From Armatimonadota bacterium (GTDB taxonomy: Bacteria > Armatimonadota > Zipacnadia > Zipacnadales > JABUFB01), in the NCBI GenBank assembly GCA_013314775.1, contig JABUFB010000006.1, forward strand, positions 1 to 64,000: 64,000 nt of DNA, in the 5' to 3' direction. The translations under genes were made by a program, and so were the position numbers. Shown piece after piece: positions 1 to 64,000 of the stretch. The first letter of the stretch is position 1, and every line of letters begins with the position of its first letter. A model generated the notes under the pieces. That model was given only the letters and a program-made list of their open reading frames with translations. It was not told the DNA's origin and ran no database searches.

Positions 1-1
1 A

Positions 2-79
2 GGCACAGCCGTCACCCCGAAGGCAGACCACCCGTGGAAGAAACCCTACAAAGGAGACTCCCGACCCCAACGGCAGTAG
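2..79 (+). pseudogene. C-terminal tail of an integrase-type transposase (cut by window start)
   Basis: The frame open from the first bases reads 25 codons and stops at TAG 77-79. It contains ADHPWKKPYKG, a basic, proline- and tryptophan-containing tail like that of DDE integrase-core transposases (IS481/ISNCY-like; family by recollection only). The stop is followed immediately by a tandem repeat typical of an element end, which supports the reading. The catalytic part lies outside the window, so I cannot say whether the gene is intact. Confidence 0.5.
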
Positions 80-120
80 GACATTTCTACTTTGCACAAA
101 ACCGGACATTTCTACTTTGC
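79..120. mobile_element. Repeated terminus of an insertion sequence
   Basis: The 17-mer GGACATTTCTACTTTGC occurs twice, at 79-95 and 104-120, with a 25-base period. It starts on the last base of the transposase stop codon. Adjacent direct copies of a terminal motif are usual transposase-binding sites at the end of some integrase-type elements. The likely element/host junction is at or just after base 120. The other end is outside the window, so no target duplication can be tested. Confidence 0.55.
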
Positions 121-143
121 GTTGACAGTTCCGCCCCCTGATC

Positions 144-172
144 TTGCCTTCGGACCGCTTTGCATCTATACT
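144..172 (+). promoter_or_regulatory. Candidate sigma70-type promoter for argG
   Basis: TTGCCT at 144-149 and TATACT at 167-172 are separated by exactly 17 bases. A start near 179 would give a leader of about 150 bases before argG. The promoter lies just outside the insertion-sequence end, so the element does not separate argG from it. Confidence 0.5.
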
Positions 173-240
173 CCGGTACACGATTCTTCTCCGGAGCATT
201 GGTGACGTCGGCCGTGGGACCACTGACCACCCCTTGCAAC

Positions 241-301
241 CAACGCATCAGGTGACGCCCGGGCATCCGAAAGGACCCGGGCATCGGTGCGTGCCTCGTT
301 G
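241..301 (+). promoter_or_regulatory. Structured RNA leader of argG
   Basis: The transcript can fold into a strong hairpin: GCCCGGG (257-263) pairs with CCCGGGC (276-282), and TCC (266-268) pairs with GGA (273-275) around a GAAA loop. An outer helix can form between ACGCA (243-247) and TGCGT (288-292), or between CAACG (241-245) and CGTTG (297-301). I do not recognise a known riboswitch class. It may act as a cis-regulatory leader or simply a stabilising structure. Confidence 0.35.
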
Positions 302-329
302 AGACCAGAATCCATATGCCAAAGAGGCG

Positions 330-1538
330 ATGAAAATGGCCGAAAAGTGCGTGCTTGCCTATTCCGGTGGACTGGACACATCCGTCGCGATTCGCTGGAT
401 CGCCGAGAAGTATAACGTTGACGTGATCGCCGTTGCCGTGGACGTGGGCGAGGAGAAGGACTATGAGGGCATCCGGGCAAAGGGCGAGCAGGTCGGCGCC
501 GTCAAGTCGGTGGTCTGCGACCGGAAAGAAGCCTTCTTCAACGACTACATCACCCGCGCCATCGCCGCGAATCTCATGTACGAGCACAAGTACCCTGCAT
601 TCACCGCGCTGGCGCGGCCGTTGCTTGCCCAGACCCAGGTGGAAGTCGCCAAGGCTGAGGGCGCCACGCTGCTGGCCCACGGCTGCACCGGCAAGGGCAA
701 TGACCAGGTGCGCTTCGAAGTCACCTATCAGGCGCTCGCGCCGGAGATGCGCGTGATCGCCCCGGCTCGCGAGTGGGGCATGACCCGGGAGGAAGAGATC
801 GACTACGCCGCCAAGTTCGGTATCCCGGTCCCGGTGGGCAAAGGCAGCCCGTATTCCACCGACACCAATATGTGGGGCCGCTCCATCGAGTGCGGGCTCA
901 TCGAGGACCCGTCCAAAGAAGCCCCCGAAGATGCCTGGCAGTGGACCGTCAGCCCCATGGATGCCCCCGACCAGCCCACGTACGTGACCATCACCTTCGA
1001 ATCCGGAGTGCCCGTTGCCCTGGATGGCGTGAAGATGGGCGGCGTCGAACTGGTCGCGAAGCTCAACAAACTCGGCGGGGCCAATGGCGTGGGTCGCGTG
1101 AACATGCTGGAGAACCGCCTGGTGGGGATCAAGTCCCGCGAGCTTTACGAGACGCCGGCGGCCACGATCCTCCTGGCCGCTCACCGCGACCTTGAGAGCA
1201 TGACACTGGACCGCGAGACCGCGCATTTCAAGCCCTATCTCGAACTGCGTTACGCGGAACTCGTGTATTACGGCCTGTGGTTCACCCCGCTGCGCCAGTC
1301 CATCGACGCCTTCATGGCCGAAACCCAGAAGCGCGTGAACGGGAACGTCACGGTGAAACTTTACAAAGGAACCTGCGAGGCGGTTGCGCGGGAATCAGAG
1401 AACTCCCTGTACGACTACTCACTCGCGACCTACGACGCGGCGGACAAGTTCGACCACACAGCGTCGGTGGGGTTCATCAAGGTCTTCGGCATGGGTGCGA
1501 AAGTCAGCGCCGCCGTGGACCGGAAGAATGGGTTGTAG
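330..1538 (+). CDS. argG: Argininosuccinate synthase
   Basis: Joins citrulline and aspartate using ATP to make argininosuccinate, the penultimate step of arginine synthesis, in the cytoplasm. The 402-residue product has the family's usual length. The N-terminal PP-loop motif AYSGGLDTS is near residue 11, and conserved stretches such as GCTGKGNDQVRFE and GKGSPYSTDTNMWGRS bind the substrates. Two in-frame ATGs exist at 330 and 336. AAGAGG at 322-327 is better spaced for 336, so the true start may be two codons later. argH is not adjacent. A HEPN/MNT pair follows 21 bases downstream. The gene has its own candidate promoter and a structured leader. Confidence 0.97.
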   Translation: MKMAEKCVLAYSGGLDTSVAIRWIAEKYNVDVIAVAVDVGEEKDYEGIRAKGEQVGAVKSVVCDRKEAFFNDYITRAIAANLMYEHKYPAFTALARPLLAQTQVEVAKAEGATLLAHGCTGKGNDQVRFEVTYQALAPEMRVIAPAREWGMTREEEIDYAAKFGIPVPVGKGSPYSTDTNMWGRSIECGLIEDPSKEAPEDAWQWTVSPMDAPDQPTYVTITFESGVPVALDGVKMGGVELVAKLNKLGGANGVGRVNMLENRLVGIKSRELYETPAATILLAAHRDLESMTLDRETAHFKPYLELRYAELVYYGLWFTPLRQSIDAFMAETQKRVNGNVTVKLYKGTCEAVARESENSLYDYSLATYDAADKFDHTASVGFIKVFGMGAKVSAAVDRKNGL

Positions 1539-1559
1539 AGCGCGAAGGCAAGACATCGC

Positions 1560-1868
1560 ATGATCGGTCTGGTGGCGTCCCGGATGGAGCAGGTACGAGC
1601 CCTCTGCCGCGAGTTCCACGTGCGGCGGCTGGAGCTCTTCGGCTCGGCGGTTGGCGACCAGTTCGATCCGGAGACGAGCGACCTCGACTTCCTGGTGGAG
1701 TTCCTGCCGCTCAGAGAGGGCCACAGGGCGGACGCGTACTTCGGGCTGCTCGAAGGCCTTCAGGCCCTCTTCGGACGCCCCGTGGATCTGGTGATGGTGC
1801 GGGCGGTGCAGAACCGGTACTTCCTTGAAGCCATCGAGGAGCAGCGCGAGGTGCTCTATGCGGCGTGA
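1560..1868 (+). CDS. MntA-like minimal nucleotidyltransferase (antitoxin)
   Basis: A 102-residue protein of the minimal nucleotidyltransferase family. The motif LFGSAVGD...SDLDFLVEF gives the Gly-Ser and the Asp-x-Asp metal ligands (spacing GSx11DxD), and a later Asp in PVDLVMV fits the third acidic residue. Characterised MntA antitoxins neutralise the paired HEPN ribonuclease by transferring AMP to a tyrosine next to its active site. The stop overlaps the start of the HEPN gene by 11 bases, the usual coupled arrangement. Function is inferred from family and pairing. Confidence 0.85.
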   Translation: MIGLVASRMEQVRALCREFHVRRLELFGSAVGDQFDPETSDLDFLVEFLPLREGHRADAYFGLLEGLQALFGRPVDLVMVRAVQNRYFLEAIEEQREVLYAA

Positions 1869-2223
1869 GGCCAGAAAGCTCCTGGAGGACATCCGCCAGG
1901 CTGCGGGGTTCATCCGCGGCTTCGTGTCGGGCCGGACCTTCGAGGACTATGATGATGACATTCTGCTCAGGTCGGCAGTGGAACGGCAACTGGAGATCAT
2001 TGGCGAAGCCCTCAACCAGCTCACTCGAACCGACCCGGCTGCAGCCGGCAGCATCACCGCGTCGCCGCGCATCATTGCCTTCCGGAACATTCTGATACAC
2101 GGCTATAGCATCGTGGAGAACGAGGTGGTCTGGGACGTGGTGCAGACGCACCTGCCCGCGCTCAACCAGCAAGTGGCCGCACTGATCGCCGAGGAGACGT
2201 CTGACCCGCCGCACGGAGAGTGA
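1858..2223 (+). CDS. HepT-like HEPN ribonuclease (toxin)
   Basis: A 121-residue all-helical HEPN-domain protein. The diagnostic Rx4HxY motif is RNILIHGY, with Arg about 76, His about 81 and Tyr about 83. Arg and His form the ribonuclease centre, and the tyrosine is the residue AMPylated by MntA in the characterised system. The start used here (ATG 1858, MRREARKLL) overlaps the upstream antitoxin frame. A longer frame from 1825 adds residues without HEPN character. It sits between two amino-acid biosynthesis genes and its stop overlaps the possible GTG start of thrC. Confidence 0.85.
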
Positions 2224-3314
2224 GACCGCCCACCATGCCCACAGAGCCCATCCACCGCCCTTGGCGCGGGGTTATCGAAGAGTACCGACAGTTCCTCCCG
2301 GTCAGCGACAAGACCCCCGTGGTCACGCTGCTCGAGGGTGGCACGCCGCTCATCGAGAGCCTGCATATCGCGGAGCGTCTGCCCGGGAAGATCCGCCTGT
2401 TCTTCAAGTATGAGGGCGTCAACCCTACCGGGTCCTTCAAAGATCGCGGGATGACCATGGCCGTGACCAAAGCCCTCGAGGAGGGCATGAAGGTCACCAT
2501 GTGCGCCTCCACGGGTAATACATCCGCTTCCGCAGCGGCGTATTCGGCCCGGGCCGGGATGAAGTGCGTGGTGCTCATCCCCGACGGGAAGATCGCCATG
2601 GGCAAGCTGGCCCAGGCCCTGGCATACGGCGCGCGGACCATCCAGCTTGCGGGCAATTTCGACGAGGCCCTGGAACTGGTGCGCGAAGTCACCAGCCAGT
2701 ACCCGATCCAGCTGCTAAACTCCCTGAACCCGTACCGCATGGAGGGCCAGAAGACCGGGGCCTTCGAGATCTGCGACGCTCTCGGGGGGCCGCCGGATTT
2801 CCACGCACTGCCGGTGGGCAACGCGGGCAATATCTCGGCCTACTGGTGGGGTTACGAAGAGTACTACAAGGCGGGCATCGTGGACCGCAAGCCGGTGATG
2901 CTGGGCTTCCAGGCGGCTGGGGCTTGCCCTCTCGTGACCGGCGAGCCCTGCGCGAAGCCCGAGACCCTCGCCACCGCGATCCGTATCGGCAACCCGGCAC
3001 GCTGGACCGACGCCGAAAACGCCGTGAACAACTCCGGCGGCCTGTTCCGTGCGGTCACCGACGAGGAGATCATCGCGGCCTACCGGGACCTTGCGGCGGA
3101 AGAGGGCATTTTCGTGGAGCCCGCCTCGGCGGCATCGCTGGCAGGGGTCTACAAGCTGGTTGGCGAAGGGTATTTCGGGAATAATCCGGCGACGGTGGTC
3201 TGCACCCTGACCGGGCACGGTCTGAAGGACCCCGACAGCGCGGTGGAGTACACCAGCAAGCCGGAGAAGTGCCCGAAGGACATGAAGGCCCTGGTGGCAA
3301 TGCTGGGGTTGTGA
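2220..3314 (+). CDS. thrC: Threonine synthase
   Basis: PLP-dependent enzyme converting O-phosphohomoserine to threonine. [11 protein letters not shown] holds the Schiff-base lysine near residue 76. [16 protein letters not shown]-type residues (seen here as [12 protein letters not shown]) and [13 protein letters not shown] form the cofactor phosphate pocket typical of the short, bacterial/archaeal class. Length about 364 residues fits that class. The start is ambiguous: GTG 2220 overlaps the upstream TGA, while ATG 2235 gives a 359-residue protein, and neither has an ideal ribosome site. Neighbouring homoserine genes are absent. Confidence 0.95.
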
Positions 3315-3348
3315 GGGGAATGGGCTGACACAACTGGCCCGGTGACAG

Positions 3349-4050
3349 ATGAAGAGACTCCTGCTGGTCACTCTCGCCTTCGCTCTAGTCCTCCCCGCCC
3401 TGGCGGAGGATGAGTACGTCGCCCTGCTCAAGAGCAAGGTGCCCGGGTGGGAGCGGTTCACCAACGGCCGGTTCGCGCCGATGTACGAGCCCCTTGCGCA
3501 GCAGATGGTCCAAGATTACGGGCTCAAGGATGGCGTCGCAGTCGAGATCGGCAGCAGTTGCAGCCCCTTTCTGCTCCATCTCGCCCGCAGGACGAAGATG
3601 ATCTGCTACGCCCTGGATGTCGACCCCTGGGCCATGCGTCTGCTCGGGGTCTTCGCGGACCAGGCCGGGCTCACAGAGCGTGTCGTCCCTGTCTGGGGGG
3701 ACGTGCAGAGCATGCCTTTCCGGGACAACTTCGCGGACTTCATCTTCAGCCGCGGGTCCATCCCCTTCTGGCCCGACCAGGTGAAGGGCCTGCGCGAGTG
3801 CTACCGGGTGCTCAAGCCCGGCGGCGTGGGATACATCGGCCACGGCGGCTTCGGGCGACTGCTCAGCCCGGAGGACCGCCAGAAGTTGGTGGAATGGCGC
3901 CTGGGCTGGGGCCCCGAGGAAGAGAATCGGCCTCAGGGCTGGCGCGGCCCCAAAGACCGGATGCTCACCATGGCCGCGGAGATTGGCATGCGAGAAGCGA
4001 GACTGGTTACTGAGCCGGATGTGGGCTGGTGGCTGGAGTTTCGGAAGTAG
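3349..4050 (+). CDS. SAM-dependent methyltransferase-like protein with a signal peptide
   Basis: The N-terminus, MKRLLLVTLAFALVLPALAEDEY, is a textbook Sec signal with a likely cut after ALA. The mature part has a class I methyltransferase fold. The SAM motif VEIGSSCSPFLLHLA is followed by an acidic loop LDVDPWAM, WGDVQSMPFRDNFADFIFSRG and a VLKPGG turn. Such proteins normally act in the cytoplasm where SAM is available, so an exported one is odd. It is 233 residues with no catalytic substrate clue. It lies between thrC and purC on the same strand, with 34 bases to thrC. Confidence 0.8.
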   Translation: MKRLLLVTLAFALVLPALAEDEYVALLKSKVPGWERFTNGRFAPMYEPLAQQMVQDYGLKDGVAVEIGSSCSPFLLHLARRTKMICYALDVDPWAMRLLGVFADQAGLTERVVPVWGDVQSMPFRDNFADFIFSRGSIPFWPDQVKGLRECYRVLKPGGVGYIGHGGFGRLLSPEDRQKLVEWRLGWGPEEENRPQGWRGPKDRMLTMAAEIGMREARLVTEPDVGWWLEFRK

Positions 4051-4063
4051 CTACGTGTGAACC

Positions 4064-4091
4064 TTGCAATACAGGCCGCTGACCCTATCTC
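4064..4091 (+). promoter_or_regulatory. Possible promoter for purC
   Basis: TTGCAA (4064-4069) and TATCTC (4086-4091) are spaced by 16 bases. A start near 4098 would leave only about 11 bases of leader before the ATG at 4109. The match is moderate and unproven. Confidence 0.25.
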
Positions 4092-4108
4092 GTGAGGTTA
4101 ACCTGCCA

Positions 4109-4996
4109 ATGTCATCAGCCGAAATGACCGTCCTCAAGACCGACCTGCCCGGCGCTGTCGCGTCCCGTTCCGGCAAGGTGCGCGACGTGTATGACTACGG
4201 CGACGGCATGCTCATCGTCGCCAGCGACCGCATCTCGGCCTTCGACGTCATCATGGCCAACGGGATCCCCGAAAAGGGGAAGATCCTCACCCAGCTTTCG
4301 CTGATGTGGTTCGACCTGCTCAAACCCGTCACACCGAACCACCTGATCAGCGCCAGTGTGAGCGACTTTCCCGAAGCAGCGCAGCCTTTCGCGGATATCC
4401 TCGAGGGCCGCACCATGTGGTGCAAGAAGGCCCAGGTGATCCCGGTGGAGGCCATCGTCCGCGGGTACCTCGCGGGCAGCGGCTGGAAGTCTTACCAGAA
4501 GACCGGCGAGGTCTGCGGGCACAAGCTGCCACCCGGACTCGTGCAGTCCCAGAAGCTGCCGGAGCCCATCTTCACCCCCACTGCCAAGGCGGAAAGCGGG
4601 CACGACTGGGACATGACCCGAGACGAAGTCGCTGACCAACTGGGGGCCGAGCTTGCCGCGAAACTGGAGACCAAGGCCATTGAGATTTACCTGACGGCTT
4701 CGGAGTATGCCGCCGAGCATGGATTCATCATTGCCGACACCAAGTTCGAGTTCGGCCTGGTGGATGGCGAGATGATCCTGATCGACGAAGTGCTGACACC
4801 GGACTCATCGCGTTATTGGGACATCAACAAGTATGAGCCGGGCAAGGCGCAGGAATCCTATGACAAGCAGTATGTGCGGGATTACCTGGAGACACTGGAC
4901 TGGAACAAGGAGCCCCCAGGGCCCGAACTGCCGGCGGACGTGGTAACCCGGACGCGAGATATCTACCGGGAGACCCTCCGTCGCCTGACAAGCTGA
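4109..4996 (+). CDS. purC: Phosphoribosylaminoimidazole-succinocarboxamide (SAICAR) synthase
   Basis: ATP-dependent ligase of de novo purine synthesis that adds aspartate to CAIR. The N-terminal SGKVRDVYDYGDGMLIVASDRISAFDV motif region is characteristic, as are EAIVRGYLAGSGWKSY and the C-terminal LIDEVLTPDSSRYWD. The 295-residue length fits the longer, plant/yeast-like bacterial class. ATG 4109 is preferred because GTGAGG lies 10-15 bases upstream. An in-frame ATG at 4064 would add 15 unlikely residues. No other pur genes are in the window. tilS follows after 8 bases. Confidence 0.96.
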   Translation: MSSAEMTVLKTDLPGAVASRSGKVRDVYDYGDGMLIVASDRISAFDVIMANGIPEKGKILTQLSLMWFDLLKPVTPNHLISASVSDFPEAAQPFADILEGRTMWCKKAQVIPVEAIVRGYLAGSGWKSYQKTGEVCGHKLPPGLVQSQKLPEPIFTPTAKAESGHDWDMTRDEVADQLGAELAAKLETKAIEIYLTASEYAAEHGFIIADTKFEFGLVDGEMILIDEVLTPDSSRYWDINKYEPGKAQESYDKQYVRDYLETLDWNKEPPGPELPADVVTRTRDIYRETLRRLTS

Positions 4997-5004
4997 GGCG
5001 CGAC

Positions 5005-6414
5005 GTGACTGGAGCGCGGGGTATCCTCGAGACCAAGCTGATCGCGGCCGTCGAGCGACACGGAATGCTGTCGCCCGGTGACCGCGTTTTGCTTGCGCTT
5101 TCCGGAGGGCAGGACTCGCTGGCGCTACTGCACTGCCTGCATCGTCTTGGCCCGGAACTGAGTATCGACCTCGAGGCCGCGCATCTGAACCACGGAATCC
5201 GCGGCGAAGAGGCCGATGAGGACCAGCGGTTCGTCGAGGCACTCTGCGAAAAGTGGGGCGTGCCGCTGGCCGTGGCCCGCGTCGATGTGCCTGCGGTAGC
5301 GAAGCGCGACGGGATTTCCCTGGAGCAGGCGGGCCGTGCTGAACGATATGCCTTCCTGCGTCGGGTAGCCGCCGAGCGAGACTGCAGACGGATTGCCTTG
5401 GCCCACACGGCCACCGACCGCGCAGAGACCGTGCTGATGAACATTCTGCGCGGCGCGGGACTGGGAGGGTTGCGGGGCATCGCCGCGGTGAACGGCGAGG
5501 TCATCCGCCCTCTCATCGAGGTAACCCGCGAGGAGACGGCGGAGTACTGCGCCGAACATGGGCTTCAGCCGCGGCATGACCGGACCAATGAGGATACAGG
5601 GGCCCACTTGCGCAACCGGGTCCGGCTAGAATTGATGCCCCTCCTGGCGCGGAATTATGCGCCGGGAATCGAGGACTGCCTGCTGCGCCTGGCGAAGGTA
5701 GTTGAGGGTGAACTGGAATGGACGCGCGAGGCCGAGAATGCAGCTTACTCCGACCTGGCTCACTGGGAGGAGCGCGGCCTGGGCCTGCTTCTTGCGCCGC
5801 TCCAGGAGATGCCCCAAGGGCTTGCGCGACGGATGGTCCGGCGGGCGATTGGGGACGTTGTCGGATCATTGGAGGGCTTCACGCTGCAGCACGTGGATGC
5901 GGTGCTCGGTCTGGCAGCTCAAGGCCGCACCGGCGCCCGTGTCCAGCTTCCCGGCGGCTACCGGGCCGAGCGCGGCTACGAACGGCTCCTAATGTCCACC
6001 GGGTGTGCGATGGATGAGGAACCCGGCCCATGGGAAGTCACGTTACAGATACCGGGAGCGGTTGCATTGCCTCCCGGCGGCAAGGTCTGCGCCAGGACCG
6101 TCCCGGTGCCTGGTGATCCACGAGCCTGCGGAGCTTGCGAGGCGTATCTGGATTTCGCAGCGATCGGCTCCACTGTGTGCGTGCGCAGCCGCCGGCCGGG
6201 GGACCGCATGCAGCTTGTGGGCATGTCCGGATCGCGCAAACTGCAGGACTTGATGGTGGACCGGAAGATCCCTCGGCAGGAACGGGACCGAGTGCCGGTT
6301 GTTCTAAACAGCAGGGGAGAGATCGTGTGGGTCGGTGGATGTGGGGTGTCCCGGACCGGAGCGATCCATGAACGTTCCGCGGCGGCAGTGCACATCCGTT
6401 GGCTCGGCTGTTGA
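5005..6414 (+). CDS. tilS: tRNA(Ile)-lysidine synthase
   Basis: Converts the wobble cytidine of the CAU-anticodon isoleucine tRNA to lysidine with ATP and lysine, so that AUA is read as isoleucine. The PP-loop LALSGGQDSLALLH lies near residues 29-42, and HLNHGIRGEEADEDQRFV is the expected second motif. The C-terminal SRRPGDRMQLVGMSGSRKLQDLMVDRKIP segment is the TilS C-domain. 469 residues fits the full-length form. The start is GTG 5005. ftsH follows, a widespread bacterial neighbour arrangement (tilS-hpt-ftsH), but hpt is missing here. Confidence 0.95.
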   Translation: MTGARGILETKLIAAVERHGMLSPGDRVLLALSGGQDSLALLHCLHRLGPELSIDLEAAHLNHGIRGEEADEDQRFVEALCEKWGVPLAVARVDVPAVAKRDGISLEQAGRAERYAFLRRVAAERDCRRIALAHTATDRAETVLMNILRGAGLGGLRGIAAVNGEVIRPLIEVTREETAEYCAEHGLQPRHDRTNEDTGAHLRNRVRLELMPLLARNYAPGIEDCLLRLAKVVEGELEWTREAENAAYSDLAHWEERGLGLLLAPLQEMPQGLARRMVRRAIGDVVGSLEGFTLQHVDAVLGLAAQGRTGARVQLPGGYRAERGYERLLMSTGCAMDEEPGPWEVTLQIPGAVALPPGGKVCARTVPVPGDPRACGACEAYLDFAAIGSTVCVRSRRPGDRMQLVGMSGSRKLQDLMVDRKIPRQERDRVPVVLNSRGEIVWVGGCGVSRTGAIHERSAAAVHIRWLGC

Positions 6415-6441
6415 GCGCGACGCCTCTTCCCTGTAGATTGT

Positions 6442-6463
6442 GAGGAGGCCGGGACAACCCGGC
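6442..6463 (+). promoter_or_regulatory. Ribosome site separated from the ftsH start by a hairpin
   Basis: A strong GAGGAGG at 6442-6448 is 22 bases from the ftsH ATG at 6471, too far for normal use. The bases between can fold into GCCGGG (6448-6453), ACAA loop, CCCGGC (6458-6463). Folding would leave about seven bases between the stem and the ATG, restoring a usable distance. Confidence 0.35.
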
Positions 6464-6470
6464 ATGACGA

Positions 6471-8429
6471 ATGAACAAACAGAATCCTGTGGTACTCATA
6501 CTGGTAGCCGTGGCCTGCGCTTACGCCATCTGGATGGTGCCCAAGCTGTCAGGCCAGGTCCAGGTCAAGAAGTTCGACAATCTCGCCGAGTTCTACGACG
6601 GGCTCAAAGCCGGGCATTTCTCGGAGCTGACCATCGTCGGCGAGCGACAGGTCCGCGGCAAGTTTGCGACACAGGCCAAAGGCCGGTACGACGCCAGCTA
6701 CGATGAGTTTATTGTTGACGTCGTCCTCGACGCCGAGACAATTCGTGAGATCACCGAGATTGCGCCGTCGACCACCAAGGTCTCCATCAGCCACGGCTTG
6801 TGGGCGGACCGCCTGCTCCAACTGGCAGGCAATGTCATCATACCTCTGGCGATACTGATTTTTCTGTGGGTCTTTTTCACCAGGCAGATGCGCATGGGCG
6901 GTGGGCAGGCTCTGTCTTTCGGCCGCAGCCAGGCCAAGCTCCTGGGTGATAATTTCGAGAAGGTTACCTTCGACGACGTGGCGGGCATGAGGGAGGTCAA
7001 AGAGGAACTACAGGAGGTCGTGGAGTTTCTCAAGTACCCTGAGAAGTTCCGCGCCCTGGGAGCGAAGATCCCCCGCGGCGTTCTGCTTGTTGGCCCGCCC
7101 GGTTGTGGAAAGACCCTTCTGGCCCGTGCCGTGGCCGGTGAGGCGAACTGCGCGTTCTTCTATATCAGCGGCTCGGACTTCGTGGAGATGTTCGTGGGTG
7201 TCGGAGCCTCCCGGGTCCGCGACCTGTTCGACCAGGCCAAGCAACACTTGCCGGCGATCATATTCATCGATGAGCTTGACGCGGTGGGGCGTCTGCGGGG
7301 CGCGGGTCTCGGAGGCGGGCACGATGAGCGCGAGCAGACACTCAACGCCCTCCTGGTTGAGATGGACGGGTTCGACCCCAACGCCGATATCATCATCCTG
7401 GCTGCCACAAACCGGCCGGACATCCTCGATCCGGCCCTGCTTCGCCCGGGACGCTTCGACCGACGTGTGGTTGTGGACAACCCGGATGTGGGAGAGCGCG
7501 AGGCGATCCTGAACATCTATGCGAAGGACAAGCCGATCGGCGAGGATGTGGAAATTCGCACCCTCGCCCGCCGCACCCCGGGCTTTTCTGGCGCGGACAT
7601 TGAAAACCTCGTCAATGAGGCGGCGCTGCTTGCGGCACGGCGAGACAAGAAGACTATCAACATGCCGGAGTTCGATGAGGCTATCGAGCGCGTGATCGCC
7701 GGCCCTGAACGACGAAGTCGGGTGATTCGCGAGAACGAACGCCGGATTCTGGCCTACCATGAAGCCGGTCACGCGCTTGTAGGATGCATGCTGCCGGACT
7801 TCGACCGCACCTACAAAGTGACAATCCTGCCCCGCGGCATGGCGCTGGGATATACTATTAGCCTGCCTGAAGATGACCGGTATCTGGTCACGCGGCGCGA
7901 ACTCATCTCCCGGGCGACCCAGGCTCTCGGCGGCCGTGCTGCGGAGTCTCTGGTGTTCGATGACATCACCACCGGCGCGGCCAACGACATCGAGAAGGTC
8001 ACCGAAATGGCTCGGCAGATGGTGACCGAGTTCGGAATGAGCGAGGCTCTGGGCCCCCTTGCTTACGGCAAGCGCCACGGCCCTATCTTCCTGGCGCGCG
8101 ATCTCGCGGAAGAGCGCAATTACAGCGAAAACATCGCGCAACAGATTGACCTCGAGATCCGCCGCATTGTGGATCAGGCCTATGATGCTGCGAAAGCGAT
8201 CCTCGTGGAGAACCGCGACAAGCTGGATGCGCTGGTAGAGGTTCTGCTTGAGAAGGAATCGCTGGACCAGGAGGAAGTTCAGGCCATCGTCAAGACAGGC
8301 CGCCTTCCGGAGCCTGAACCGTCGGAGCAGCCGGTGCGCAGGGCTCAGTCTCCGACCGAGCCCGCGGCGCCTCCCGTCACACCACCGGGCAGGCCCGCGG
8401 GAGCGCCTAAGCCGATATCACCCGAGTGA
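6471..8429 (+). CDS. ftsH: ATP-dependent zinc metalloprotease FtsH
   Basis: Membrane-anchored AAA+ protease that extracts and degrades misfolded membrane and regulatory proteins. Two membrane segments flank a periplasmic domain (about residues 5-25 and 115-140). The Walker A is GPPGCGKT near 208-215 and the Walker B is [11 protein letters not shown]. Second-region-of-homology residues [19 protein letters not shown] follow. The zinc site is HEAGH near residue 430, with a distal acidic ligand around GAANDIEK. At 652 residues it ends in a proline-rich tail. It follows tilS on the same strand. Confidence 0.97.
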
Positions 8430-8578
8430 CCACGCTTCCAAAGGACGCAGTCCTCCCGACCGTGCGTTTCGCGCCACCGGGGGCCTGCGCGTGCGTCAGG
8501 AGTCTTCCGATACGAGACCCGTCTGCGCCCCCAGAATCTTGCGGCGGCGCCAGACTGGACAGGAACCGCTTCACCGCC

Positions 8579-9160
8579 ATGCAACGTCGAGACCCAACAA
8601 CCGGAATGGGAACGTTGAGATCTTTCAGGCACCTTGCTGACGCCGTGGAAGCGCAGATCGCGGGAGGTCATTACGACCGCGCTGCCAGACTGTGCGAGCG
8701 GGAATTGGAGGCCAGCCCCACGGCGGTCTCGGTGCTGGAACTGCTGACCAGCGTCTGGGAGCGCGGCGGCCGAATGGAGCGCGCTCGTGAAGCCGCCGTC
8801 CGCTGGGCTACCGTAGCGCCCCTCGATCCCCGGGCCCACTATCGCCTGGCCCTCATCGAGCAGCGATTGCAGAGCTACGACTGGGCCGTCTATCGATTCA
8901 AACTCGCCATGGTCCACGCCGGCGCTGACCACGCCCTCCGGGTGGCCGCTCAGGATGCCCTTCATTCGCTGGACGCTTTCCAGTCCCGGCAGGTCCTAGC
9001 CATGCGCGACGTTGATCCCACCTTCCGGGCCAGGCTCCTTGTCGACCCTGAGCGCGCGTTGACCGAACGCGGCTTCGCGCTGTCCGAGGAGGCGCACCGG
9101 GCATTGCTCTCCGGCCTGCGCCGGCTTCCTCGAGGACCCCGGCCACCAAGGCTTTCCTGA
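8579..9160 (+). CDS. TPR-like protein with an NHLP-leader-like C-terminus
   Basis: About 193 residues from ATG 8579. Other starts are GTG 8426, which overlaps the ftsH stop but adds a compositionally unlikely N-terminus, and ATG 8606. Residues 20-120 look like two or three tetratricopeptide-type helical pairs (HYDRAARLCERELEASP, DPRAHYRLALIEQRLQ). The last 45 residues contain DPTFRARLLVDPERALTERG followed by FALSEEAHRAL. That resembles the nitrile-hydratase-type leader (NHLP/Os1348) pattern of DP-x-F-R-x-x-L-L-x-D-P-x-x-A-L. Function unknown. folK begins three bases after its stop, implying cotranscription. Confidence 0.75.
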   Translation: MQRRDPTTGMGTLRSFRHLADAVEAQIAGGHYDRAARLCERELEASPTAVSVLELLTSVWERGGRMERAREAAVRWATVAPLDPRAHYRLALIEQRLQSYDWAVYRFKLAMVHAGADHALRVAAQDALHSLDAFQSRQVLAMRDVDPTFRARLLVDPERALTERGFALSEEAHRALLSGLRRLPRGPRPPRLS

Positions 9161-9163
9161 CCC

Positions 9164-9700
9164 ATGCCTCCGTCCCTCGCGCCGGAACTTGTCTACCTCG
9201 GCCTCGGCGGAAACCTCGGGCGCCGCGCCCGCAATCTCTCCCGTGCTCTCCTGCGACTGTCTCTCACTCCCGGCATCCATCTGTCGGCCCTGTCGCGGGT
9301 CTACGAGACAGCTGCCTGGGGCGTGGAGGACCAGCCGCATTTCCTCAACATGGCGGCCGCGGCGAGGGTCGAGCTCGCACCTGAAGCCCTCCTGTCATCG
9401 CTCAAGGCGATTGAGCGGGAACTGGGGCGCGTCCCCGGTGAGCGCTGGGGACCTCGCCCGGTGGACATAGACATCCTGCTGTTCGGCGACCGCTCTGTGC
9501 GAACTCCCGAGCTGACCCTTCCGCACCCGTATCTTGCAGAGCGCCAGTTTGTGCTGGTCCCTCTGTATGACGTGGCGCCGGGACTTACGCTGCCCGATGG
9601 TCGAAGCGTGGCTACTTTGGCGAAGCCGTCCGACCAGTCACTGCGCCTCGTTGGCAGCCTGTCGGAAGCCCTGCATGTCGAAGCCGATCAGGCCAAGTGA
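9164..9700 (+). CDS. folK: 2-amino-4-hydroxy-6-hydroxymethyldihydropteridine pyrophosphokinase
   Basis: Transfers pyrophosphate from ATP to the hydroxymethyl pterin in folate synthesis. LGLGGNLGRRARNLSRAL is the N-terminal loop. The signature ending GPRPVDIDILLFGD contains the two magnesium-binding aspartates, followed by LPHPYLAERQFVLVPL. 178 residues is a normal single-domain length. folB and folP are not adjacent. The gene is tightly packed after the TPR-like gene. Confidence 0.96.
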   Translation: MPPSLAPELVYLGLGGNLGRRARNLSRALLRLSLTPGIHLSALSRVYETAAWGVEDQPHFLNMAAAARVELAPEALLSSLKAIERELGRVPGERWGPRPVDIDILLFGDRSVRTPELTLPHPYLAERQFVLVPLYDVAPGLTLPDGRSVATLAKPSDQSLRLVGSLSEALHVEADQAK

Positions 9701-9754
9701 TTCCTCGCCTGTGTTTTCTCCTCCAGATTGTCCGCTGATTTCTTGACAATAGCC

Positions 9755-9785
9755 TTGACAAGCCCGGTTTATTCAGTAATATAAG
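9755..9785 (+). promoter_or_regulatory. Promoter of the exported protein at 9821
   Basis: This A+T-rich stretch stands out from its surroundings. A consensus TTGACA sits at 9755-9760 (a second copy at 9743-9748). TAATAT at 9777-9782 (16-base spacer) or TATAAG at 9780-9785 (19-base spacer) could be the -10. ACGGAG at 9805-9810 is the ribosome site for the ATG at 9821. Confidence 0.6.
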
Positions 9786-9820
9786 CATATTATTATTGTC
9801 TGAAACGGAGTGATTCACCT

Positions 9821-10513
9821 ATGCGCACCCGCCTCCTGCTCGCTCTGCCACTGCTCCTTACTTTCGCTCTGCCGTCTCAAGCGATGGACTCGCTCAACAT
9901 GCCCACCGGCAATGCCATGAAACCCGGTACTTCCGAACTCAACTTCATCTATGTCACCCAACCGCTGAAGGTCAACAGGGCCGGCCAGGTGAAGGTCGAT
10001 GACATGCGCTATGTGAAGCTCTTCACCGGCGTCACCGACCGTCTGCAGGTTGACGTGGATTACCTGGACATTGCCCATGCCGACAGCTACGGCATCCTGA
10101 ACGCCTACTACACTGTGTTCAAGGAGACTCCGGAGCATCCGTCGCTGGTCGTGGGCGGCACGAACCTCACAGGCTCCGACTGGCTTGGGGGAACCGACTT
10201 CGGCGGCAATCCGGACTATGACGACCCGTCCTTCTTTGCCCTCGGGGCCTACAATCTGGCCAAGCCCGCAAAGCCGAGTTGGAAGACCCCGCTGGTGCGC
10301 CTGCATCTCGGTTGGGGCAACAACTTCCACGACGAAGAGCTTTTCGGGATGCTCCAGCTCAAGTTCGACCCGCGTTTCACTGCGGTCGTGCAGAACTACA
10401 AGTCGATGCCCACGTACATCGGCACCTACCAGGTGACCGACGACATGCAGGTGAGCATCGGGACCATGGACAGCAATTTCTTCTGGCGCGTCGGCGGGGT
10501 GCTCAAGTGGTAG
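9821..10513 (+). CDS. Exported beta-rich protein, possibly an outer-membrane barrel
   Basis: 230 residues with a clear signal peptide (MRTRLLLALPLLLTFALPSQA). The mature protein alternates polar and aromatic residues, with strands such as LNFIYVTQPLKV, LQVDVDYLDIAHA, RLHLGWGNNF and FFWRVGGVLKW, and ends in an aromatic residue as many barrels do. I do not recognise a family. It is a single-gene unit with its own strong promoter and a GC-rich terminator, so it may be highly or specifically expressed. Confidence 0.75.
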   Translation: MRTRLLLALPLLLTFALPSQAMDSLNMPTGNAMKPGTSELNFIYVTQPLKVNRAGQVKVDDMRYVKLFTGVTDRLQVDVDYLDIAHADSYGILNAYYTVFKETPEHPSLVVGGTNLTGSDWLGGTDFGGNPDYDDPSFFALGAYNLAKPAKPSWKTPLVRLHLGWGNNFHDEELFGMLQLKFDPRFTAVVQNYKSMPTYIGTYQVTDDMQVSIGTMDSNFFWRVGGVLKW

Positions 10514-10542
10514 GCTGCAGACAGTCTGATGCCCGCTAACAC

Positions 10543-10571
10543 GCGAGCCGGCCCACACGGGGCCGGCTCGC
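10543..10571. terminator. Hairpin terminator between convergent genes
   Basis: A perfect 12-bp stem, GCGAGCCGGCCC (10543-10554) with GGGCCGGCTCGC (10560-10571), closes a 5-base loop. It lies 30 bases after the exported-protein gene and 26 bases before the 3' end of leuD, so it can serve both strands. The following T-tract is short (CTTATTCG). Confidence 0.65.
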
Positions 10572-10596
10572 TTATTCGTCTCGGGCGAGGCGATCT

Positions 10597-11094
10597 TCAG
10601 TCAACGCCAAGGCGCTTGCGCACCAGGTTTTTCAGCCCACCGGCCTCAACCAGCGTCTGCGCCATACCCACCAGCGGCGGGAAGGTGGTCTCGGTGCCCC
10701 GAGTCAGATTGCGCACGACACCTCCGGACAGGTCCACCTCAATCTCGTCGCCGCTCTCGATGCCGAGACGGGCCACATCACATTCCACGATGGGCAGGCC
10801 GATATTCAACGCATTCCGGTAGAAGATGCGCGCGAAGGTCTCGGCGATGACACAGCTTACCCCGGCGCCCTTGATGGCGATAGGCGCGTGTTCGCGGGAG
10901 CTGCCGCAGCCGAAGTTCTTCCCAGCAACGATGATATCGCCAGGCTTCACCCGCTTGATGAAGTCCTTGTCGATGTCTTCCATGCAATGGGCGGCCAGTT
11001 CCTCGGCCGTGTTCATGTTCAGGTAACGCGCCGGGATGATGACGTCCGTATCCACGTGGTCGCCGTACTTGTGGGCATTTCCCTTGATGATCAT
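10597..11094 (-). CDS. leuD: 3-isopropylmalate dehydratase small subunit
   Basis: Swivelling-domain subunit of the aconitase-family isomerase that interconverts 2- and 3-isopropylmalate in leucine synthesis. Key stretches are [17 protein letters not shown] and [21 protein letters not shown], the conserved GCGSSREHA substrate loop. At 165 residues it belongs to the short LeuD/HacB class paired with separate large subunits. It follows leuC by 32 bases. A role in the related homoaconitase or citramalate branches cannot be excluded from sequence alone. Confidence 0.93.
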
Positions 11095-11126
11095 GGGCGG
11101 GTCTCCAGTATTCAGGTGAACGCGGG

Positions 11127-12380
11127 TCAGATCTCTTCGGGCCCGCTGATCTTGCCGGTAATTGCGCTGGCCGCGGCGACGTACGGGCTGGCCAGGTAGA
11201 CTTCGCTTTCGGTGTGCCCCATGCGGCCCACGAAATTGCGGTTGGTGGTGGCGACGGCGCGCTCACCTGCCGCGAGGATCCCCATATGGCCGCCGAGACA
11301 CGGTCCGCAAGTAGGCGTGCTCACGAGACAGCCCGCCTCCAGGAAGAGCTCCACCAGGCCCTTGCGAGTCGCCTCCAGGTGGATCTCATGGCTGCCCGGG
11401 ATGATCAGGCAGCGAATGCCCTCGGCGACCTTATGCCCGCGCAAGATTTCCGCAGCAGCTTCCAAGTCTTCCATGCGGCCGTTGGTGCAGGCGCCGATGA
11501 CCACCTGGTCAATGGCGATGTCCCCGACTTCAGAGATCCCGCGAGTATTCTCCGGCAGATGCGGGAAGCTCACCTGCGGCTCGATATCCGCCGCATCCCA
11601 GTCGAAAACCTCGGCGTAGTCTGCGTCGGCGTCGCTGGTGAAGAGCGAGAACTCCCGCTTCGCCCGGGGGGTCACCCAGTCGACTGTGGTCTGGTCGGGG
11701 GCGATCAGACCCGCCTTGCCACCGGCCTCGATGGCCATGTTGCAGATGGTGAAGCGGTCGGCCATGGGCAGGGCTTCGATGACCGGGCCCGCGAACTCCA
11801 TCGCCCGGTAGCGCGCGCCGTCCACTCCGATCTTGCCGATGGTGAACAGGATCAGGTCCTTCCCCGTGACCCACTTGCGGCGCTGGCCGGAGAAGATGAA
11901 CTTCATGCTTTCGGGCACCCGGAACCAGCTCTCACCCAGGGCCATGCCCGCGCCGGCATCGGTGGAGCCGACACCTGTCGCGAAGGCGCCCAGCGCACCG
12001 TAAGTGCAGGTGTGCGAGTCCGCGCCGATCACCACGTCACCCGGCAGTACAATGCCCTTATCCGGCAGGATGATATGCTCGATCCCGCCGCCGCAGGCCT
12101 CGTAGAAATGCCGGATGCCCTGCTCACGCGCGAAGTCTCGCATGAGCTTGGTGTTCATCGCGGACTTGATGTCCTTGTTCGGCGTGGAGTGGTCGGCCAC
12201 GAGAGCGATGCGCTCGGGGTCGAACACCTTCGTCGCGCCCATTTCCGCGAAGGCCTCCAGGGCCAGCGGAGCGGTAATGTCATTGGCGAGCACGCAGCTC
12301 AGCTTGCAGTTCACGAACTGCCCGGGCTTGACGTTGTCCTCGCCGGCGGCATTTGCCAGCAACTTTTCAGCTATGTTCAT
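11127..12380 (-). CDS. leuC: 3-isopropylmalate dehydratase large subunit
   Basis: Iron-sulfur subunit of isopropylmalate isomerase, 417 residues. [21 protein letters not shown], together with [16 protein letters not shown] and [13 protein letters not shown], supplies the three [4Fe-4S] cysteines. The start at 12380 (MNIAEKLLA) is chosen because GAGGAAA lies just upstream. A longer frame to 12443 would run into the leader hairpin. It is the first gene of the leuCD unit; leuA and leuB are not nearby. Confidence 0.95.
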
Positions 12381-12424
12381 GGGGGTTTCCTCACTGCACC
12401 CGGATCCCCGGTGCAAGGGGTCGC

Positions 12425-12453
12425 AAAACGCCCCGCGACACATGCGCGGGGCG
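12425..12453 (-). promoter_or_regulatory. Terminator-like hairpin in the leuCD leader
   Basis: On the transcribed strand a 9-bp GC stem (12453-12445 with 12437-12429) and a seven-base loop are followed by TTTT (12428-12425). It starts about nine bases after the predicted transcription start. It could be an attenuator or a 5' stabilising structure. No run of leucine codons is visible. Confidence 0.4.
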
Positions 12454-12468
12454 CGTCACATCGTGGTA

Positions 12469-12497
12469 AGTGTAGAATTGGGTTGGGTTTCTGTCAA
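12469..12497 (-). promoter_or_regulatory. Promoter for leuCD
   Basis: Reading leftward, TTGACA (complement of 12492-12497) and TACACT (complement of 12469-12474) are spaced by 17 bases. The predicted start is near 12462, about 82 bases before the leuC ATG. Confidence 0.65.
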
Positions 12498-12599
12498 GGA
12501 AGGGCACACAGCGCCCGCAACACAAGACCCCGCGGATATGATACAGTAGACGAGCCGGCCAATGCCGGCATACATCGCTTCTGCCATGGAGGGTCCCCC

Positions 12600-13676
12600 A
12601 TGCTGCGCGAGCTTGAGTACAAGGCGGATGTCCGTGAGGCCGCTGAACGCATGGCCGCGTTCTGGGAGAAGCGCGATCTCGACCGCCCGGCCATCTGGAT
12701 CACTGCCAATCGCGAAGAACCCTTGCCCGGACCAGAGCCGCCTGCGCCTCCTTCGGATCCCGTTGCCATCTGGGCCGACCAGGATTACCGACTCGCAGCC
12801 GGCGAAAGCGCCATGCGGCGCGTCTGGTTTCTCGCCGAGGCCTTCCCGGTGATGCAGACCCAGCTCGGGCCCGGCTCCCTGGCCATACATCTCGGATCTG
12901 AGCCTGTATTCCAGCCAGGCACCGTCTGGTACGAGCCCTGCTTCGACGGCCTGCGCGGCTCGCCCGACCTGTCGCTCAACCCGGATGAGCCGTGGTGGCG
13001 CTGGACTTTGGAGTTCACGCGCCGGGCCTGCGCCGAGGGTGCCGGCAAGTGGGTCGTTGCCTTCCCCGACCTCATCGAGAACCTGGACATTCTCGCAAGC
13101 CTGCGTGGGTCCCTGGAACTTCTCACGGACCTTATCGACTGCCCGGATGAGGTACACCGCTACCAGCGCCAGATTCTAGACCTGTACATGGCGGCCTACG
13201 ACGAACTGGCGACACTGCAAAACATCCCGGCGCAGGGCTCGGTTTTCGTGAGTTTCCCCGGCTGGGGTCCCGGCCGCGTCTGCAAGCTGCAGTGCGACAT
13301 GTCCTGCATGATCTCTCCCGAGGCCTTCCGTGAGTTCGTCCAGCCGTACCTGCGGTCACAGTGCCGGCGCATTGACCACTGCTTCTACCATCTCGACGGA
13401 CCGGGAGCGGTCTGCCATCTGCCCGCGCTCCTGGAGATCGAAGAACTGCACGGAATCCAGTGGACGCCCGGCGCGGGTGTCGAGGGTGTGGATGATGAGC
13501 GCTGGTGGCCGTTGTATGATGAAATCCAGGCAGCCGGCAAGAGCACCTTCATCCTGGGTGTTGCGCCCGGGAATGTGAAGCGCCTGCTGGACCGTTTCGA
13601 TCCGCAACTGACCTTCGTGAGCACTCACTGCGCGAGCCGTGAGGAAGCCGAGAGCATCCTGTTGTCCATCTCCTGA
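12600..13676 (+). CDS. Uroporphyrinogen-decarboxylase-fold protein (URO-D/MtaA-like)
   Basis: A 358-residue protein of the URO-D superfamily, which includes heme-pathway decarboxylases and corrinoid-dependent methyltransferases. Visible features are the barrel strands DLIENLDILASLRG, QGSVFVSFPGWGPG, the helix CMISPEAFREFVQPYL and the C-terminal HLDGPGAVCHLPALLEIEEL ... GIQWTPGAG. Substrate unknown; it is not the housekeeping hemE. The start ATG 12600 has GGAGGG 10-15 bases upstream. The same frame stays open upstream to 11214, but that stretch is only the antisense of leuC. A sugar-enzyme gene follows by 25 bases. Confidence 0.85.
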   Translation: MLRELEYKADVREAAERMAAFWEKRDLDRPAIWITANREEPLPGPEPPAPPSDPVAIWADQDYRLAAGESAMRRVWFLAEAFPVMQTQLGPGSLAIHLGSEPVFQPGTVWYEPCFDGLRGSPDLSLNPDEPWWRWTLEFTRRACAEGAGKWVVAFPDLIENLDILASLRGSLELLTDLIDCPDEVHRYQRQILDLYMAAYDELATLQNIPAQGSVFVSFPGWGPGRVCKLQCDMSCMISPEAFREFVQPYLRSQCRRIDHCFYHLDGPGAVCHLPALLEIEELHGIQWTPGAGVEGVDDERWWPLYDEIQAAGKSTFILGVAPGNVKRLLDRFDPQLTFVSTHCASREEAESILLSIS

Positions 13677-13701
13677 TCTGCCGCGACCCGGAGCACCGAA
13701 T

Positions 13702-14907
13702 ATGAAACCGTTCCTCCAGCCTGTGAACATCCCAACTGCACAATACGAGACCCTCGCGCGCCTTGCCGCCGAGACACTGGACGGTTGCCGGACCGTGGCT
13801 GATGACGGCACACCCATCTACCGACCCGATGCTTCGGGACACTACAACGCTCTGTGGACCCGTGACTTCTGCTACATGCTCGAGGGCGCCGGCAACCTGA
13901 TGGACCCAACAGAGGCCCTCGCGGGGATTGACTTCATCCTCGCCCGGCAGCGCGAAGACGGCACGATCCCGGACCGCGTTACGGCCTCGGGAGAGCCGAT
14001 CTACCTGGCCGGGCCCGTAGACCGACCCCTTGGGCGCTCTGCTCCCACCGACAACGGGCCTTTCATGGTCAAACTGGTGGCGGCCTATGTAAGACTCACC
14101 GGCGATCTGGATGCATTCCTTGCCCGGCGGGATAGCTTGTACCGAGCGGTGGAAGCCGTGCCTCTTTCCGCGGATCTTCTGGTGTTCGTGGACCCGAACC
14201 GCCCCCACCCCGACTATGGGTTCACCGACTGCATTGCCAAGACAGGCAATGTGTGGTTCGGGACCATCCTGTACTGGGAGGCCTGCCAGACCCTTGCAAA
14301 GCTCTGTGCGCGGTGCGAATACCACGACGAGGCCCACAGCTGGTACGAGCGGGCGGAGCACACATCCCGGCGCATGGGTGATTTCTGGGACGACCGCATC
14401 GGTTTGTACCGGGCGGCCAGCGAGGACTGCAATCAGCTTGATCTGTGGGGCAGCGTCTATGCCTGCGTGATCCGTGCGGCATCGAAATCCCACACGGCGC
14501 GCATTGCCGAGTACATCGCGGCACACTGGGACCGCTGCGTTCTGCACGGGCAATTGCGCCACCTGCCCGGCAACGAGCACTGGCGGCGGCTTATCATCGA
14601 CGTTCCCAGGGGCGCCTACCAGAACGGGGGCTTCTGGGCCACGCCCACCGGATGGCTCGCCAAGACCATGCGCAGCCTCGACGAGGCCTGGGCGCGGCGA
14701 GTCATCGATGAGGTGGCTGCCGACTTCGAAGCCAATGGTGTGTATGAGTGGATTGGCCCACAGGAGCGCTGCCTGCCGGGATACGGGGCGAGCATCGCCA
14801 ACGTGCTCGGGGCTGTCCAGCCCAGCAAGAAGCTGGACCCTCCGGATGAAAGACAAAACGCTGACACGCAGTCGTCCGGCCCCGAGGACGAGGAGACCGA
14901 CGCCTGA
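13702..14907 (+). CDS. (Alpha/alpha)6-barrel glycosidase-like protein
   Basis: 401 residues resembling six-hairpin glycosidases: ASGHYNALWTRDFCYMLEGA, RQREDGTIPDRV, PTDNGPFMVKLVAAYVRLTGD and GAYQNGGFWATPTGWLAK. The aromatic- and acid-rich loops fit a carbohydrate pocket. No signal peptide is seen, so a cytoplasmic role is likely. The exact family and substrate are unknown. The start is ATG 13702, with GGAG at 13690-13693. It ends three bases before the convergent TPR gene. Pairing with the URO-D-like gene suggests a shared pathway, but that is inference. Confidence 0.75.
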   Translation: MKPFLQPVNIPTAQYETLARLAAETLDGCRTVADDGTPIYRPDASGHYNALWTRDFCYMLEGAGNLMDPTEALAGIDFILARQREDGTIPDRVTASGEPIYLAGPVDRPLGRSAPTDNGPFMVKLVAAYVRLTGDLDAFLARRDSLYRAVEAVPLSADLLVFVDPNRPHPDYGFTDCIAKTGNVWFGTILYWEACQTLAKLCARCEYHDEAHSWYERAEHTSRRMGDFWDDRIGLYRAASEDCNQLDLWGSVYACVIRAASKSHTARIAEYIAAHWDRCVLHGQLRHLPGNEHWRRLIIDVPRGAYQNGGFWATPTGWLAKTMRSLDEAWARRVIDEVAADFEANGVYEWIGPQERCLPGYGASIANVLGAVQPSKKLDPPDERQNADTQSSGPEDEETDA

Positions 14908-14910
14908 GGT

Positions 14911-17385
14911 CTACCCTAGTCGGGCGAGTGCTCGCTGCAAGGAGGCAATGCGGTCCTTCAACTGCAGGGCTTCGCGCAGAGCGGCATCATTTGCCACAAG
15001 TCGCCAGTCATCCTGCACCGACACCGGCTCCATGACATAGCGCAGTCCGGCGGGTTCCGGGGGCCGAGTGGCGACCCATTCCTTGACCCGGATGTCGCGG
15101 CAGGAGATGTCCGAGTCGTCGAACTGCACACGCGCCGCATGTTCGGCACTCTGCACCTGGGTGAGTGTCGAGTACCGCCGCGACATGCGGTCTCCAGCGA
15201 TCTGACGCATCCGTTGCCAGTGTCGGATCGCCGCCTCTACATCGTGCTCGCGGTTGCGCAGCATGTAGCCGAGACCGATGTTCGCATGCAGCGTGGGGTT
15301 CTGCTCGTTCTTCAGGAGCGCCTGCCGGAAGTACTGCACAGCGGCGTCCATGTACTGATTGCCCCGCCGGGTGAGAGCTTCTTTGCGGCCCTCGGACATC
15401 AGGGAGGTCGTGCGCACCGCGTTGAGGCATTCCCGCGCTTCCTTCCCTGCAACCAGCGCTGCCAGGTGGTTCATCTCCTCGCTGTCTTCCAGCCGCAGAC
15501 CTTTGCGGAGATACTCCAGGGACTTCTCGTAATCTCCGGTGGCGTACAACACTCGCCCAAGATTGTAAAACGCATCCGCGGGAGCGTCGCGGCTCTCGCA
15601 AAGAATAGTGAGATGCGGGATCGCTTTCTTGGCGAGTGCGACGCCCTCGGGCTCGAGGATTCGTGTGCCGTCGATCAGGGTCGTGCGCAGCCGGTCGGAC
15701 GCCCGCCCGTAGGCTGTTCCCGCAAGGTATCGTAGTTCCAGGTTATGCGGTGCGCTCTCAATGGCGCGCTCAAACCGTTCAGCGGCCTGCACGTAGTCCT
15801 CTCTCAGATACAGATACAGGCCGAGGTTGACTTGGGCTTCGATGGGGTGGGTGGCGCGGGTCGGATCGGATGTCGCGGCCTCCAGACCTGCATAGCTGCG
15901 GTGCAGTTCCGAGAAGAAATCCCGGCGCTCATTGGGATTCATGTCCGGCCGGTACTGCTCTGCTGCCAGGGCGAGAATCGCAGTAGCCAGGTCCAGCGCC
16001 AGATCCGCGTCGCTGCGCCACTGTTCCCTGCCCTCCTCAAGCACGGTGGCGGCGTCATGGATCCGGCCTTCGAGGAGCAGGACGCGCCCCAGGTTGCTGT
16101 AGGCTCTCGGGCCGGCTCCCGGCGCCTGCCGCGCCGACTGGAAGTGGGAGAGCGCCTCTGCGGTGCGGCCAAGGCTCCAGAGCGCCACGGCGAGGTTGGT
16201 CAGTGCGTCCGCGCTGCGATCCCCGGCTTCAATGCCCTCCGCCGCCGCTTTCGCGGCTTCGTCATATTCGCCACTGGCTAGCTGCAGAACGCCGAGATTG
16301 TAGAGCGCGTCGGCGCGGTGATATGGCGCGTTGGCCAGGCTCCGCAGTCCACGAATGGCGAGCTCCGTGTGTCCCTCCACCGCATGAACATTGAGGGTGT
16401 TCAATCTGATCCCGATGTTCGCCGGTTCGAGGGTCTGCGCCGCGGCCAGCATCTGGTGCGCCCATCTGGTCTTGCCGACGGTGGCGAAGACCACCGCCAG
16501 GTTGTTGACAATCCGCGGGTCTTCGGGGCTGAAGCGTGCGGCGCGGATCATGTGCCCGGCCGCCTCGCGCACACGGTCACGTTGGAAGGATATCAAGCCG
16601 AGATTGGCCCAAGCGTGCCCGTGCCTGGGGTTCTGCCGGGTTGCTCTGAGGAACCACTCCCGCGCCTGATCCAGGTCGCCCAGCTTCATGAGCAGACAGC
16701 CCATGTTGTTCATCGCCAGGGCCTGGTCGGGGACGCCAATGGATAGATCCACAACACGCAGTGGGGTGGGGTCCTGGACAAGCGGCGCGACCAGTGCGAT
16801 GTTCAGGCTGGTCTCAGGCATTGGATTGCGCAGCTGTGCCCGGGCAAGCAGACGCGCCGCTTCATCACAGCGCCCTTCCGCCGCCATTACCGCTCCCAGA
16901 TTGTTGAGCAGTGCGGGATCTTCGGGGGCCGCTTCGAGAGCCTCCGCAAGGTCTCGCCGGGCCGCATCTTCCGCACCGAGAAGGTGAGCGGTGACGGCGA
17001 GATCATTGAGCAGTTCAGGGCTGGACTGCCCTTTCTCGCACTGGGCCCGCAGTCGATGACCTATCGCCTCCAGCCGCCGCCGCAGGCGCCCGCGAGCGAT
17101 GGCCACGCGCAGGCCAAGAGCAGTCTTGCGCAGCAGGCGGAGTGTCTGCACCGGGATAACGAAGATGAGGAAGGCAGCACTAGCGCCACCGGCGGCAGTG
17201 ATGACAACCAGCGCATAGGTCACGGGCTGAAACAGGCGCGTTGCAGCATAGCCCGCGCCAACCGCGGCGAAGAACATGAGCCCGGAAAGGAGGATCGGGC
17301 TGCGATCTACCGGCAGGTCCACCTTCTGAGCCGGCTTCGCGGCGTGCCCAAGAGGCGGCGCTACCGTACTGCGTATGAGCCTCAC
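14911..17385 (-). CDS. Membrane-anchored large TPR protein
   Basis: 824 residues. Two hydrophobic segments near residues 30-80 (ILLSGLMFFAAVGAGYAA and ALVVITAAGGASAAFLIFVI) are followed by a basic stretch and then more than ten tetratricopeptide-like repeats (LNNLGAVMAAEGRCDEAARL, AWANLGLISFQRDRVREAAG, ADALYNLGVLQLASGEYDEA). It probably serves as a scaffold for protein assembly at the membrane. The C-terminal 120 residues lack repeats. It lies 113 bases downstream of a GT4 glycosyltransferase on the same strand, so a link with surface-polysaccharide export is possible. Confidence 0.85.
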   Translation of the reverse strand: MRLIRSTVAPPLGHAAKPAQKVDLPVDRSPILLSGLMFFAAVGAGYAATRLFQPVTYALVVITAAGGASAAFLIFVIPVQTLRLLRKTALGLRVAIARGRLRRRLEAIGHRLRAQCEKGQSSPELLNDLAVTAHLLGAEDAARRDLAEALEAAPEDPALLNNLGAVMAAEGRCDEAARLLARAQLRNPMPETSLNIALVAPLVQDPTPLRVVDLSIGVPDQALAMNNMGCLLMKLGDLDQAREWFLRATRQNPRHGHAWANLGLISFQRDRVREAAGHMIRAARFSPEDPRIVNNLAVVFATVGKTRWAHQMLAAAQTLEPANIGIRLNTLNVHAVEGHTELAIRGLRSLANAPYHRADALYNLGVLQLASGEYDEAAKAAAEGIEAGDRSADALTNLAVALWSLGRTAEALSHFQSARQAPGAGPRAYSNLGRVLLLEGRIHDAATVLEEGREQWRSDADLALDLATAILALAAEQYRPDMNPNERRDFFSELHRSYAGLEAATSDPTRATHPIEAQVNLGLYLYLREDYVQAAERFERAIESAPHNLELRYLAGTAYGRASDRLRTTLIDGTRILEPEGVALAKKAIPHLTILCESRDAPADAFYNLGRVLYATGDYEKSLEYLRKGLRLEDSEEMNHLAALVAGKEARECLNAVRTTSLMSEGRKEALTRRGNQYMDAAVQYFRQALLKNEQNPTLHANIGLGYMLRNREHDVEAAIRHWQRMRQIAGDRMSRRYSTLTQVQSAEHAARVQFDDSDISCRDIRVKEWVATRPPEPAGLRYVMEPVSVQDDWRLVANDAALREALQLKDRIASLQRALARLG

Positions 17386-17498
17386 GCTGCGTCCTCCAGC
17401 CGGTCGGGCAGATTGGGCGCCAGAATCGGCGTCTGTCTTCTGGTCCCCCCCGGAGTACGGGACGGCGGCTGATCCATCCGGCGAGGCAGCTCGCGAGA

Positions 17499-18692
17499 TC
17501 AGCGACGCGATGCTCTGGACATTCGTGCCCGAAGCGTCCGGTCGTACAGCGCCTGAACAGTTTCGGCCACGCGGTGTGTATCGAAAGATCGCTTGGCTCG
17601 CTCGAGTCCGGCCTGCCCCATGCGCGCGGCCATCTGTGTGTCGCCAAGCAACTGGCAGATCGCCTGAGCGAGTTGAGTCTTCGACCGGGGTTCGACCAGC
17701 AACCCCGTCTCGCCATCAACCACGATTTCGGGCACGCCGCCTGAGCGTGTTGCCACCACCGGCTTGCCTGCGGCCATCGCCTCAATGATCGCCCGGCCGA
17801 AAGGTTCGTTCTCCGAAGGCAGGGCGAACACGTCCGTCAGCGCGAGGATTTCTGCAACGTCGTCGCGGAACCCCAGCCAACGCACGGCCTGAGCTACGCC
17901 CAATTCCTGCGCATAGCCCTGAAGTTCGCCGAGATAGTCGGTCTCCCAGAAGGCCACCTCACCCACCACAATCAGCACCGCGTCCGGGTATTCAGGCAGG
18001 ATCAGATTCAGCGCTTCGAGCAGGACCCGATGTCCCTTCCAGGGCGTCAACCGCCCGACTACGGTGATGACGCGTGCTCCGGAAGTTATGCCAAACTCGT
18101 CGCGCAGGGCCTCGTCCGCCGGTCCTGGTGCAAACCGGTCCAGCGGGATCCCGTTGTAAATCACTTCAACGTCGATATTGCAGCCTTCAAACTGGTCGCG
18201 CACGGCGTTTGAGATCGCGATGACCCTGGGTTTGGACCACCGTCCCGCCCGAATGAGCCAGGTGAGGGCACCGCCCGGTTCCAGGATGTCGCGCACGTGC
18301 CACACCAAGGGCAGGCCCAACAGCTTCGCGGCCGCCGAACCAAGCATGTGTGCCTTCAGGGTGTTCGTGTGAACCAGGTCCGGCCGCACCTGGCGCAGGG
18401 CGCTGATGAGATTGCTCACCGGCCCCAGAGCCCTTGAGACCACCCCGACAGACTGGATCCAGGAGTTTGCCAGCCGATCCCGGCGCCACCCCAGCACTTC
18501 GGATGACTCAAACACCCGCACCTTCTCCACGCCATTCAGGTCGGCACGCTCCAGCCAGTCCGCTTTCTTCGCGCAGAGCAGCACAGGCTCGTAACGCGCC
18601 CGATCCAGGTTCCCCAACAGCTCGATCAGGCTCTTCTGTGCGCCCCCGAGTTGCTCGGCGTGGTCAACGAAAGCAATGCGTTTGGCTGGCAT
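17499..18692 (-). CDS. Glycosyltransferase, family 4 type (GT-B fold)
   Basis: 397 residues. The N-terminus has the glycine-rich acceptor-domain loop VDHAEQLGGAQKSLIELL. The C-terminal donor domain has VVGRLTPWKGHRVLLEAL and the hallmark EPFGRAIIEAMAAGKPVVATRSGGVPEIV, where the E-x7-E pair contacts the nucleotide sugar. It adds a sugar to a cell-surface glycan or lipid; donor and acceptor are unknown. It sits 34 bases after a response-regulator gene, likely in one transcript. Confidence 0.9.
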   Translation of the reverse strand: MPAKRIAFVDHAEQLGGAQKSLIELLGNLDRARYEPVLLCAKKADWLERADLNGVEKVRVFESSEVLGWRRDRLANSWIQSVGVVSRALGPVSNLISALRQVRPDLVHTNTLKAHMLGSAAAKLLGLPLVWHVRDILEPGGALTWLIRAGRWSKPRVIAISNAVRDQFEGCNIDVEVIYNGIPLDRFAPGPADEALRDEFGITSGARVITVVGRLTPWKGHRVLLEALNLILPEYPDAVLIVVGEVAFWETDYLGELQGYAQELGVAQAVRWLGFRDDVAEILALTDVFALPSENEPFGRAIIEAMAAGKPVVATRSGGVPEIVVDGETGLLVEPRSKTQLAQAICQLLGDTQMAARMGQAGLERAKRSFDTHRVAETVQALYDRTLRARMSRASRR

Positions 18693-18726
18693 GCAGTGCA
18701 GTCATCCTGTTCGGGCCCGCGACGGT

Positions 18727-19413
18727 TCAGTCCGGCGGAGGCACGAGTTTGCGTGCCACAGCCATCGCCGCGGCATGTGCCTTGTCCTTGGCGCCGAGCT
18801 TGGTCAGGATGCTGCCCGCCAACTGCTTTACCTGACTCACGCTTACCAGCAGTTCCCCGGCGATCTCGCTGTACGTCATGCCCTGCACCACGCGCCTGAG
18901 CACATCCATTTCGCGCGGCGTGAGGCTGTATGTCTCGGGCGTCACAGCGGGTTGTTCGTCCGGCCCATCGAGAGGCACTCGCGCGATTTCCATCATCGCG
19001 CGACCCATCATCTGCGGGGACAGGTAACCCTTGCCCTCGGCCGCGAGTCGGATTGCAGTCACCAGGTCCTCGACCTCGGCGTCCTTGAGAACGTAGCCCT
19101 TGGCGCCGGCGCGCGCTACCCGGATCAGCACCTCCCTTTCGTCGTGCATGGTGAGCATGAGAACAGGAATGTGAGGGTAACGCTCCAGAACCCAGCGCGT
19201 GGCCGATACGCCATTGGGTTCATCGTCGCCGAGGTGGTAATCCATCAGGATCACCTGAAGATCACCGGCGATGTGGGGCAGCAACTGCCGCATGTCCTCG
19301 TGACTCGCGACCTCGCCCAATACATGCACCCGTGCGTCCTGTTCAAGCAGGGAGCACAGGCTCTTGCGGAACAGCGTGTGATCATCCACTACAAGTACAT
19401 TGATTGGATCCAT
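18727..19413 (-). CDS. NarL/LuxR-type response regulator
   Basis: 228 residues. The N-terminal receiver domain has VVDDHTLFRKSL, the phosphoacceptor aspartate in VILMDYHLGDDE, and KGYVLKDAEVEDL with the conserved lysine. The C-terminal LuxR-type helix-turn-helix is LTPREMDVLRRVVQGMTYSEIAGELLVSVSQVKQ. Start ATG 19413 has a GGGGGAG ribosome site. No histidine kinase is adjacent. It heads a minus-strand group with the GT4 and TPR genes, so it may regulate them or itself. Confidence 0.92.
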   Translation of the reverse strand: MDPINVLVVDDHTLFRKSLCSLLEQDARVHVLGEVASHEDMRQLLPHIAGDLQVILMDYHLGDDEPNGVSATRWVLERYPHIPVLMLTMHDEREVLIRVARAGAKGYVLKDAEVEDLVTAIRLAAEGKGYLSPQMMGRAMMEIARVPLDGPDEQPAVTPETYSLTPREMDVLRRVVQGMTYSEIAGELLVSVSQVKQLAGSILTKLGAKDKAHAAAMAVARKLVPPPD

Positions 19414-19739
19414 CGATCTCCCCCGTTCATAGCCTTCGCCTGCCGGTGGCTTACAGGCTACCCCCACAGCCTTGCTGCTGAGCCCGTCATCCTGTACTCA
19501 CGGAACAATGTATCCGCCGAAACTCGTCGGACACGAGCAGACGATCATCGAAGACTCTCCAGGGTGTTCTTTTGGACAGTATACCTTGCTTATCCTGCTG
19601 CTACACCCATCTTTTTTTTGAAAACAGGGATAAATGGGCGACCAACCCCCCGGGAACCCATTGACCGGGTAGCGATCCTGGCTGCTCTTGCGGGCACTTG
19701 CTGGAGATCGGAGGGGGTACGCTCGCAAAGCGGCGCCGC
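19414..19739. other. Intergenic region without a recognised gene
   Basis: 326 bases upstream of the response regulator and downstream of the GT2 gene. It has an eight-T run at 19612-19619 and a leftward -10-like TATACT (complement of 19578-19583) without a good -35. I see no protein-coding gene, tRNA or clear hairpin terminator. Confidence 0.5.
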
Positions 19740-20483
19740 CTAATCTGGCCGCGGAGCCGATGCAGCACGGAGTTCACTGCGCAACGCCCAAAGTTCCTTG
19801 AACATCCGCAGGATCACGGACAGCCGCGCGCCGGACTGTTCGCCCGCCAGTCTGGGATAGTGGTGGACGCCTGTCTCGGCTACCTTGAAACCCGCGTGGC
19901 GCGCCTTGATGAGCAATTCCGCACTAATGAGCGCTCCGTCGCTATGCAGTTCAACGCTTTCCAGGACCCTGCGTGGCAGCAACTTGAACGCGCAGTCGAT
20001 GTCGCGGACCTTCAGCCCGAACAACAGGCGGATCATTGTGCAGTAAGCTTTCGCGTTGACCAGTCGGATGAACGGGTCAGCGCGCTTGATGCGCCAGCCC
20101 ACTCCAATGTCCGCCCGTTCGAGCAGGGCGATGAGGAGCGTGATCTCACCCAGATCAAACTGACCATCACCGTCGGTGAAAAAGATGAACTCGTATCTCG
20201 ATGCTGCGAAACCCGACTTCAGCGCCCCGCCATAGCCTCGGTTGACGTCGTGGTGGACCGCCCGCACTGCCGCATGTTCGGATGCCAGGCGGTCCGCCAG
20301 CTCCCGGGTCCCGTCACGGCTGCCATCATTGACGATGATGATTTCGAACTCATCCGCGACCTGAGGCAGCACTTCAAGAGCCCGCAGAACCAGTCGCTCG
20401 ATATTGTCCACTTCGTTATGGCAGGGGAAGAAGACCGAGAGGGATGGGAGCCTTTCAACGACGGGACGGGTCTCGCAGGACAT
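19740..20483 (-). CDS. Glycosyltransferase family 2, polyprenol-phosphate sugar transferase type
   Basis: 247 residues with the dolichol-phosphate-mannose-synthase-like GT-A core: FFPCHNEVDNIERL, IIIVNDGSRDGT, GGALKSGF and FFTDGDGQFD (metal-binding DxD-type motif), then RDIDCAFKLLPRRV. It probably loads a sugar onto a lipid carrier at the inner membrane. There is no C-terminal membrane domain. The start is ATG 20483, with GAGG seven bases upstream. The frame stays open to 20852, but that part is antisense noise inside the neighbouring gene. It has its own promoter. Confidence 0.9.
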   Translation of the reverse strand: MSCETRPVVERLPSLSVFFPCHNEVDNIERLVLRALEVLPQVADEFEIIIVNDGSRDGTRELADRLASEHAAVRAVHHDVNRGYGGALKSGFAASRYEFIFFTDGDGQFDLGEITLLIALLERADIGVGWRIKRADPFIRLVNAKAYCTMIRLLFGLKVRDIDCAFKLLPRRVLESVELHSDGALISAELLIKARHAGFKVAETGVHHYPRLAGEQSGARLSVILRMFKELWALRSELRAASAPRPD

Positions 20484-20547
20484 TGAGCGCCTCGGGAACA
20501 CCCGGGGTGGCCCCAGGTGTGATGCGGTCACGGCGCGAACGCGCGAA

Positions 20548-20576
20548 AGCATACAAGACTGGGCCGGACACGGCAA
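20548..20576 (-). promoter_or_regulatory. Promoter for the GT2 gene
   Basis: Leftward TTGCCG (complement of 20571-20576) and TATGCT (complement of 20548-20553) with a 17-base spacer. It lies in the 119-base gap before the GT2 gene. Confidence 0.5.
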
Positions 20577-20602
20577 CCGCGGTTTCGCACGCGGAGAGCG
20601 CT

Positions 20603-21523
20603 CTACCCATGCACGACGCGCCACACGGCCCTCGCTACATCGGCCGGGTCCGCATCGCCTGGATACAGGACATTCCGCCCGACCAGCGCCCCGCGCACAT
20701 TGGCGGCAGCTTCCAGACAACGCTGAAAGTCGGCAATCAGGGCGGAAGGATCCCCGGTGGACGGCCCCCCAAGCAATAGAATCGGGCAAGATGTGGCGGC
20801 TGCGACCTGTGAGAAATCCACAGAAACAGGCAGTTTCATCCAGGTTTTCCACGAACTTTTCCCCAGCCCGCTGGCAACCCCACAGATTTTCACCATCGCT
20901 TCCACAGAGTTATCCACAACATACTTGCCGTCATGATAGGCAACCATGAGCGGCTCCAGAAACACCGGCAGTCCCGCGTCTACACAGTTGTTGATCGCCA
21001 TGGCGCAGGCCGTGATGGTCCGTCCGCTGGCGGATTCCAGAGGCTCTAAACGCAGCATCATCTTCGCGGCGTCCACTCGAGTGCGCACCATCTGGTCCAC
21101 CGTATAGGCGGTGAAAGTGTCCTCCATTTCAAAGACGGTGCCCGCAAGACCGCCGCGGTTCATGCAGCCCACCAGGAGCCTGCCCGCCAGCAGGCTCGGA
21201 AGGCCCTGGTCCACCCGCAGGGAATCCAGGATCATCATCTCTTCGAGGATATCCGGGGTGCCCATGAGTCCGTCCACAGCCCCACTCTCCAGCACCCGAA
21301 TGATTCGGCCGAGGTATTCCGCCCGTCTGCCCATGCGATAGGGTTCATCGCCGACGGCGGTGATCATACGCGCGGGATGGTCGGCAGCAAGGATCACCAG
21401 GCGGCCGTCTTCGGTCAGTGTATCGCGTCGAGGACGCCACTGGATATACTGTTCGAGACGGTCCGGCCCGGCAACGCGCTGGTCGGTGATTGCCTCCATG
21501 GTCTCGGCGCTGAGTTCGTACAT
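20603..21523 (-). CDS. Cgl0159-like (beta/alpha)8 aldolase-family protein
   Basis: 306 residues with the look of a class I aldolase-type barrel: RLVILAADHPAR, DGLMGTPDILEEMMILD, GLPVFLEPLMV, VKICGVASGLGKSSWKTWMKLPV (candidate catalytic lysines) and CPILLLGGPSTGDP. The Cgl0159 group is linked to myo-inositol or sugar breakdown, but no such genes are nearby. The start ATG 21523 (MYELSAETME) has an AGG-containing ribosome site; the upstream open frame is not plausible. It is 17 bases after the DUF72 gene, so the two are likely cotranscribed. Confidence 0.75.
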   Translation of the reverse strand: MYELSAETMEAITDQRVAGPDRLEQYIQWRPRRDTLTEDGRLVILAADHPARMITAVGDEPYRMGRRAEYLGRIIRVLESGAVDGLMGTPDILEEMMILDSLRVDQGLPSLLAGRLLVGCMNRGGLAGTVFEMEDTFTAYTVDQMVRTRVDAAKMMLRLEPLESASGRTITACAMAINNCVDAGLPVFLEPLMVAYHDGKYVVDNSVEAMVKICGVASGLGKSSWKTWMKLPVSVDFSQVAAATSCPILLLGGPSTGDPSALIADFQRCLEAAANVRGALVGRNVLYPGDADPADVARAVWRVVHG

Positions 21524-21540
21524 GGAATTGCCTGTCCGGC

Positions 21541-22326
21541 CTATCCGGCCAGGTCTGCCTCCTGGAGAAGCTCCACGAATCGGCCCGCATTCTGGACCGC
21601 CTGGGCATTGTAGTGGTTGTTGAAAAAGACAAAGGTGTGCTCGGCCTGTGCGGCGATTTTCGCGGTTTTGTCCAGCCACTCGCGCATTTCGTCATCAGAA
21701 TACAGGTAATCGTACCGCTCCCAGGCGTGCTCGTGCTCAAACCACTTCGCCGTGTTACGCCCGTGAAATCGGACATAGCCCACCGGCGATGTGGCACCCG
21801 CAACCGGCGGCATGAGTCCTTTCAGCCGGGGCTCATCAACGCAGCAGAAGCCCAGACCGAGGGTGCGCAGGTCGTTGATCGTCCCGGGGCTAACCCATTC
21901 GGTATTGCGGAACTCCACCACCACCGGCACGTCCGAGAGATGTTCGCGGAACCAGACCAGGTATTTGCGCGTCTTCTCAGAGGGCCGGAATGAGAAGGGA
22001 AACTGGGCCAGAATGCAGCCGAGCTTGCCATCATCCACCAGGGGCTGCACGGCGGCGCGGAACTGGGCGAAGAGCGCCGGGTCATCGGTGCGCTGGTGGG
22101 TGAGGTCCCCCGGGGCCTTTACGGTGAAGCGGAAGTCCGGGCCGGTCTTGCGCGACATCGCGGCGAGAGTCTGCGCTGTGGGCATCCGGTAGTAGGTGTA
22201 GTTCACTTCCACCGCACGGAACTTGCGCGCGTAATACTCCAGGAATCGGCTCTTGTCCAGCCCTTCTGGGTAGAATGGCCCGACCCAGTCGTCATAGGAG
22301 TACCCTGAGGTGCCCACGTAGATCAT
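21541..22326 (-). CDS. DUF72 (YecE-like) TIM-barrel protein
   Basis: 261 residues with the family's diagnostic start YVGTSGYSYDDWVGPFYPEG, the VEVNYTYYRMP strand, FTVKAPGDLTHQR, LGCILAQFPFSF and YVRFHGRN. Family members are widespread and of uncertain biochemical function. The promoter lies about 45-70 bases upstream. It is followed by the aldolase-like gene. Confidence 0.93.
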   Translation of the reverse strand: MIYVGTSGYSYDDWVGPFYPEGLDKSRFLEYYARKFRAVEVNYTYYRMPTAQTLAAMSRKTGPDFRFTVKAPGDLTHQRTDDPALFAQFRAAVQPLVDDGKLGCILAQFPFSFRPSEKTRKYLVWFREHLSDVPVVVEFRNTEWVSPGTINDLRTLGLGFCCVDEPRLKGLMPPVAGATSPVGYVRFHGRNTAKWFEHEHAWERYDYLYSDDEMREWLDKTAKIAAQAEHTFVFFNNHYNAQAVQNAGRFVELLQEADLAG

Positions 22327-22368
22327 GGCCCACCCTCATTTACACTCTCCGGCGGCCTGCAGGTACGG

Positions 22369-22397
22369 ATTGTAAGCGGATGACCTGCCGGGTGCAA
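22369..22397 (-). promoter_or_regulatory. Promoter for the DUF72-aldolase unit
   Basis: Leftward TTGCAC (complement of 22392-22397) and TACAAT (complement of 22369-22374) with a 17-base spacer. Confidence 0.6.
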
Positions 22398-22621
22398 GGA
22401 CGTGGGCTCAGCCGGTAGCGTCGGGAAGGCCGGAGGCACCTCGGCGGGGAATGACGCAGCGCGGAATGGGCAAATCAGGGCACGTCCCGAAGCATGTGTG
22501 CTGATCGGTTCCTGCAGGGCCGAATGCAGGTACGGGGTCAGCGGGGATTTCGATAGACTCAAGACCACTGCCCGCGCGTACTTCCTGCACGAGGCGGATG
22601 GGGCGGCCCAGGAGGTCAACC

Positions 22622-23548
22622 ATGTCGAGTGATATCACTCCGGAAACACCCGGCCAGACGATCTCGAACGAACTCTGCACCCGCTGCGGATTGTGCGTGA
22701 CCGTTTGCCCTGCGTGGGTCTACCGCCGCACCGACGGGTTGGTGGAAGTCGATCGGCAGATGAGCGGCCGATGCGTCCAGTGCGGTCACTGCATGGCAAT
22801 CTGCCCGACGGGAGCGGTGACGGTGAGTGGCCTGGATCCCGCGCAGTTCGGCGAACTGGGCGGGAAGCCTGCCGAAGTCGAGGCTCTCGAAACCCTCTTT
22901 CGCGGACGCAGGTCGGTACGCAAGTACCGGAACCAGCCGGTGCCCCGCGAACTGCTACAGCGGATCATCGACGCGGCCGCCATGGCGCCCATGGGGTTCC
23001 CGCCCAGCGAAGTTGAGATCACCGTCCTCCCCACGCGCGATGTTGTGGAGAAACTGGTGGCCCCCACCATTTCGCAATGCGAGCAACTCAGGAAGATGCT
23101 ATCCAATCCCGTCGGTCGTTTCATCTTCCACCGCATGGCGTCGACAAAGGCGGCGGTCGTTGTCGAGCAGAAACTGGCGCCTCTGCTAGAGCCGTGGCTG
23201 AAGCTGTACCACGAACAGGGGATCGACTTTGTGACCTGGGGCGCTCCCGCCATGCTGCTGTTCCATGTCGCGAAGTCTGCTGCCGCGGGCGAGACGGACT
23301 GCGTGATCGCGTCGACGTACGCCATGCTGGAGGCGGAGGCAATGGGTCTGGGCTCTATCATGCTGGGCCTGGCGAACAGCACACTGGCGCGCGATGCGGC
23401 ATTACGCACGGAGCTTTCGATACCTGCCGACAACCAGGTGCTTAGCGTACTCGCCCTGGGCTACCCGACCCACAGCTTCCGCAGGAGCATCCCGCGGCGT
23501 TTCCGGTCGGTGCACTGGGCCGACCAGGCGACGAGCGAGCACTCCTGA
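22622..23548 (+). CDS. Nitroreductase-family protein with N-terminal ferredoxin domain
   Basis: 308 residues. The N-terminal part has two [4Fe-4S] motifs, CTRCGLCVTVCP and CVQCGHCMAICP. The FMN-binding nitroreductase domain starts at RGRRSVRKYRNQPVPRELLQ and includes AAMAPMGFPPSE and EAEAMGLGSIMLG. Such fusions are common in anaerobes and pass electrons from ferredoxin-like clusters to flavin. The substrate is unknown. ATG 22622 is preferred to ATG 22598 because AGGAGG lies seven bases upstream. The 295 bases before it contain no gene I can support. Confidence 0.92.
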   Translation: MSSDITPETPGQTISNELCTRCGLCVTVCPAWVYRRTDGLVEVDRQMSGRCVQCGHCMAICPTGAVTVSGLDPAQFGELGGKPAEVEALETLFRGRRSVRKYRNQPVPRELLQRIIDAAAMAPMGFPPSEVEITVLPTRDVVEKLVAPTISQCEQLRKMLSNPVGRFIFHRMASTKAAVVVEQKLAPLLEPWLKLYHEQGIDFVTWGAPAMLLFHVAKSAAAGETDCVIASTYAMLEAEAMGLGSIMLGLANSTLARDAALRTELSIPADNQVLSVLALGYPTHSFRRSIPRRFRSVHWADQATSEHS

Positions 23549-23619
23549 CTGCCGGGTCGCCGGATTGCCGCTAAAGAGGGGCGTGTTGCCGTTTGGGATG
23601 CTCGGAGACGCTTGTAGGT

Positions 23620-24555
23620 ATGATCCTCGGCAACGAGCAACTCCGCAGGGAGGTAGCGGATGCTCTTGCCACGAACGGCTTGAAGCCATACCACATCGGT
23701 GCCCCGGGGCAGCGGTTGCACGCCCTCGTGGTCATCGCTGACGCTCCAGATCGGCTCGACAACCTGCCGATTCCCGGGGGCGACTGCAGCCCGTCGCCGA
23801 GTCCTTCGGTGATGCTGCTGGCATCCCGGACGCCCTGCTACAGCCGGGCACAGGCCATCGACGCCGGCGCGGAAGACCTGTTCGTGTGGCCCGACGACTC
23901 CGCTGAGCTTATTGCCAGAGCGCGGGCGGTCATCCGGCGACGATCGGCGGACCTTGACCTGCACCCGCTCACCGGCCTGCCTGGGGGCGCCGCGCTGCAG
24001 CGGCGACTGGAAGAGGGCCTGAAGCATCGGGGCAAGCTGGCAGTCCTCGGGCTGGACCTGTGCCACTTCAAGGCCTTCAACGATTGCTACGGCTTTCAGC
24101 GCGGCGACCAGGTGCTCCTGGAAACCGCAGAAATGCTCCAGATGGTAGCAGGGGAAGACGGAATCGTTTATCATATTGGTGGCGACGATTACTTCATCAT
24201 CACCAGCCCGGGCAAGGCGGATGACGTGGCGACCCGGGCCGTGGAAGCTTTCGCGGATCGCAGCCGGAGCTTCTACGATGCGGATGATGCGTCGCGGGGA
24301 TTCTTGACCGCGCTCGACCGGGCAACCGGTGAGCCCGTTCGTTTTCCGCTCATGACACTCACGGTGGCGTGCGCCACCAATGAAGCGGAAGATGTCGCCC
24401 ACGTGGGCCAGCTGTCGCGCATCCTTGCTGAACTGAAGGAATACGCACGTGCCGCAGGGCGGCAGTACGCGCGGGATCGCAGAGCCGTCCATGACGTGGG
24501 TCGTGCGCTGCGGATCAAGCACGTGAGAGAGCACGAGGCTGATACAGGAGGCTAG
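23620..24555 (+). CDS. GGDEF-domain protein with altered active site
   Basis: 311 residues. The N-terminal 110 residues resemble a degenerate receiver domain (VVIADAPDRLDN, AQAIDAGAEDLFVWPDDS). The GGDEF domain begins at LHPLTGLPGGAALQRRLE and has LAVLGLDLCHFKAFNDCYGFQRGD. The signature is HIGGDDYF rather than GGDEF or GGEEF, and no RxxD inhibitory site precedes it. It may therefore be an inactive or effector-type protein rather than a cyclic-di-GMP synthase. ATG 23593 is an alternative start. Two receiver-domain genes follow on the same strand. Confidence 0.85.
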   Translation: MILGNEQLRREVADALATNGLKPYHIGAPGQRLHALVVIADAPDRLDNLPIPGGDCSPSPSPSVMLLASRTPCYSRAQAIDAGAEDLFVWPDDSAELIARARAVIRRRSADLDLHPLTGLPGGAALQRRLEEGLKHRGKLAVLGLDLCHFKAFNDCYGFQRGDQVLLETAEMLQMVAGEDGIVYHIGGDDYFIITSPGKADDVATRAVEAFADRSRSFYDADDASRGFLTALDRATGEPVRFPLMTLTVACATNEAEDVAHVGQLSRILAELKEYARAAGRQYARDRRAVHDVGRALRIKHVREHEADTGG

Positions 24556-24632
24556 AAGGCGATTGCCAGGGCGCCGTGGGGGGAAGGCCATGGTGCGTGC
24601 GAGCCCCTCACCCACCGGGACGATCTCGCCGC

Positions 24633-25085
24633 ATGGCCAGTCAGAGCGCGGCGTCCGCAGCGCCCGGCAATACCATGCCGGCGTACATACTGGTGGTAGA
24701 AGACGACGAGGGCATGCGCCACGCGCTCCGAACGTACCTTGACTCCCTCGGGTATGAGGTGCGCACGGCTGTGAATGGCACCGAAGCTCTGCGGCTCATC
24801 GCGCGCCGCAAGCCGGACCTGATGATCCTCGATTTGCTCATGGAGGAAATGTCCGGCTGGGAAGTGCTGGAGACCCTGCGCAGTAGCGACGCGACCTGGG
24901 ACATCCGCGTACTCGTGCTCACGGGCCTGTCATCCGATTCCCACGAGGCCAAGGGGTGGTTCCTGGGTTGCGACTGGTACGAGATCAAGAAAAAGCCTCT
25001 CCAATTTGACGACATCGGGCTTGTGGTGGAGCGGCTGCTTGCAATCGACCCGCACGAGGAGCGCCGCATCATGCCGCAGACGTGA
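24633..25085 (+). CDS. Stand-alone response-regulator receiver protein
   Basis: A single CheY-like domain: VVEDDEGMRHALRTYL, the phosphoacceptor aspartate in LMILDLLMEEMSGW, the VLVLTGLSS strand and a lysine in KKKPLQF. There is no output domain. Starts at 24633 (150 residues) and 24675 (MPAYILVVEDD) are both possible. It likely works with a partner elsewhere, perhaps with the neighbouring GGDEF protein. Confidence 0.85.
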   Translation: MASQSAASAAPGNTMPAYILVVEDDEGMRHALRTYLDSLGYEVRTAVNGTEALRLIARRKPDLMILDLLMEEMSGWEVLETLRSSDATWDIRVLVLTGLSSDSHEAKGWFLGCDWYEIKKKPLQFDDIGLVVERLLAIDPHEERRIMPQT

Positions 25086-25140
25086 CGTGCTCTTGCGCTG
25101 CACTCGGGGCGCCAAGCACAAGACTGGGGGACAGCGAGCC

Positions 25141-25563
25141 ATGACGACCGGGGACCAGACGCGCGCGACCATACTGCTGGTGGATGATTTCCGCGACATG
25201 GTAATGGCGACCCGGATATTCCTCGAGGGCGAAGGGTACCGGGTACTGGAGGCGTACGACGGGGTCCAATGTCTGGAGATCCTCGAGAGGGTCACGCCGG
25301 ACCTTATCATCCTCGACGTGATGATGCCCCGGCTGGACGGTTGGGCCACTCTCACGCGGATCCAGGCGGATGAGCGCTGGAAGTGCGTACCGGTGCTCAT
25401 GCTGACGGCGCTGAACGATCCGGTGAACGTCAAGATCGGCGGCGAACTGGGTTGCACGTGGTACTACACGAAGCCGGTCACAGACTACTGTGACTTCGCC
25501 CGGGTGATCGAACGCATCCTTAGTGGAAGCGACGTCCCCGAAGCGCGCTTCAGCAGTTGCTGA
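25141..25563 (+). CDS. Stand-alone response-regulator receiver protein
   Basis: 140 residues, a lone receiver domain: ILLVDDFRDMVMATRIFL, the phosphoacceptor in LIILDVMMPRLDGW, VPVLMLTALND and the conserved lysine in YYTKPVTDY. Start ATG 25141 has GGGGGA 12-17 bases upstream. It is the second of two single-domain receivers 55 bases apart; both end in family-atypical short tails. No kinase is in the window. Confidence 0.9.
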   Translation: MTTGDQTRATILLVDDFRDMVMATRIFLEGEGYRVLEAYDGVQCLEILERVTPDLIILDVMMPRLDGWATLTRIQADERWKCVPVLMLTALNDPVNVKIGGELGCTWYYTKPVTDYCDFARVIERILSGSDVPEARFSSC

Positions 25564-25894
25564 AACCCCGCCAGGCGTGATGGTCTGTGTCCTGCACTGC
25601 TTCGGAGAGCAGTGGCATTTTCCTGCGCCGGAAAGCCGTGGCGCCGGCCCCCCGTTCCCCCATCCGCGAGACTCTCCCCACAAAAGAAAAACCGCCAGAT
25701 ATCCTCGGGTGGTCTTCCCTTCCGCCCGGGTCCCTGACGGGTGCCCCCTCCCTGGCTCAGGCTTGCTAAGAGCGCCGAGGGCGGAGCAACGGGTTCACTC
25801 TGATTGAGTGACTGCAGTATAAACGGCACTGATGAAGGTACGGTTACGTGTCCGGCAAGAAATGGGAAAGAAAACGCCGGGGCGATCCACGGGT
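25564..25894. other. Gap between convergent genes
   Basis: 331 bases between the receiver gene and the 3' end of yraN. Besides the terminator at 25595 it contains a rightward promoter-like TTCACT/TATAAA pair with an 18-base spacer around 25795-25825, but no plausible gene lies downstream on that strand. Nothing else is recognised. Confidence 0.4.
25595..25621 (+). terminator. Terminator after the receiver genes
   Basis: The stem CACTGCT (25595-25601) pairs with AGCAGTG (25608-25614) around a six-base loop and is followed by GCATTTT. It lies 32 bases after the stop. Confidence 0.5.
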
Positions 25895-26362
25895 CTAAGG
25901 CCGGCTCCGGTCTCCGATGCAGCCCACAAGGTGGTCGGCTACTCGGGGCATTCCCCTCGCAGGGAGCTCCACCGCGACGAGATCGATCCGCCACGGGAGC
26001 GCCATCATTCCGTGTTCCCGGCGGAACAGTTCCGCGCAGCCTGCCAGACGCTGTTGCTTGGCCACAGTGAGAGTGTCGCGGGCCGATACAGGGCTATTGG
26101 TGCGCCGTGACCGGACCTCGACCAGCACAAGGGTGCGTCCCTTACGGGCCACGATGTCCAGTTCGCCCAGAGCGTTCGCCCGGCGCCGGCACAGGATCCG
26201 GTAACCGCGCAGCACGAGATAGATGGCGGCCAGGTCTTCAGCGGTCGTACCGTCGCGCGACCGGGATTCAGCGGAGGGCTCCCGGCGCCGTTCACCGGGG
26301 ACCAGGGGCAGTTCGGGCGAGCTCACCGCAGTGGCCAGCAGTCTGAGGGCAGATCGGTACAC
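25895..26362 (-). CDS. yraN: UPF0102 / YraN family protein
   Basis: 155 residues from GTG 26362. The endonuclease-like fold typical of the family is seen in DLAAIYLVLRGYRIL, ELDIVARKGRTLVLVEVRSRR and RIDLVAVE; the E-x-D ... E-V-x-x-R pattern matches restriction-nuclease-like active sites. Function in cells is not firmly established. GTG 26362 is chosen because a GGGGGGAG ribosome site sits about six bases before it and 22 bases after the ribD stop. ATG 26404 would overlap ribD. The N-terminal 40 residues are longer than usual. Confidence 0.85.
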   Translation of the reverse strand: MYRSALRLLATAVSSPELPLVPGERRREPSAESRSRDGTTAEDLAAIYLVLRGYRILCRRRANALGELDIVARKGRTLVLVEVRSRRTNSPVSARDTLTVAKQQRLAGCAELFRREHGMMALPWRIDLVAVELPARGMPRVADHLVGCIGDRSRP

Positions 26363-26384
26363 GAGACGCTCCCCCCGCGGCGGA

Positions 26385-27509
26385 TCACTTCCGCGCCGAG
26401 ACATACCCTTCCACCAGGATGTCCGGTCCGATCCGCTCGACGTTGAACACATCCACGACGCGCGCGTCCGCCACCGCCGTTACACCCACACCGCCCAGCA
26501 TCCCGGGCGCGGAGGCTCCGCCAATGAGGCGCGGCGCGTAGAAGAAGGCGATCTTGTCCACGAGGCCGGCCTGAACCGCTGCACCGGCCAGTTCGTTCCC
26601 GCCCTCAAGCAGCACGCTCATGATGTTCAGTGATCCCAGTTGGGCCATGAGCGCCTGGAGGTTGACGCGGCCATCCGTGCCCAGAGGCAGGCGTAGCACA
26701 TCGGCCCCGGCCTGAGCGAGCGCGCTCACTCGCGACTCGTCGGCGCCCTGCCCCACCGCGATGATGCACTTTGTTTCCGGGGCCCTCTGCGTGATGACTC
26801 TCGCGTCCGCAGGTGTCCGCGCCTGAGTGTCAACCACCACCCGCACGGCATCGCGGGAATCCGGTGTGATCAGGCGGGTCGAGAGTTGGGGATTGTCGGC
26901 CAGAATCGTGCCCACGCCGACCATGACCGCGTCCGTGGTGTTACGCCACTGATGCACGCGCTGGCGGGATTCTGGACTGGTGATCCAGCGCGAGTTCCCG
27001 GTATGGGTTGCGGTGCGACCGTCCAGCGAGGCCGCGAGTTTGAGGGTGACGAAGGGCAGACCGGTGCACTTGTGTTTGTTGTACGACTCTAACAGGCGCA
27101 GGGCCTCCCCGGCCAGGACGCCAGGGGTGACCTCGATGCCCATCTCCTGGAGGCGCGGGGCTGCCTTGCCCGAACAGCGCGGGTCGCAGTCGTAGGCGGC
27201 GAAGACCACGCGGCTGATGCCGGCTTCGATGATAGCCTCAGTACAGGGGGGTGTCCGGCCCCAGTGGCTGCAAGGCTCCAGGGTCACGTAGAGGGTCGCC
27301 CCGCGCGCACGTTCGCCTGCATTCACGAGGGCGATGGGCTCGGCGTGAGGTTCACCGGCCCTCACGTGCCAGCCTTCACCCACGATCTCACCACTCGCCA
27401 CCACAACGGCGCCGACTGCGGGGTTGGGGCTGGTTCGTCCGAGTCCTCTGGAGGCAAGCTCGAGGGCACGTCTCATGAAGCGTGCATCGTCGTTGTCGCT
27501 TGCGCGCAT
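26385..27509 (-). CDS. ribD: Bifunctional riboflavin deaminase/reductase
   Basis: 374 residues carrying out two steps of riboflavin synthesis. The N-terminal zinc deaminase has HAEPIAL (catalytic His-Ala-Glu) and PCSHWGRTPPC (two zinc cysteines). The C-terminal NADPH reductase has TLKLAASLDGRTATHTGNSRWITSPESR and LLEGGNELAGAAVQAGLVD. Its start codon directly abuts the stop of the upstream membrane-protein gene. Other rib genes are not in the window. Confidence 0.96.
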   Translation of the reverse strand: MRASDNDDARFMRRALELASRGLGRTSPNPAVGAVVVASGEIVGEGWHVRAGEPHAEPIALVNAGERARGATLYVTLEPCSHWGRTPPCTEAIIEAGISRVVFAAYDCDPRCSGKAAPRLQEMGIEVTPGVLAGEALRLLESYNKHKCTGLPFVTLKLAASLDGRTATHTGNSRWITSPESRQRVHQWRNTTDAVMVGVGTILADNPQLSTRLITPDSRDAVRVVVDTQARTPADARVITQRAPETKCIIAVGQGADESRVSALAQAGADVLRLPLGTDGRVNLQALMAQLGSLNIMSVLLEGGNELAGAAVQAGLVDKIAFFYAPRLIGGASAPGMLGGVGVTAVADARVVDVFNVERIGPDILVEGYVSARK

Positions 27510-27890
27510 CTAGTCCCGGTCTCCCCCCCGGGATTTCGCTTCCGCATCCTTTGCCCGCTGGATGCTGCGGTATAGCTCAGCCTGTCGGATGTGTTTCTGG
27601 CGCTCAACCTGGCGCAGATCGGCCATGGCGATGAAGATCACGAGAACGGCCAGCACCGTGAGGACGGTCCAGAATATCAGAGCCTCAAGGGGCCCGGGCC
27701 AGGGGTACACCGCGCCGACGAAAATGAGGATGATGATCGCCAGCAAGAGCGCCGCCGTAAGCATGCGCGTCAGAAGCTGGCGACGGGAGATGATGTGCTG
27801 ACCCCGCCGGTACTGCAGCAGTTGCAGCACCGCACCGGTGATGATTGCCACAGCAGCGATCAGTAAGAAAACGCCGGCTGCGTAGGACAT
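27510..27890 (-). CDS. Small membrane protein
   Basis: 126 residues with three predicted membrane helices (AAGVFLLIAAVAIITGAVLQ, LLTRMLTAALLLAIIILIFVG, ALIFWTVLTVLAVLVIFIAM) and a charged, likely coiled tail (DLRQVERQKHIRQAELYRSI). Family not recognised. It is the first gene of the ribD-yraN transcript, with zero-base spacing to ribD. Start ATG 27890 is preferred over 27914 because GGGGATGAG precedes it. Confidence 0.75.
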   Translation of the reverse strand: MSYAAGVFLLIAAVAIITGAVLQLLQYRRGQHIISRRQLLTRMLTAALLLAIIILIFVGAVYPWPGPLEALIFWTVLTVLAVLVIFIAMADLRQVERQKHIRQAELYRSIQRAKDAEAKSRGGDRD

Positions 27891-27912
27891 GCGCTCATCC
27901 CCATTTTGTGGC

Positions 27913-27941
27913 ATAATAGCATAGCCAACGTGGTTTCACAA
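27913..27941 (-). promoter_or_regulatory. Promoter for the membrane protein-ribD-yraN operon
   Basis: Leftward TTGTGA (complement of 27936-27941) and TATTAT (complement of 27913-27918), 17-base spacer. Confidence 0.6.
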
Positions 27942-27980
27942 GCCGGAGCACCGCGCTGCAGGGGGGGCCTGAAGCCGACC

Positions 27981-28976
27981 ATGAGACGACTCGGAATAAG
28001 CGGACCCGGCCGCCCTGGGCCGGTCATGATCCATATCGCCCCGCCGCACCTGTCAATGGGCGGGTCGAGTTCGCTTGTGCGGGCGCTGGTCCCCTTGTGC
28101 CCCGGGGTCGATTACGACGCGTTCATGGGCCTCACGGGCATGGCGTTCCGGCTCCACGTTTTAGACCGCCTTGACCCGCGCGCAACTGAAGACCGTCTTG
28201 TCGACGAACTGCCGTCGCTGATTGAGCCCCTTGGCATGCGCGTGGAGGTGCTGCGACCCGAGAGCGCCGGGGAACTCGCCGAGATCGTGCGCCAGGCCGT
28301 GGCCGCCGGGACACCTTTACCGGTCCGAGGCTGGCCGGAAGGCGGCCTCGACTGGGCTTTGGTGGCGGGGTACGATGACGCCCGAGGCGTCCTTTGCGGC
28401 TGGCCCGCCACCTGGACAGAGGCGGCGTGTGCGGGCGCACCACCGGCAGGAGATTTGGCTATAAGGGTGGTCCAACCATGCCCGCCCATCAAGCCTGAGG
28501 AACATTGGCGAGAAGTCATTGAGTGTGCGGCCGGTGATGAGCACGCCCTGAAAGCGGCGTACGCACAGTGGTCTGAGCAATTGTCGAGCCTTGCCTCGGA
28601 TGCCGGCGGCGAGAGCTGGTCGCTGGCGCAGAACAACGCCGCTTTGGCGAACACGCTGGCGGATGCGCGTACCTCCGCCGCGGCTTTCCTGTCTCGATGC
28701 GCAGATGTCAGCGAGCCAACAGCTGCTGAATGGCTTGAGCAGGCCTGGTACACCTATGAGGAACTTGCGGACCTGGTGGACGCCGCGCCCGGTCTGGACA
28801 GAGAAGCAGCTGACCGGAGCATCGGCGTTGCCTACCGCGACCGGTGGCTCGAAACGCTCACCCAGGCGCAGCGCCTGGACTGCAGGGCGAGCGGGTTTCT
28901 ACGCCGGGCGCTGACCAGTGCGCTATCTCCGTCGGAGATCGCGGAAGAACCCGAGAATCCGGCAAACTGGACTTAG
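27981..28976 (+). CDS. Unknown protein with BtrH/C39-peptidase-like N-terminal half
   Basis: 331 residues (ATG 27981; ATG 28026 gives 316). The first half has PPHLSMGGSSSLVRALVPL, YDAFMGLTGMAFRLHV, a PLPVRGW strand and ALVAGYDD, which recall the C39-peptidase-like BtrH N-terminal fold. The usual catalytic cysteine near the N-terminus is a serine-rich stretch here. The second half is helical. I cannot assign a function. It is divergent from the ribD operon and precedes an AIM24 gene. Confidence 0.7.
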   Translation: MRRLGISGPGRPGPVMIHIAPPHLSMGGSSSLVRALVPLCPGVDYDAFMGLTGMAFRLHVLDRLDPRATEDRLVDELPSLIEPLGMRVEVLRPESAGELAEIVRQAVAAGTPLPVRGWPEGGLDWALVAGYDDARGVLCGWPATWTEAACAGAPPAGDLAIRVVQPCPPIKPEEHWREVIECAAGDEHALKAAYAQWSEQLSSLASDAGGESWSLAQNNAALANTLADARTSAAAFLSRCADVSEPTAAEWLEQAWYTYEELADLVDAAPGLDREAADRSIGVAYRDRWLETLTQAQRLDCRASGFLRRALTSALSPSEIAEEPENPANWT

Positions 28977-29076
28977 GGCCCGCTATGCGGTTATTCTTCA
29001 GGGCATGACATAGCTCACTGTCTGGCGCGTGATGCGCTGGGCCCGGGATGCCGAATACCAGAAGGGGGTCATCACC

Positions 29077-29745
29077 GTGCAGCATCAGATCCTGTACCGG
29101 CCATCGTACTCGCTCCTGCAGCTGCTCATGTCCCAGGGAGAGTCGATCCAGGCGGAAGCCGGCGCGATGGTGTCGATGACGCCGAACATCCAGATGCAGA
29201 CGCAGGCGCGCGGCGGAATACTCGGCGGGATCAAGCGCCTGGTTGGCGGGGAGAGCTTCTTCATCAACCACTTCACGTGCGGCTCGGGCGACGGGGAGAT
29301 GACCCTCGCGCCGCCACTGCCCGGGGATATCATGGACATCCCCCTGGGAGGGGTCATGTTCGTGCAGTCGGGCTCTTACATCGCGAACACCGACGGTATA
29401 TCAATTGACACCAAATGGAGCGGCGCGCGAGGGTTCTTCTCGGGTGAAGGTTTCTTCCTGCTCAAGGCTGAAGGCACCGGGCAGCTTTTCGTCAGCTCTT
29501 ACGGAGCGATACACGTCCTGGAGCTTGCCGAAGGGCAGCGCTATGTGGCGGATACCGGACACATGGTGGCCTTCGATGGCAGCGTGACCTACAGCGTACG
29601 CGGGTCCGGTGGCCTGAAAGAGACCTTCCTGTCCGGTGAGGGCCTGGTCTGCGAGTTCACCGGTCCCGGCAGGCTCTACCTCCAGACCCGGAGCATGGAT
29701 GCATTCCTGAAATTCTTGATCCCGAAGTTGCCCAAGAATCAATAG
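29077..29745 (+). CDS. AIM24 / TIGR00266 family protein
   Basis: 222 residues from GTG 29077. The family pattern is clear: PSYSLLQLLMSQGESIQAEAGAMVSM, GILGGIKRLVGGESFFINHF, GARGFFSGEGFFLLKAEG and the repeated beta-strand layout of a trimeric barrel. The biochemical role of bacterial AIM24 proteins is unknown. AAGGGGG upstream supports GTG 29077; the earlier GTG 29029 would add 16 unlikely residues. Confidence 0.9.
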   Translation: MQHQILYRPSYSLLQLLMSQGESIQAEAGAMVSMTPNIQMQTQARGGILGGIKRLVGGESFFINHFTCGSGDGEMTLAPPLPGDIMDIPLGGVMFVQSGSYIANTDGISIDTKWSGARGFFSGEGFFLLKAEGTGQLFVSSYGAIHVLELAEGQRYVADTGHMVAFDGSVTYSVRGSGGLKETFLSGEGLVCEFTGPGRLYLQTRSMDAFLKFLIPKLPKNQ

Positions 29746-29779
29746 CGCAGGCTTGCCACAGACAAAGGACCCGGGAAGG

Positions 29780-31072
29780 ATGACTGCGGTGAACTGTCCG
29801 GGCAGTCTCTGCCGCACGATGGGCGTTCTTGTGGCCTTGGGGGTCAGCGTTCCATCAACAGCGCAGTTCTTCCCCGGACAGCCGCCGGGGCAAGCCGGGC
29901 AAGCGCCTCAGCTCAATCTGCCGGTCCCGAACCTCACGCTGCCGGAGGTCACGGATCCTTTCCTGATCCTGTTCCCGCAGCTGAAGGACCTTCCCGCGCC
30001 TGACTGGGTGCGCGAAGGTCTGCGGATCACCTATTACTGCACGGTGGCGACGGTCCGCGGCAATTTCGTCTTCGACCCGCTGGACGGAGCGGCGCGGACC
30101 ACTCCCGACGACCCGCCGGGAGGATCGGGAGACGGCTTCTGGCAGCAGGATCTGGTGGCGGTCGACGGCCGCACCTACGCCCAGCATCACGTCATGTATT
30201 CACTTCTTGCCAACCGGCAGGCGCCATCTCCGGCGCTGACCCTGATGTCCATGGGGATACCCGGCTACGGAGCAAGCTGGGCGAATCCCAAGGCCTTTGA
30301 GAATGCCGAGCAGCTTCAGGCCGAGGGCCTGCGGATTGCAAAGATGCCGTACGAAGTGCAGGGCCGCAAGTATGACTCGGTGCGGATCGAGACGACGACC
30401 AGCCAGGGCGTCGGCATAGAGCGCAGGCCCGACGGCCGGTTCGTGTCAGTGTTCGACCTGCGCACCGGGCTTCTGCTGTTTTCCAGTACAGCTACCTACT
30501 CGCCGGCCTCGGATTCGACGCTCCTTTTCCACCTGGAATACCGAGGTCAGCGAATGCTCAACCTGCCGTGGCAGGCCGGTGTGACGCCGAATTGGGTGAA
30601 ACAGGGCGGCAGGATGACCCTCGAGGGCTATACCACGATGGTCATGGCCGGCAGCCCGCCTGTCCCTCTCAAGACCCGGGCAGTCATTGAGACCCGGGAA
30701 CGTGGTGGCAGGTGGTCCACCCACGCGACATCGCTGTCCGTGGGCGCTGCACCCGGCGGCCCGACAACAAGCGTCACCGGCGCGTCTCAGGTCTTCGGGG
30801 GCGTCTGGCTCCCGGCCACGGCGCTCAATGCCCTGCGCCAGGGGCTGGTGCTGGATCAGGACCCGATCACGGGAAGCCGCATTGTGGTGAATGGCGTCGG
30901 GACCGACGTGAGGGACACACCGGCGATCCAGATCACCGAGACGTGCGGCCAGTGGTCTCTCACTCTCGGCTACGACCGGCGGGACGGGTCCCTGGTGTCA
31001 AGCTACAAGCAGACGCCGATGCCGTTTTCGACCCTCGTGGAAGATCTTTACCGGACCGGCCCTCCCAGCTGA
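29780..31072 (+). CDS. Exported protein of unknown function
   Basis: 430 residues. A hydrophobic N-terminal segment (MGVLVALGVSVPSTAQFFPG) looks like a signal peptide cut near AQ, followed by a proline/glutamine-rich linker (PGQPPGQAGQAPQ). The rest is beta-rich: GLRITYYCTVATVRGNFVF, SVRIETTTSQGVGIERR, LLLFSSTATYSPAS. No family recognised. It lies between the AIM24 gene and an ABC exporter on one strand. Confidence 0.75.
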   Translation: MTAVNCPGSLCRTMGVLVALGVSVPSTAQFFPGQPPGQAGQAPQLNLPVPNLTLPEVTDPFLILFPQLKDLPAPDWVREGLRITYYCTVATVRGNFVFDPLDGAARTTPDDPPGGSGDGFWQQDLVAVDGRTYAQHHVMYSLLANRQAPSPALTLMSMGIPGYGASWANPKAFENAEQLQAEGLRIAKMPYEVQGRKYDSVRIETTTSQGVGIERRPDGRFVSVFDLRTGLLLFSSTATYSPASDSTLLFHLEYRGQRMLNLPWQAGVTPNWVKQGGRMTLEGYTTMVMAGSPPVPLKTRAVIETRERGGRWSTHATSLSVGAAPGGPTTSVTGASQVFGGVWLPATALNALRQGLVLDQDPITGSRIVVNGVGTDVRDTPAIQITETCGQWSLTLGYDRRDGSLVSSYKQTPMPFSTLVEDLYRTGPPS

Positions 31073-31124
31073 GGGCAGATGACCGTCGTGCCTTCTCGGG
31101 CGCAACATGTAGGAGATCGATCGC

Positions 31125-33035
31125 ATGTTACTTGGGCTGATGGGCGGGGGCGGAGGCAGGGGATGGGGCCGCCGCGGCGGTTCCGATGACGCTCTCAAGA
31201 AGACAAAACCACTGAAGATCACCGACCGGCGCATGCTGGGCTGGTTCTACACGAGCATCGCGCGCGAGCATTGGCCAAAGATCGCCCTCGGCGTGTTCTG
31301 CATGATCACCAGTGCCTCGCTGGGACTGTACGTGCCGATGGTGATGAAGTCGATCTTTGACGACGTCATCCAGGACGGCAGGCGCGATCTCCTCGCGGGT
31401 CTCGTGTACCAACTTCTCATGTACCAGGCCGGCAGCCAGGTTCTGGGCGCGGCGCGGACCACCATCATGCATCTGCTAGGCCAGCGCCTGGTGCATGTCC
31501 TGCGCATGCAGTGCTTCAGCCATCTGGTCACCCTTGGCATGAGCTACTTCGAGCGCGAGCGCACCGGCGACATCATGTCCCGGGTCAGCAATGACGTGCA
31601 GGCAGTCGAGAACCTGGTGGTCCACGCCACCGATGACATGATCAGCAACATCATCCGCGTGGTCGGCACTGTGGGCTTCATGTTCTATCTGAGCTGGAAA
31701 CTTGCCATGGTGGCACTGGCGCCGCTGCCCATTTTCGTGGGCTGCCTGCTCATCTTCTCGCACTACATCCGCCCGGTGTTCCGGAAGATCCGCGACGAAT
31801 TGGGCGACATCAACGTGAAGCTGCAGGAGCGCATCTCGGGCATGCTCATCATCAAGAGCTTCGCTCGGGAGGAGGACGAAGTCAGGAGCTTCGAGCAGAG
31901 CAGCGGAGAGTACTGGCGCGCGAACTCCAAGAGCATCTGGATGTGGAGCACCTTCTTCCCCTTTGTCAGCCTGATCACGTCTGTCGGCATGGTGATCATG
32001 ATCTGGTATGGCGCGGAGCTCACCACAACCGACAGCCGCTTCAGCTCGCCGGGCACCATCGTCGCGTTCCTGGCGTACCTGCAGCAGTTCTACGGCCCGG
32101 TGGGCTCGCTCATGCGGGTCTACAACACGGTCCTCAATGCATTGGCGTCTATGGCCCGCATTTTTGAACTGCTGGATGAGGTCCCGGATGTCGCGGACAA
32201 ACCGGATGCAGTGGAGCTCGGGCGCGTTGAAGGAGCGGTCAACATCGAGAACGTGAGCTTCCGCTACGCAACCGGCGAAAACGTGCTGCAGGGCGTCAGC
32301 GTCTCTGCGGAACCCGGCGAGATGGTGGCGATCGTCGGCCGCAGCGGAGCGGGGAAGACCACCCTCGTGAACCTGATACCGCGCTTCTACGACCCATATG
32401 AGGGGCGCGTGCTCATCGACGGCCACGATGTCCGGGATGTGACCCAGAAGTCGCTGCGCAGGAACATCGGCATTGTGCTCCAGGACACCTTCCTCTTCAA
32501 TGACACCGTGCGCAACAATATCCGCTACGCCTGCCCGGATGCGGATGATGAGCGGATCATCGAGGCGGCCAAGGCGGCCCATGCCCACGATTTCATCAGC
32601 GAACTCGACGAGGGCTACGACACCGTTGTCGGCGAGCGCGGTGTGAAGCTGTCGGGCGGCCAGAAGCAGCGCATTTCCATCGCCCGGGCGCTCCTGGCCG
32701 ACCCGCGGATCCTGATCCTGGATGAGGCCACCTCCTCGGTGGATACGGAGGCTGAGCAGATCATCCAGAGGGCATTGATGAACCTGCAGGTCGGGCGCAC
32801 CACTTTCGTCATCGCCCATCGCCTGTCCACGATCCGGCGCGCCGACAAGATCGTGGTCATCGACGAGGGAGAGATCGTGGAGCAGGCCGACCATGAGTCC
32901 CTCATGGCGCGCAATGGCCTGTACAAGGAGATGTACACGCGGCAGTTCCAAATCGAAGAGGACTGGAACTCGGCCTCCACCGGGCTCGGCGGCGGCATCT
33001 CCGGCCCACCCGCCGGGAACGGTCCGCCCATGTAA
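31125..33035 (+). CDS. ABC exporter, fused membrane and ATPase domains (MsbA/lipid type)
   Basis: 636 residues. Six membrane helices occupy about residues 50-340, with the coupling motif YFERERTGDIMSRVSNDVQAVE. The ATPase domain has Walker A GRSGAGKTTL near 406, LSGGQKQRISIARAL near 508, Walker B ILILDEATSSVD near 530, and the switch histidine in IAHRLSTIRRAD. It works as a homodimer or with a partner. The substrate could be lipid, drug or peptide. A glycine/arginine-rich N-terminal extension is unusual. Confidence 0.92.
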   Translation: MLLGLMGGGGGRGWGRRGGSDDALKKTKPLKITDRRMLGWFYTSIAREHWPKIALGVFCMITSASLGLYVPMVMKSIFDDVIQDGRRDLLAGLVYQLLMYQAGSQVLGAARTTIMHLLGQRLVHVLRMQCFSHLVTLGMSYFERERTGDIMSRVSNDVQAVENLVVHATDDMISNIIRVVGTVGFMFYLSWKLAMVALAPLPIFVGCLLIFSHYIRPVFRKIRDELGDINVKLQERISGMLIIKSFAREEDEVRSFEQSSGEYWRANSKSIWMWSTFFPFVSLITSVGMVIMIWYGAELTTTDSRFSSPGTIVAFLAYLQQFYGPVGSLMRVYNTVLNALASMARIFELLDEVPDVADKPDAVELGRVEGAVNIENVSFRYATGENVLQGVSVSAEPGEMVAIVGRSGAGKTTLVNLIPRFYDPYEGRVLIDGHDVRDVTQKSLRRNIGIVLQDTFLFNDTVRNNIRYACPDADDERIIEAAKAAHAHDFISELDEGYDTVVGERGVKLSGGQKQRISIARALLADPRILILDEATSSVDTEAEQIIQRALMNLQVGRTTFVIAHRLSTIRRADKIVVIDEGEIVEQADHESLMARNGLYKEMYTRQFQIEEDWNSASTGLGGGISGPPAGNGPPM

Positions 33036-33078
33036 TCAGCGCTGATCCGCGCATTCGAGGAACCATCGGAGGGCATGG

Positions 33079-33897
33079 ATGATCGACAGTTGCATGGTAT
33101 GCGGCGGTACCAGTATGCGTTACTGGGACACCCACAAGGGTATCGATGTGTTCATCTGCGAGAGCTGTGGCCACGGGGTGTCCGACATGCCCCCGGGCCT
33201 TTCGGATGAAGCCGGGGAGATCTACGACGGCGAGTATTACACCGCGATGAGCTACGATCGGAAGTGGCGATTTCGAGTGGGTCGCGCTGCTCGCTGGATT
33301 CGTTACATGATGGAACTGCGGCGCCCACCGGGGCATTCTCTGGACATCGGCTGCTCCCTGGGTTACTACATGGCGGCAGCTCGGCGGCTTGGCTGGACCC
33401 CCCACGGCACCGATATATCCCAACACGCGCTCCAGGTGAGCCGGGAGCGTGGCATGGACGTCTTCTTCTCCACGCACCCGGACGAATTCCCGGAAGATCT
33501 GCCGCCGCTGGATATTGTCACCGCGGCGCAGGTGGTCGAACACTTCCCCGACCCCATCGACTACCTGAAAGCGCTCAAGGGCAGGATGGCGCCCGGGGGT
33601 CTGATCTACATTCAGATACCCAACTTCATGAAGCTCATCCGGCAGGGGCCTCAGACACCGTACGTGGGCCCACCCGAACACGTTCACTTCTTCACTCTCG
33701 ACACGGCCCACGCAGTCCTGGAGAAGTCCGGTTGGGAGCTGGTCCGCCCGCCAGTCGTTCGCCCGTCCACTATCCGCTGGCGACTTTGGATGTGGATTCC
33801 GGAACTACTTTACGAGATGCCCCGAGAGATCTTCCGCGAGCCGTACACCCGCAACGGGAAGTTGTCCAACATGCACCTGTTCGCACGGGCCGTTTGA
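33079..33897 (+). CDS. Class I methyltransferase with N-terminal zinc-finger-like cysteines
   Basis: 272 residues. An N-terminal treble-clef pair, CMVCGGTS and CESCGHGV, precedes the methyltransferase core with SLDIGCSLGYYMAAARRLGW, HGTDISQHALQVSRERG, VTAAQVVEHFPDPIDYL and LKGRMAPGGLIYIQIPNF. This architecture is common in sugar- and surface-glycan-modifying methyltransferases (Methyltransf_23). It sits between an ABC exporter and an M20 peptidase on the same strand. Confidence 0.88.
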   Translation: MIDSCMVCGGTSMRYWDTHKGIDVFICESCGHGVSDMPPGLSDEAGEIYDGEYYTAMSYDRKWRFRVGRAARWIRYMMELRRPPGHSLDIGCSLGYYMAAARRLGWTPHGTDISQHALQVSRERGMDVFFSTHPDEFPEDLPPLDIVTAAQVVEHFPDPIDYLKALKGRMAPGGLIYIQIPNFMKLIRQGPQTPYVGPPEHVHFFTLDTAHAVLEKSGWELVRPPVVRPSTIRWRLWMWIPELLYEMPREIFREPYTRNGKLSNMHLFARAV

Positions 33898-33919
33898 GGC
33901 CCGTGCCCAGGAGAGAGCC

Positions 33920-35200
33920 ATGAACCAGGCCGAAACTGCGCTCATTGAAGCTGTGGCGGAAGATCGCGACCGCATCGTCGATCTATGCCGCAACCTTTGC
34001 CGAATCAACACCGTGAATCCCTACGCGGGCGATGCCAATGCATGCGGGGAGAAGCCCGGACAGGAGTTCCTCGCGCCAATCCTGGAAGGCCTGGGCGCCC
34101 GCGTCACCCTCTTCGACTGCCCCGATGATATCTACCCGCGCATGGGCGTCCTCGGTCCAGCGGAACGCAATTTCCGAGACAGGCCGAACCTCGTGGCCGA
34201 GTTCGACTTCGGTGGGCCCGGGCCAACCGTGATTATCAACGGACACATGGATACGGTTGGCGTCGATTCCATGTCCATCGATCCGCTGGCTGCGGAGGTG
34301 CGCGAGGGACGCATCTGGGGACGCGGCACCAGCGACTGCAAAGGTGGTATTACCACAGCCGTGAGCGCCCTGCGCTGCCTGGCAGAGTCCGGGGTGAATC
34401 TGCGGGGACGAGTGATCTTCGAGAGCGTGGTGGATGAAGAGTGTAATGGCAGCGGCGCGGGGACCCTTGCCTGCCTGGATGCCGGGTACGTCGGGGATGT
34501 GGCGGTGTTCGTGGACGGCAACGATGACGCGCTCACCCTCGGGTGCAGCGGGTGCCTTACGGCGGACCTGCATGTGGAGGGCCTCGAAGGCCACGCGGCA
34601 TACGGCACCGGCGTCTCGGCCATCGAGAAAGCGCTCACGGTGAAAGCCGCGATCGACGAGTTCAAGCGCGACCGGGAGACTGCGCGGCCCGATGCCCGGG
34701 TGAATCTCGGCATCTTTCGCGCCGGCGTGCATCCCGCGGTTGTCCCGGGATCGGCGTATCTGTCACTAAACTGCGTCTATGAAGTCGATGAGGCTGCGCA
34801 GGCGCTGGAGCGCACGGGTGTCTGGGGCGCGGAGCCGATCCGCAAGAGTTTCGAAGCGCTTGTCCGAGCGGCCGAATCTGCTGACCCGTGGCTGGCCGAG
34901 CACCCCTCCCGCATCACCTGGGTCAAGGACCTGATCCCCTTCAGCGGCCCCGAGGACATGCCTCTGGCCGCCCGCGTTGAGACGGCTTACTCCGCCGTCA
35001 CCGGCAGGCTCCCCGCGCGCCGGCACATGCTGGGCTGGAGCGACGCATCATACTATTCCGCGCTTGGCCGCATACCCACGGTCCTGTATGGCCCCGGCGT
35101 CACCGGCAAACCCCATTCACCAGACGAGTACGTGGAGATCGACAACCTGGTGCGCTGCACCCAGGTGCTGGCCCTGTTCCTGCTGAGAGAGCTTGACTGA
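33920..35200 (+). CDS. M20-family zinc peptidase / deacylase
   Basis: 426 residues of the ArgE/DapE/ACY1/CPG2 group. Metal ligands are visible in VIINGHMDTVGVDS, WGRGTSDCKGGITTAVSAL and VVDEECNGSGAGTL (catalytic Glu-Glu), with the C-terminal histidine in GVTGKPHSPDEYVEI. The likely reaction is hydrolysis of an N-acyl amino acid or small peptide. Substrate not deducible. A hairpin follows the stop. Confidence 0.92.
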   Translation: MNQAETALIEAVAEDRDRIVDLCRNLCRINTVNPYAGDANACGEKPGQEFLAPILEGLGARVTLFDCPDDIYPRMGVLGPAERNFRDRPNLVAEFDFGGPGPTVIINGHMDTVGVDSMSIDPLAAEVREGRIWGRGTSDCKGGITTAVSALRCLAESGVNLRGRVIFESVVDEECNGSGAGTLACLDAGYVGDVAVFVDGNDDALTLGCSGCLTADLHVEGLEGHAAYGTGVSAIEKALTVKAAIDEFKRDRETARPDARVNLGIFRAGVHPAVVPGSAYLSLNCVYEVDEAAQALERTGVWGAEPIRKSFEALVRAAESADPWLAEHPSRITWVKDLIPFSGPEDMPLAARVETAYSAVTGRLPARRHMLGWSDASYYSALGRIPTVLYGPGVTGKPHSPDEYVEIDNLVRCTQVLALFLLRELD

Positions 35201-35208
35201 CAAAGGGG

Positions 35209-35242
35209 AACGCCCGGACAGGCGGGCGTCTGTCCGGGCGTT
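35209..35242. terminator. Bidirectional hairpin between convergent genes
   Basis: A perfect 13-bp inverted repeat, AACGCCCGGACAG (35209-35221) and CTGTCCGGGCGTT (35230-35242), with an eight-base loop. It lies nine bases after the M20 stop and 35 bases from the 3' end of the minus-strand prepilin-like gene. No strong T-run follows. Confidence 0.5.
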
Positions 35243-35277
35243 GGGGGAGGGTACGGCTTGCTGCGAACTGCCGGGGG

Positions 35278-35919
35278 CTATCCCGTGTACCACTCGCGGG
35301 GGTAACTGGAGGACCGGGTGAGTGGCTTCACGTGGCCGTCAGCCCACAGCACGTTGCACGTATCGTTGTGCCGCCACCATTCCTTGCGCTGCGCTTCGTT
35401 CGGGTACTGGGTGAGGTTGGTGGTCTGACCGGCAGCCGGGCAGAGGGTATCACCATTGTCGTCGAGCCTCGTCTCGCCTGCGTCATGGGCCAGGACAAAC
35501 TCGGCGGGCTTCTCCACACTCCACATCCGCAGCCGATTGCCCTCAGCGTAGGAGTTCAGACCGTATCCGTAGTTTGCCTGAATAGTCTTGGAGCTCGGGC
35601 AGCGCCAGATCTGCTGGTTTTTCGCGTACGGCTCATAGTAGTGTCCCCAGTACCATCCACAGCCGGCCGCACCGGTCGTCCACGAGTTCCCGTTGGCGCG
35701 CGCCTGTGGGTGCGAGGCGCTGCATGGGTGGTTGTAGCCGTCGTAGTCATTCTGGTACATGGACATCGCAAGGCCGATCTGCTTCAGATTGCTCTGGCAC
35801 GAGGCCTGCTGCGCCTTCTCGCGAGCCTGCGCGAAGACCGGAAAGAGAATTGCGGCGAGTATCGCGATGATCGCGATGACAACCAGCAGTTCGATCAGGG
35901 TGAAGCCGTCTCTGCGCAT
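35278..35919 (-). CDS. DUF1559-type prepilin-like protein
   Basis: 213 residues. The type IV prepilin leader [20 protein letters not shown] has the prepilin peptidase site after the glycine and the conserved Phe-Thr-x-x-Glu. The C-terminal [17 protein letters not shown] fits the H-x9-DG pattern found in large families of such proteins in Planctomycetes, Lentisphaerae and Armatimonadota. It is a likely pseudopilin-like surface or secretion component. Start ATG 35919 has AGGGAGA upstream. Confidence 0.92.
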
Positions 35920-36047
35920 TCGAGTGTCTCCCTTACTGCACTTGACGTTGTGCTGCACGACCAGGAAGTTACACGCGAAGTGTTAAGCGGGGCTTATGCC
36001 GGGGATAAGGGCGCGTGAGGGGGCAGCTAAGAGACGATGAACGCCGG

Positions 36048-37382
36048 TCAGTCCGCCCCTTCGGGTTCGGCGAGGAAGACCTCGCGTGGCTCCGCCATTT
36101 TCAGGGCGACCCCAAGAGCGACCAGCGAGACGACGGTCGCGAAGCCGAACAGGGGCAGGTAACCTGTCTGCGGCGCCAGCCAGCCCACCCCGAGAGGCAG
36201 CAAGCTCAGGGGCAGGAGGAAGGCGTTGCCAAAACCGATATACGACGGGCGCTTCGCGGCGGGGGCGATATCCAGCAGGTAGTTGAACTCCCCGGTCTCT
36301 CGGCCGGAGGTGATCAGCCCGAAACCGCAGAACACGGCGCCGAGAAGGAAGATCTCCGCCCGGCTCGCGGGGATGCCGGGTCTTGCCGCGTAATCCAGCC
36401 ACGCACACGCCGAGGCCAGCGCGAAAGTGGCGAAGTTGACAACCGTGGTCGTCACGATCACCGCTCGGTTGCCCAACCGGTCGCTGATCCTCCCGAAAAC
36501 CACCGAGGAGAGCATCTCGCTCACCAGTTTCACGCTGAGGAACAGGGCTGCCCACTGATCCGCGAGGTCCAGCGCCACCTTCCCGAAGGCGATGAAGAAC
36601 GCCGGGAAGGCCTGTGTGATGCCCATAGTCAGGCGCAGCCACTGAAGCCGCTGGTAGAGCGGATCGCGCTGGAAGACCCGGATTCCCCTGGCGAAATGGT
36701 GGCGCAGCGTGAGCGTCCGGCGCGCCGCGTGAGCCTTCGGCTCTTGGGTGAGGGAAAACGTTCCCCAGGCGATGGCGAAGAAGACAATGCTGGTCAGATA
36801 CAGCGCGCCGTAGTTCGCCGGGAACTGAAGCGGGGACCTTGGCCCGAGATAGTGATTGACCAGCGGCGTGGCGATGAGAAGCGCCAGGATCATCCCCAGG
36901 AACTTGCGCCCGGTCATGAGGCTCCCGCGCCGGCTGCTGGGTACCGAACGCGCTGTGACGTCCATCCACGCCAGTTCCGCAACCCCGTTGAGCAGCATCC
37001 ACAGGAATAGCCCGGACAGGAAGGCCAGCAGCACGAGTTGCGGGTCTCGATCGACGCCGAGGAAAAGCGCGGCTGCGCACAACCCCATGGCCAGAACCCG
37101 ACCGATCGAGCCGGACATGTAAAGCGGCATCTTGTGCGGAACGGCATCCATCATCCGCGACATCAGCAATTGGGTGGACACGCGTCCCAGGTCCTGAACC
37201 GCCTGCACCAGCCCGACCGCCCATTCGGCCCCCGCAAGTCTGAGCACGAGCAGGGGCAGAACCGTGCCCGCGTCCGATGTGCGCATGGCCACGGCCGAAA
37301 AGGCGCCATTGATGACGTTCAGGATGAAATTGCGCCGCTGCAGGGGAACGGCGATGTCGGTGCGATGTTTCGACTCGGCCAA
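36048..37382 (-). CDS. Major facilitator superfamily transporter
   Basis: 444 residues with about 12 hydrophobic helices (for example LVLLAFLSGLFLWMLLNGVAEL, LGMILALLIATPLV, AEIFLLGAVFCGFGLITSG). Inter-helix loop VFGRISDRLGNRAVIV carries the MFS D-R-x-G-R-like signature. Substrate unknown. It is 55 bases downstream of pfkA on the same strand and may be cotranscribed. Confidence 0.88.
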   Translation of the reverse strand: MAESKHRTDIAVPLQRRNFILNVINGAFSAVAMRTSDAGTVLPLLVLRLAGAEWAVGLVQAVQDLGRVSTQLLMSRMMDAVPHKMPLYMSGSIGRVLAMGLCAAALFLGVDRDPQLVLLAFLSGLFLWMLLNGVAELAWMDVTARSVPSSRRGSLMTGRKFLGMILALLIATPLVNHYLGPRSPLQFPANYGALYLTSIVFFAIAWGTFSLTQEPKAHAARRTLTLRHHFARGIRVFQRDPLYQRLQWLRLTMGITQAFPAFFIAFGKVALDLADQWAALFLSVKLVSEMLSSVVFGRISDRLGNRAVIVTTTVVNFATFALASACAWLDYAARPGIPASRAEIFLLGAVFCGFGLITSGRETGEFNYLLDIAPAAKRPSYIGFGNAFLLPLSLLPLGVGWLAPQTGYLPLFGFATVVSLVALGVALKMAEPREVFLAEPEGAD

Positions 37383-37437
37383 AATAATCTCACAGTCTCG
37401 TGTGATTCGCGGTCTTTGCTCCGTGGTCGGGCTGCCC

Positions 37438-38400
37438 TCACCGGCTCAGGCGTTGAATGAGCTGAGCGTCGGATTTGTCAGCGGCAGTGGCCTTCCCCAC
37501 CTCGGTGAGAGGAGTGGTCGCCGGCTTGCCGGCAATCTCCCCCACCACGACGCCGCCTGTGCCTTCGGATATGAGTTGCACGGCATATGCCCCCAGACGG
37601 GACGCCAGGATCCGGTCGCGGGCAGTCGGCGCACCCCCGCGCTGGATATGCCCGAGAATGCAGGTGCGGAACTTCAGGTCACTTAGCTCCTGCAGGCGCT
37701 GTTTGAGCCCCTCCGCGCCGCCGAGCTCGTCGCCCTCGGCGCAAACGATGATGCTGCTCGCACGGCCCGCCGATTTACCCGCATTGAGTCGCTCGGCCAG
37801 TGCGCGATAATCGGTGGGCGTCTCGGGAATGCACACTTCCTCAGCCCCGCCGGCCAGGGCAGCCGCCAGGGCAATTGCCCCTGACCCGCGCCCCATGACC
37901 TCCACGATGAAAGTGCGCTCGTACGACTCAGCGGTGTCTCGGATGCGGTCGATGGCCTCCAGGGCGGTGTTCACGGCGGTGTCGAAGCCGATGGCGTAGT
38001 CGGAGCCGGTGGCGTCATTATCCACCGTGCCCGGGATGCCAATGCACAGTCCATCCCACAGGGCGCTCAGTTCACGCAAGCCCCGGAAGGTCCCGTCGCC
38101 GCCGATTGCCACGAGCCCGGCGACCCCGAAGCTGCGCAGTGTCTCGGCAGCTCTTGTGAGACCCTCAGCCGTCTCGAACAGGTCGCAACGACCGGCGCCG
38201 AGAACCGTGCCCCCGCGCTGGATCGTGTTGGAGACCAAGTTGTGGCTGAGCGGGATGAGTTCGCCGGACACCAGGCCATTGTAGCCGTAGCGAGAGCCCA
38301 ATGCCTCCCAGCCGCGGTTCAGGGTGCAGCGTACAACGGCCCGGATGCAGGCGTTCATGCCCGGAGCATCGCCGCCGCTTGTGAGGACCGCGATTTTCAT
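37438..38400 (-). CDS. pfkA: 6-phosphofructokinase, ATP-dependent type
   Basis: 320 residues phosphorylating fructose 6-phosphate, the committed glycolytic step. LTSGGDAPGMNACIRAVV binds ATP phosphates; AIGGDGTFRG and GIPGTVDND contain the catalytic aspartate. The glycines in GGDG and PGTVDND are those of ATP-using enzymes, whereas pyrophosphate-using forms carry Asp and Lys there. VEVMGRGSGAIAL and GHIQRGGAPTARDR complete the signature. Start ATG 38400 follows GGAGGAGAAGG. The upstream open frame is not coding. Confidence 0.95.
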   Translation of the reverse strand: MKIAVLTSGGDAPGMNACIRAVVRCTLNRGWEALGSRYGYNGLVSGELIPLSHNLVSNTIQRGGTVLGAGRCDLFETAEGLTRAAETLRSFGVAGLVAIGGDGTFRGLRELSALWDGLCIGIPGTVDNDATGSDYAIGFDTAVNTALEAIDRIRDTAESYERTFIVEVMGRGSGAIALAAALAGGAEEVCIPETPTDYRALAERLNAGKSAGRASSIIVCAEGDELGGAEGLKQRLQELSDLKFRTCILGHIQRGGAPTARDRILASRLGAYAVQLISEGTGGVVVGEIAGKPATTPLTEVGKATAADKSDAQLIQRLSR

Positions 38401-38458
38401 CCGCCTTCTCCTCCATATCCGCGCGGGCCGGTTCTGCCCGTCTTCAGACAGCGGGTGG

Positions 38459-38486
38459 ATTGTACCACGCCCACCGATGGGCGCAA
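38459..38486 (-). promoter_or_regulatory. Promoter of pfkA with an inverted repeat in its spacer
   Basis: Leftward TTGCGC (complement of 38481-38486) and TACAAT (complement of 38459-38464), 16-base spacer. The spacer overlaps a perfect inverted repeat CGCCCA-CCGA-TGGGCG (38468-38483), a candidate operator. Confidence 0.5.
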
Positions 38487-38748
38487 GGCCTGGAAGTGTG
38501 CAGGCAGACTCGCGCAACGCCTGCCTCACCCCTCGCTGCCCCGCTCCTTCTCGGCATCCGCGGGCGATGGCATTGCTCAGGATGAAGGGGAGGAACGGCT
38601 GTCGGGCGAGACGCCCGATTCATGCGACAGGGACTTTGTGAAGAAATGCACTTGCTTTTTTCCCCGTCGATATATAGACTCATTAGTGTCCGGCGGGCGA
38701 GCGTCACAAGCGCTTTCCGCGCTGGACATCACAACTCACGGAGTCCCG

Positions 38749-38779
38749 CCCGCAGCCAGGGGAAACCCGCAGCCAGGGA
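38749..38779 (+). repeat. Two tandem copies of CCCGCAGCCAGGG(G/A)
   Basis: Copies at 38749-38762 and 38766-38779, period 17 bases, in the leader of the TM1266-like/hydG unit. They could be a double operator or part of a folded leader RNA. Confidence 0.5.
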
Positions 38780-38880
38780 GAGACGCCACCGCTGCTCACG
38801 CAACGACCAGCGCTGACCCACCGGCGCTGTGTGGCCGTCTCCCCCTCTCGGGAGGCGGCTTTCGCGTTCTGAGGGAGCGC

Positions 38881-39141
38881 ATGAGCAAGCGAGTCGGCGT
38901 CATTGTCTGCATTATTGAGGATCCGGAGCAGCACTCCGACCTGTTCAACGCTGCCCTCCACGGCTTCACTCACCTCATCCGAGGGCGCATGGGCTGCCCC
39001 TTCCACGAGCACGGCATCGGCGTGGTTTCTCTCACAGTGGTTGCCACAGTAGACGAGATCAATGAGCTTACCGGGCGGCTTGGCAATGTGCCGGGCGTGC
39101 AGGCCAAGACCGCCATCAGCAGGCGTGAGATCGACGATTGA
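38881..39141 (+). CDS. TM1266-like ACT-fold regulator of iron-only hydrogenase
   Basis: 86 residues. SKRVGVIVCIIEDPEQHSD, GRMGCPFHEHGIGVVSLTVVATVDEINELTGRLGNVPGV and TAISRREI match the small ACT-like family exemplified by Thermotoga TM1266, which is encoded beside hydG. The ATG 38881 start has GAGGGAGC just upstream. It probably senses a small ligand or helps control hydrogenase genes; the mechanism is unknown. The hydG-like gene follows at once. Confidence 0.88.
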   Translation: MSKRVGVIVCIIEDPEQHSDLFNAALHGFTHLIRGRMGCPFHEHGIGVVSLTVVATVDEINELTGRLGNVPGVQAKTAISRREIDD

Positions 39142-39179
39142 CGGGTCGGCCGCAAGGCCGGGAAAGGGATGCATTGAGC

Positions 39180-40658
39180 ATGGCGACCGCGGAACTTCCT
39201 CCCAGGCTGCAACAGTGGGTGGACGGAGTCATCAAGCCGGAACAGATCGAACGCTACCTTGACAACGGCAAGTGCTTCATCGACGAGGCCGCCATCTGGC
39301 GGACCCTCGAAGAGAACCGTAATCCAGATGAGAAACGCATTCGCGACATCATGGACAAGTCGCTGGCGATCCAGCGGCTGGACCCGGATGAACTCGCCGC
39401 GCTCCTGCACTGCAACGATGAGGACCTCTGGCAGGAGATCTACGCCACCGGCCTGGAGATCAAGCGCAAGGTGTACGGCCGGCGCATCGTTTTCTTCGCG
39501 CCGCTCTACGTGGCCAATCTCTGCGTCAACAATTGCGCCTACTGCGGCCTGAGGCGGGAGAACAGCGCCATCGTCCGCCAGCGCCTGAACATGGACCAAC
39601 TGCGGGCCGAAGTGCGGGCTTTGGTGAGCAAGGGCCATAAGCGGCTTATCATGGTCTACGGCGAACATCCCAGCACCGATGCGGACTACATCGCCGAGAC
39701 CATCAGGGTTGCTTACGAAACCAAGGTCGGCAATGGCGAGATCCGGCGGGTCAATGTGAACGCCGCGCCATTGAGCATCGAGGATTTTCGCAAGCTGCAC
39801 GAGGTGGGAATCGGCACCTACCAGGTGTTCCAGGAGACCTACCACCGGCCCACGTACGAGAAGCTGCACCCCGCCGGGACGCTCAAAGGCCACTACCTGT
39901 GGCGCCTGTATGCCTTGCACCGCGCCCAGGAGGCAGGCATCGACGACGTGGCCATCGGCGCTCTGTTCGGCCTGTATGACCATCGCTTCGAGGCCATGGG
40001 CCTGCTTGCGCACACGATTGATCTCGAAAAGCACTTCAACGGCGTGGGTCCGCATACCATCAGCTTCCCGCGCATTGAGCCCGCGGTCAACACGCCGTAT
40101 CTCGAGAACCCCGAGTACAAGGTGCCTGACGACCAGTTCAAGAAGATCGTCGCTGCGCTGCGCCTCGCAGTGCCATATACCGGGATGATCCTTACCTGCC
40201 GTGAGACTCCGGAAATGCGGCGCGATGTCATCAACGTGGGCATTACCCAGATCGACGCCGGGTCGAATATCACCATTGGCGGGTACCAGGAGGAACAAGC
40301 GCGCGGGGAAAAACAGCAATTCATGCTCTCCGACAGCCGCTCACTGGATGAGGTAGTGCGAGAACTGGCCGAGCAGGGCATGATCACCTCCTTCTGCACC
40401 GCAGGCTATCGCTGCGGACGCACCGGCGAGTACTTCATGAAGATCGCCAAGGCCGGCAAGGCTCACTGCCAGTGCATGCCCAATGCGATCCTGACCTTCA
40501 AGGAGTACCTGCTGGATTACGCCTCGCCCGAGACTCGCGCGGTGGGCGAGCCGCTGATCGAGAAAGAGATCGAGCAGTTGCCTATCGAGGAGCTGCGCCG
40601 GTTCGTCCGCGACGCCATCGCCCGTATTGAGGCCGGAGAACGCGATGTCTACGTCTGA
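39180..40658 (+). CDS. hydG: [FeFe]-hydrogenase maturase HydG (radical SAM), altered auxiliary motif
   Basis: 492 residues. HydG cleaves tyrosine to make the CO and cyanide ligands of the hydrogenase H-cluster precursor. The radical SAM cluster motif CVNNCAYC (Cys 115, 119, 122) is intact. The rest aligns well: KRLIMVYGEHPS, FQETYHRPTYEKLHP, TISFPRIEPA, ITQIDAGSNITIGGY. In the C-terminal region canonical HydG has CTACYR...C (Cx2Cx22C, auxiliary cluster). Here it reads CTAGYRCGRTGEYFM...CQCMPNA, so the second cysteine is Gly 409, while extra cysteines occur at 412 and 430. hydE, hydF and the hydrogenase itself are not in the window. Confidence 0.92.
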   Translation: MATAELPPRLQQWVDGVIKPEQIERYLDNGKCFIDEAAIWRTLEENRNPDEKRIRDIMDKSLAIQRLDPDELAALLHCNDEDLWQEIYATGLEIKRKVYGRRIVFFAPLYVANLCVNNCAYCGLRRENSAIVRQRLNMDQLRAEVRALVSKGHKRLIMVYGEHPSTDADYIAETIRVAYETKVGNGEIRRVNVNAAPLSIEDFRKLHEVGIGTYQVFQETYHRPTYEKLHPAGTLKGHYLWRLYALHRAQEAGIDDVAIGALFGLYDHRFEAMGLLAHTIDLEKHFNGVGPHTISFPRIEPAVNTPYLENPEYKVPDDQFKKIVAALRLAVPYTGMILTCRETPEMRRDVINVGITQIDAGSNITIGGYQEEQARGEKQQFMLSDSRSLDEVVRELAEQGMITSFCTAGYRCGRTGEYFMKIAKAGKAHCQCMPNAILTFKEYLLDYASPETRAVGEPLIEKEIEQLPIEELRRFVRDAIARIEAGERDVYV

Positions 40659-40908
40659 TGACCTGAGGTCCGCGCTGGAGACCGAGGTCGAGCGGTTCCG
40701 GACCATGTACCCGAACAGCACCGTGCGCTTCGCGGAAGTCCTGGGCAAGCGGGTCTCCCACGTGGCCGGACCCACCGATGATCTCCTGGTGGGTGAGTTG
40801 CGGTATCCCGTGAACGACCGGCTGGTGATGTTCGTCACAAACGGAGACGGGCTGACGGAAGACGACCTGAGACGCTTCGCGGTGCAGGTGGCGTGGGTGG
40901 TCAGCTGA
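40645..40908 (+). CDS. Small protein of unknown function coupled to hydG
   Basis: 87 residues from ATG 40645, overlapping the hydG stop by 14 bases, with GGAG seven bases before it. The sequence (HVAGPTDDLLVGELRYPVND, EDDLRRFAVQVAWVV) is charged, without membrane segments or cysteines. I recognise no family. The tight overlap implies translational coupling with hydG. Confidence 0.7.
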   Translation: MSTSDDLRSALETEVERFRTMYPNSTVRFAEVLGKRVSHVAGPTDDLLVGELRYPVNDRLVMFVTNGDGLTEDDLRRFAVQVAWVVS

Positions 40909-40934
40909 CGGCAGTACGGCTGTGATGATACCCA

Positions 40935-40970
40935 AGGGGCAGTCACCGGGCCAAGCAGGTGGCTGCCCCT
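40935..40970. terminator. Bidirectional terminator after the hydG unit
   Basis: AGGGGCAGTCACC (40935-40947) pairs with GGTGGCTGCCCCT (40958-40970), 13 bp with one G-U pair. It lies between the convergent small gene and osmC-like gene. Confidence 0.6.
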
Positions 40971-40989
40971 GTTGATCTGCGGACCGAGT

Positions 40990-41421
40990 TCAGCCCTTGA
41001 CGATCTCCCACTTCACCTCAATCTTCGCCACCGCGCGCAGCATCGCCTGGGCCGAGCAATAGGTCTCGCTGGACAGATCAATCGCCCGCTTCAGCTTGCT
41101 CTCCTCAATGTCCCCGGAGACCACGTGGGTGATGGTGATGTCGGTGTACACCTTGGGGTCCTCGTCGCGGCGGATGCCCTCCACCTTCACCTGGTACCCG
41201 GTGACGTTCTGGCGCATCTTGCGCAGGAATGAGATGACATCCATCCCTGTGCAGCCTGCCAGGGCGATGAGCATGACGTGCATCGGCCTTGGTCCGAGAT
41301 TCTGCCCGCCATGGTCTTCGCTAGCATCGAGGACAATGGTGTGCCCGGTGGGCAGTGCGGCATCAAAGGCCATGCCTGCGAGGTCCTTCAGGTTGAGCTC
41401 AACTGCCACGGATTCGGGCAT
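40990..41421 (-). CDS. OsmC/Ohr-family protein
   Basis: 143 residues. LGPRPMHVMLIALAGCTGMDVISFLRKM has the first conserved cysteine, and SSETYCSAQAMLRAV the second; together they form the peroxide-reducing pair of the family. It likely protects against organic hydroperoxides or acts on related thiol substrates. Start ATG 41421 has GGGAGG upstream. It is alone on its strand. Confidence 0.9.
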   Translation of the reverse strand: MPESVAVELNLKDLAGMAFDAALPTGHTIVLDASEDHGGQNLGPRPMHVMLIALAGCTGMDVISFLRKMRQNVTGYQVKVEGIRRDEDPKVYTDITITHVVSGDIEESKLKRAIDLSSETYCSAQAMLRAVAKIEVKWEIVKG

Positions 41422-41494
41422 GTGATGGCCTCCCTGGTGAGGTTGGTCTGCGGTAGAAGGCGGTGGTCGCCGCGCGCCCAATGCGCTGATCGAA

Positions 41495-41569
41495 TGTAGG
41501 AGCGGGCTTGCCCGCGAATGCCTTCCTTCGGAACGCCAACGACGTTGCAGGCAAACCCGCTCCCGCAAT
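41495..41569. repeat. REP-like palindrome pair
   Basis: TGTAGGAGCGGGCTTGCCCG at 41495-41514 (continuing CGAA) contains a GCGGGC-TT-GCCCGC hairpin. An inverted, slightly diverged copy lies at 41550-41569 (GGCAAACCCGCTCCCGCAAT). Head-to-head pairs of this form are typical of REP elements, and the unit closely resembles the Pseudomonas-type REP. No REP-associated transposase is in the window. Confidence 0.7.
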
Positions 41570-41599
41570 GTAACGCGACGCGGGATGGAGTCCTCTCCC

Positions 41600-44500
41600 C
41601 TACTTCAGCCTCTCGATCGCCTCCGCGACTGCTTCCCGAATGTCATACAGCTTCTGCGGTTCAGGCAGGATCTTTGTCGAATATCGGCCGCCGGCGTTGG
41701 GGATTTCCACCAGCGTTGACGCAAGCTCCAGCGCCGCCTCACCCGCACTCACGTCTTTCCCCGCTGCCTTGCCCTTCGCCACCAGGTCCCGCAGCAGGTA
41801 CAGGTACTCGTAATCCTCGACGCCCTCGCGGGCCTGGGCAAGACGCACCGAACTCACGGGTCCCGGATGGCCGATCAAGCTGCCCGGGTACGCCAGGAAG
41901 CCGTCGCCGTTGGGGTACCGCACCCAGGTGTATTCGCCCGGCTCGCCGCTCTGGTGGATGTACCGGTGCCAGCCGTATTGGTACGGGTTGTAAGTGAGCC
42001 AGTCGATGCCCCAGAACTCGTAGGCATCGGCGCCATACTTGAAGCAGTAGTGGGGCAGGAGGCGCTCCACGGCGCAGTACGGGGTGTCGGTGCACATCTG
42101 CCCGTCGGTGGTCCACCAGATGGTGTCCCCGGCCTCCTTACGCTCCTTGATCACATCCACCGGCACGCACCCATAGTGCCCAATTCCCCACACGTCCAGG
42201 TACCCGTTCCAGGCCGGGATGTGCCGCCAAGTGCTGCAGTAGATGGGGATCGCCGGATCGACCTCGTGGATCATGTCGCACAGGGCCTGCATTTGTTTGA
42301 TGATGTGCTCGTGATGGTCAAAAGGCTCGTCCGAGATGTAAAGGGTGAACTTGTCGTCCCAGCCCTTTTCCTTGATGTGGGTCCAGAAGGCGCCCAGGCA
42401 GGCCTGGTAGGCGGTCTTGAACTCCGGACGCAGGACGGCGCGGTCCACATCTTGATACGGGTACTCGCCAGGATAGGGGGCCTCGCCGAATTTCTCGCCG
42501 GGGGGGTGGCCCCAGCCGAAGCAGTAGAAGTACCACGGGGTGTAGCTGTGTTTCATACCAAGCTCGTTGAAGAAGACCTCGGCTGCTCGGTCGAAGTCTT
42601 CGAAATCCGCGATCACCTGGCCGTTTTCGTACCGGATGCTGGGCGCGGGGTAGACCTGATGCGGGTTGGTCCGGTGGTCCGCCATGAACCGCCAGAATTG
42701 CTCCAGGGTCTCCTGCCGCGTTTGACCCGGGACCTGCCACCAGCCCTCGTTCTGGCGCACGTCGTAGATAGCCTTGACGTGGTTTTCACGGGGAAGCGTG
42801 AAGTCCCACACGTGCACGGTGAAAGGCACCCGGGCATCCAGACCCTCGGCCCGGAAGCGCACGGAACCGGAATAGTCGCCGGGCGCGGCGTTTTCAGGAA
42901 CCGAAACCGTCACCCACACCGGCTGCGTGGTGTTTTCCGGCAGGTCGAAGGTATTAGTGGGCAAGAGCGGGTCGGGCCACATGCCAGGCCAGCCGTCGCA
43001 GGCGCCGGGTGATTTGGGGTACTTCCGATGCCAGGAAGGGCTGTCGGTGGAGTAGTAATTGGTCTTGTGGTCGATGGGCACGAACCCGACCACGTTGATC
43101 TCCACGTCATCCAGCCGGGCACCGGCGGCGTTTACCGGCGCGACAACGCTTGCCTTCACGCCGGTCAGGTCTCGCGGGCTGCGCAGGGCAAGCTGGAGGG
43201 GTTCCTTCTCATTGCGGGCACAGGAAATCACCGTTGCGGGCGCCTCGCGCGGAGGGATGTCGTCCGGGAAGACCTTGACCACCGCGTTCACCGGCCAGAC
43301 GGCGAGCTCGGCCAGAGCCTCCGTCTGTGCGCCTTCTATGGGACCCACCGTGCCCTCCACGGCTTCCGCCAGCACGATGCCGTCGTGCCAGACGGTGCCC
43401 GATGCGTTCATGGTGAGATGAACCTGGAAGGTGGCGATGTCCTCGGGCATCTCAAACAGCCCGGCCATGAGCGTCCAGTCCTTGGTTCCGGACAGCGCTG
43501 GGCCGATGCTGGTGAACTTCCGACTCTCGCAAAGCTCGCCGTCAGCATTGCGGTAATGAGCATGGATCTGGGCGCTGGGGCTGACGTCTTCAGTCTTCAG
43601 CCAGCCGGAGAGGAAGTAGCTCTTGAAGGGCTGCACAGGCACATTCTGCCGCCAGCCGGTCCAGGAACGGGTGGATCCTTCCGGGATGCTCATTCGCACG
43701 GCCCGGGAGCCGAACAGGCCACCCTCCACCACAGCCATCTCGGTGCCGTCTGATTGCACTCCCTCCGCGCCGCCGGGCCAGCCGTCAGGAAGCTGCCCAG
43801 GCTCCTCGAAACTCGGGTTCCGCACCAGGTTGCGGTCGCTGGCGAGCAGTCCCGCATAGTCAGATGTCTCAGCGGCTTTGATCGCCGGGTCGCTGGAGAA
43901 GTAAACATAGAAGGTCTTGATCGTCTTCGCCGGGATAGAGCCTTCAAACAGCAGACGATCGGAGACTTCATAGTGCGGCACCAGTTTGCCCGCGTCGGTG
44001 ACGCGCACCGAGGCGAAGTTCATCATGCCGCGCATGCGGGCGGCGATGATCGAGGTGTCCACGAACACGAGGGGCTGTTCCAGCGCCTGATCCGCCGGGT
44101 TGAAGACGCGAACCGGCACCCGGCAGTCCCAGCGCAGATTGTCGCCGGGGTTGTCGTCGAACCACGGGGCATCCTGGCCAATCTCGGTTACATCGAGCGC
44201 TTCCCGTCTGCACTCGGTCACGCGGACGCGCACCTCGGCCACGGTCTCCAGGGTCACGTCATCGAACCACGCGGTTCCGGTCCCCCGCAGGACGGTGCCA
44301 AGGTCGGCGCGGTTGGCATTCTCTGGCGCGACGAACTCCGCGGTGACCTGCTTCCAGTCATAGGTGCCCTCGCCGCCGTAGAGCATGGGCGAGATGATCA
44401 TATAGTTCTGCTCATTGCCCACGTGGATGTACCAGCCCGCATTTCCTTTGACGTTCTCGGCCTTCACCCAGGCGGTCATGCGGTACCGAGCCCCGCCGAC

Positions 44501-45124
44501 GATGTGGATGCCGCCCTGCCGGGTGGCGATCCAGGTGGGTTCGGCACCCTCGGCAACTACGGTCTTCAGGCACTTCTTGCCGGATCGCGGGTTCTCGGAT
44601 ACCCACATGGCCTCGTGCTTCTCATCCCCTGCGTCGTGGTTCCAGCCGTCCGGTGCCACACCCGTGCCTTCCTCCATGCCGCCGTTGCGCACACCGAGGG
44701 ATGCCTGGAGGAAGTCGGGCACACCCCAGGCAGCGGGGTTGTCGAAGTAGACATAGTACAGGGCTTCCGCACCCGCCGCGCATTCGGCGGGAATCACCAG
44801 TGTACTGCCCTCGGGGATTGGGCCGGTCAGTACCGGTGCGCCCGTGGGGGAAATGACGTCGAACAGCATCTCCTGCCCCTGCTGGTTGCAGACCCGCAAT
44901 GCCTCGGCACGCCGGCCCGCGATATCCGCCTGGGTTGCGCCGGAGCCGACCGCCACGTTCACCGGTTCGCCCGCGGCTTCGTGGTCCATGTCATTGCGGA
45001 TAGTGATGACGATGCGCTGTTTCCAGTACCCGCCATTGCCAAGGTAGAGCGGGTGATGCCAGTCCGCGCAGAACGCGGGCAGCGCAAGCGCCGGCAGTAG
45101 TGTGCACAACCAGATGGATCTCAT
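41600..45124 (-). CDS. Large exported DUF4091 / GH123-like glycosidase
   Basis: 1174 residues with a signal peptide (MRSIWLCTLLPALALPAFCA). The N-terminal half has DUF2341-like segments and two jelly-roll carbohydrate-binding-like modules (NGGMEEGTGVAPDGWNHDAG, NPSFEEPGQLPDGWPGGAEG). The C-terminal half has VSVPENAAPGDYSGSVRF and a TIM barrel with FTLYISDEPFDHHEHI, whose Asp-Glu pair matches the catalytic dyad of GH123. GIDWLTYNPYQYGWHRY and REGVEDYEYLYLLRDLV are DUF4091 hallmarks. Likely acts on an N-acetylhexosamine-containing glycan outside the cell. Its dehydrogenase partner lies upstream. Start ATG 45124 has GGAGG. Confidence 0.9.
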   Translation of the reverse strand: MRSIWLCTLLPALALPAFCADWHHPLYLGNGGYWKQRIVITIRNDMDHEAAGEPVNVAVGSGATQADIAGRRAEALRVCNQQGQEMLFDVISPTGAPVLTGPIPEGSTLVIPAECAAGAEALYYVYFDNPAAWGVPDFLQASLGVRNGGMEEGTGVAPDGWNHDAGDEKHEAMWVSENPRSGKKCLKTVVAEGAEPTWIATRQGGIHIVGGARYRMTAWVKAENVKGNAGWYIHVGNEQNYMIISPMLYGGEGTYDWKQVTAEFVAPENANRADLGTVLRGTGTAWFDDVTLETVAEVRVRVTECRREALDVTEIGQDAPWFDDNPGDNLRWDCRVPVRVFNPADQALEQPLVFVDTSIIAARMRGMMNFASVRVTDAGKLVPHYEVSDRLLFEGSIPAKTIKTFYVYFSSDPAIKAAETSDYAGLLASDRNLVRNPSFEEPGQLPDGWPGGAEGVQSDGTEMAVVEGGLFGSRAVRMSIPEGSTRSWTGWRQNVPVQPFKSYFLSGWLKTEDVSPSAQIHAHYRNADGELCESRKFTSIGPALSGTKDWTLMAGLFEMPEDIATFQVHLTMNASGTVWHDGIVLAEAVEGTVGPIEGAQTEALAELAVWPVNAVVKVFPDDIPPREAPATVISCARNEKEPLQLALRSPRDLTGVKASVVAPVNAAGARLDDVEINVVGFVPIDHKTNYYSTDSPSWHRKYPKSPGACDGWPGMWPDPLLPTNTFDLPENTTQPVWVTVSVPENAAPGDYSGSVRFRAEGLDARVPFTVHVWDFTLPRENHVKAIYDVRQNEGWWQVPGQTRQETLEQFWRFMADHRTNPHQVYPAPSIRYENGQVIADFEDFDRAAEVFFNELGMKHSYTPWYFYCFGWGHPPGEKFGEAPYPGEYPYQDVDRAVLRPEFKTAYQACLGAFWTHIKEKGWDDKFTLYISDEPFDHHEHIIKQMQALCDMIHEVDPAIPIYCSTWRHIPAWNGYLDVWGIGHYGCVPVDVIKERKEAGDTIWWTTDGQMCTDTPYCAVERLLPHYCFKYGADAYEFWGIDWLTYNPYQYGWHRYIHQSGEPGEYTWVRYPNGDGFLAYPGSLIGHPGPVSSVRLAQAREGVEDYEYLYLLRDLVAKGKAAGKDVSAGEAALELASTLVEIPNAGGRYSTKILPEPQKLYDIREAVAEAIERLK

Positions 45125-45158
45125 CGTGGAACGCCTCCAGAATCGCCGGTCTTTCCGG

Positions 45159-46199
45159 CTAGACATGCCATACATAGAGCTCGCGGTTCTCCAGCGGCAG
45201 ATCAACCCATGCCCCGCCTTGGCGGTGACTTTCGGCAGTTGCGAAGCAGATCTCCGTGGAGTGGTGAGCGACCTCAATGTTGTTCAGCGTTTCACGCCCC
45301 GTCTCATACGCGTCCACCAGGTCCTCCAGGCACGCCACCGTCGCGCTGACCTGCACAGGAATCTCCATCACTTCAGGCAGGTAGCGGGGCCACTTGAGCG
45401 GCGGATTCTCGGGTCTACGGATCACGAAGTCCATGCCGTTATTGAGACATTCGATGATCCCCGCGCTGCCGATTATCTCCACATCATAGTTCCCGAAGGG
45501 CACTTGCCAGGCCTGCGCGCCGCCCTCGAATTCAACCCGGTACACCGCGCCGGGGTCGTGATCAAGACGGTTGCCCACGAACTCGGTGCCCCGGGGAAGC
45601 TCCCCCCAGACCCTGAGCGCCTTCGGGTCACCCAGCATGAACATGGCGAAATCCACCGCGTGGATATTGCTGTGCAGCAGGCTACCGCCGGATTTCTGAA
45701 TGACCGCCCGGGGTTCGCCGATGATGCCATCAGCGATCATGGCCCGCACCTTCTGGTAGTGGTCGCCGAAGCGGCGCAACACTCCGGTGTTGAAGACCGT
45801 GCCATTGCGGAGGATGGCATCGCGCACCGCATCCGCTTCCAACATGGAGCAGGCCATCGCCTTCTCCAGATACATCATGGGCACGCCGGCATCAGCGCAG
45901 GCCACTGCAAGCTCAGCGTGGTTTTCGCCGCGGGTGCAAATGGCCACCATGTCCGGGCGCTCCTGCTCGATCATCCGCAGGAAGTCCTCGTACAGGGCCG
46001 AGCAGCCCCAGCGCTGTCTGCAGGCCTCGCGCTTCGTGGGGTCCAGGTCGGCGCCGCAGGCGAACTCCAGCCGCGGACTCTCTGCGCAGGCTCCTGCAAT
46101 GCTGTACGGGAGCCGGAATGCCTCGTACCCGACCACTTCGTCACATATGGTGCAGCCCATCCGCCCTAACCCGATGATCCCGACGCGGTATGTTCGCAC
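45159..46199 (-). CDS. GFO/IDH/MocA-family oxidoreductase
   Basis: 346 residues. The N-terminal NAD(P) fold has YRVGIIGLGRMGCTICDEV and MVAICTRGENHAELAVACADAG; MMYLEKAMACSMLEAD carries the conserved catalytic-region Glu-Lys, and SGGSLLHSNIHAVDFAMFMLGD is the C-terminal domain motif with the catalytic histidine. Likely oxidises or reduces a sugar or inositol. GTG 46199 is chosen because GGAGGG lies four bases upstream. Followed 34 bases later by the DUF4091 glycosidase, suggesting one glycan pathway. Confidence 0.9.
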   Translation of the reverse strand: MRTYRVGIIGLGRMGCTICDEVVGYEAFRLPYSIAGACAESPRLEFACGADLDPTKREACRQRWGCSALYEDFLRMIEQERPDMVAICTRGENHAELAVACADAGVPMMYLEKAMACSMLEADAVRDAILRNGTVFNTGVLRRFGDHYQKVRAMIADGIIGEPRAVIQKSGGSLLHSNIHAVDFAMFMLGDPKALRVWGELPRGTEFVGNRLDHDPGAVYRVEFEGGAQAWQVPFGNYDVEIIGSAGIIECLNNGMDFVIRRPENPPLKWPRYLPEVMEIPVQVSATVACLEDLVDAYETGRETLNNIEVAHHSTEICFATAESHRQGGAWVDLPLENRELYVWHV

Positions 46200-46624
46200 A
46201 GCGCCCTCCGAGGGAACTCTTAGAGACTGTTTGGAGGATTTCGCCGGCGAACCGGGAAAGACCTCGCAGCATTGGCGCCAACCGGCACATTCCTCGGCAT
46301 ACCGAGAGAGTAGCTGATGCGCGCACCCGAGGTGCCCGTGGAGACGCGGCACGGACCTTCAACGGTGCTCTGACCGCAGTGTCATCGGTGCGCGAAAGTC
46401 GGGTGCTGCAGGTGACGAGCCCGGCATGACTGGTGCTAATATGCTGAATCTCGGTCTTTGGGTTGATTCCTTGCGCGGATTTGCAGTAAACTGCACGGTG
46501 AGTTGGCGATGCATCCCCTTCGGCGTTCAGAAGGGGCTGTTGTAGTGGGTCCAATACGAGCTAATCGTCGCAGCACATGAACACAGCAACCATCGATGTC
46601 CGGCATTCATCGGGAGGGAACTGT
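46200..46624. other. Divergent intergenic region, dehydrogenase / TPR protein
   Basis: 425 bases. It holds the promoter at 46463-46492 and a leader hairpin CCCCTTC (46515-46521) / GAAGGGG (46530-46536). I see no gene or tRNA in the rest and no good leftward promoter. Confidence 0.45.
46463..46492 (+). promoter_or_regulatory. Promoter of the exported TPR gene
   Basis: TTGATT (46463-46468) and TAAACT (46487-46492), 18-base spacer, giving a leader of about 125 bases that contains a 7-bp hairpin. Confidence 0.5.
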
Positions 46625-49405
46625 ATGCGTTCTCCTTCGCGGCCTGCCCCTGTGCGGCCAGTCATTACAGCCGTTGTGTGTTGCCTGGTGCTGTTCGTGA
46701 TGGCGTATCCGGGAGCGGCGGAAAGCTCGGTGAATCTGCCGGGCAAGAACCTGGGCTGGCCTTTCGGACAGCCTTCGTACACAGTGCCGGATAGCTACCA
46801 TTCCCACTTCGCGCTGGGGCAGGAGCTTATGCAGTCCGGTGACCTGGACGGGGCGGCGCGCGAATTCCTCGAATGCATCCGCTTGTTCGAGCCGTATGTT
46901 GCTCAGCGAGAGCGACAGGGAGACTACCAGGATACGCTCATGATGGAGGTGTATTTCCGGCCGCTGGCCACCGCCTGCCTCAACCTGGGGCACGCGCTGC
47001 GCAGCATGGACCGGCTGGACACCGCCATCGAGCTTTTCACTGGCGCGGCCGATCTCGCCCCGGGATTTGTGCCGGCCCAGGAAGCCCTGGGCCGAGCGCT
47101 CATCGAGAAGGGCCAGATCATGCGGGCGAAGGCCGCGGGCGAGACCAAGCTCCTCCACCTGCCAAAGCCCACGGAGAAGGAGCTCAACCTGTATCGCTCG
47201 GCAATCGCCCACCTCTACGTTGCCATGCAGCTGGAACCGGACAACGCCGGTGTTCGCGTGGCCCTGAGCGAAGGCCTGCGGCACTGGGGAGTGCTGGACG
47301 GCGCTCTGACCCACGCGCGCCGCGCGGTGGCGATCGCTCCGACCGATGCGAATGCCCAGTACGCGCTCGGTCTGGCATACGCGGCTCTTGGGCAGTCCCA
47401 GGCGGCCGCCGACGCTTACCGCCAGGCACTCAAGGTCTCGCTCTCACAGCCCGCTGCGTTTCAGGCCAAGGTCCAGAACAGCCTTGCACAGGCGCTGTCG
47501 GCCTCGGGCAACTTCGACGATGCAGTTGCGGCTTACAAGAAGGCCGTCAGCCTTGACCCCCAGAGCGCGGTCTATCAGAACAACCTCGGCGCCGCTCTCC
47601 GCGTTGTCGGCAAGTCGCAGGAGTCCACGACCCCGCTGGCTGAAGCCACAGTGCTCGACCCCGGTGGCGGCGTGTACCACGCGAACCTCGCTGCGGCCGC
47701 CATGGATATCGGGCAGATCAACGAGGCGATCCAGTCATATCGCAAGGTGCTTCGCCTCGACGCCTCCGATCCGAAGATCCATCACCAGATCGGCAATGCC
47801 CTGCGGCAGCGTGGCCAGCTGACCAACGCCATCAACACCTGTGCGGCCCTCAGGAACATGGAGATCACCGACGACACGGTGGAAGGCGCACTTGCGCTCA
47901 TCGCCGTGCATTACCTGTCCGGGCATCGCCTGTCGCTGGTTGACGCCATGGACCCGCGCGCCTATGACGTCATCCCGCGGCTTGTCTTCTCCCCGGATCG
48001 CTGGGCGGCCATGAAAGCGGAACTGCGCAGGCAGTGGATGAACCTGGAAGAGCGGCCGCTGTACGGCACGACGCGTCTGGCACTTCAGCGCATGATTCTT
48101 GACTTCGACGCGGTCGAGCCCGTTCTTGTCCCGCTTCTCATGCGGTTCACCCAGGTCATCGAGATCAACGCGGCAGGTCTGAACGCCTCCGTACCTCTTG
48201 AACTGCCCGAGAAACTGGCAAGCATGGCGGCCAAGGACAGCGCGCTGGCCGCCTCGATCCACTCCCTGAGCCCCGAGAGTCGCTGCGCGATTGTCGGCGT
48301 TTCCCAGGTGCTGCGTCAGCTCGGAGACAGCCGCGAGGCGATCGCCGAACTCAGCTGGGCAAGCCGGCTGGATCCCAAGAATGCCTACGTGCTGGTGGAC
48401 TGGGGCCTCGCCCTCATGGACGCCGGGGACAATGTCCAGGCTCTGGCCAAGTTCCGGCAGGCTGCCCGGTTGGCCCCGGACATGCCACAGGCGCACTTCA
48501 ACGGCGGCGTGGCTCTCGGCCGCATGGGCCAGGTAGCTCAGGCGGTTGATGCCTGGCAGCGCGCCATGGATATGGGGATGAATGACCCGCAGATCTACAA
48601 CTTCATGGGCATCGCGCGGCTCCAGGAAACCGAACTGGACTACGCCTTCTCCATGTTCCGCCGTGCGGCTCAGCTTGATCCCGGCTATGCGCCTTCTCAG
48701 TACTACTTGGGCATCGCCTCGGCGCTTCAGCTCTCCGCTTCACCCATCACCAGCGCGGTTCTCGACGAAGCACGTCTGGCCACCCGCATCGGGAAAGGGC
48801 ACTATCGCGTCCGCGGCGAGTTCATCAAGAGCGATGCTTTCGCTAATGCGATGCAGTTGATTACCCGCGCCGACAGCATCGATCCTGATCGCAAGGTGGA
48901 CTACTACGCCACCGGCGTGGTGCTCGCGCTGCATGACCCAGCCCTGTCCGACAACCAAGGCGTAGACATCGTCCACCTTCCGACGCGTGTGCGTGGGCTG
49001 GAGCTCGGATGGACAGAGGTCACCAACAACGTGGCGGTCTGCAGCGCTCTGAACGGCGACCTTGACAAGGCGGAAGCTCTGCTGCGCATTGCCGTGGAGG
49101 ACGAACCAGACTGCGCGGTCGCTCACTGGAACCTGGGCCGTGTGCTGATGGCGAAGAAGCTCGAGGGCGAGGGGCTGCAGGAATTGGACACGGCGGCTCG
49201 CCTCGCACGCACCCAGGGCCTGCCCTACGAGTTCCAGATCGCTCCGGTCATGCCCGCGCCGGCGCCGACGCCCGCGGCTCCAGCCGGCGGCATCACCACC
49301 CCCGAGGGCGCTGAGGCCGCTGCCGCCACCGGCTCGAAAGCATGTGGCGGCTGGACGCCCATGGACGGCCTGCTCGAAGCCTTCCGGGCCAAAGCCTACT
49401 TCTAG
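46625..49405 (+). CDS. Large exported TPR protein
   Basis: 926 residues from ATG 46625 (GGGAGGGAA upstream; ATG 46577 is an earlier alternative). A signal peptide ends near PGAAESS. More than ten TPR-like repeats follow (HYALGLAYAALGQSQAAADA-type units, seen as ANAQYALGLAYAALGQSQAA, VYQNNLGAALRVVGKSQE, AHFNGGVALGRMGQVAQAV), interrupted by a non-repeat segment around residues 430-540. The tail is alanine/proline-rich. Likely a periplasmic or surface scaffold. Independent promoter and terminator. Confidence 0.88.
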   Translation: MRSPSRPAPVRPVITAVVCCLVLFVMAYPGAAESSVNLPGKNLGWPFGQPSYTVPDSYHSHFALGQELMQSGDLDGAAREFLECIRLFEPYVAQRERQGDYQDTLMMEVYFRPLATACLNLGHALRSMDRLDTAIELFTGAADLAPGFVPAQEALGRALIEKGQIMRAKAAGETKLLHLPKPTEKELNLYRSAIAHLYVAMQLEPDNAGVRVALSEGLRHWGVLDGALTHARRAVAIAPTDANAQYALGLAYAALGQSQAAADAYRQALKVSLSQPAAFQAKVQNSLAQALSASGNFDDAVAAYKKAVSLDPQSAVYQNNLGAALRVVGKSQESTTPLAEATVLDPGGGVYHANLAAAAMDIGQINEAIQSYRKVLRLDASDPKIHHQIGNALRQRGQLTNAINTCAALRNMEITDDTVEGALALIAVHYLSGHRLSLVDAMDPRAYDVIPRLVFSPDRWAAMKAELRRQWMNLEERPLYGTTRLALQRMILDFDAVEPVLVPLLMRFTQVIEINAAGLNASVPLELPEKLASMAAKDSALAASIHSLSPESRCAIVGVSQVLRQLGDSREAIAELSWASRLDPKNAYVLVDWGLALMDAGDNVQALAKFRQAARLAPDMPQAHFNGGVALGRMGQVAQAVDAWQRAMDMGMNDPQIYNFMGIARLQETELDYAFSMFRRAAQLDPGYAPSQYYLGIASALQLSASPITSAVLDEARLATRIGKGHYRVRGEFIKSDAFANAMQLITRADSIDPDRKVDYYATGVVLALHDPALSDNQGVDIVHLPTRVRGLELGWTEVTNNVAVCSALNGDLDKAEALLRIAVEDEPDCAVAHWNLGRVLMAKKLEGEGLQELDTAARLARTQGLPYEFQIAPVMPAPAPTPAAPAGGITTPEGAEAAAATGSKACGGWTPMDGLLEAFRAKAYF

Positions 49406-49432
49406 ACCCGGTTAGTCCCCTTGAACTGGTAA

Positions 49433-49468
49433 CGCCCTCCCCGACGCAGGGGAGGGCGCTTTGTTTTC
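49433..49468 (+). terminator. Intrinsic terminator after the TPR gene
   Basis: CGCCCTCCCC (49433-49442) pairs with GGGGAGGGCG (49449-49458) around GACGCA and is followed by CTTTGTTTTC. Confidence 0.85.
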
Positions 49469-49488
49469 TGAACCGTCACCAGAATAGG

Positions 49489-50103
49489 CTACTGCTGGAG
49501 TGCCAGGCGCCTGCATTTCGCGTATCCGTCTTCCACAACCACCGTCACCTGCACCTTACACGGCTCAGCGCCAAGTAGCTCGAGCGTCATCTCACAGGCA
49601 TTCTCCGCGAGTCCCGCCGACAGAACCCTGCCCAGCTTACGGGGCTCGGATGTGAGCCACTGAATCGCTTCCGTGGGGTTCTTGAACCCCTGCGCATCCC
49701 AGTCATCATCGACGAAGCAGTCGCGGATACTCTCGGGCGCAGACTCGTCGGTGTCCAGGCTGTCTCCATGGTCCGGGTCGCCATCAGCCGGTTCAGTCTC
49801 GGAAGTCTCAATGGCGGATGGGACGAAATTGCCGAGATCGCGCAGCCATTCCTTCCCCAACTCCTCTGCCTGGCGCAAGGTCATCTTCGGTTTCCCGCAA
49901 CCCCAGCAGATTGTGAGCAGGCACGCCCAGAGGCACGACCAAGCGCAAAGACCGCGCAGGTCGAAGCGGGAGGCCCGACGTGTGGAGGGGCAGGGTTGAG
50001 TGGCGTGATCCACGAGGAGATCAACGGCACAGCAGGGCAGGGCCTTGAGGGGTGACCTGGCCGGCGCCGGCCCGGCGCCCGGATGGGACACGGGGCCCTG
50101 CAC
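49489..50103 (-). CDS. Putative lipoprotein, uncertain start
   Basis: The convincing part begins with a hydrophobic stretch LCAWSCLWACLLTICWGC followed by GKPK, where LTICWGC offers a lipobox-like cysteine. About 125 acidic residues follow (ETEPADGDPDHGDSLDTDES) and a compact end (TEAIQWLTSEPRKLG, TVVVEDGYAKCRRL). No family recognised. The annotated GTG 50103 leaves a long, odd N-terminus, so an internal GTG/TTG start is more likely. Confidence 0.5.
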   Translation of the reverse strand: MQGPVSHPGAGPAPARSPLKALPCCAVDLLVDHATQPCPSTRRASRFDLRGLCAWSCLWACLLTICWGCGKPKMTLRQAEELGKEWLRDLGNFVPSAIETSETEPADGDPDHGDSLDTDESAPESIRDCFVDDDWDAQGFKNPTEAIQWLTSEPRKLGRVLSAGLAENACEMTLELLGAEPCKVQVTVVVEDGYAKCRRLALQQ

Positions 50104-50129
50104 ACGAGGCTTCCGGGGTTAGCTCGAGC

Positions 50130-50420
50130 CTACCCGAACTTCCAGACTACCCCGAAGCCGCCGCGGGGGTACTCCCAGGAAATGTTGTCGTACGGGCAGA
50201 CGATCTTGCAGACTCCGCACTCGACGCAGTTTTCATAGGCGACCAAGATCTCGCCGCCCTCCCACTCGTAAACCTCCGCCGGGCAGCGCGGGATACAGGG
50301 CTTGTCCTGGCAGCGCGCACAGACCGCCTGATCCTTGATCTTCAGGTGTGAAATCTCATCTGTCTTGTACTTGATCTTGTAGAGTGCTTCGGGCAGGCCA
50401 ACGTTTCTCTGCTGACTCAT
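50130..50420 (-). CDS. fixX: Ferredoxin-like protein FixX
   Basis: 96 residues with cluster motifs CARCQDKPCIPRCP and CVECGVCKIVCPYDNISWEYPRGGFGV, the C-terminal form typical of FixX. It hands electrons to FixC in the FixABCX complex. Its ATG overlaps the fixC stop (ATGA). It is the last gene of the unit. Confidence 0.94.
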   Translation of the reverse strand: MSQQRNVGLPEALYKIKYKTDEISHLKIKDQAVCARCQDKPCIPRCPAEVYEWEGGEILVAYENCVECGVCKIVCPYDNISWEYPRGGFGVVWKFG

Positions 50421-51733
50421 ATGAAGGACCTCGCGGCGTCCAGCGCATCCCACGCCAGGCCGAAGATGTTGCGTCGCTGGAAAAGCGATTGGATGATTTT
50501 CCACTGCTTGGTGCGCTTTGGCACCCCGTCAACCGTGAGCATCTCCCGGGCCGCCTGTGATGCAAACTCCGGGTACACGCTGAAGATCGGGTGGGTCTCC
50601 ATGTACTTCGACGCGTTGCGGTACTTACGAAGGTCGGATAGGATGAAACTATGCTCCAGGCGCTCGCGATAGTGGTGGAGCGTGCGGGCGCTGAAGTCTC
50701 CTTTCTCGTGGGCCTCAATAGCCGTGTCTGCGGCCAGGCGCCCCGAGGTAATCGCCAGGTTAGACCCCTCGCGATGCAGCGAGTTGACCAGCATCGCCGC
50801 GTCTCCCGCGATCATGATCCCGTTGCCGAAAAGCTGGGGCATGGAGTTGTAGCCGCCTTCGGGGATCATGTGCGACAGGTACTCCAGCGTCTGGCCGCCC
50901 TCAAGCAGCGGCGCTACCATGGGGTGATTTTTCATCCGCTGGAGCAGGTCGAATGGAGTGAAGCCCCCGTGGATCGCGTCCTCTAGAAGCGCCCCGACAC
51001 CCACCGAGAGAGTCGTCTTGTTGGTGTAGATGAAGCCCATGCCCAGCATCCCCGCCGCGGCATCGGCCATGAGCTCAATCGCCACGCCCTTGGAACCATC
51101 GGGCAGGTTGAACCGGTCGTTGATGACCTGCTCGGGCAGGCTGATGATCTCCTTGGTGATGCTTGCGGCCTGGTCGGGGCGCAGGGGCTTTTGCATCCCG
51201 AGACTCACTGCAAGCTGCGGGTTGACACCTTCGCACAGGATAACAACCGGCGCGTACAGGTCACCCTCCTCGCGCCCGCAGAGCACGCCTTTGACCTTGT
51301 CGCCATCGGTGAGGATCCGGTCGACACGGGTCTGAGGGATGATGAGGGCGCCCGCGTCCTCAGCCTGCTTCGCGAACCATGCGTCGAGCTTGACCCGCAG
51401 GATACTGTATGCGTTGGGCCCGTCCTGTACGAACTTGTCGCTGCGATAGCCGAACTTGAGCGCGGAGTCGGGGGTGAGCATCCAGTACTGCTGCTCGAAA
51501 ATTGAGCGTTCCATCGGCGCCTCGGCCACGAGATTGGGCCAGACTTCGGACGTCGGGCGGACGTAGAGAATGCCGCCCATGACGTTCTTCGTGCCGGGCT
51601 TGTCGCCGCGCTCGATGACGATGGTGTTCAGCCCCGCACGGGCGCAGGTGGTCGCCGCTGCGAGCCCTGATGGCCCGGCGCCGACGATGATCACATCAAA
51701 GTGCTTGTTACTCGCGCCGTTTTCTGGCGTCAT
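50417..51733 (-). CDS. fixC: ETF:quinone oxidoreductase-like flavoprotein FixC
   Basis: 438 residues. FAD-binding VIIVGAGPSGLAAATTCARAG, then GTKNVMGGILYVRPTSE and the second FAD region GIMIAGDAAMLVNSLHREGSNLAITSG-type residues. In FixABCX this subunit passes the high-potential electron to quinone. It lies between fixB and fixX with 27 bases to fixB. Confidence 0.94.
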   Translation of the reverse strand: MTPENGASNKHFDVIIVGAGPSGLAAATTCARAGLNTIVIERGDKPGTKNVMGGILYVRPTSEVWPNLVAEAPMERSIFEQQYWMLTPDSALKFGYRSDKFVQDGPNAYSILRVKLDAWFAKQAEDAGALIIPQTRVDRILTDGDKVKGVLCGREEGDLYAPVVILCEGVNPQLAVSLGMQKPLRPDQAASITKEIISLPEQVINDRFNLPDGSKGVAIELMADAAAGMLGMGFIYTNKTTLSVGVGALLEDAIHGGFTPFDLLQRMKNHPMVAPLLEGGQTLEYLSHMIPEGGYNSMPQLFGNGIMIAGDAAMLVNSLHREGSNLAITSGRLAADTAIEAHEKGDFSARTLHHYRERLEHSFILSDLRKYRNASKYMETHPIFSVYPEFASQAAREMLTVDGVPKRTKQWKIIQSLFQRRNIFGLAWDALDAARSFI

Positions 51734-51760
51734 TCGCTGCTGCTCTCCTCGCGGAAGTGG

Positions 51761-53059
51761 CTACAGCTTCTCCTCGCCCAGGAGGATGCGCTTGAGGTCG
51801 CGCTCCCGGGCCACCTTGATCAATTCGGGGACGACCTTGTACAAGTCGCCCACGATTCCGAAGGTGGCCACGTTGAAAATCTTGGCGTTTGGATCGCTGT
51901 TGATGGCGACGATCACGTCTGAACCTTCCATGCCGACCAGGTGCTGGATTGCACCGCTGATGCCGCATGCCACGTACAGCCGAGGCCGCACGGTGGTGCC
52001 GGTCTGGCCGACCTGGTGATCGTGGCTAATCCAGCCTGCGTCCACCGTGGCGCGACTTGCGCCCACATCGGCGCCAAGAGCATCGGCCAGTTCGCGGATG
52101 AGATCGAACCCCGAAGGACCACCCAGGCCGCGGCCGCCCGAGACAATGATCTCGCTGAAAGTCAGGTTTGGCTTCTCCCCACCCTCGCGCGGCCGGAACT
52201 CCACCACTTTGGTGGGTATCTGATCCTCGACGAGGTCCAGAGCCTCGGCGATCACGTCAACTCCCCGCCCGGGCTGAGGGGTGGCGGCGTGCATAACCCT
52301 TGGGCGCACGGTTGCCATTTGCGGCCGGTGCTTGCGGGTCACGATGGTGGCCATGATATTTCCGCCGAAAGCCGGGCGGGTCTGGAGCAGGTTGCGCGTC
52401 GCGGGGTCTATTGCCAGGCCCGTACAGTCGGCGGTCAGACCGGTGTGCAGATCCGTCGCGATGGCCCCCGCGAGGTCGCGGCCCATGGTGGTTGCGCCCA
52501 TAAGGACGATCTCGGGTTTGTGCTTCTCGATGAGCTGGATGGCGCCAGCCGCATATGGATCGGTGCGGTAGTCGGCGAGCACCGGGGAGTCCATCACGAA
52601 GGCCTGATCGGCGCCGAACTCTCCGGTCTGGCGAACCACATTATCTACGCCGTGCCCCAGCACGATGGCACCGAGCTTGCTGCCCAGGGCATCCGCGAGC
52701 TTGCGCGCCTCGCCCAGGAGTTCCCAGCTCACCGGGTGAACCTGTCCGCGGGATTGCTCCACGAAGACCCAGACGCCCGAGTACTCGGCGAGCTTCGCCG
52801 CAAGTGCGCGCTCTTCGGCCTCCTCATCGGATACCGGCTCGGGCTCTGTCGGGCCGGTGTCACCACCCTCAACGATGATCTCAAAGCAGTTCGCCGGGCA
52901 GACCTTACCGCACTTGCCGCAAGCGATGCATTTTTCCATGTCCACCCGCGCGATGCCGTCCACCATCTCGATGGCATCCACAGGGCACTCGCCGACGCAG
53001 TAGGTGCAGCCAGTGCATTTCTCCTGCTCGTAGATGAGCGTGCGCTTCTTCTTGGCCAT
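51761..53059 (-). CDS. fixB: Electron-transfer flavoprotein alpha subunit FixB with ferredoxin domain
   Basis: 432 residues, about 100 longer than a plain EtfA. The extra N-terminus has two [4Fe-4S] motifs, CTGCTYCVGECP and CIACGKCGKVCP. The EtfA part has VWVFVEQSRGQVHPVSWELL, PVVLMGATTMGRDLA-like residues (seen as IVLMGATTMGRDLA), VSGGRGLGGPSGFDLI and GQTGTTVRPRLYVACGISGAIQH for FAD. Similar ferredoxin-fused EtfA subunits occur in bifurcating ETFs such as caffeyl-CoA reductase CarE. Confidence 0.94.
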   Translation of the reverse strand: MAKKKRTLIYEQEKCTGCTYCVGECPVDAIEMVDGIARVDMEKCIACGKCGKVCPANCFEIIVEGGDTGPTEPEPVSDEEAEERALAAKLAEYSGVWVFVEQSRGQVHPVSWELLGEARKLADALGSKLGAIVLGHGVDNVVRQTGEFGADQAFVMDSPVLADYRTDPYAAGAIQLIEKHKPEIVLMGATTMGRDLAGAIATDLHTGLTADCTGLAIDPATRNLLQTRPAFGGNIMATIVTRKHRPQMATVRPRVMHAATPQPGRGVDVIAEALDLVEDQIPTKVVEFRPREGGEKPNLTFSEIIVSGGRGLGGPSGFDLIRELADALGADVGASRATVDAGWISHDHQVGQTGTTVRPRLYVACGISGAIQHLVGMEGSDVIVAINSDPNAKIFNVATFGIVGDLYKVVPELIKVARERDLKRILLGEEKL

Positions 53060-53115
53060 GAACCGGACTCCACAGGTGGGTTACAGTCTCGATCGTTCCG
53101 CGGTGCGGGGCGGGG

Positions 53116-53925
53116 TCAGGCCTGCACCAGACTTGCGAGCTTCTCGGCGAGTGCTTCCGCGGCCGCGGCGGGATTCTCATCGCCGCCGGGGATTATCTCG
53201 CCGGGCTCACGAGCAGGCGGCGGGAAAATGCGGTTGACCATGGTGGGCGAACCCTTGAGCCCCAGAAGGTTTTCGTCGGCGTTGATATCAGCCTTGCCCC
53301 AGACCTCGGGCTTGTACCGCGCTGCCCGGATCATATTGGGCAGGGAGGCATAGCGGACTTCGTTCATCTCTTCCACGCAGGTGAGCAGGCAGGGGATCGG
53401 CGCCTCAATGACCTCGGTGCCCTTCTCAACCTGGCGCAGTATCCGGGCCTTTTTCGCATCCATGTCCACGGATTCAATGCCCACCGCGTATGTGATCTGC
53501 GGAATATTCAGGCGCCGTGCAAGACCCGGGCCAACCTGGGCCGTGTCGCCGTCGATGGCCTGCTTGCCGCACAGGACCATGTCCAGACCCTCTTCGTCAC
53601 GGATGCGCATGAGCGCCAGGCCGATGGTGTAACTGGTGGCCCAGGTGTCCGCGCCTGCGAAGGCACGGTCGCTAATGAGGATCCCGCGATCAGCGCCGAA
53701 GGAGATGCACTCGCGGATGACCTCCACTGCCTGCGGGGGGCCCATGCAGACCACGGTCACCTTCCCGCCGTACCGCTCTTTGAGCTGAACCGCAGCCTCG
53801 GCGGCGTGGGCATCGTAGGGGTTGAGGATCGACGGCACGCCCTCGCGAACCAGCGTATTGGTTTCGGGGTCGATGCGCACTTCGGTCGTGTCAGGCACCT
53901 GTTTGACGCAGACGGCGATTTGCAT
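53116..53925 (-). CDS. fixA: Electron-transfer flavoprotein beta subunit FixA
   Basis: 269 residues. MQIAVCVKQVPDTTEVRIDPET, NPYDAHAAEAAVQLKERYGG, VLCGKQAIDGDTAQVGPGLA and LPNMIRAARYKPE are family signatures; this subunit carries the NADH-site bifurcating FAD in such complexes. ATG 53925 has AAGAGGG upstream. Only 26 bases separate it from the metal transporter gene, so no private promoter space is obvious. Confidence 0.95.
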   Translation of the reverse strand: MQIAVCVKQVPDTTEVRIDPETNTLVREGVPSILNPYDAHAAEAAVQLKERYGGKVTVVCMGPPQAVEVIRECISFGADRGILISDRAFAGADTWATSYTIGLALMRIRDEEGLDMVLCGKQAIDGDTAQVGPGLARRLNIPQITYAVGIESVDMDAKKARILRQVEKGTEVIEAPIPCLLTCVEEMNEVRYASLPNMIRAARYKPEVWGKADINADENLLGLKGSPTMVNRIFPPPAREPGEIIPGGDENPAAAAEALAEKLASLVQA

Positions 53926-53951
53926 GTGCAGCCCTCTTGGCATGAAGGGGT

Positions 53952-54977
53952 TCAGGAACTGCTGCTCTCGTCCTTGTGATGATGCTCGTGTTCCCGGTCA
54001 CCGTGGTTGTCGTGGCCATGCACATCAGTGTGCTCGTGATCATGCCCGTGTGCGTGGACAGACTCCAGCCCGTGCCGAAAATGTCGCAGGACGCCCTCTT
54101 CGTGGGTCGGAGGCTCGCACTCGATCTGCAGCGTGGTCGCCTGGAACCCGAAGCGCTCCTGCAGAAGCTTCTCGAGCTCTTTCCGGATCCGGCTGCGCTC
54201 AGCCTCGGAATCCTCGCACACGTTCACATGGGCGCTGAGCGCAGCAAGGTTCGAGCATACGCTCCATGCGTGGAGGTGATGGACACCGAGCACACCTTCC
54301 ACAGCGCTCATTTCCTGCACTACAGTGTTCAGGTCAATCCCGGGGGGCACGCCCTCGAGCAGCACGTGTACGGATTCGAAGGTGACGCGAACCGCCCCGA
54401 CCAGGATGATCACGCCGATGCCGACGCTGATCGCCGGGTCGATGACGTGCCATCCGGTAATCGCAATGACACCCGCGCCGACCACTACACCGACGGACGC
54501 AAGGAGATCACCAACCACGTGCAGATACGCGCTGCGCAGGTTGATGTCCCCGTGGGAGTGGCCCTGCAGCCGAAAAGCCACGACCCCGTTCGCCGCCATG
54601 CCCAGCGCGGCGATGATCAGCATCTCGACGGACCGCACCTCGGGCGGTTCTTGGAAACGGACGTACGCCTCGCGCCCGATGAGGACGCAGATACCCAGCA
54701 GTGACAGGCCATTGACCAGCGCTGCAAGTATCTCGGCGCGGTGGAGCCCATAGCTGTGCCGGTCTGTGGGCGGAAGCGAGGCAAGGCGCAGGGCAAGCAG
54801 GCTCAGGGCAAGAGAGAAGACGTCGGAGAAGACGTGTCCCGCATCGCTCAAGAGCGCCAGACTGCGCGTCCACAGGCCCCCCGCGATCTCAGCCGCAAGC
54901 ACGCAGGCCGTCAGCCCCACGGCGAACCGCAGCTGACGCGCCTTCTGCTGGTCATACTCCAATTCGCACTGCTCCAT
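53952..54977 (-). CDS. Cation diffusion facilitator, zinc/divalent-metal efflux
   Basis: 341 residues with six membrane helices. The metal site is SLALLSDAGHVFSDVFSLAL (HxxxD) and SAYLHVVGDLLASVGVVVG (HxxxD). A cytoplasmic histidine-rich loop (QGHSHGD) and a very histidine-rich C-terminal tail (HAHGHDHEHTDVHGHDNHGD) follow the regulatory domain. It expels zinc or a similar metal using the proton gradient. It lies just upstream of fixA. Confidence 0.93.
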   Translation of the reverse strand: MEQCELEYDQQKARQLRFAVGLTACVLAAEIAGGLWTRSLALLSDAGHVFSDVFSLALSLLALRLASLPPTDRHSYGLHRAEILAALVNGLSLLGICVLIGREAYVRFQEPPEVRSVEMLIIAALGMAANGVVAFRLQGHSHGDINLRSAYLHVVGDLLASVGVVVGAGVIAITGWHVIDPAISVGIGVIILVGAVRVTFESVHVLLEGVPPGIDLNTVVQEMSAVEGVLGVHHLHAWSVCSNLAALSAHVNVCEDSEAERSRIRKELEKLLQERFGFQATTLQIECEPPTHEEGVLRHFRHGLESVHAHGHDHEHTDVHGHDNHGDREHEHHHKDESSSS

Positions 54978-54991
54978 AGCGGCCAGACGCT

Positions 54992-55020
54992 ATTGTATCC
55001 ACAAATGCCGCTGGGCGCAA
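54992..55020 (-). promoter_or_regulatory. Promoter of the CDF transporter (and possibly fixABCX)
   Basis: Leftward TTGCGC (complement of 55015-55020) and TACAAT (complement of 54992-54997), 17-base spacer, about 15 bases before the ATG at 54977. Confidence 0.6.
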
Positions 55021-55117
55021 TTGCGAGGGTAAGGCAAAACGCAGGGGTATGAGAGTCAGGGCCCTCACGGGTGCCGGCCAGTCCATGCACACCGGACCGA
55101 ACGTGGCCCGACGGCAA

Positions 55118-55405
55118 TCAGTGGGGCGTGGGGGCGACGGTCGGCTCACTCGCGAGGTCATCTGCCAGCACGGTCACGCCCTGGCCAGTGACCTCGAGGA
55201 CTCCGCCGGAGACTACGAAAGCAACCTGCTGGCGATCGGGCAGCGTGATGGTCAGGTCGCCCTTGCCCAATGCGGCGATGAGCGGCGCGTGACCGGGTCG
55301 CACACCAAAGTAGCCCTCGACTCCCGGAGCGCGGAGGGAGTACACCGGGCGATCAAACTGCACGCCCTCCTGGGTGATTATCTGCAGGCGATACGAGGTT
55401 GCCAT
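55118..55405 (-). CDS. atpC: ATP synthase epsilon subunit, short form
   Basis: 95 residues. The N-terminal beta-sandwich is complete (LQIITQEGVQFDRPVYSLRAPG, GYFGVRPGHAPLIAAL, VAFVVSGGVLEVTGQGVTVLAD). The C-terminal helical hairpin (roughly residues 90-135 in E. coli) that can inhibit the enzyme is missing. It is the last gene of the operon, four bases after atpD. Confidence 0.93.
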   Translation of the reverse strand: MATSYRLQIITQEGVQFDRPVYSLRAPGVEGYFGVRPGHAPLIAALGKGDLTITLPDRQQVAFVVSGGVLEVTGQGVTVLADDLASEPTVAPTPH

Positions 55406-55409
55406 AGGG

Positions 55410-57738
<2,329 letters not shown>

Positions 57739-57774
57739 GGCTCAATCCAATGGCCGCCGAAGCGGTGACGGTGT

Positions 57775-59331
57775 TCAGGCCAGACGGCAAACCGCACCCG
57801 TGGACGTGTCTACGGGCTCTTCACGGATGATGAAATGATCCTTCGCCTCGCCAATCGCTTTGGCGAGAAGCCCGGCCATCTCGTCGCTTAGCGCGCCGGT
57901 CTCGTGCATGTAATGGGCGATCTGCGGATAATTCTCGTGTACGAACTGGATCATTCGCGGTTCGAATGCCCTGATCAGCTCACGCGGTACGTCCCGATAG
58001 TGCCCCTGGGCTCCCGCGAAGATCGCGATGGTCTGGTCCACCACGGACATAGGCGCGTACTGGTCCTGCTTGAGGATTTCGACCATGCGGTCGCCGCGGT
58101 CAAGGATGGCCCGGGTCTCCTCATCGAGGTCCGAGGCGAACTGCGCGAAGGCCTCATATTCGCGGTACGATGCGAGGTCCAATTTCAGGCGACCGGCAAC
58201 CGACTTCATCATCTTCGTCTGGGCGGCCGAGCCTACGCGCGAGACGGATCGGCCCACATCGATGGCCGGACGGATGCCCTGGTGGAACAGGTCGGACTCA
58301 AGATAGATCTGCCCATCGGTGATGGAGATCACGTTGGTCGGGATATACGCTGAGAAGTCCCCTTCCTGGGTCTCAACGATGGGCAGGGCGGTGAGTGAGC
58401 CGCCCCCAAGCTCGTCATTGAGTTTGCAGGCGCGCTCAAGCAACCGGGAATGCAGGTTGAAGATGTCTCCCGGAAACGCCTCACGGCCCGGTGGACGGCG
58501 CAGGAGCAGGGAGACCTCACGGTACGCCACTGCTTGCTTGGATAGGTCATCGTAGACAACCAGCGCGTGACCGCCGTTGTCCCGCACGTACTCGCCGATG
58601 GCGCAGCCGGCATAGGGGGCGATATACTGCAGCGCTGCCGGGTCACTGGCTGTGGCGGAGACGATGCAGGTGTAATCCATCGCGCCCTCGCGGCGCAGCA
58701 CTTCGGCCACCCGGGCCACCGTGGACTGTTTCTGGCCGATGGCGACGTACACGCACTTCACGCCAGTGTCGCGCTGGTTGATGATGGCATCCAGCGCGAT
58801 CGCGGTCTTTCCGGTCTGGCGGTCGCCGATGATCAACTCGCGCTGTCCCCGGCCGATGGGCGTCATGGAGTCGATAGCCTTGATCCCCGTATGGAGGGGC
58901 TCGAAGACCGGCTGGCGTTCAACCACACCAGGAGCTTTGACATCAATGCGGGCGGTGAGATCAGACTCGATCGGGCCGAGATCATCCAGCGGCTCACCCA
59001 GGGGGTTCACCACACGGCCGAAGAGAGCCTCGCCCACTTTCGTCTCGGCAATGCGCCCCGTAGCCTGCACGCGGGCGCCTTCTTCAATGCCGACGTCCGG
59101 TCCGAGCAGAATGCAGCCGACATTATCCTCCTCGAGGTTCAGGGCGATGCCCATCACCCCGCCGGGGAACTCAACCAGTTCGGAGACCATGACGTCATCC
59201 AGCCCGTAGACGCGGGCGATACCGTCCCCGACCTGCAGGACAATGCCCACCCGCTCCATGCTGAGCCGGGACTGATAGCGTTCGATCTCCTCACGGAGTA
59301 CCGCTGAGACTTCCTCTGCGCGCAGAGGCAA
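57775..59331 (-). CDS. atpA: ATP synthase subunit alpha
   Basis: 518 residues, non-catalytic nucleotide-binding subunit. Walker [50 protein letters not shown] and the [18 protein letters not shown] arginine-finger region are all present. Normal length. Confidence 0.98.
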
Positions 59332-59369
59332 CTGGAATCACCTCGGGACAATCAGGCGGATGCGGGCGG

Positions 59370-59930
59370 TCAGTCACCCGATGCGAGCGCCGGTTTCGCT
59401 GACACTTGCTCGGCTAATCGGGTCAAGTGCCCCGCGAGGGAGCCGTCGATCAGGCGGCCAGCCATGCGGATGCGCGCGCCACCAATCACCTCAGGTATCA
59501 GGTGGTACTCGGTAACCACCGGGGCGCGAACAAGTCGGGACAGGGCAAGTTCGAGCCGCTCCTTCTGCGCGCTGTCGGGCTCCCAGGCCACTTCCACGTG
59601 AGCCCGGACAACGCCGCGCGCAGCGTCCGTAAGGGCGGCGAAGGCGTCTGCGGCCCCCTTGAGAACCTCGGTGCGTTTCTTCTCGAGCAGCACCGAAATG
59701 AGGCCCCGCACGATCTCGCTGGGCGGATTCCCGGCGATGCGCTCGAGAATCTCGGTCTTCTCTTTCGGCGTGATTTCTGGGTGACGAAGCACTCCCTGTA
59801 GCCGCGGGTCGCTGTTGATCGCCAGCTGGAGCCGGGCTAGTTCCTCGCCCACCATCTCCACCTGTGCGCTCTTGACGGACAGATCATAGACCGCCGCGAT
59901 GTAGCGCCGGATGAGGGTGTGGTCAATCAT
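59370..59930 (-). CDS. atpH: ATP synthase subunit delta
   Basis: 186 residues of the OSCP/delta family, linking F1 to the b stalk. RYIAAVYDLSVKSAQVEMVGEELARL and RHPEITPKEKTEILERI match the N-domain; VTEYHLIPEVIGGARIRM-like residues end the C-domain (LIPEVIGGARIRMAGRLIDG). Its start abuts the stop of atpF. Confidence 0.94.
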   Translation of the reverse strand: MIDHTLIRRYIAAVYDLSVKSAQVEMVGEELARLQLAINSDPRLQGVLRHPEITPKEKTEILERIAGNPPSEIVRGLISVLLEKKRTEVLKGAADAFAALTDAARGVVRAHVEVAWEPDSAQKERLELALSRLVRAPVVTEYHLIPEVIGGARIRMAGRLIDGSLAGHLTRLAEQVSAKPALASGD

Positions 59931-60454
59931 CAGCCGTCACGCTGCTCGGCAGCCAGGCGCTCCACATCGGCGATAAACTCGTCGATGAGTGCGCGGTGCC
60001 GCTGTTCATTGAGGGCCTGGCGAAGCACGGACCGGCACATGCGGACCGAGGTCTCGCAGACCTGGTCGCGCAGTTCCGTGGCCGCTTGCTGGCGGTCGCG
60101 GTCGATGGCGGCCCGAGCGGTGCGCTCTGCGTCCCGGGACTGCTCGCGGGCCATGCGCACCATTTCCTCAGCCTTGCTCTGGGCCTCGCGCGCGAGTTCC
60201 GCGGCGCTCTCCTCGGCTTGCCGAACCAGGCCCTCGCGCTGCGAACGAATGTCCTCCAGTTCGCGAGCAGCGGCCTCGCGGCTCTCCTCGGCAGCATCAA
60301 GATCGCTTGCGATCTTGCGCTTGCGCTGCTCGATGAAAGCCCCGATGGGCTGGAACATGATTCGGCGCATGAGCCAAAGCAGGATGACAAAGCCGGTGAT
60401 ATTGACCACCAGCACGCCCGGCTCTATGCCCAGGTCATGCAGTATGGATGCCAT
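59930..60454 (-). CDS. atpF: ATP synthase subunit b
   Basis: 174 residues: an N-terminal membrane helix (GVLVVNITGFVILLWLMRRIM) and a long charged coiled coil (AAEESREAAARELEDIRSQ). It forms the peripheral stalk. Its last base overlaps the first base of atpH, showing translational coupling. One b gene only, so it acts as a homodimer. Confidence 0.95.
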   Translation of the reverse strand: MASILHDLGIEPGVLVVNITGFVILLWLMRRIMFQPIGAFIEQRKRKIASDLDAAEESREAAARELEDIRSQREGLVRQAEESAAELAREAQSKAEEMVRMAREQSRDAERTARAAIDRDRQQAATELRDQVCETSVRMCRSVLRQALNEQRHRALIDEFIADVERLAAEQRDG

Positions 60455-60528
60455 GGTTTAGACACCAGCCATCAGGACATCGGGATGGCCCGGCAGCTCG
60501 CCCGGGCCGAACCGTCACGCGGGTCTGA

Positions 60529-60798
60529 CTAGTTGCCGCCCATTGCCTGCACAACGTCCATGACCGCCGGAAGCTTGCCATAGAGCATGAAGAAAATGAG
60601 CAACGCGTAGATGACAAGGGATTCGATGAGCGACAGGGACAGAATCAGGGCGAAGCGGATGTCGCCGGCTGCGTCGGGCTGGCGCGAAATGCCTTCCATC
60701 GCCGCGGCCGCGGCCCTTCCCTGCGCCAGACCGGCGCCGATGACTGCGATCGGCAGTCCGAGCCCGACAGCGAGAGCCAGTGCTGCACCGTAGATCAT
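60529..60798 (-). CDS. atpE: ATP synthase subunit c, sodium-type ligands
   Basis: 89 residues with two membrane helices and the polar loop RQP. Helix 1 has GAGLAQG with Gln 26; helix 2 has LIESLVIYALL with Glu 59, Ser 60 and Tyr 64. In Ilyobacter tartaricus the sodium site uses Gln 32, Glu 65, Ser 66, Thr 67 and Tyr 70. All but the Thr (here Leu 61) are kept, so sodium coupling is plausible though not shown. Confidence 0.96.
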   Translation of the reverse strand: MIYGAALALAVGLGLPIAVIGAGLAQGRAAAAAMEGISRQPDAAGDIRFALILSLSLIESLVIYALLIFFMLYGKLPAVMDVVQAMGGN

Positions 60799-60869
60799 TT
60801 GAGGCCTCCCTCAGTGTCTTTGCCGGGCGCGGGCCCGGTGCTGTGGATATCAGATTCACCGGACCGCGG

Positions 60870-61637
60870 TCAGGCCGCCTCCGGACTGTGCTCGTGACCG
60901 TGGGCATCGCCATGGTCGTCGCCGTGCCCCGCTGTCGCACCGGCGATGTACGCCGCCGATAGCATCATGAACACCAGCGCCTGTACGAAGCTCACGAAGA
61001 TATGGAACAACACCATCGGGAAATGCAGCGGAATCGGGATGTAGATCTTCGCGTAAATCGCAGCCGCCATCAGCAAGAGTTGGGCGATAATCACATCTTC
61101 CCCGAAAATGTTGCCGAAAAGTCGCACGGCCAGGGACAGCGGCCGTGCGAGCTCACCGATCACGTGAATCGGGATATTCAAGAGAAACAGGGCCTTCGGC
61201 TCGCCCACGAAATGCATCAGATACCTGATTCCCTGGCTCTTGAAACCGCAATACTGCACGTAGACGATTGTTGTCAGAGACAGGGCGAAGGTCATGTTCA
61301 GCGACGCTGTGGGCGAAAGAAACCCGGGGACCACGCCCAGAAGATTGAGGGCCGTGATGTAGATAAAGAGCGTCCCCAGGAAGGGCGCGTACTTCGCGCC
61401 GCCGGGCCCGATGACATCCTCGCAGAAGCCCACGAAGCTCTCATAGGCCCATTCCCAGAAAATCTGGCCGCCGCTTGTCGGGCGAAGGCGCAGGTTCCGC
61501 GTGCCCACCCGGACGAAGATGACCACACAGAGAAGAACCATCAGAGCCGTGATGGAATTCGCATCCAGGATATGCCTGAGCGATTCCGGCTCCAGGTGAA
61601 CGATCGCGTTGATCCACGTACCCGGGTGTTCATGCAT
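60870..61637 (-). CDS. atpB: ATP synthase subunit a
   Basis: 255 residues with five to six membrane helices. The essential arginine is in LSLAVRLFGNIFGED. FLFLNIPIHVIGE-type residues and FVSFVQALVFMMLSAAYI form the C-terminal helices. The tail is histidine/aspartate-rich (HGDDHGDAHGHEH), which is unusual and could bind metal. 71 bases separate it from atpE. Confidence 0.96.
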   Translation of the reverse strand: MHEHPGTWINAIVHLEPESLRHILDANSITALMVLLCVVIFVRVGTRNLRLRPTSGGQIFWEWAYESFVGFCEDVIGPGGAKYAPFLGTLFIYITALNLLGVVPGFLSPTASLNMTFALSLTTIVYVQYCGFKSQGIRYLMHFVGEPKALFLLNIPIHVIGELARPLSLAVRLFGNIFGEDVIIAQLLLMAAAIYAKIYIPIPLHFPMVLFHIFVSFVQALVFMMLSAAYIAGATAGHGDDHGDAHGHEHSPEAA

Positions 61638-61687
61638 ACGAGTTCATTATTGCGCAGGTGTCGCCAATCTTTAGCGATCGGCGCGAT

Positions 61688-62089
61688 CTAGCCCCGTCCG
61701 GTGTCGCGTGTACGCCTTGAGCCTGCGATCTCCCCGGCCAGCGCTACGAGCATCAGGACAACCATCGGCAGCGTATACCCCGCCGCCAGAACCGGCAGGG
61801 CCGCCTCACTCAGCTGCGTCGCGCCCCAGAAGGCCAGTCCGGCAATGAGGAGCTTGGCGACGTACAGTGCGGTCGCCCGCACCTTGCGCCAGCGCGATGC
61901 AACACCGGGTCGCGAGCGCTGAACGGTTCGGGCCGTGATGCCGATGAACGCGACACCGAGTGCGGCACCCACGAGAAGCATGGCCGGAGCGTAGGGGTCG
62001 AAGCGGACGATGAGCGCGGCGACCACGGCGAGGGCGGCGGTTATCTGGCAGGTGCGCTTCAGGATGTGCCGCGTCCGGGCTTCGTCCAA
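61688..62089 (-). CDS. atpI: ATP synthase subunit I (AtpI-like)
   Basis: 133 residues, four predicted membrane helices (ITAALAVVAALIV, MLLVGAALGVAFIGITA, VAKLLIAGLAFWGA, LPMVVLMLVALAGEIAG). AtpI helps assemble the c ring. Position between atpZ and atpB is the standard one. Confidence 0.82.
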   Translation of the reverse strand: MDEARTRHILKRTCQITAALAVVAALIVRFDPYAPAMLLVGAALGVAFIGITARTVQRSRPGVASRWRKVRATALYVAKLLIAGLAFWGATQLSEAALPVLAAGYTLPMVVLMLVALAGEIAGSRRTRDTGRG

Positions 62090-62095
62090 AGCCCG

Positions 62096-62317
62096 TCACC
62101 CCTTCTGGATGGCCCGGAGCAGTTCGCGGAATCCGGCGATTGCACCCAGCAAAAAACCGACCACAGTGAAGGCCGGCTCTGCATCGAATCGTCTGTCCAG
62201 CCACATCCCCGCGCCGGTTCCGATGGCGATGCAAAAGGCGAGCGTCAAACCGACAACGCTCATCTTCAGCGCGTCTGCCCAAGCCCGCCGATCGCCCGTC
62301 ACGAAGACCACCGCCAC
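62096..62317 (-). CDS. atpZ: AtpZ-family small membrane protein
   Basis: 73 residues. Two helices, MSVVGLTLAFCIAIGTGAGMWLDRRF and FTVVGFLLGAIAGFRELLRA, match the AtpZ family (proposed magnesium/calcium channel partner of AtpI). GTG 62317 is the longest start, but the predicted transcription start is at about 62319, so the message would be leaderless. GTG 62302 is an alternative. Confidence 0.8.
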   Translation of the reverse strand: MAVVFVTGDRRAWADALKMSVVGLTLAFCIAIGTGAGMWLDRRFDAEPAFTVVGFLLGAIAGFRELLRAIQKG

Positions 62318-62325
62318 AGAGCCGG

Positions 62326-62354
62326 AGTGTAAATGTGGCCAAATCGGTTGTCAA
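62326..62354 (-). promoter_or_regulatory. Promoter of the atp operon
   Basis: Leftward TTGACA (complement of 62349-62354) and TACACT (complement of 62326-62331), 17-base spacer. The predicted start falls two or so bases before the first possible atpZ codon. Confidence 0.65.
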
Positions 62355-62444
62355 GGCCGGCGCCGCGCGGTCAATATACTGATTATAACCAATTGGCTCC
62401 TGTGAACGCGGCGAGTGTACTCCTCGGGATGCCGATTGTCAAGG

Positions 62445-62473
62445 TTGAAAAGAGTGCATCATTGTAATAACAT
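62445..62473 (+). promoter_or_regulatory. Promoter of the GntR-family gene
   Basis: TTGAAA (62445-62450) and TAACAT (62468-62473), 17-base spacer, about 60 bases before the GTG 62539. It faces away from the atp promoter. Confidence 0.5.
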
Positions 62474-62494
62474 AATGACCGCGCTCGGACTGAT

Positions 62495-62513
62495 TTCCCG
62501 GGTGCCCGGGGAA
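62495..62513. promoter_or_regulatory. Inverted repeat downstream of the gntR promoter
   Basis: TTCCCGGG-TG-CCCGGGGAA is a near-perfect palindrome lying about 15 bases after the predicted transcription start. It is a candidate operator for autoregulation by the GntR protein. Confidence 0.35.
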
Positions 62514-62538
62514 CTTCCCGAATTATGGCGGATCTTAC

Positions 62539-63348
62539 GTGAACTCTGAAGGGGCTGCGCACCCGCGCCGCACCAATGCTATGGCCGAGATAAGCCTCCA
62601 CAAGCTGCCTCCGGGCGAAAATACCCCGCTTTATGCCCAGATCATGGGCATACTCGAGCAGGAGATCCGCTCGGGCCGTCTCAAGCCGGGCGACCAACTC
62701 CCGACCCAGGAGGCCCTTGCACAGCATTTCGAGGTCAGCCTGGCGCCGGTAAAGCAGGCTCTGCGAGAGCTTGAGGAGCGCGGGGTCATTGCCACACGCC
62801 AGGGACGGGGGACGTACATCCTTGATGCGACTCCTCTCAGCGAGGAGATCATCGACGCCAACCGAATCCCCAACTTCACGCGGGACATGACCGAGATGGG
62901 CCGCGAACCCTCATCGCGGGTCCTATCCATCGAGGAGGCGGCAGCCCGCGACGAGCCCCAGGCAGCCTCCGAGCTCAAGCTCCATGCCCGCGAGAAGCTG
63001 GTCCGGATCGAGCGCGTCAGACTCGCGGACGGCAAGCCGCTTTGTCTCCAGACCTGCTTCTTCCCGCACAGCCGTGTCACGGGAATTGTTGAGCGCGGGC
63101 TAAGAGACGGGGAGTCGTTGACGTCAGTGCTTCAGGGGGAGTACGGTATCACCATCGCGGTTGCACGTCAGACCATCTCGGCGACCGCGGCGACAGATCG
63201 CGATGCCCGGGAGCTCCAAATCACCCCCGGCGCGCCAATGCTCCTGGTGGAAAGAACGTCCTTCCTGAGCACCAGCGAACCCGTGGAGTTCCTGGTGGAC
63301 CGGCGCGTACCTGACTTCAGCTTTATGGTTTGGCTCAGGCGCAAGTAG
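62539..63348 (+). CDS. GntR/HutC-family transcriptional regulator
   Basis: 269 residues from GTG 62539, or 255 from ATG 62581. The N-terminal winged helix has PLYAQIMGILEQEIRSGRLKPGDQLPTQEALAQHFEVS and RELEERGVIATRQGRGTYI. The C-terminal UTRA ligand domain (LVRIERVRLADGKPLCLQTCFF, PMLLVERTSFLSTSEPVEFLVD) binds a small effector, often a sugar phosphate or amino-acid derivative. Divergent from the atp operon. Confidence 0.92.
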   Translation: MNSEGAAHPRRTNAMAEISLHKLPPGENTPLYAQIMGILEQEIRSGRLKPGDQLPTQEALAQHFEVSLAPVKQALRELEERGVIATRQGRGTYILDATPLSEEIIDANRIPNFTRDMTEMGREPSSRVLSIEEAAARDEPQAASELKLHAREKLVRIERVRLADGKPLCLQTCFFPHSRVTGIVERGLRDGESLTSVLQGEYGITIAVARQTISATAATDRDARELQITPGAPMLLVERTSFLSTSEPVEFLVDRRVPDFSFMVWLRRK

Positions 63349-63372
63349 GATAACAATAAACTGGTACCCTTG

Positions 63373-63421
63373 GCGGAGTGAGGAATCGCTGGAGCTGTGG
63401 CCGGGGCCTGACTCACTCCGC
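63373..63421 (+). terminator. Inverted repeat after the GntR gene
   Basis: A perfect 10-bp pair, GCGGAGTGAG (63373-63382) and CTCACTCCGC (63412-63421), encloses 29 bases containing a smaller GGCC-rich fold. It may terminate the GntR transcript or regulate the stress-protein gene. No T-run. Confidence 0.35.
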
Positions 63422-63453
63422 GTCTTCGCCATTGCTCAAGGCCCCCGAACGAG

Positions 63454-64000
63454 ATGCGCAACATACTGGTGGGTTACGACGGCTCCCGGGGTTCTGCAAC
63501 CGCGCTACGGCAGACTGTCCCTCTCGCCGAGGCCTTGCGGGCGCGTGTGCGCATTCTGCAGGCAGTGGAACCCGCGACTCCCCAGGACATGGTGCGCGTG
63601 GACGAAGGACCCGACCCGGTAACCGTGGTGGATCGGATCGAGGCCATGCGGTCACGTGAGGAAGTCGACGAGAGCCCCCTGCCCTCCGACGCCGACATGG
63701 ACGCAGCCGTGCGCATCGTGGAGAACGCCGGCGTGGCCTGCTCCTGGCAGACACGCCACGGAATGGCCACGCGCGTGCTTCCCGAACAATCCATCGCTAT
63801 GGACATGCTGGTCCTCGGCAGGCGCGGCACATTGCGGCGCAGCGCGGTTGGGCGCACCGCGGCAAGCATCATCTACCACCCGACCGTCCCCACGCTCCTT
63901 TGTCAGGATGATCCGCTGCCCGTTCACCGACTTCTGCTGATTTACGAGCCCACGCCTTCCGGAGGCCGCGCCCTGCGAGTGGCCGGCGAGCTCGCCTCGG
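63454..64000 (+). CDS. Tandem universal stress protein (truncated by window end)
   Basis: ATG 63454 opens a frame that stays open to the window edge (182 codons). The first domain has RNILVGYDGSRGSATALRQ and the ATP-loop region VLGRRGTLRRSAVGRTAASI, typical of universal stress proteins. A second domain begins near HRLLLIYEPTPSGGRALRVA, so this is a two-domain form. It likely binds nucleotide. The C-terminus is not visible. Confidence 0.88.
   Translation, partial: MRNILVGYDGSRGSATALRQTVPLAEALRARVRILQAVEPATPQDMVRVDEGPDPVTVVDRIEAMRSREEVDESPLPSDADMDAAVRIVENAGVACSWQTRHGMATRVLPEQSIAMDMLVLGRRGTLRRSAVGRTAASIIYHPTVPTLLCQDDPLPVHRLLLIYEPTPSGGRALRVAGELAS

Follow-up and report, generated by a model that had tools for sequence, protein, structure and literature searches.

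The window analysed here, a stretch of 64,000 nucleotides, is part of contig C6 of an Armatimonadota genome of 6.1 Mb, assembled in 37 contigs and 98% complete. It contains a compact unit of three genes on the forward strand. The first gene (38881-39141) encodes an 86-aa protein of the TM1266 family, a putative regulator of iron-only hydrogenase systems, which scores 85.7 bits against TIGR03959 (curated cut-off 60.8) and 80 bits against PF21699. We noticed no difference between this protein and its family, and its dN/dS relative to the same-genus homologue is 0.02. The second gene (39180-40658) encodes a HydG of 492 aa, the radical-SAM tyrosine lyase of H-cluster maturation, with a dN/dS of 0.03; a TTG codon at 39138 is an alternative start, from which hydG would overlap the stop of the TM1266-like gene. 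The third gene (40645-40908) overlaps the hydG stop by 14 bases and encodes an 87-residue protein, here named P87. Regarding the other maturation and hydrogenase genes, no match to hydE, hydF or hydA was found within the 64,000-nt window. The genome-wide search proposed in the initial annotation located all of them on other contigs (C10, C13 and C14): HydE (C14:31598, 323.7 bits) and HydF (C14:35487, 559.5 bits), both above their cut-offs, and five proteins with an [FeFe]-hydrogenase domain (PF02906). On C14 the order is hydE, one other gene, a gene for an aspartate/fumarate-type lyase, and then hydF. The three-gene unit of the initial annotation is therefore present as described, but it does not stand alone, and variant hydG genes elsewhere are found in operons with hydE, aspA, TM1266 and hydABC, which also contradicts a stand-alone island.

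The window protein is a genuine HydG, both by curated model and by fold. It scores 498.7 bits against the HydG equivalog TIGR03955 (cut-off 312.15) and stays below the cut-off of the ThiH model TIGR02351 (273.5 against 380 bits), and the C-terminal HydG domain is present. Its AlphaFold model (pLDDT 93.9) superposes on the solved HydG of T. italicus (4wcx) with a Z of 54.8 and an rmsd of 1.3 Å over 453 residues, from residue 26 to 492 and with the C-terminal domain included; the two sequences are 50% identical over their whole length. The radical-SAM motif CX3CX2C (CVNNCAYC, C115-C119-C122, at 39522-39545) is invariant in an alignment of 67 rows, and the window protein keeps the residues that do not vary among these 67 HydGs, His278 and the radical-SAM cysteines among them. 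His278 aligns with the region of the dangler-binding histidine of T. italicus HydG. The likeness to 4wcx and to the HydG of C. hydrogenoformans (4rtb) thus comprises a whole-length match, the radical-SAM motif, the first and third auxiliary cysteines and the position of His278. In contrast, both solved proteins have the auxiliary motif CX2CX22C (CTACYR), whereas the window protein has Gly409 and C412, with the spacing CX5CX19C.

In solved HydGs an auxiliary [4Fe-4S] cluster is held by three cysteines, its fourth iron being connected to the dangler iron, and the iron that this cluster carries goes on to form the hydrogenase active site. The bridged dangling iron of the auxiliary cluster is treated in PMC6212873, and a passage of PMC9431212 cites mutational work according to which the cluster is essential. 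The corresponding region of the window HydG (40395-40475) contains SFCTAGYRCGRTGEYFMKIAKAGKAHCQCMPNA in translation, and its motif reads C406-T-A-G409-Y-R-C412...C432; the alignment partner in 4wcx is SYCTACYRMGRTG...NFCLPNA. Relative to 4wcx, C406 corresponds to the first canonical cysteine and C432 to the third, C412 (codon TGC, 40413-40415) stands for Met and C430 for Asn. Gly409 (codon GGC, 40404-40406) occupies the place of the second cysteine in the alignment to 4wcx and 4rtb, so that translation and alignment confirm the CTAGYRC motif first reported for this gene. Gly409 and C412 are the same in the nearest named relatives, a same-genus Armatimonadetes MAG (L054/L043; HydG 97% identical) and a Candidatus Zipacnadia MAG (L055/L046; HydG 77% identical). 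Because the two residues are identical in independent genomes, a sequencing error at 40404-40406, which had been considered from the start, is ruled out. More broadly, the probability that Gly409 reflects an error of sequencing or assembly, or a decaying gene, is negligible: we found nothing in favour of it, and the dN/dS of 0.03 and the family score of 498.7 bits also stand against it. The two additional cysteines pointed out in the initial annotation are both real, but they differ in reach. C412 is found in most members of the clade defined below, and C406, C412 and C432 are all conserved in the alignment of the subfamily. C430 is limited to the window lineage and its nearest relatives, other residues being found in the next relatives, and as a local extra it was rejected as a cluster ligand.

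In order to place the motif, HydGs were compared across phyla. The first 80 loci were selected for their resemblance to the window protein, which biases them towards the variant, so more even samples were added, namely 199 Bacillota genomes, 61 genomes of Thermotogota (the phylum of Mesoaciditogaceae) and 60 relatives of the window genome. Among the 221 distinct HydGs aligned, a count that leaves out a degenerate paralogue that had fallen under D409, 128 have C409 only, 85 have C412 only, two have both and six have neither. Almost none of the 221 has lost C406 or C432. The HydGs with C412 only have Gly, Asp or Ala at position 409. Expressed differently, C412 is present in 85 of the 91 HydGs without C409 and in 2 of the 130 that have it. 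A tree of 151 HydGs, built without the motif columns (404-436), has a single clade of 89 rows (SH-aLRT 100) to which all variants belong, as do all HydGs accompanied by the small gene. Within this clade 59 members have C412 only, 23 have C409 only, two have both and five have neither, and the mutual exclusion of C409 and C412 gives a Fisher p of 2e-14 when shared ancestry is ignored. The state changes are few (13 on the tree, with five to seven independent contrasts for C409), which deprives a test corrected for ancestry of power: there were too few independent contrasts for pair tests of this kind, whether C409 was set against C412 or against the small gene. Gly409 is thus not an oddity, since a large branch of HydG shares the shift; all 62 HydGs outside the clade keep C409.

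The literal C-terminal motif CX2CX22C is absent from the window HydG (C406-X2-G409-X22-C432). It is equally absent from 64 of the 89 clade members, some of which are the only HydG in a genome that has HydF and HydA, and the spacing therefore cannot define the HydG family. According to a passage of PMC9431212, which cites Duffus 2012, HydGs differ in the residues that coordinate their C-terminal cluster, so the variability of the motif as such is already known. On both grounds we class the window protein as a variant subfamily of HydG.

The simplest and most likely reading of the aligned sequences is a replacement of C409 by C412 as a ligand. In the HydG model residues 408-411 lie in a short helix, and a shift of three residues would correspond to about one helical turn. 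The auxiliary [4Fe-4S] cluster with its dangler iron would then be bound by C406, C412 and C432, and the second ligand would have moved by three residues in an ancient clade of HydG. Re-ligation by the nearby cysteines, one of two explanations in the initial annotation, is accordingly supported for C412 by the way C409 and C412 replace each other across HydG, and unsupported for the poorly conserved C430. We consider it unlikely that the cluster is held by C406 and C432 only, assisted by water, Asp409, a histidine near 417 or the substrate cysteine, with C412 common but dispensable. The six HydGs that lack both C409 and C412, some of them in full operons (L122), fit such an arrangement, and they indicate that the enzyme may manage without a third cysteine at 409 or 412; however, dispensability does not sit well with the finding that 85 of 91 HydGs without C409 have a cysteine exactly at 412, a residue shared by just 2 of the 130 with C409.

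The six HydGs with neither cysteine (CTAGYRA, CTADYRL) belong to Ammonifex (L122, 5980-7458) and to loci L230 (2022-3599), L233, L236, L242 and L123. Several are in complete operons, that of L122 comprising HydE, AspA, TM1266 and the small gene. The Ammonifex protein has a cysteine at 417 and that of L123 one at 421; the remaining HydGs of this type have none between 406 and 432.

Regarding the product of the enzyme, no HydG other than that of the window exceeds the family cut-off in its genome, which also encodes HydE, HydF and five HydA-domain proteins; this makes the normal product by far the likeliest. The same holds elsewhere in the clade. In 20 of 21 other clade genomes sampled, the clade HydG is the only one above the cut-off. 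All 21 encode a HydF-like protein of full or nearly full length (three score slightly below the cut-off), and 20 have HydA, the exception being a 1.4 Mb Thermodesulfobacterium MAG in which the maturation operon is still present. The second explanation in the initial annotation, a different product, is not supported by this context. That the enzyme makes another product from tyrosine, or acts on another substrate, appears highly improbable to us: one textbook ligand position is indeed altered, and HydG and ThiH illustrate how one fold can serve different ends, but a changed function is difficult to reconcile with the genomes just described, with the variant HydGs encoded in hydrogenase operons elsewhere and with the retention of the HydG-invariant residues. 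The best-placed relative in this respect is Caldanaerobacter subterraneus DSM 13054 (L071/G064). Its sole HydG above the cut-off has the motif CTAGYRCGRTG, and the small gene directly follows hydG, as in the window; it differs in being 58% identical to the window protein and in having hydG apart from the hydF and hydrogenase genes. A passage of PMC4694547, citing Soboh 2004, reports an active NADH-dependent [FeFe]-hydrogenase of C. subterraneus subsp. tengcongensis, studied in the native organism. Because the subspecies differ, this is strong indirect evidence for a working variant, not proof. G071 (L136, L155) is the one sampled genome that has two HydGs above the cut-off, one with CTAGYRC and the small gene and one canonical without it.

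With a profile built from P87, relatives were identified immediately downstream of hydG in many phyla. The 92 distinct members include 85 whose gene either overlaps the stop of hydG or begins no more than 20 bp away, and overlaps with a gap of -13 or -25 recur very often. The view of the initial annotation that the 87-residue gene belongs to the unit and is undescribed is likewise supported. The small gene is found beside 52 of the 89 clade HydGs and beside none of the 62 others, clostridial types included (p = 2e-16, ignoring ancestry); no adjacent small gene was detected for 37 of the 89, some of these loci being short. Whole-genome searches gave a similar picture. Among the 199 Bacillota genomes the small gene is present in 13, beside a clade hydG in 12 of them and as an orphan in one. 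Among 61 genomes of the window and its Armatimonadota kin it is present in exactly three, which are the three with a window-type HydG. Genome G003, from the same family as the window genome, has a clostridial-type HydG, HydF and HydA, and lacks the small gene. This distribution, including the absence from G003, shows that the gene follows this HydG and not the hydrogenase or the lineage.

In Thermotogota the small gene also follows HydGs with the canonical C409 (CTACYR). These HydGs are in the same clade and have the same small-protein family directly after hydG, but differ from the window protein in keeping C409; presumably the pair is TM1267-TM1268. The small gene therefore tracks the clade and not the glycine, and the cysteine shift is not explained by the gene alone. 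The question raised in the initial annotation, whether Gly homologues co-occur with the 87-residue gene, is thereby answered at the level of the clade, with C409-keeping members included. As a marker of the Gly variant the small gene was rejected on account of the Thermotogota HydGs, and as a cysteine donor the small protein was rejected for the window, since P87 has no cysteine.

Two further observations concern genomes in which the HydG appears to have been exchanged. The clostridial-type HydG of G003 (L025, G003:C70:10273-11688) scores 724.5 bits, and HydG has apparently been swapped within the family of the window genome. The orphan small gene in Bacillota (L290, G316:C1:117936-118139) is a relic interrupted by an in-frame stop, and the HydG of that genome is of the clostridial type, a combination expected after HydG replacement.

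Beyond the overlap with hydG, P87 has a dN/dS of 0.13 relative to the same-genus copy, which identifies it as a real protein. In its family Arg36 is invariant, and Gly34 and Ser38 are nearly so. P87 has no match in Pfam, NCBIfam or the PDB; a Pfam match was found for none of 15 family members tested, and the family profile matched only designed proteins and, weakly, a lipoprotein in the PDB. No description of the family was found in the family libraries or the literature searched. P87 thus founds an unannotated protein family tied to one HydG clade. The predicted structure (pLDDT 90) has the order helix, four strands, helix (alpha-beta4-alpha) and is similar from end to end to domains of the GAF and roadblock types, with middling Z values of up to 9.2 and a Foldseek E of 0.03. 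The GAF protein 4mn7, a free methionine-R-sulfoxide reductase, gave a Z of 9.2 and 2.8 Å over 87 residues. GAF domains differ in their length (about 140 residues against about 87 in P87), there is no sequence match, and a Z of this size shows no function. The predicted fold may be described as mini-GAF-like.

Combining these results, we think it probable that the window protein is a genuine HydG, splitting tyrosine into CO and cyanide and holding its auxiliary cluster through C406, C412 and C432, and that the P87-type protein is most likely a HydG-specific partner. Such a HydG would build the Fe(CO)2(CN)(Cys) synthon for the [FeFe]-hydrogenases of its genome. In the clade hydG is usually followed by the overlapping gene of a small protein of predicted mini-GAF-like fold, here P87, whose step may be the loading of the cluster or of the dangler, or the hand-over of the synthon to HydE. 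Alternatively, P87 could regulate expression or be carried along as a passenger in a conserved operon, without taking part physically in what HydG does. This is possible, although we do not favour it: GAF-like folds often sense small molecules, the TM1266 protein of the same operon is itself annotated as a putative regulator, and 37 of the 89 clade HydGs have no adjacent copy detected. Against it are the absence of the gene beside all 62 non-clade HydGs, the gene overlap conserved across phyla, and the fact that the gene follows this HydG and not HydE, HydF or HydA, as G003 with its other HydG and no P87 illustrates. A more specific and rather doubtful proposal is that the P87 family is a fourth dedicated H-cluster assembly protein, which would bind the C-terminal domain of clade HydGs and either load the dangler Fe-cysteine or carry Fe(CO)2(CN)(Cys) from HydG to HydE; its presence could have relaxed the constraint on the ligand, so that C409 moved to C412 or was lost.

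A clade that spans many phyla and has a relocated ligand, together with six natural HydGs that have neither cysteine, offers ready-made variants for testing what the site needs. P87-type proteins are a concrete candidate for an unsolved step, either the loading of the dangler iron or the passage of the reactive synthon to HydE. In terms of annotation, searches with the CX2CX22C motif will miss these HydGs.

The hydrogenase complement of the window genome is also of note. A survey of 77 Armatimonadota MAGs (PMC10290634) reported no FeFe-hydrogenases; contrary to it, this genome encodes five [FeFe]-hydrogenase-domain proteins, two of which are sensor-like, with kinase- or PAS-like C-terminal regions (contigs C10, C13 and C14; L022-L024). 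A degenerate HydG paralogue on the minus strand (L022:7771-9297; matched part G000:C10:125785-127116) is flanked by a HydA of the bifurcating type and a sensor kinase with a HydA domain. The order HydA, degenerate HydG paralogue, sensor is repeated in L052, L053, L279, L280 and L282. The paralogues keep the radical-SAM cysteines and His278 and have lost 24-35 of 68 HydG-invariant residues; in the copy of the window genome all C-terminal cysteines are gone. The degenerate paralogue may represent an undescribed enzyme encoded in a locus for hydrogen sensing.
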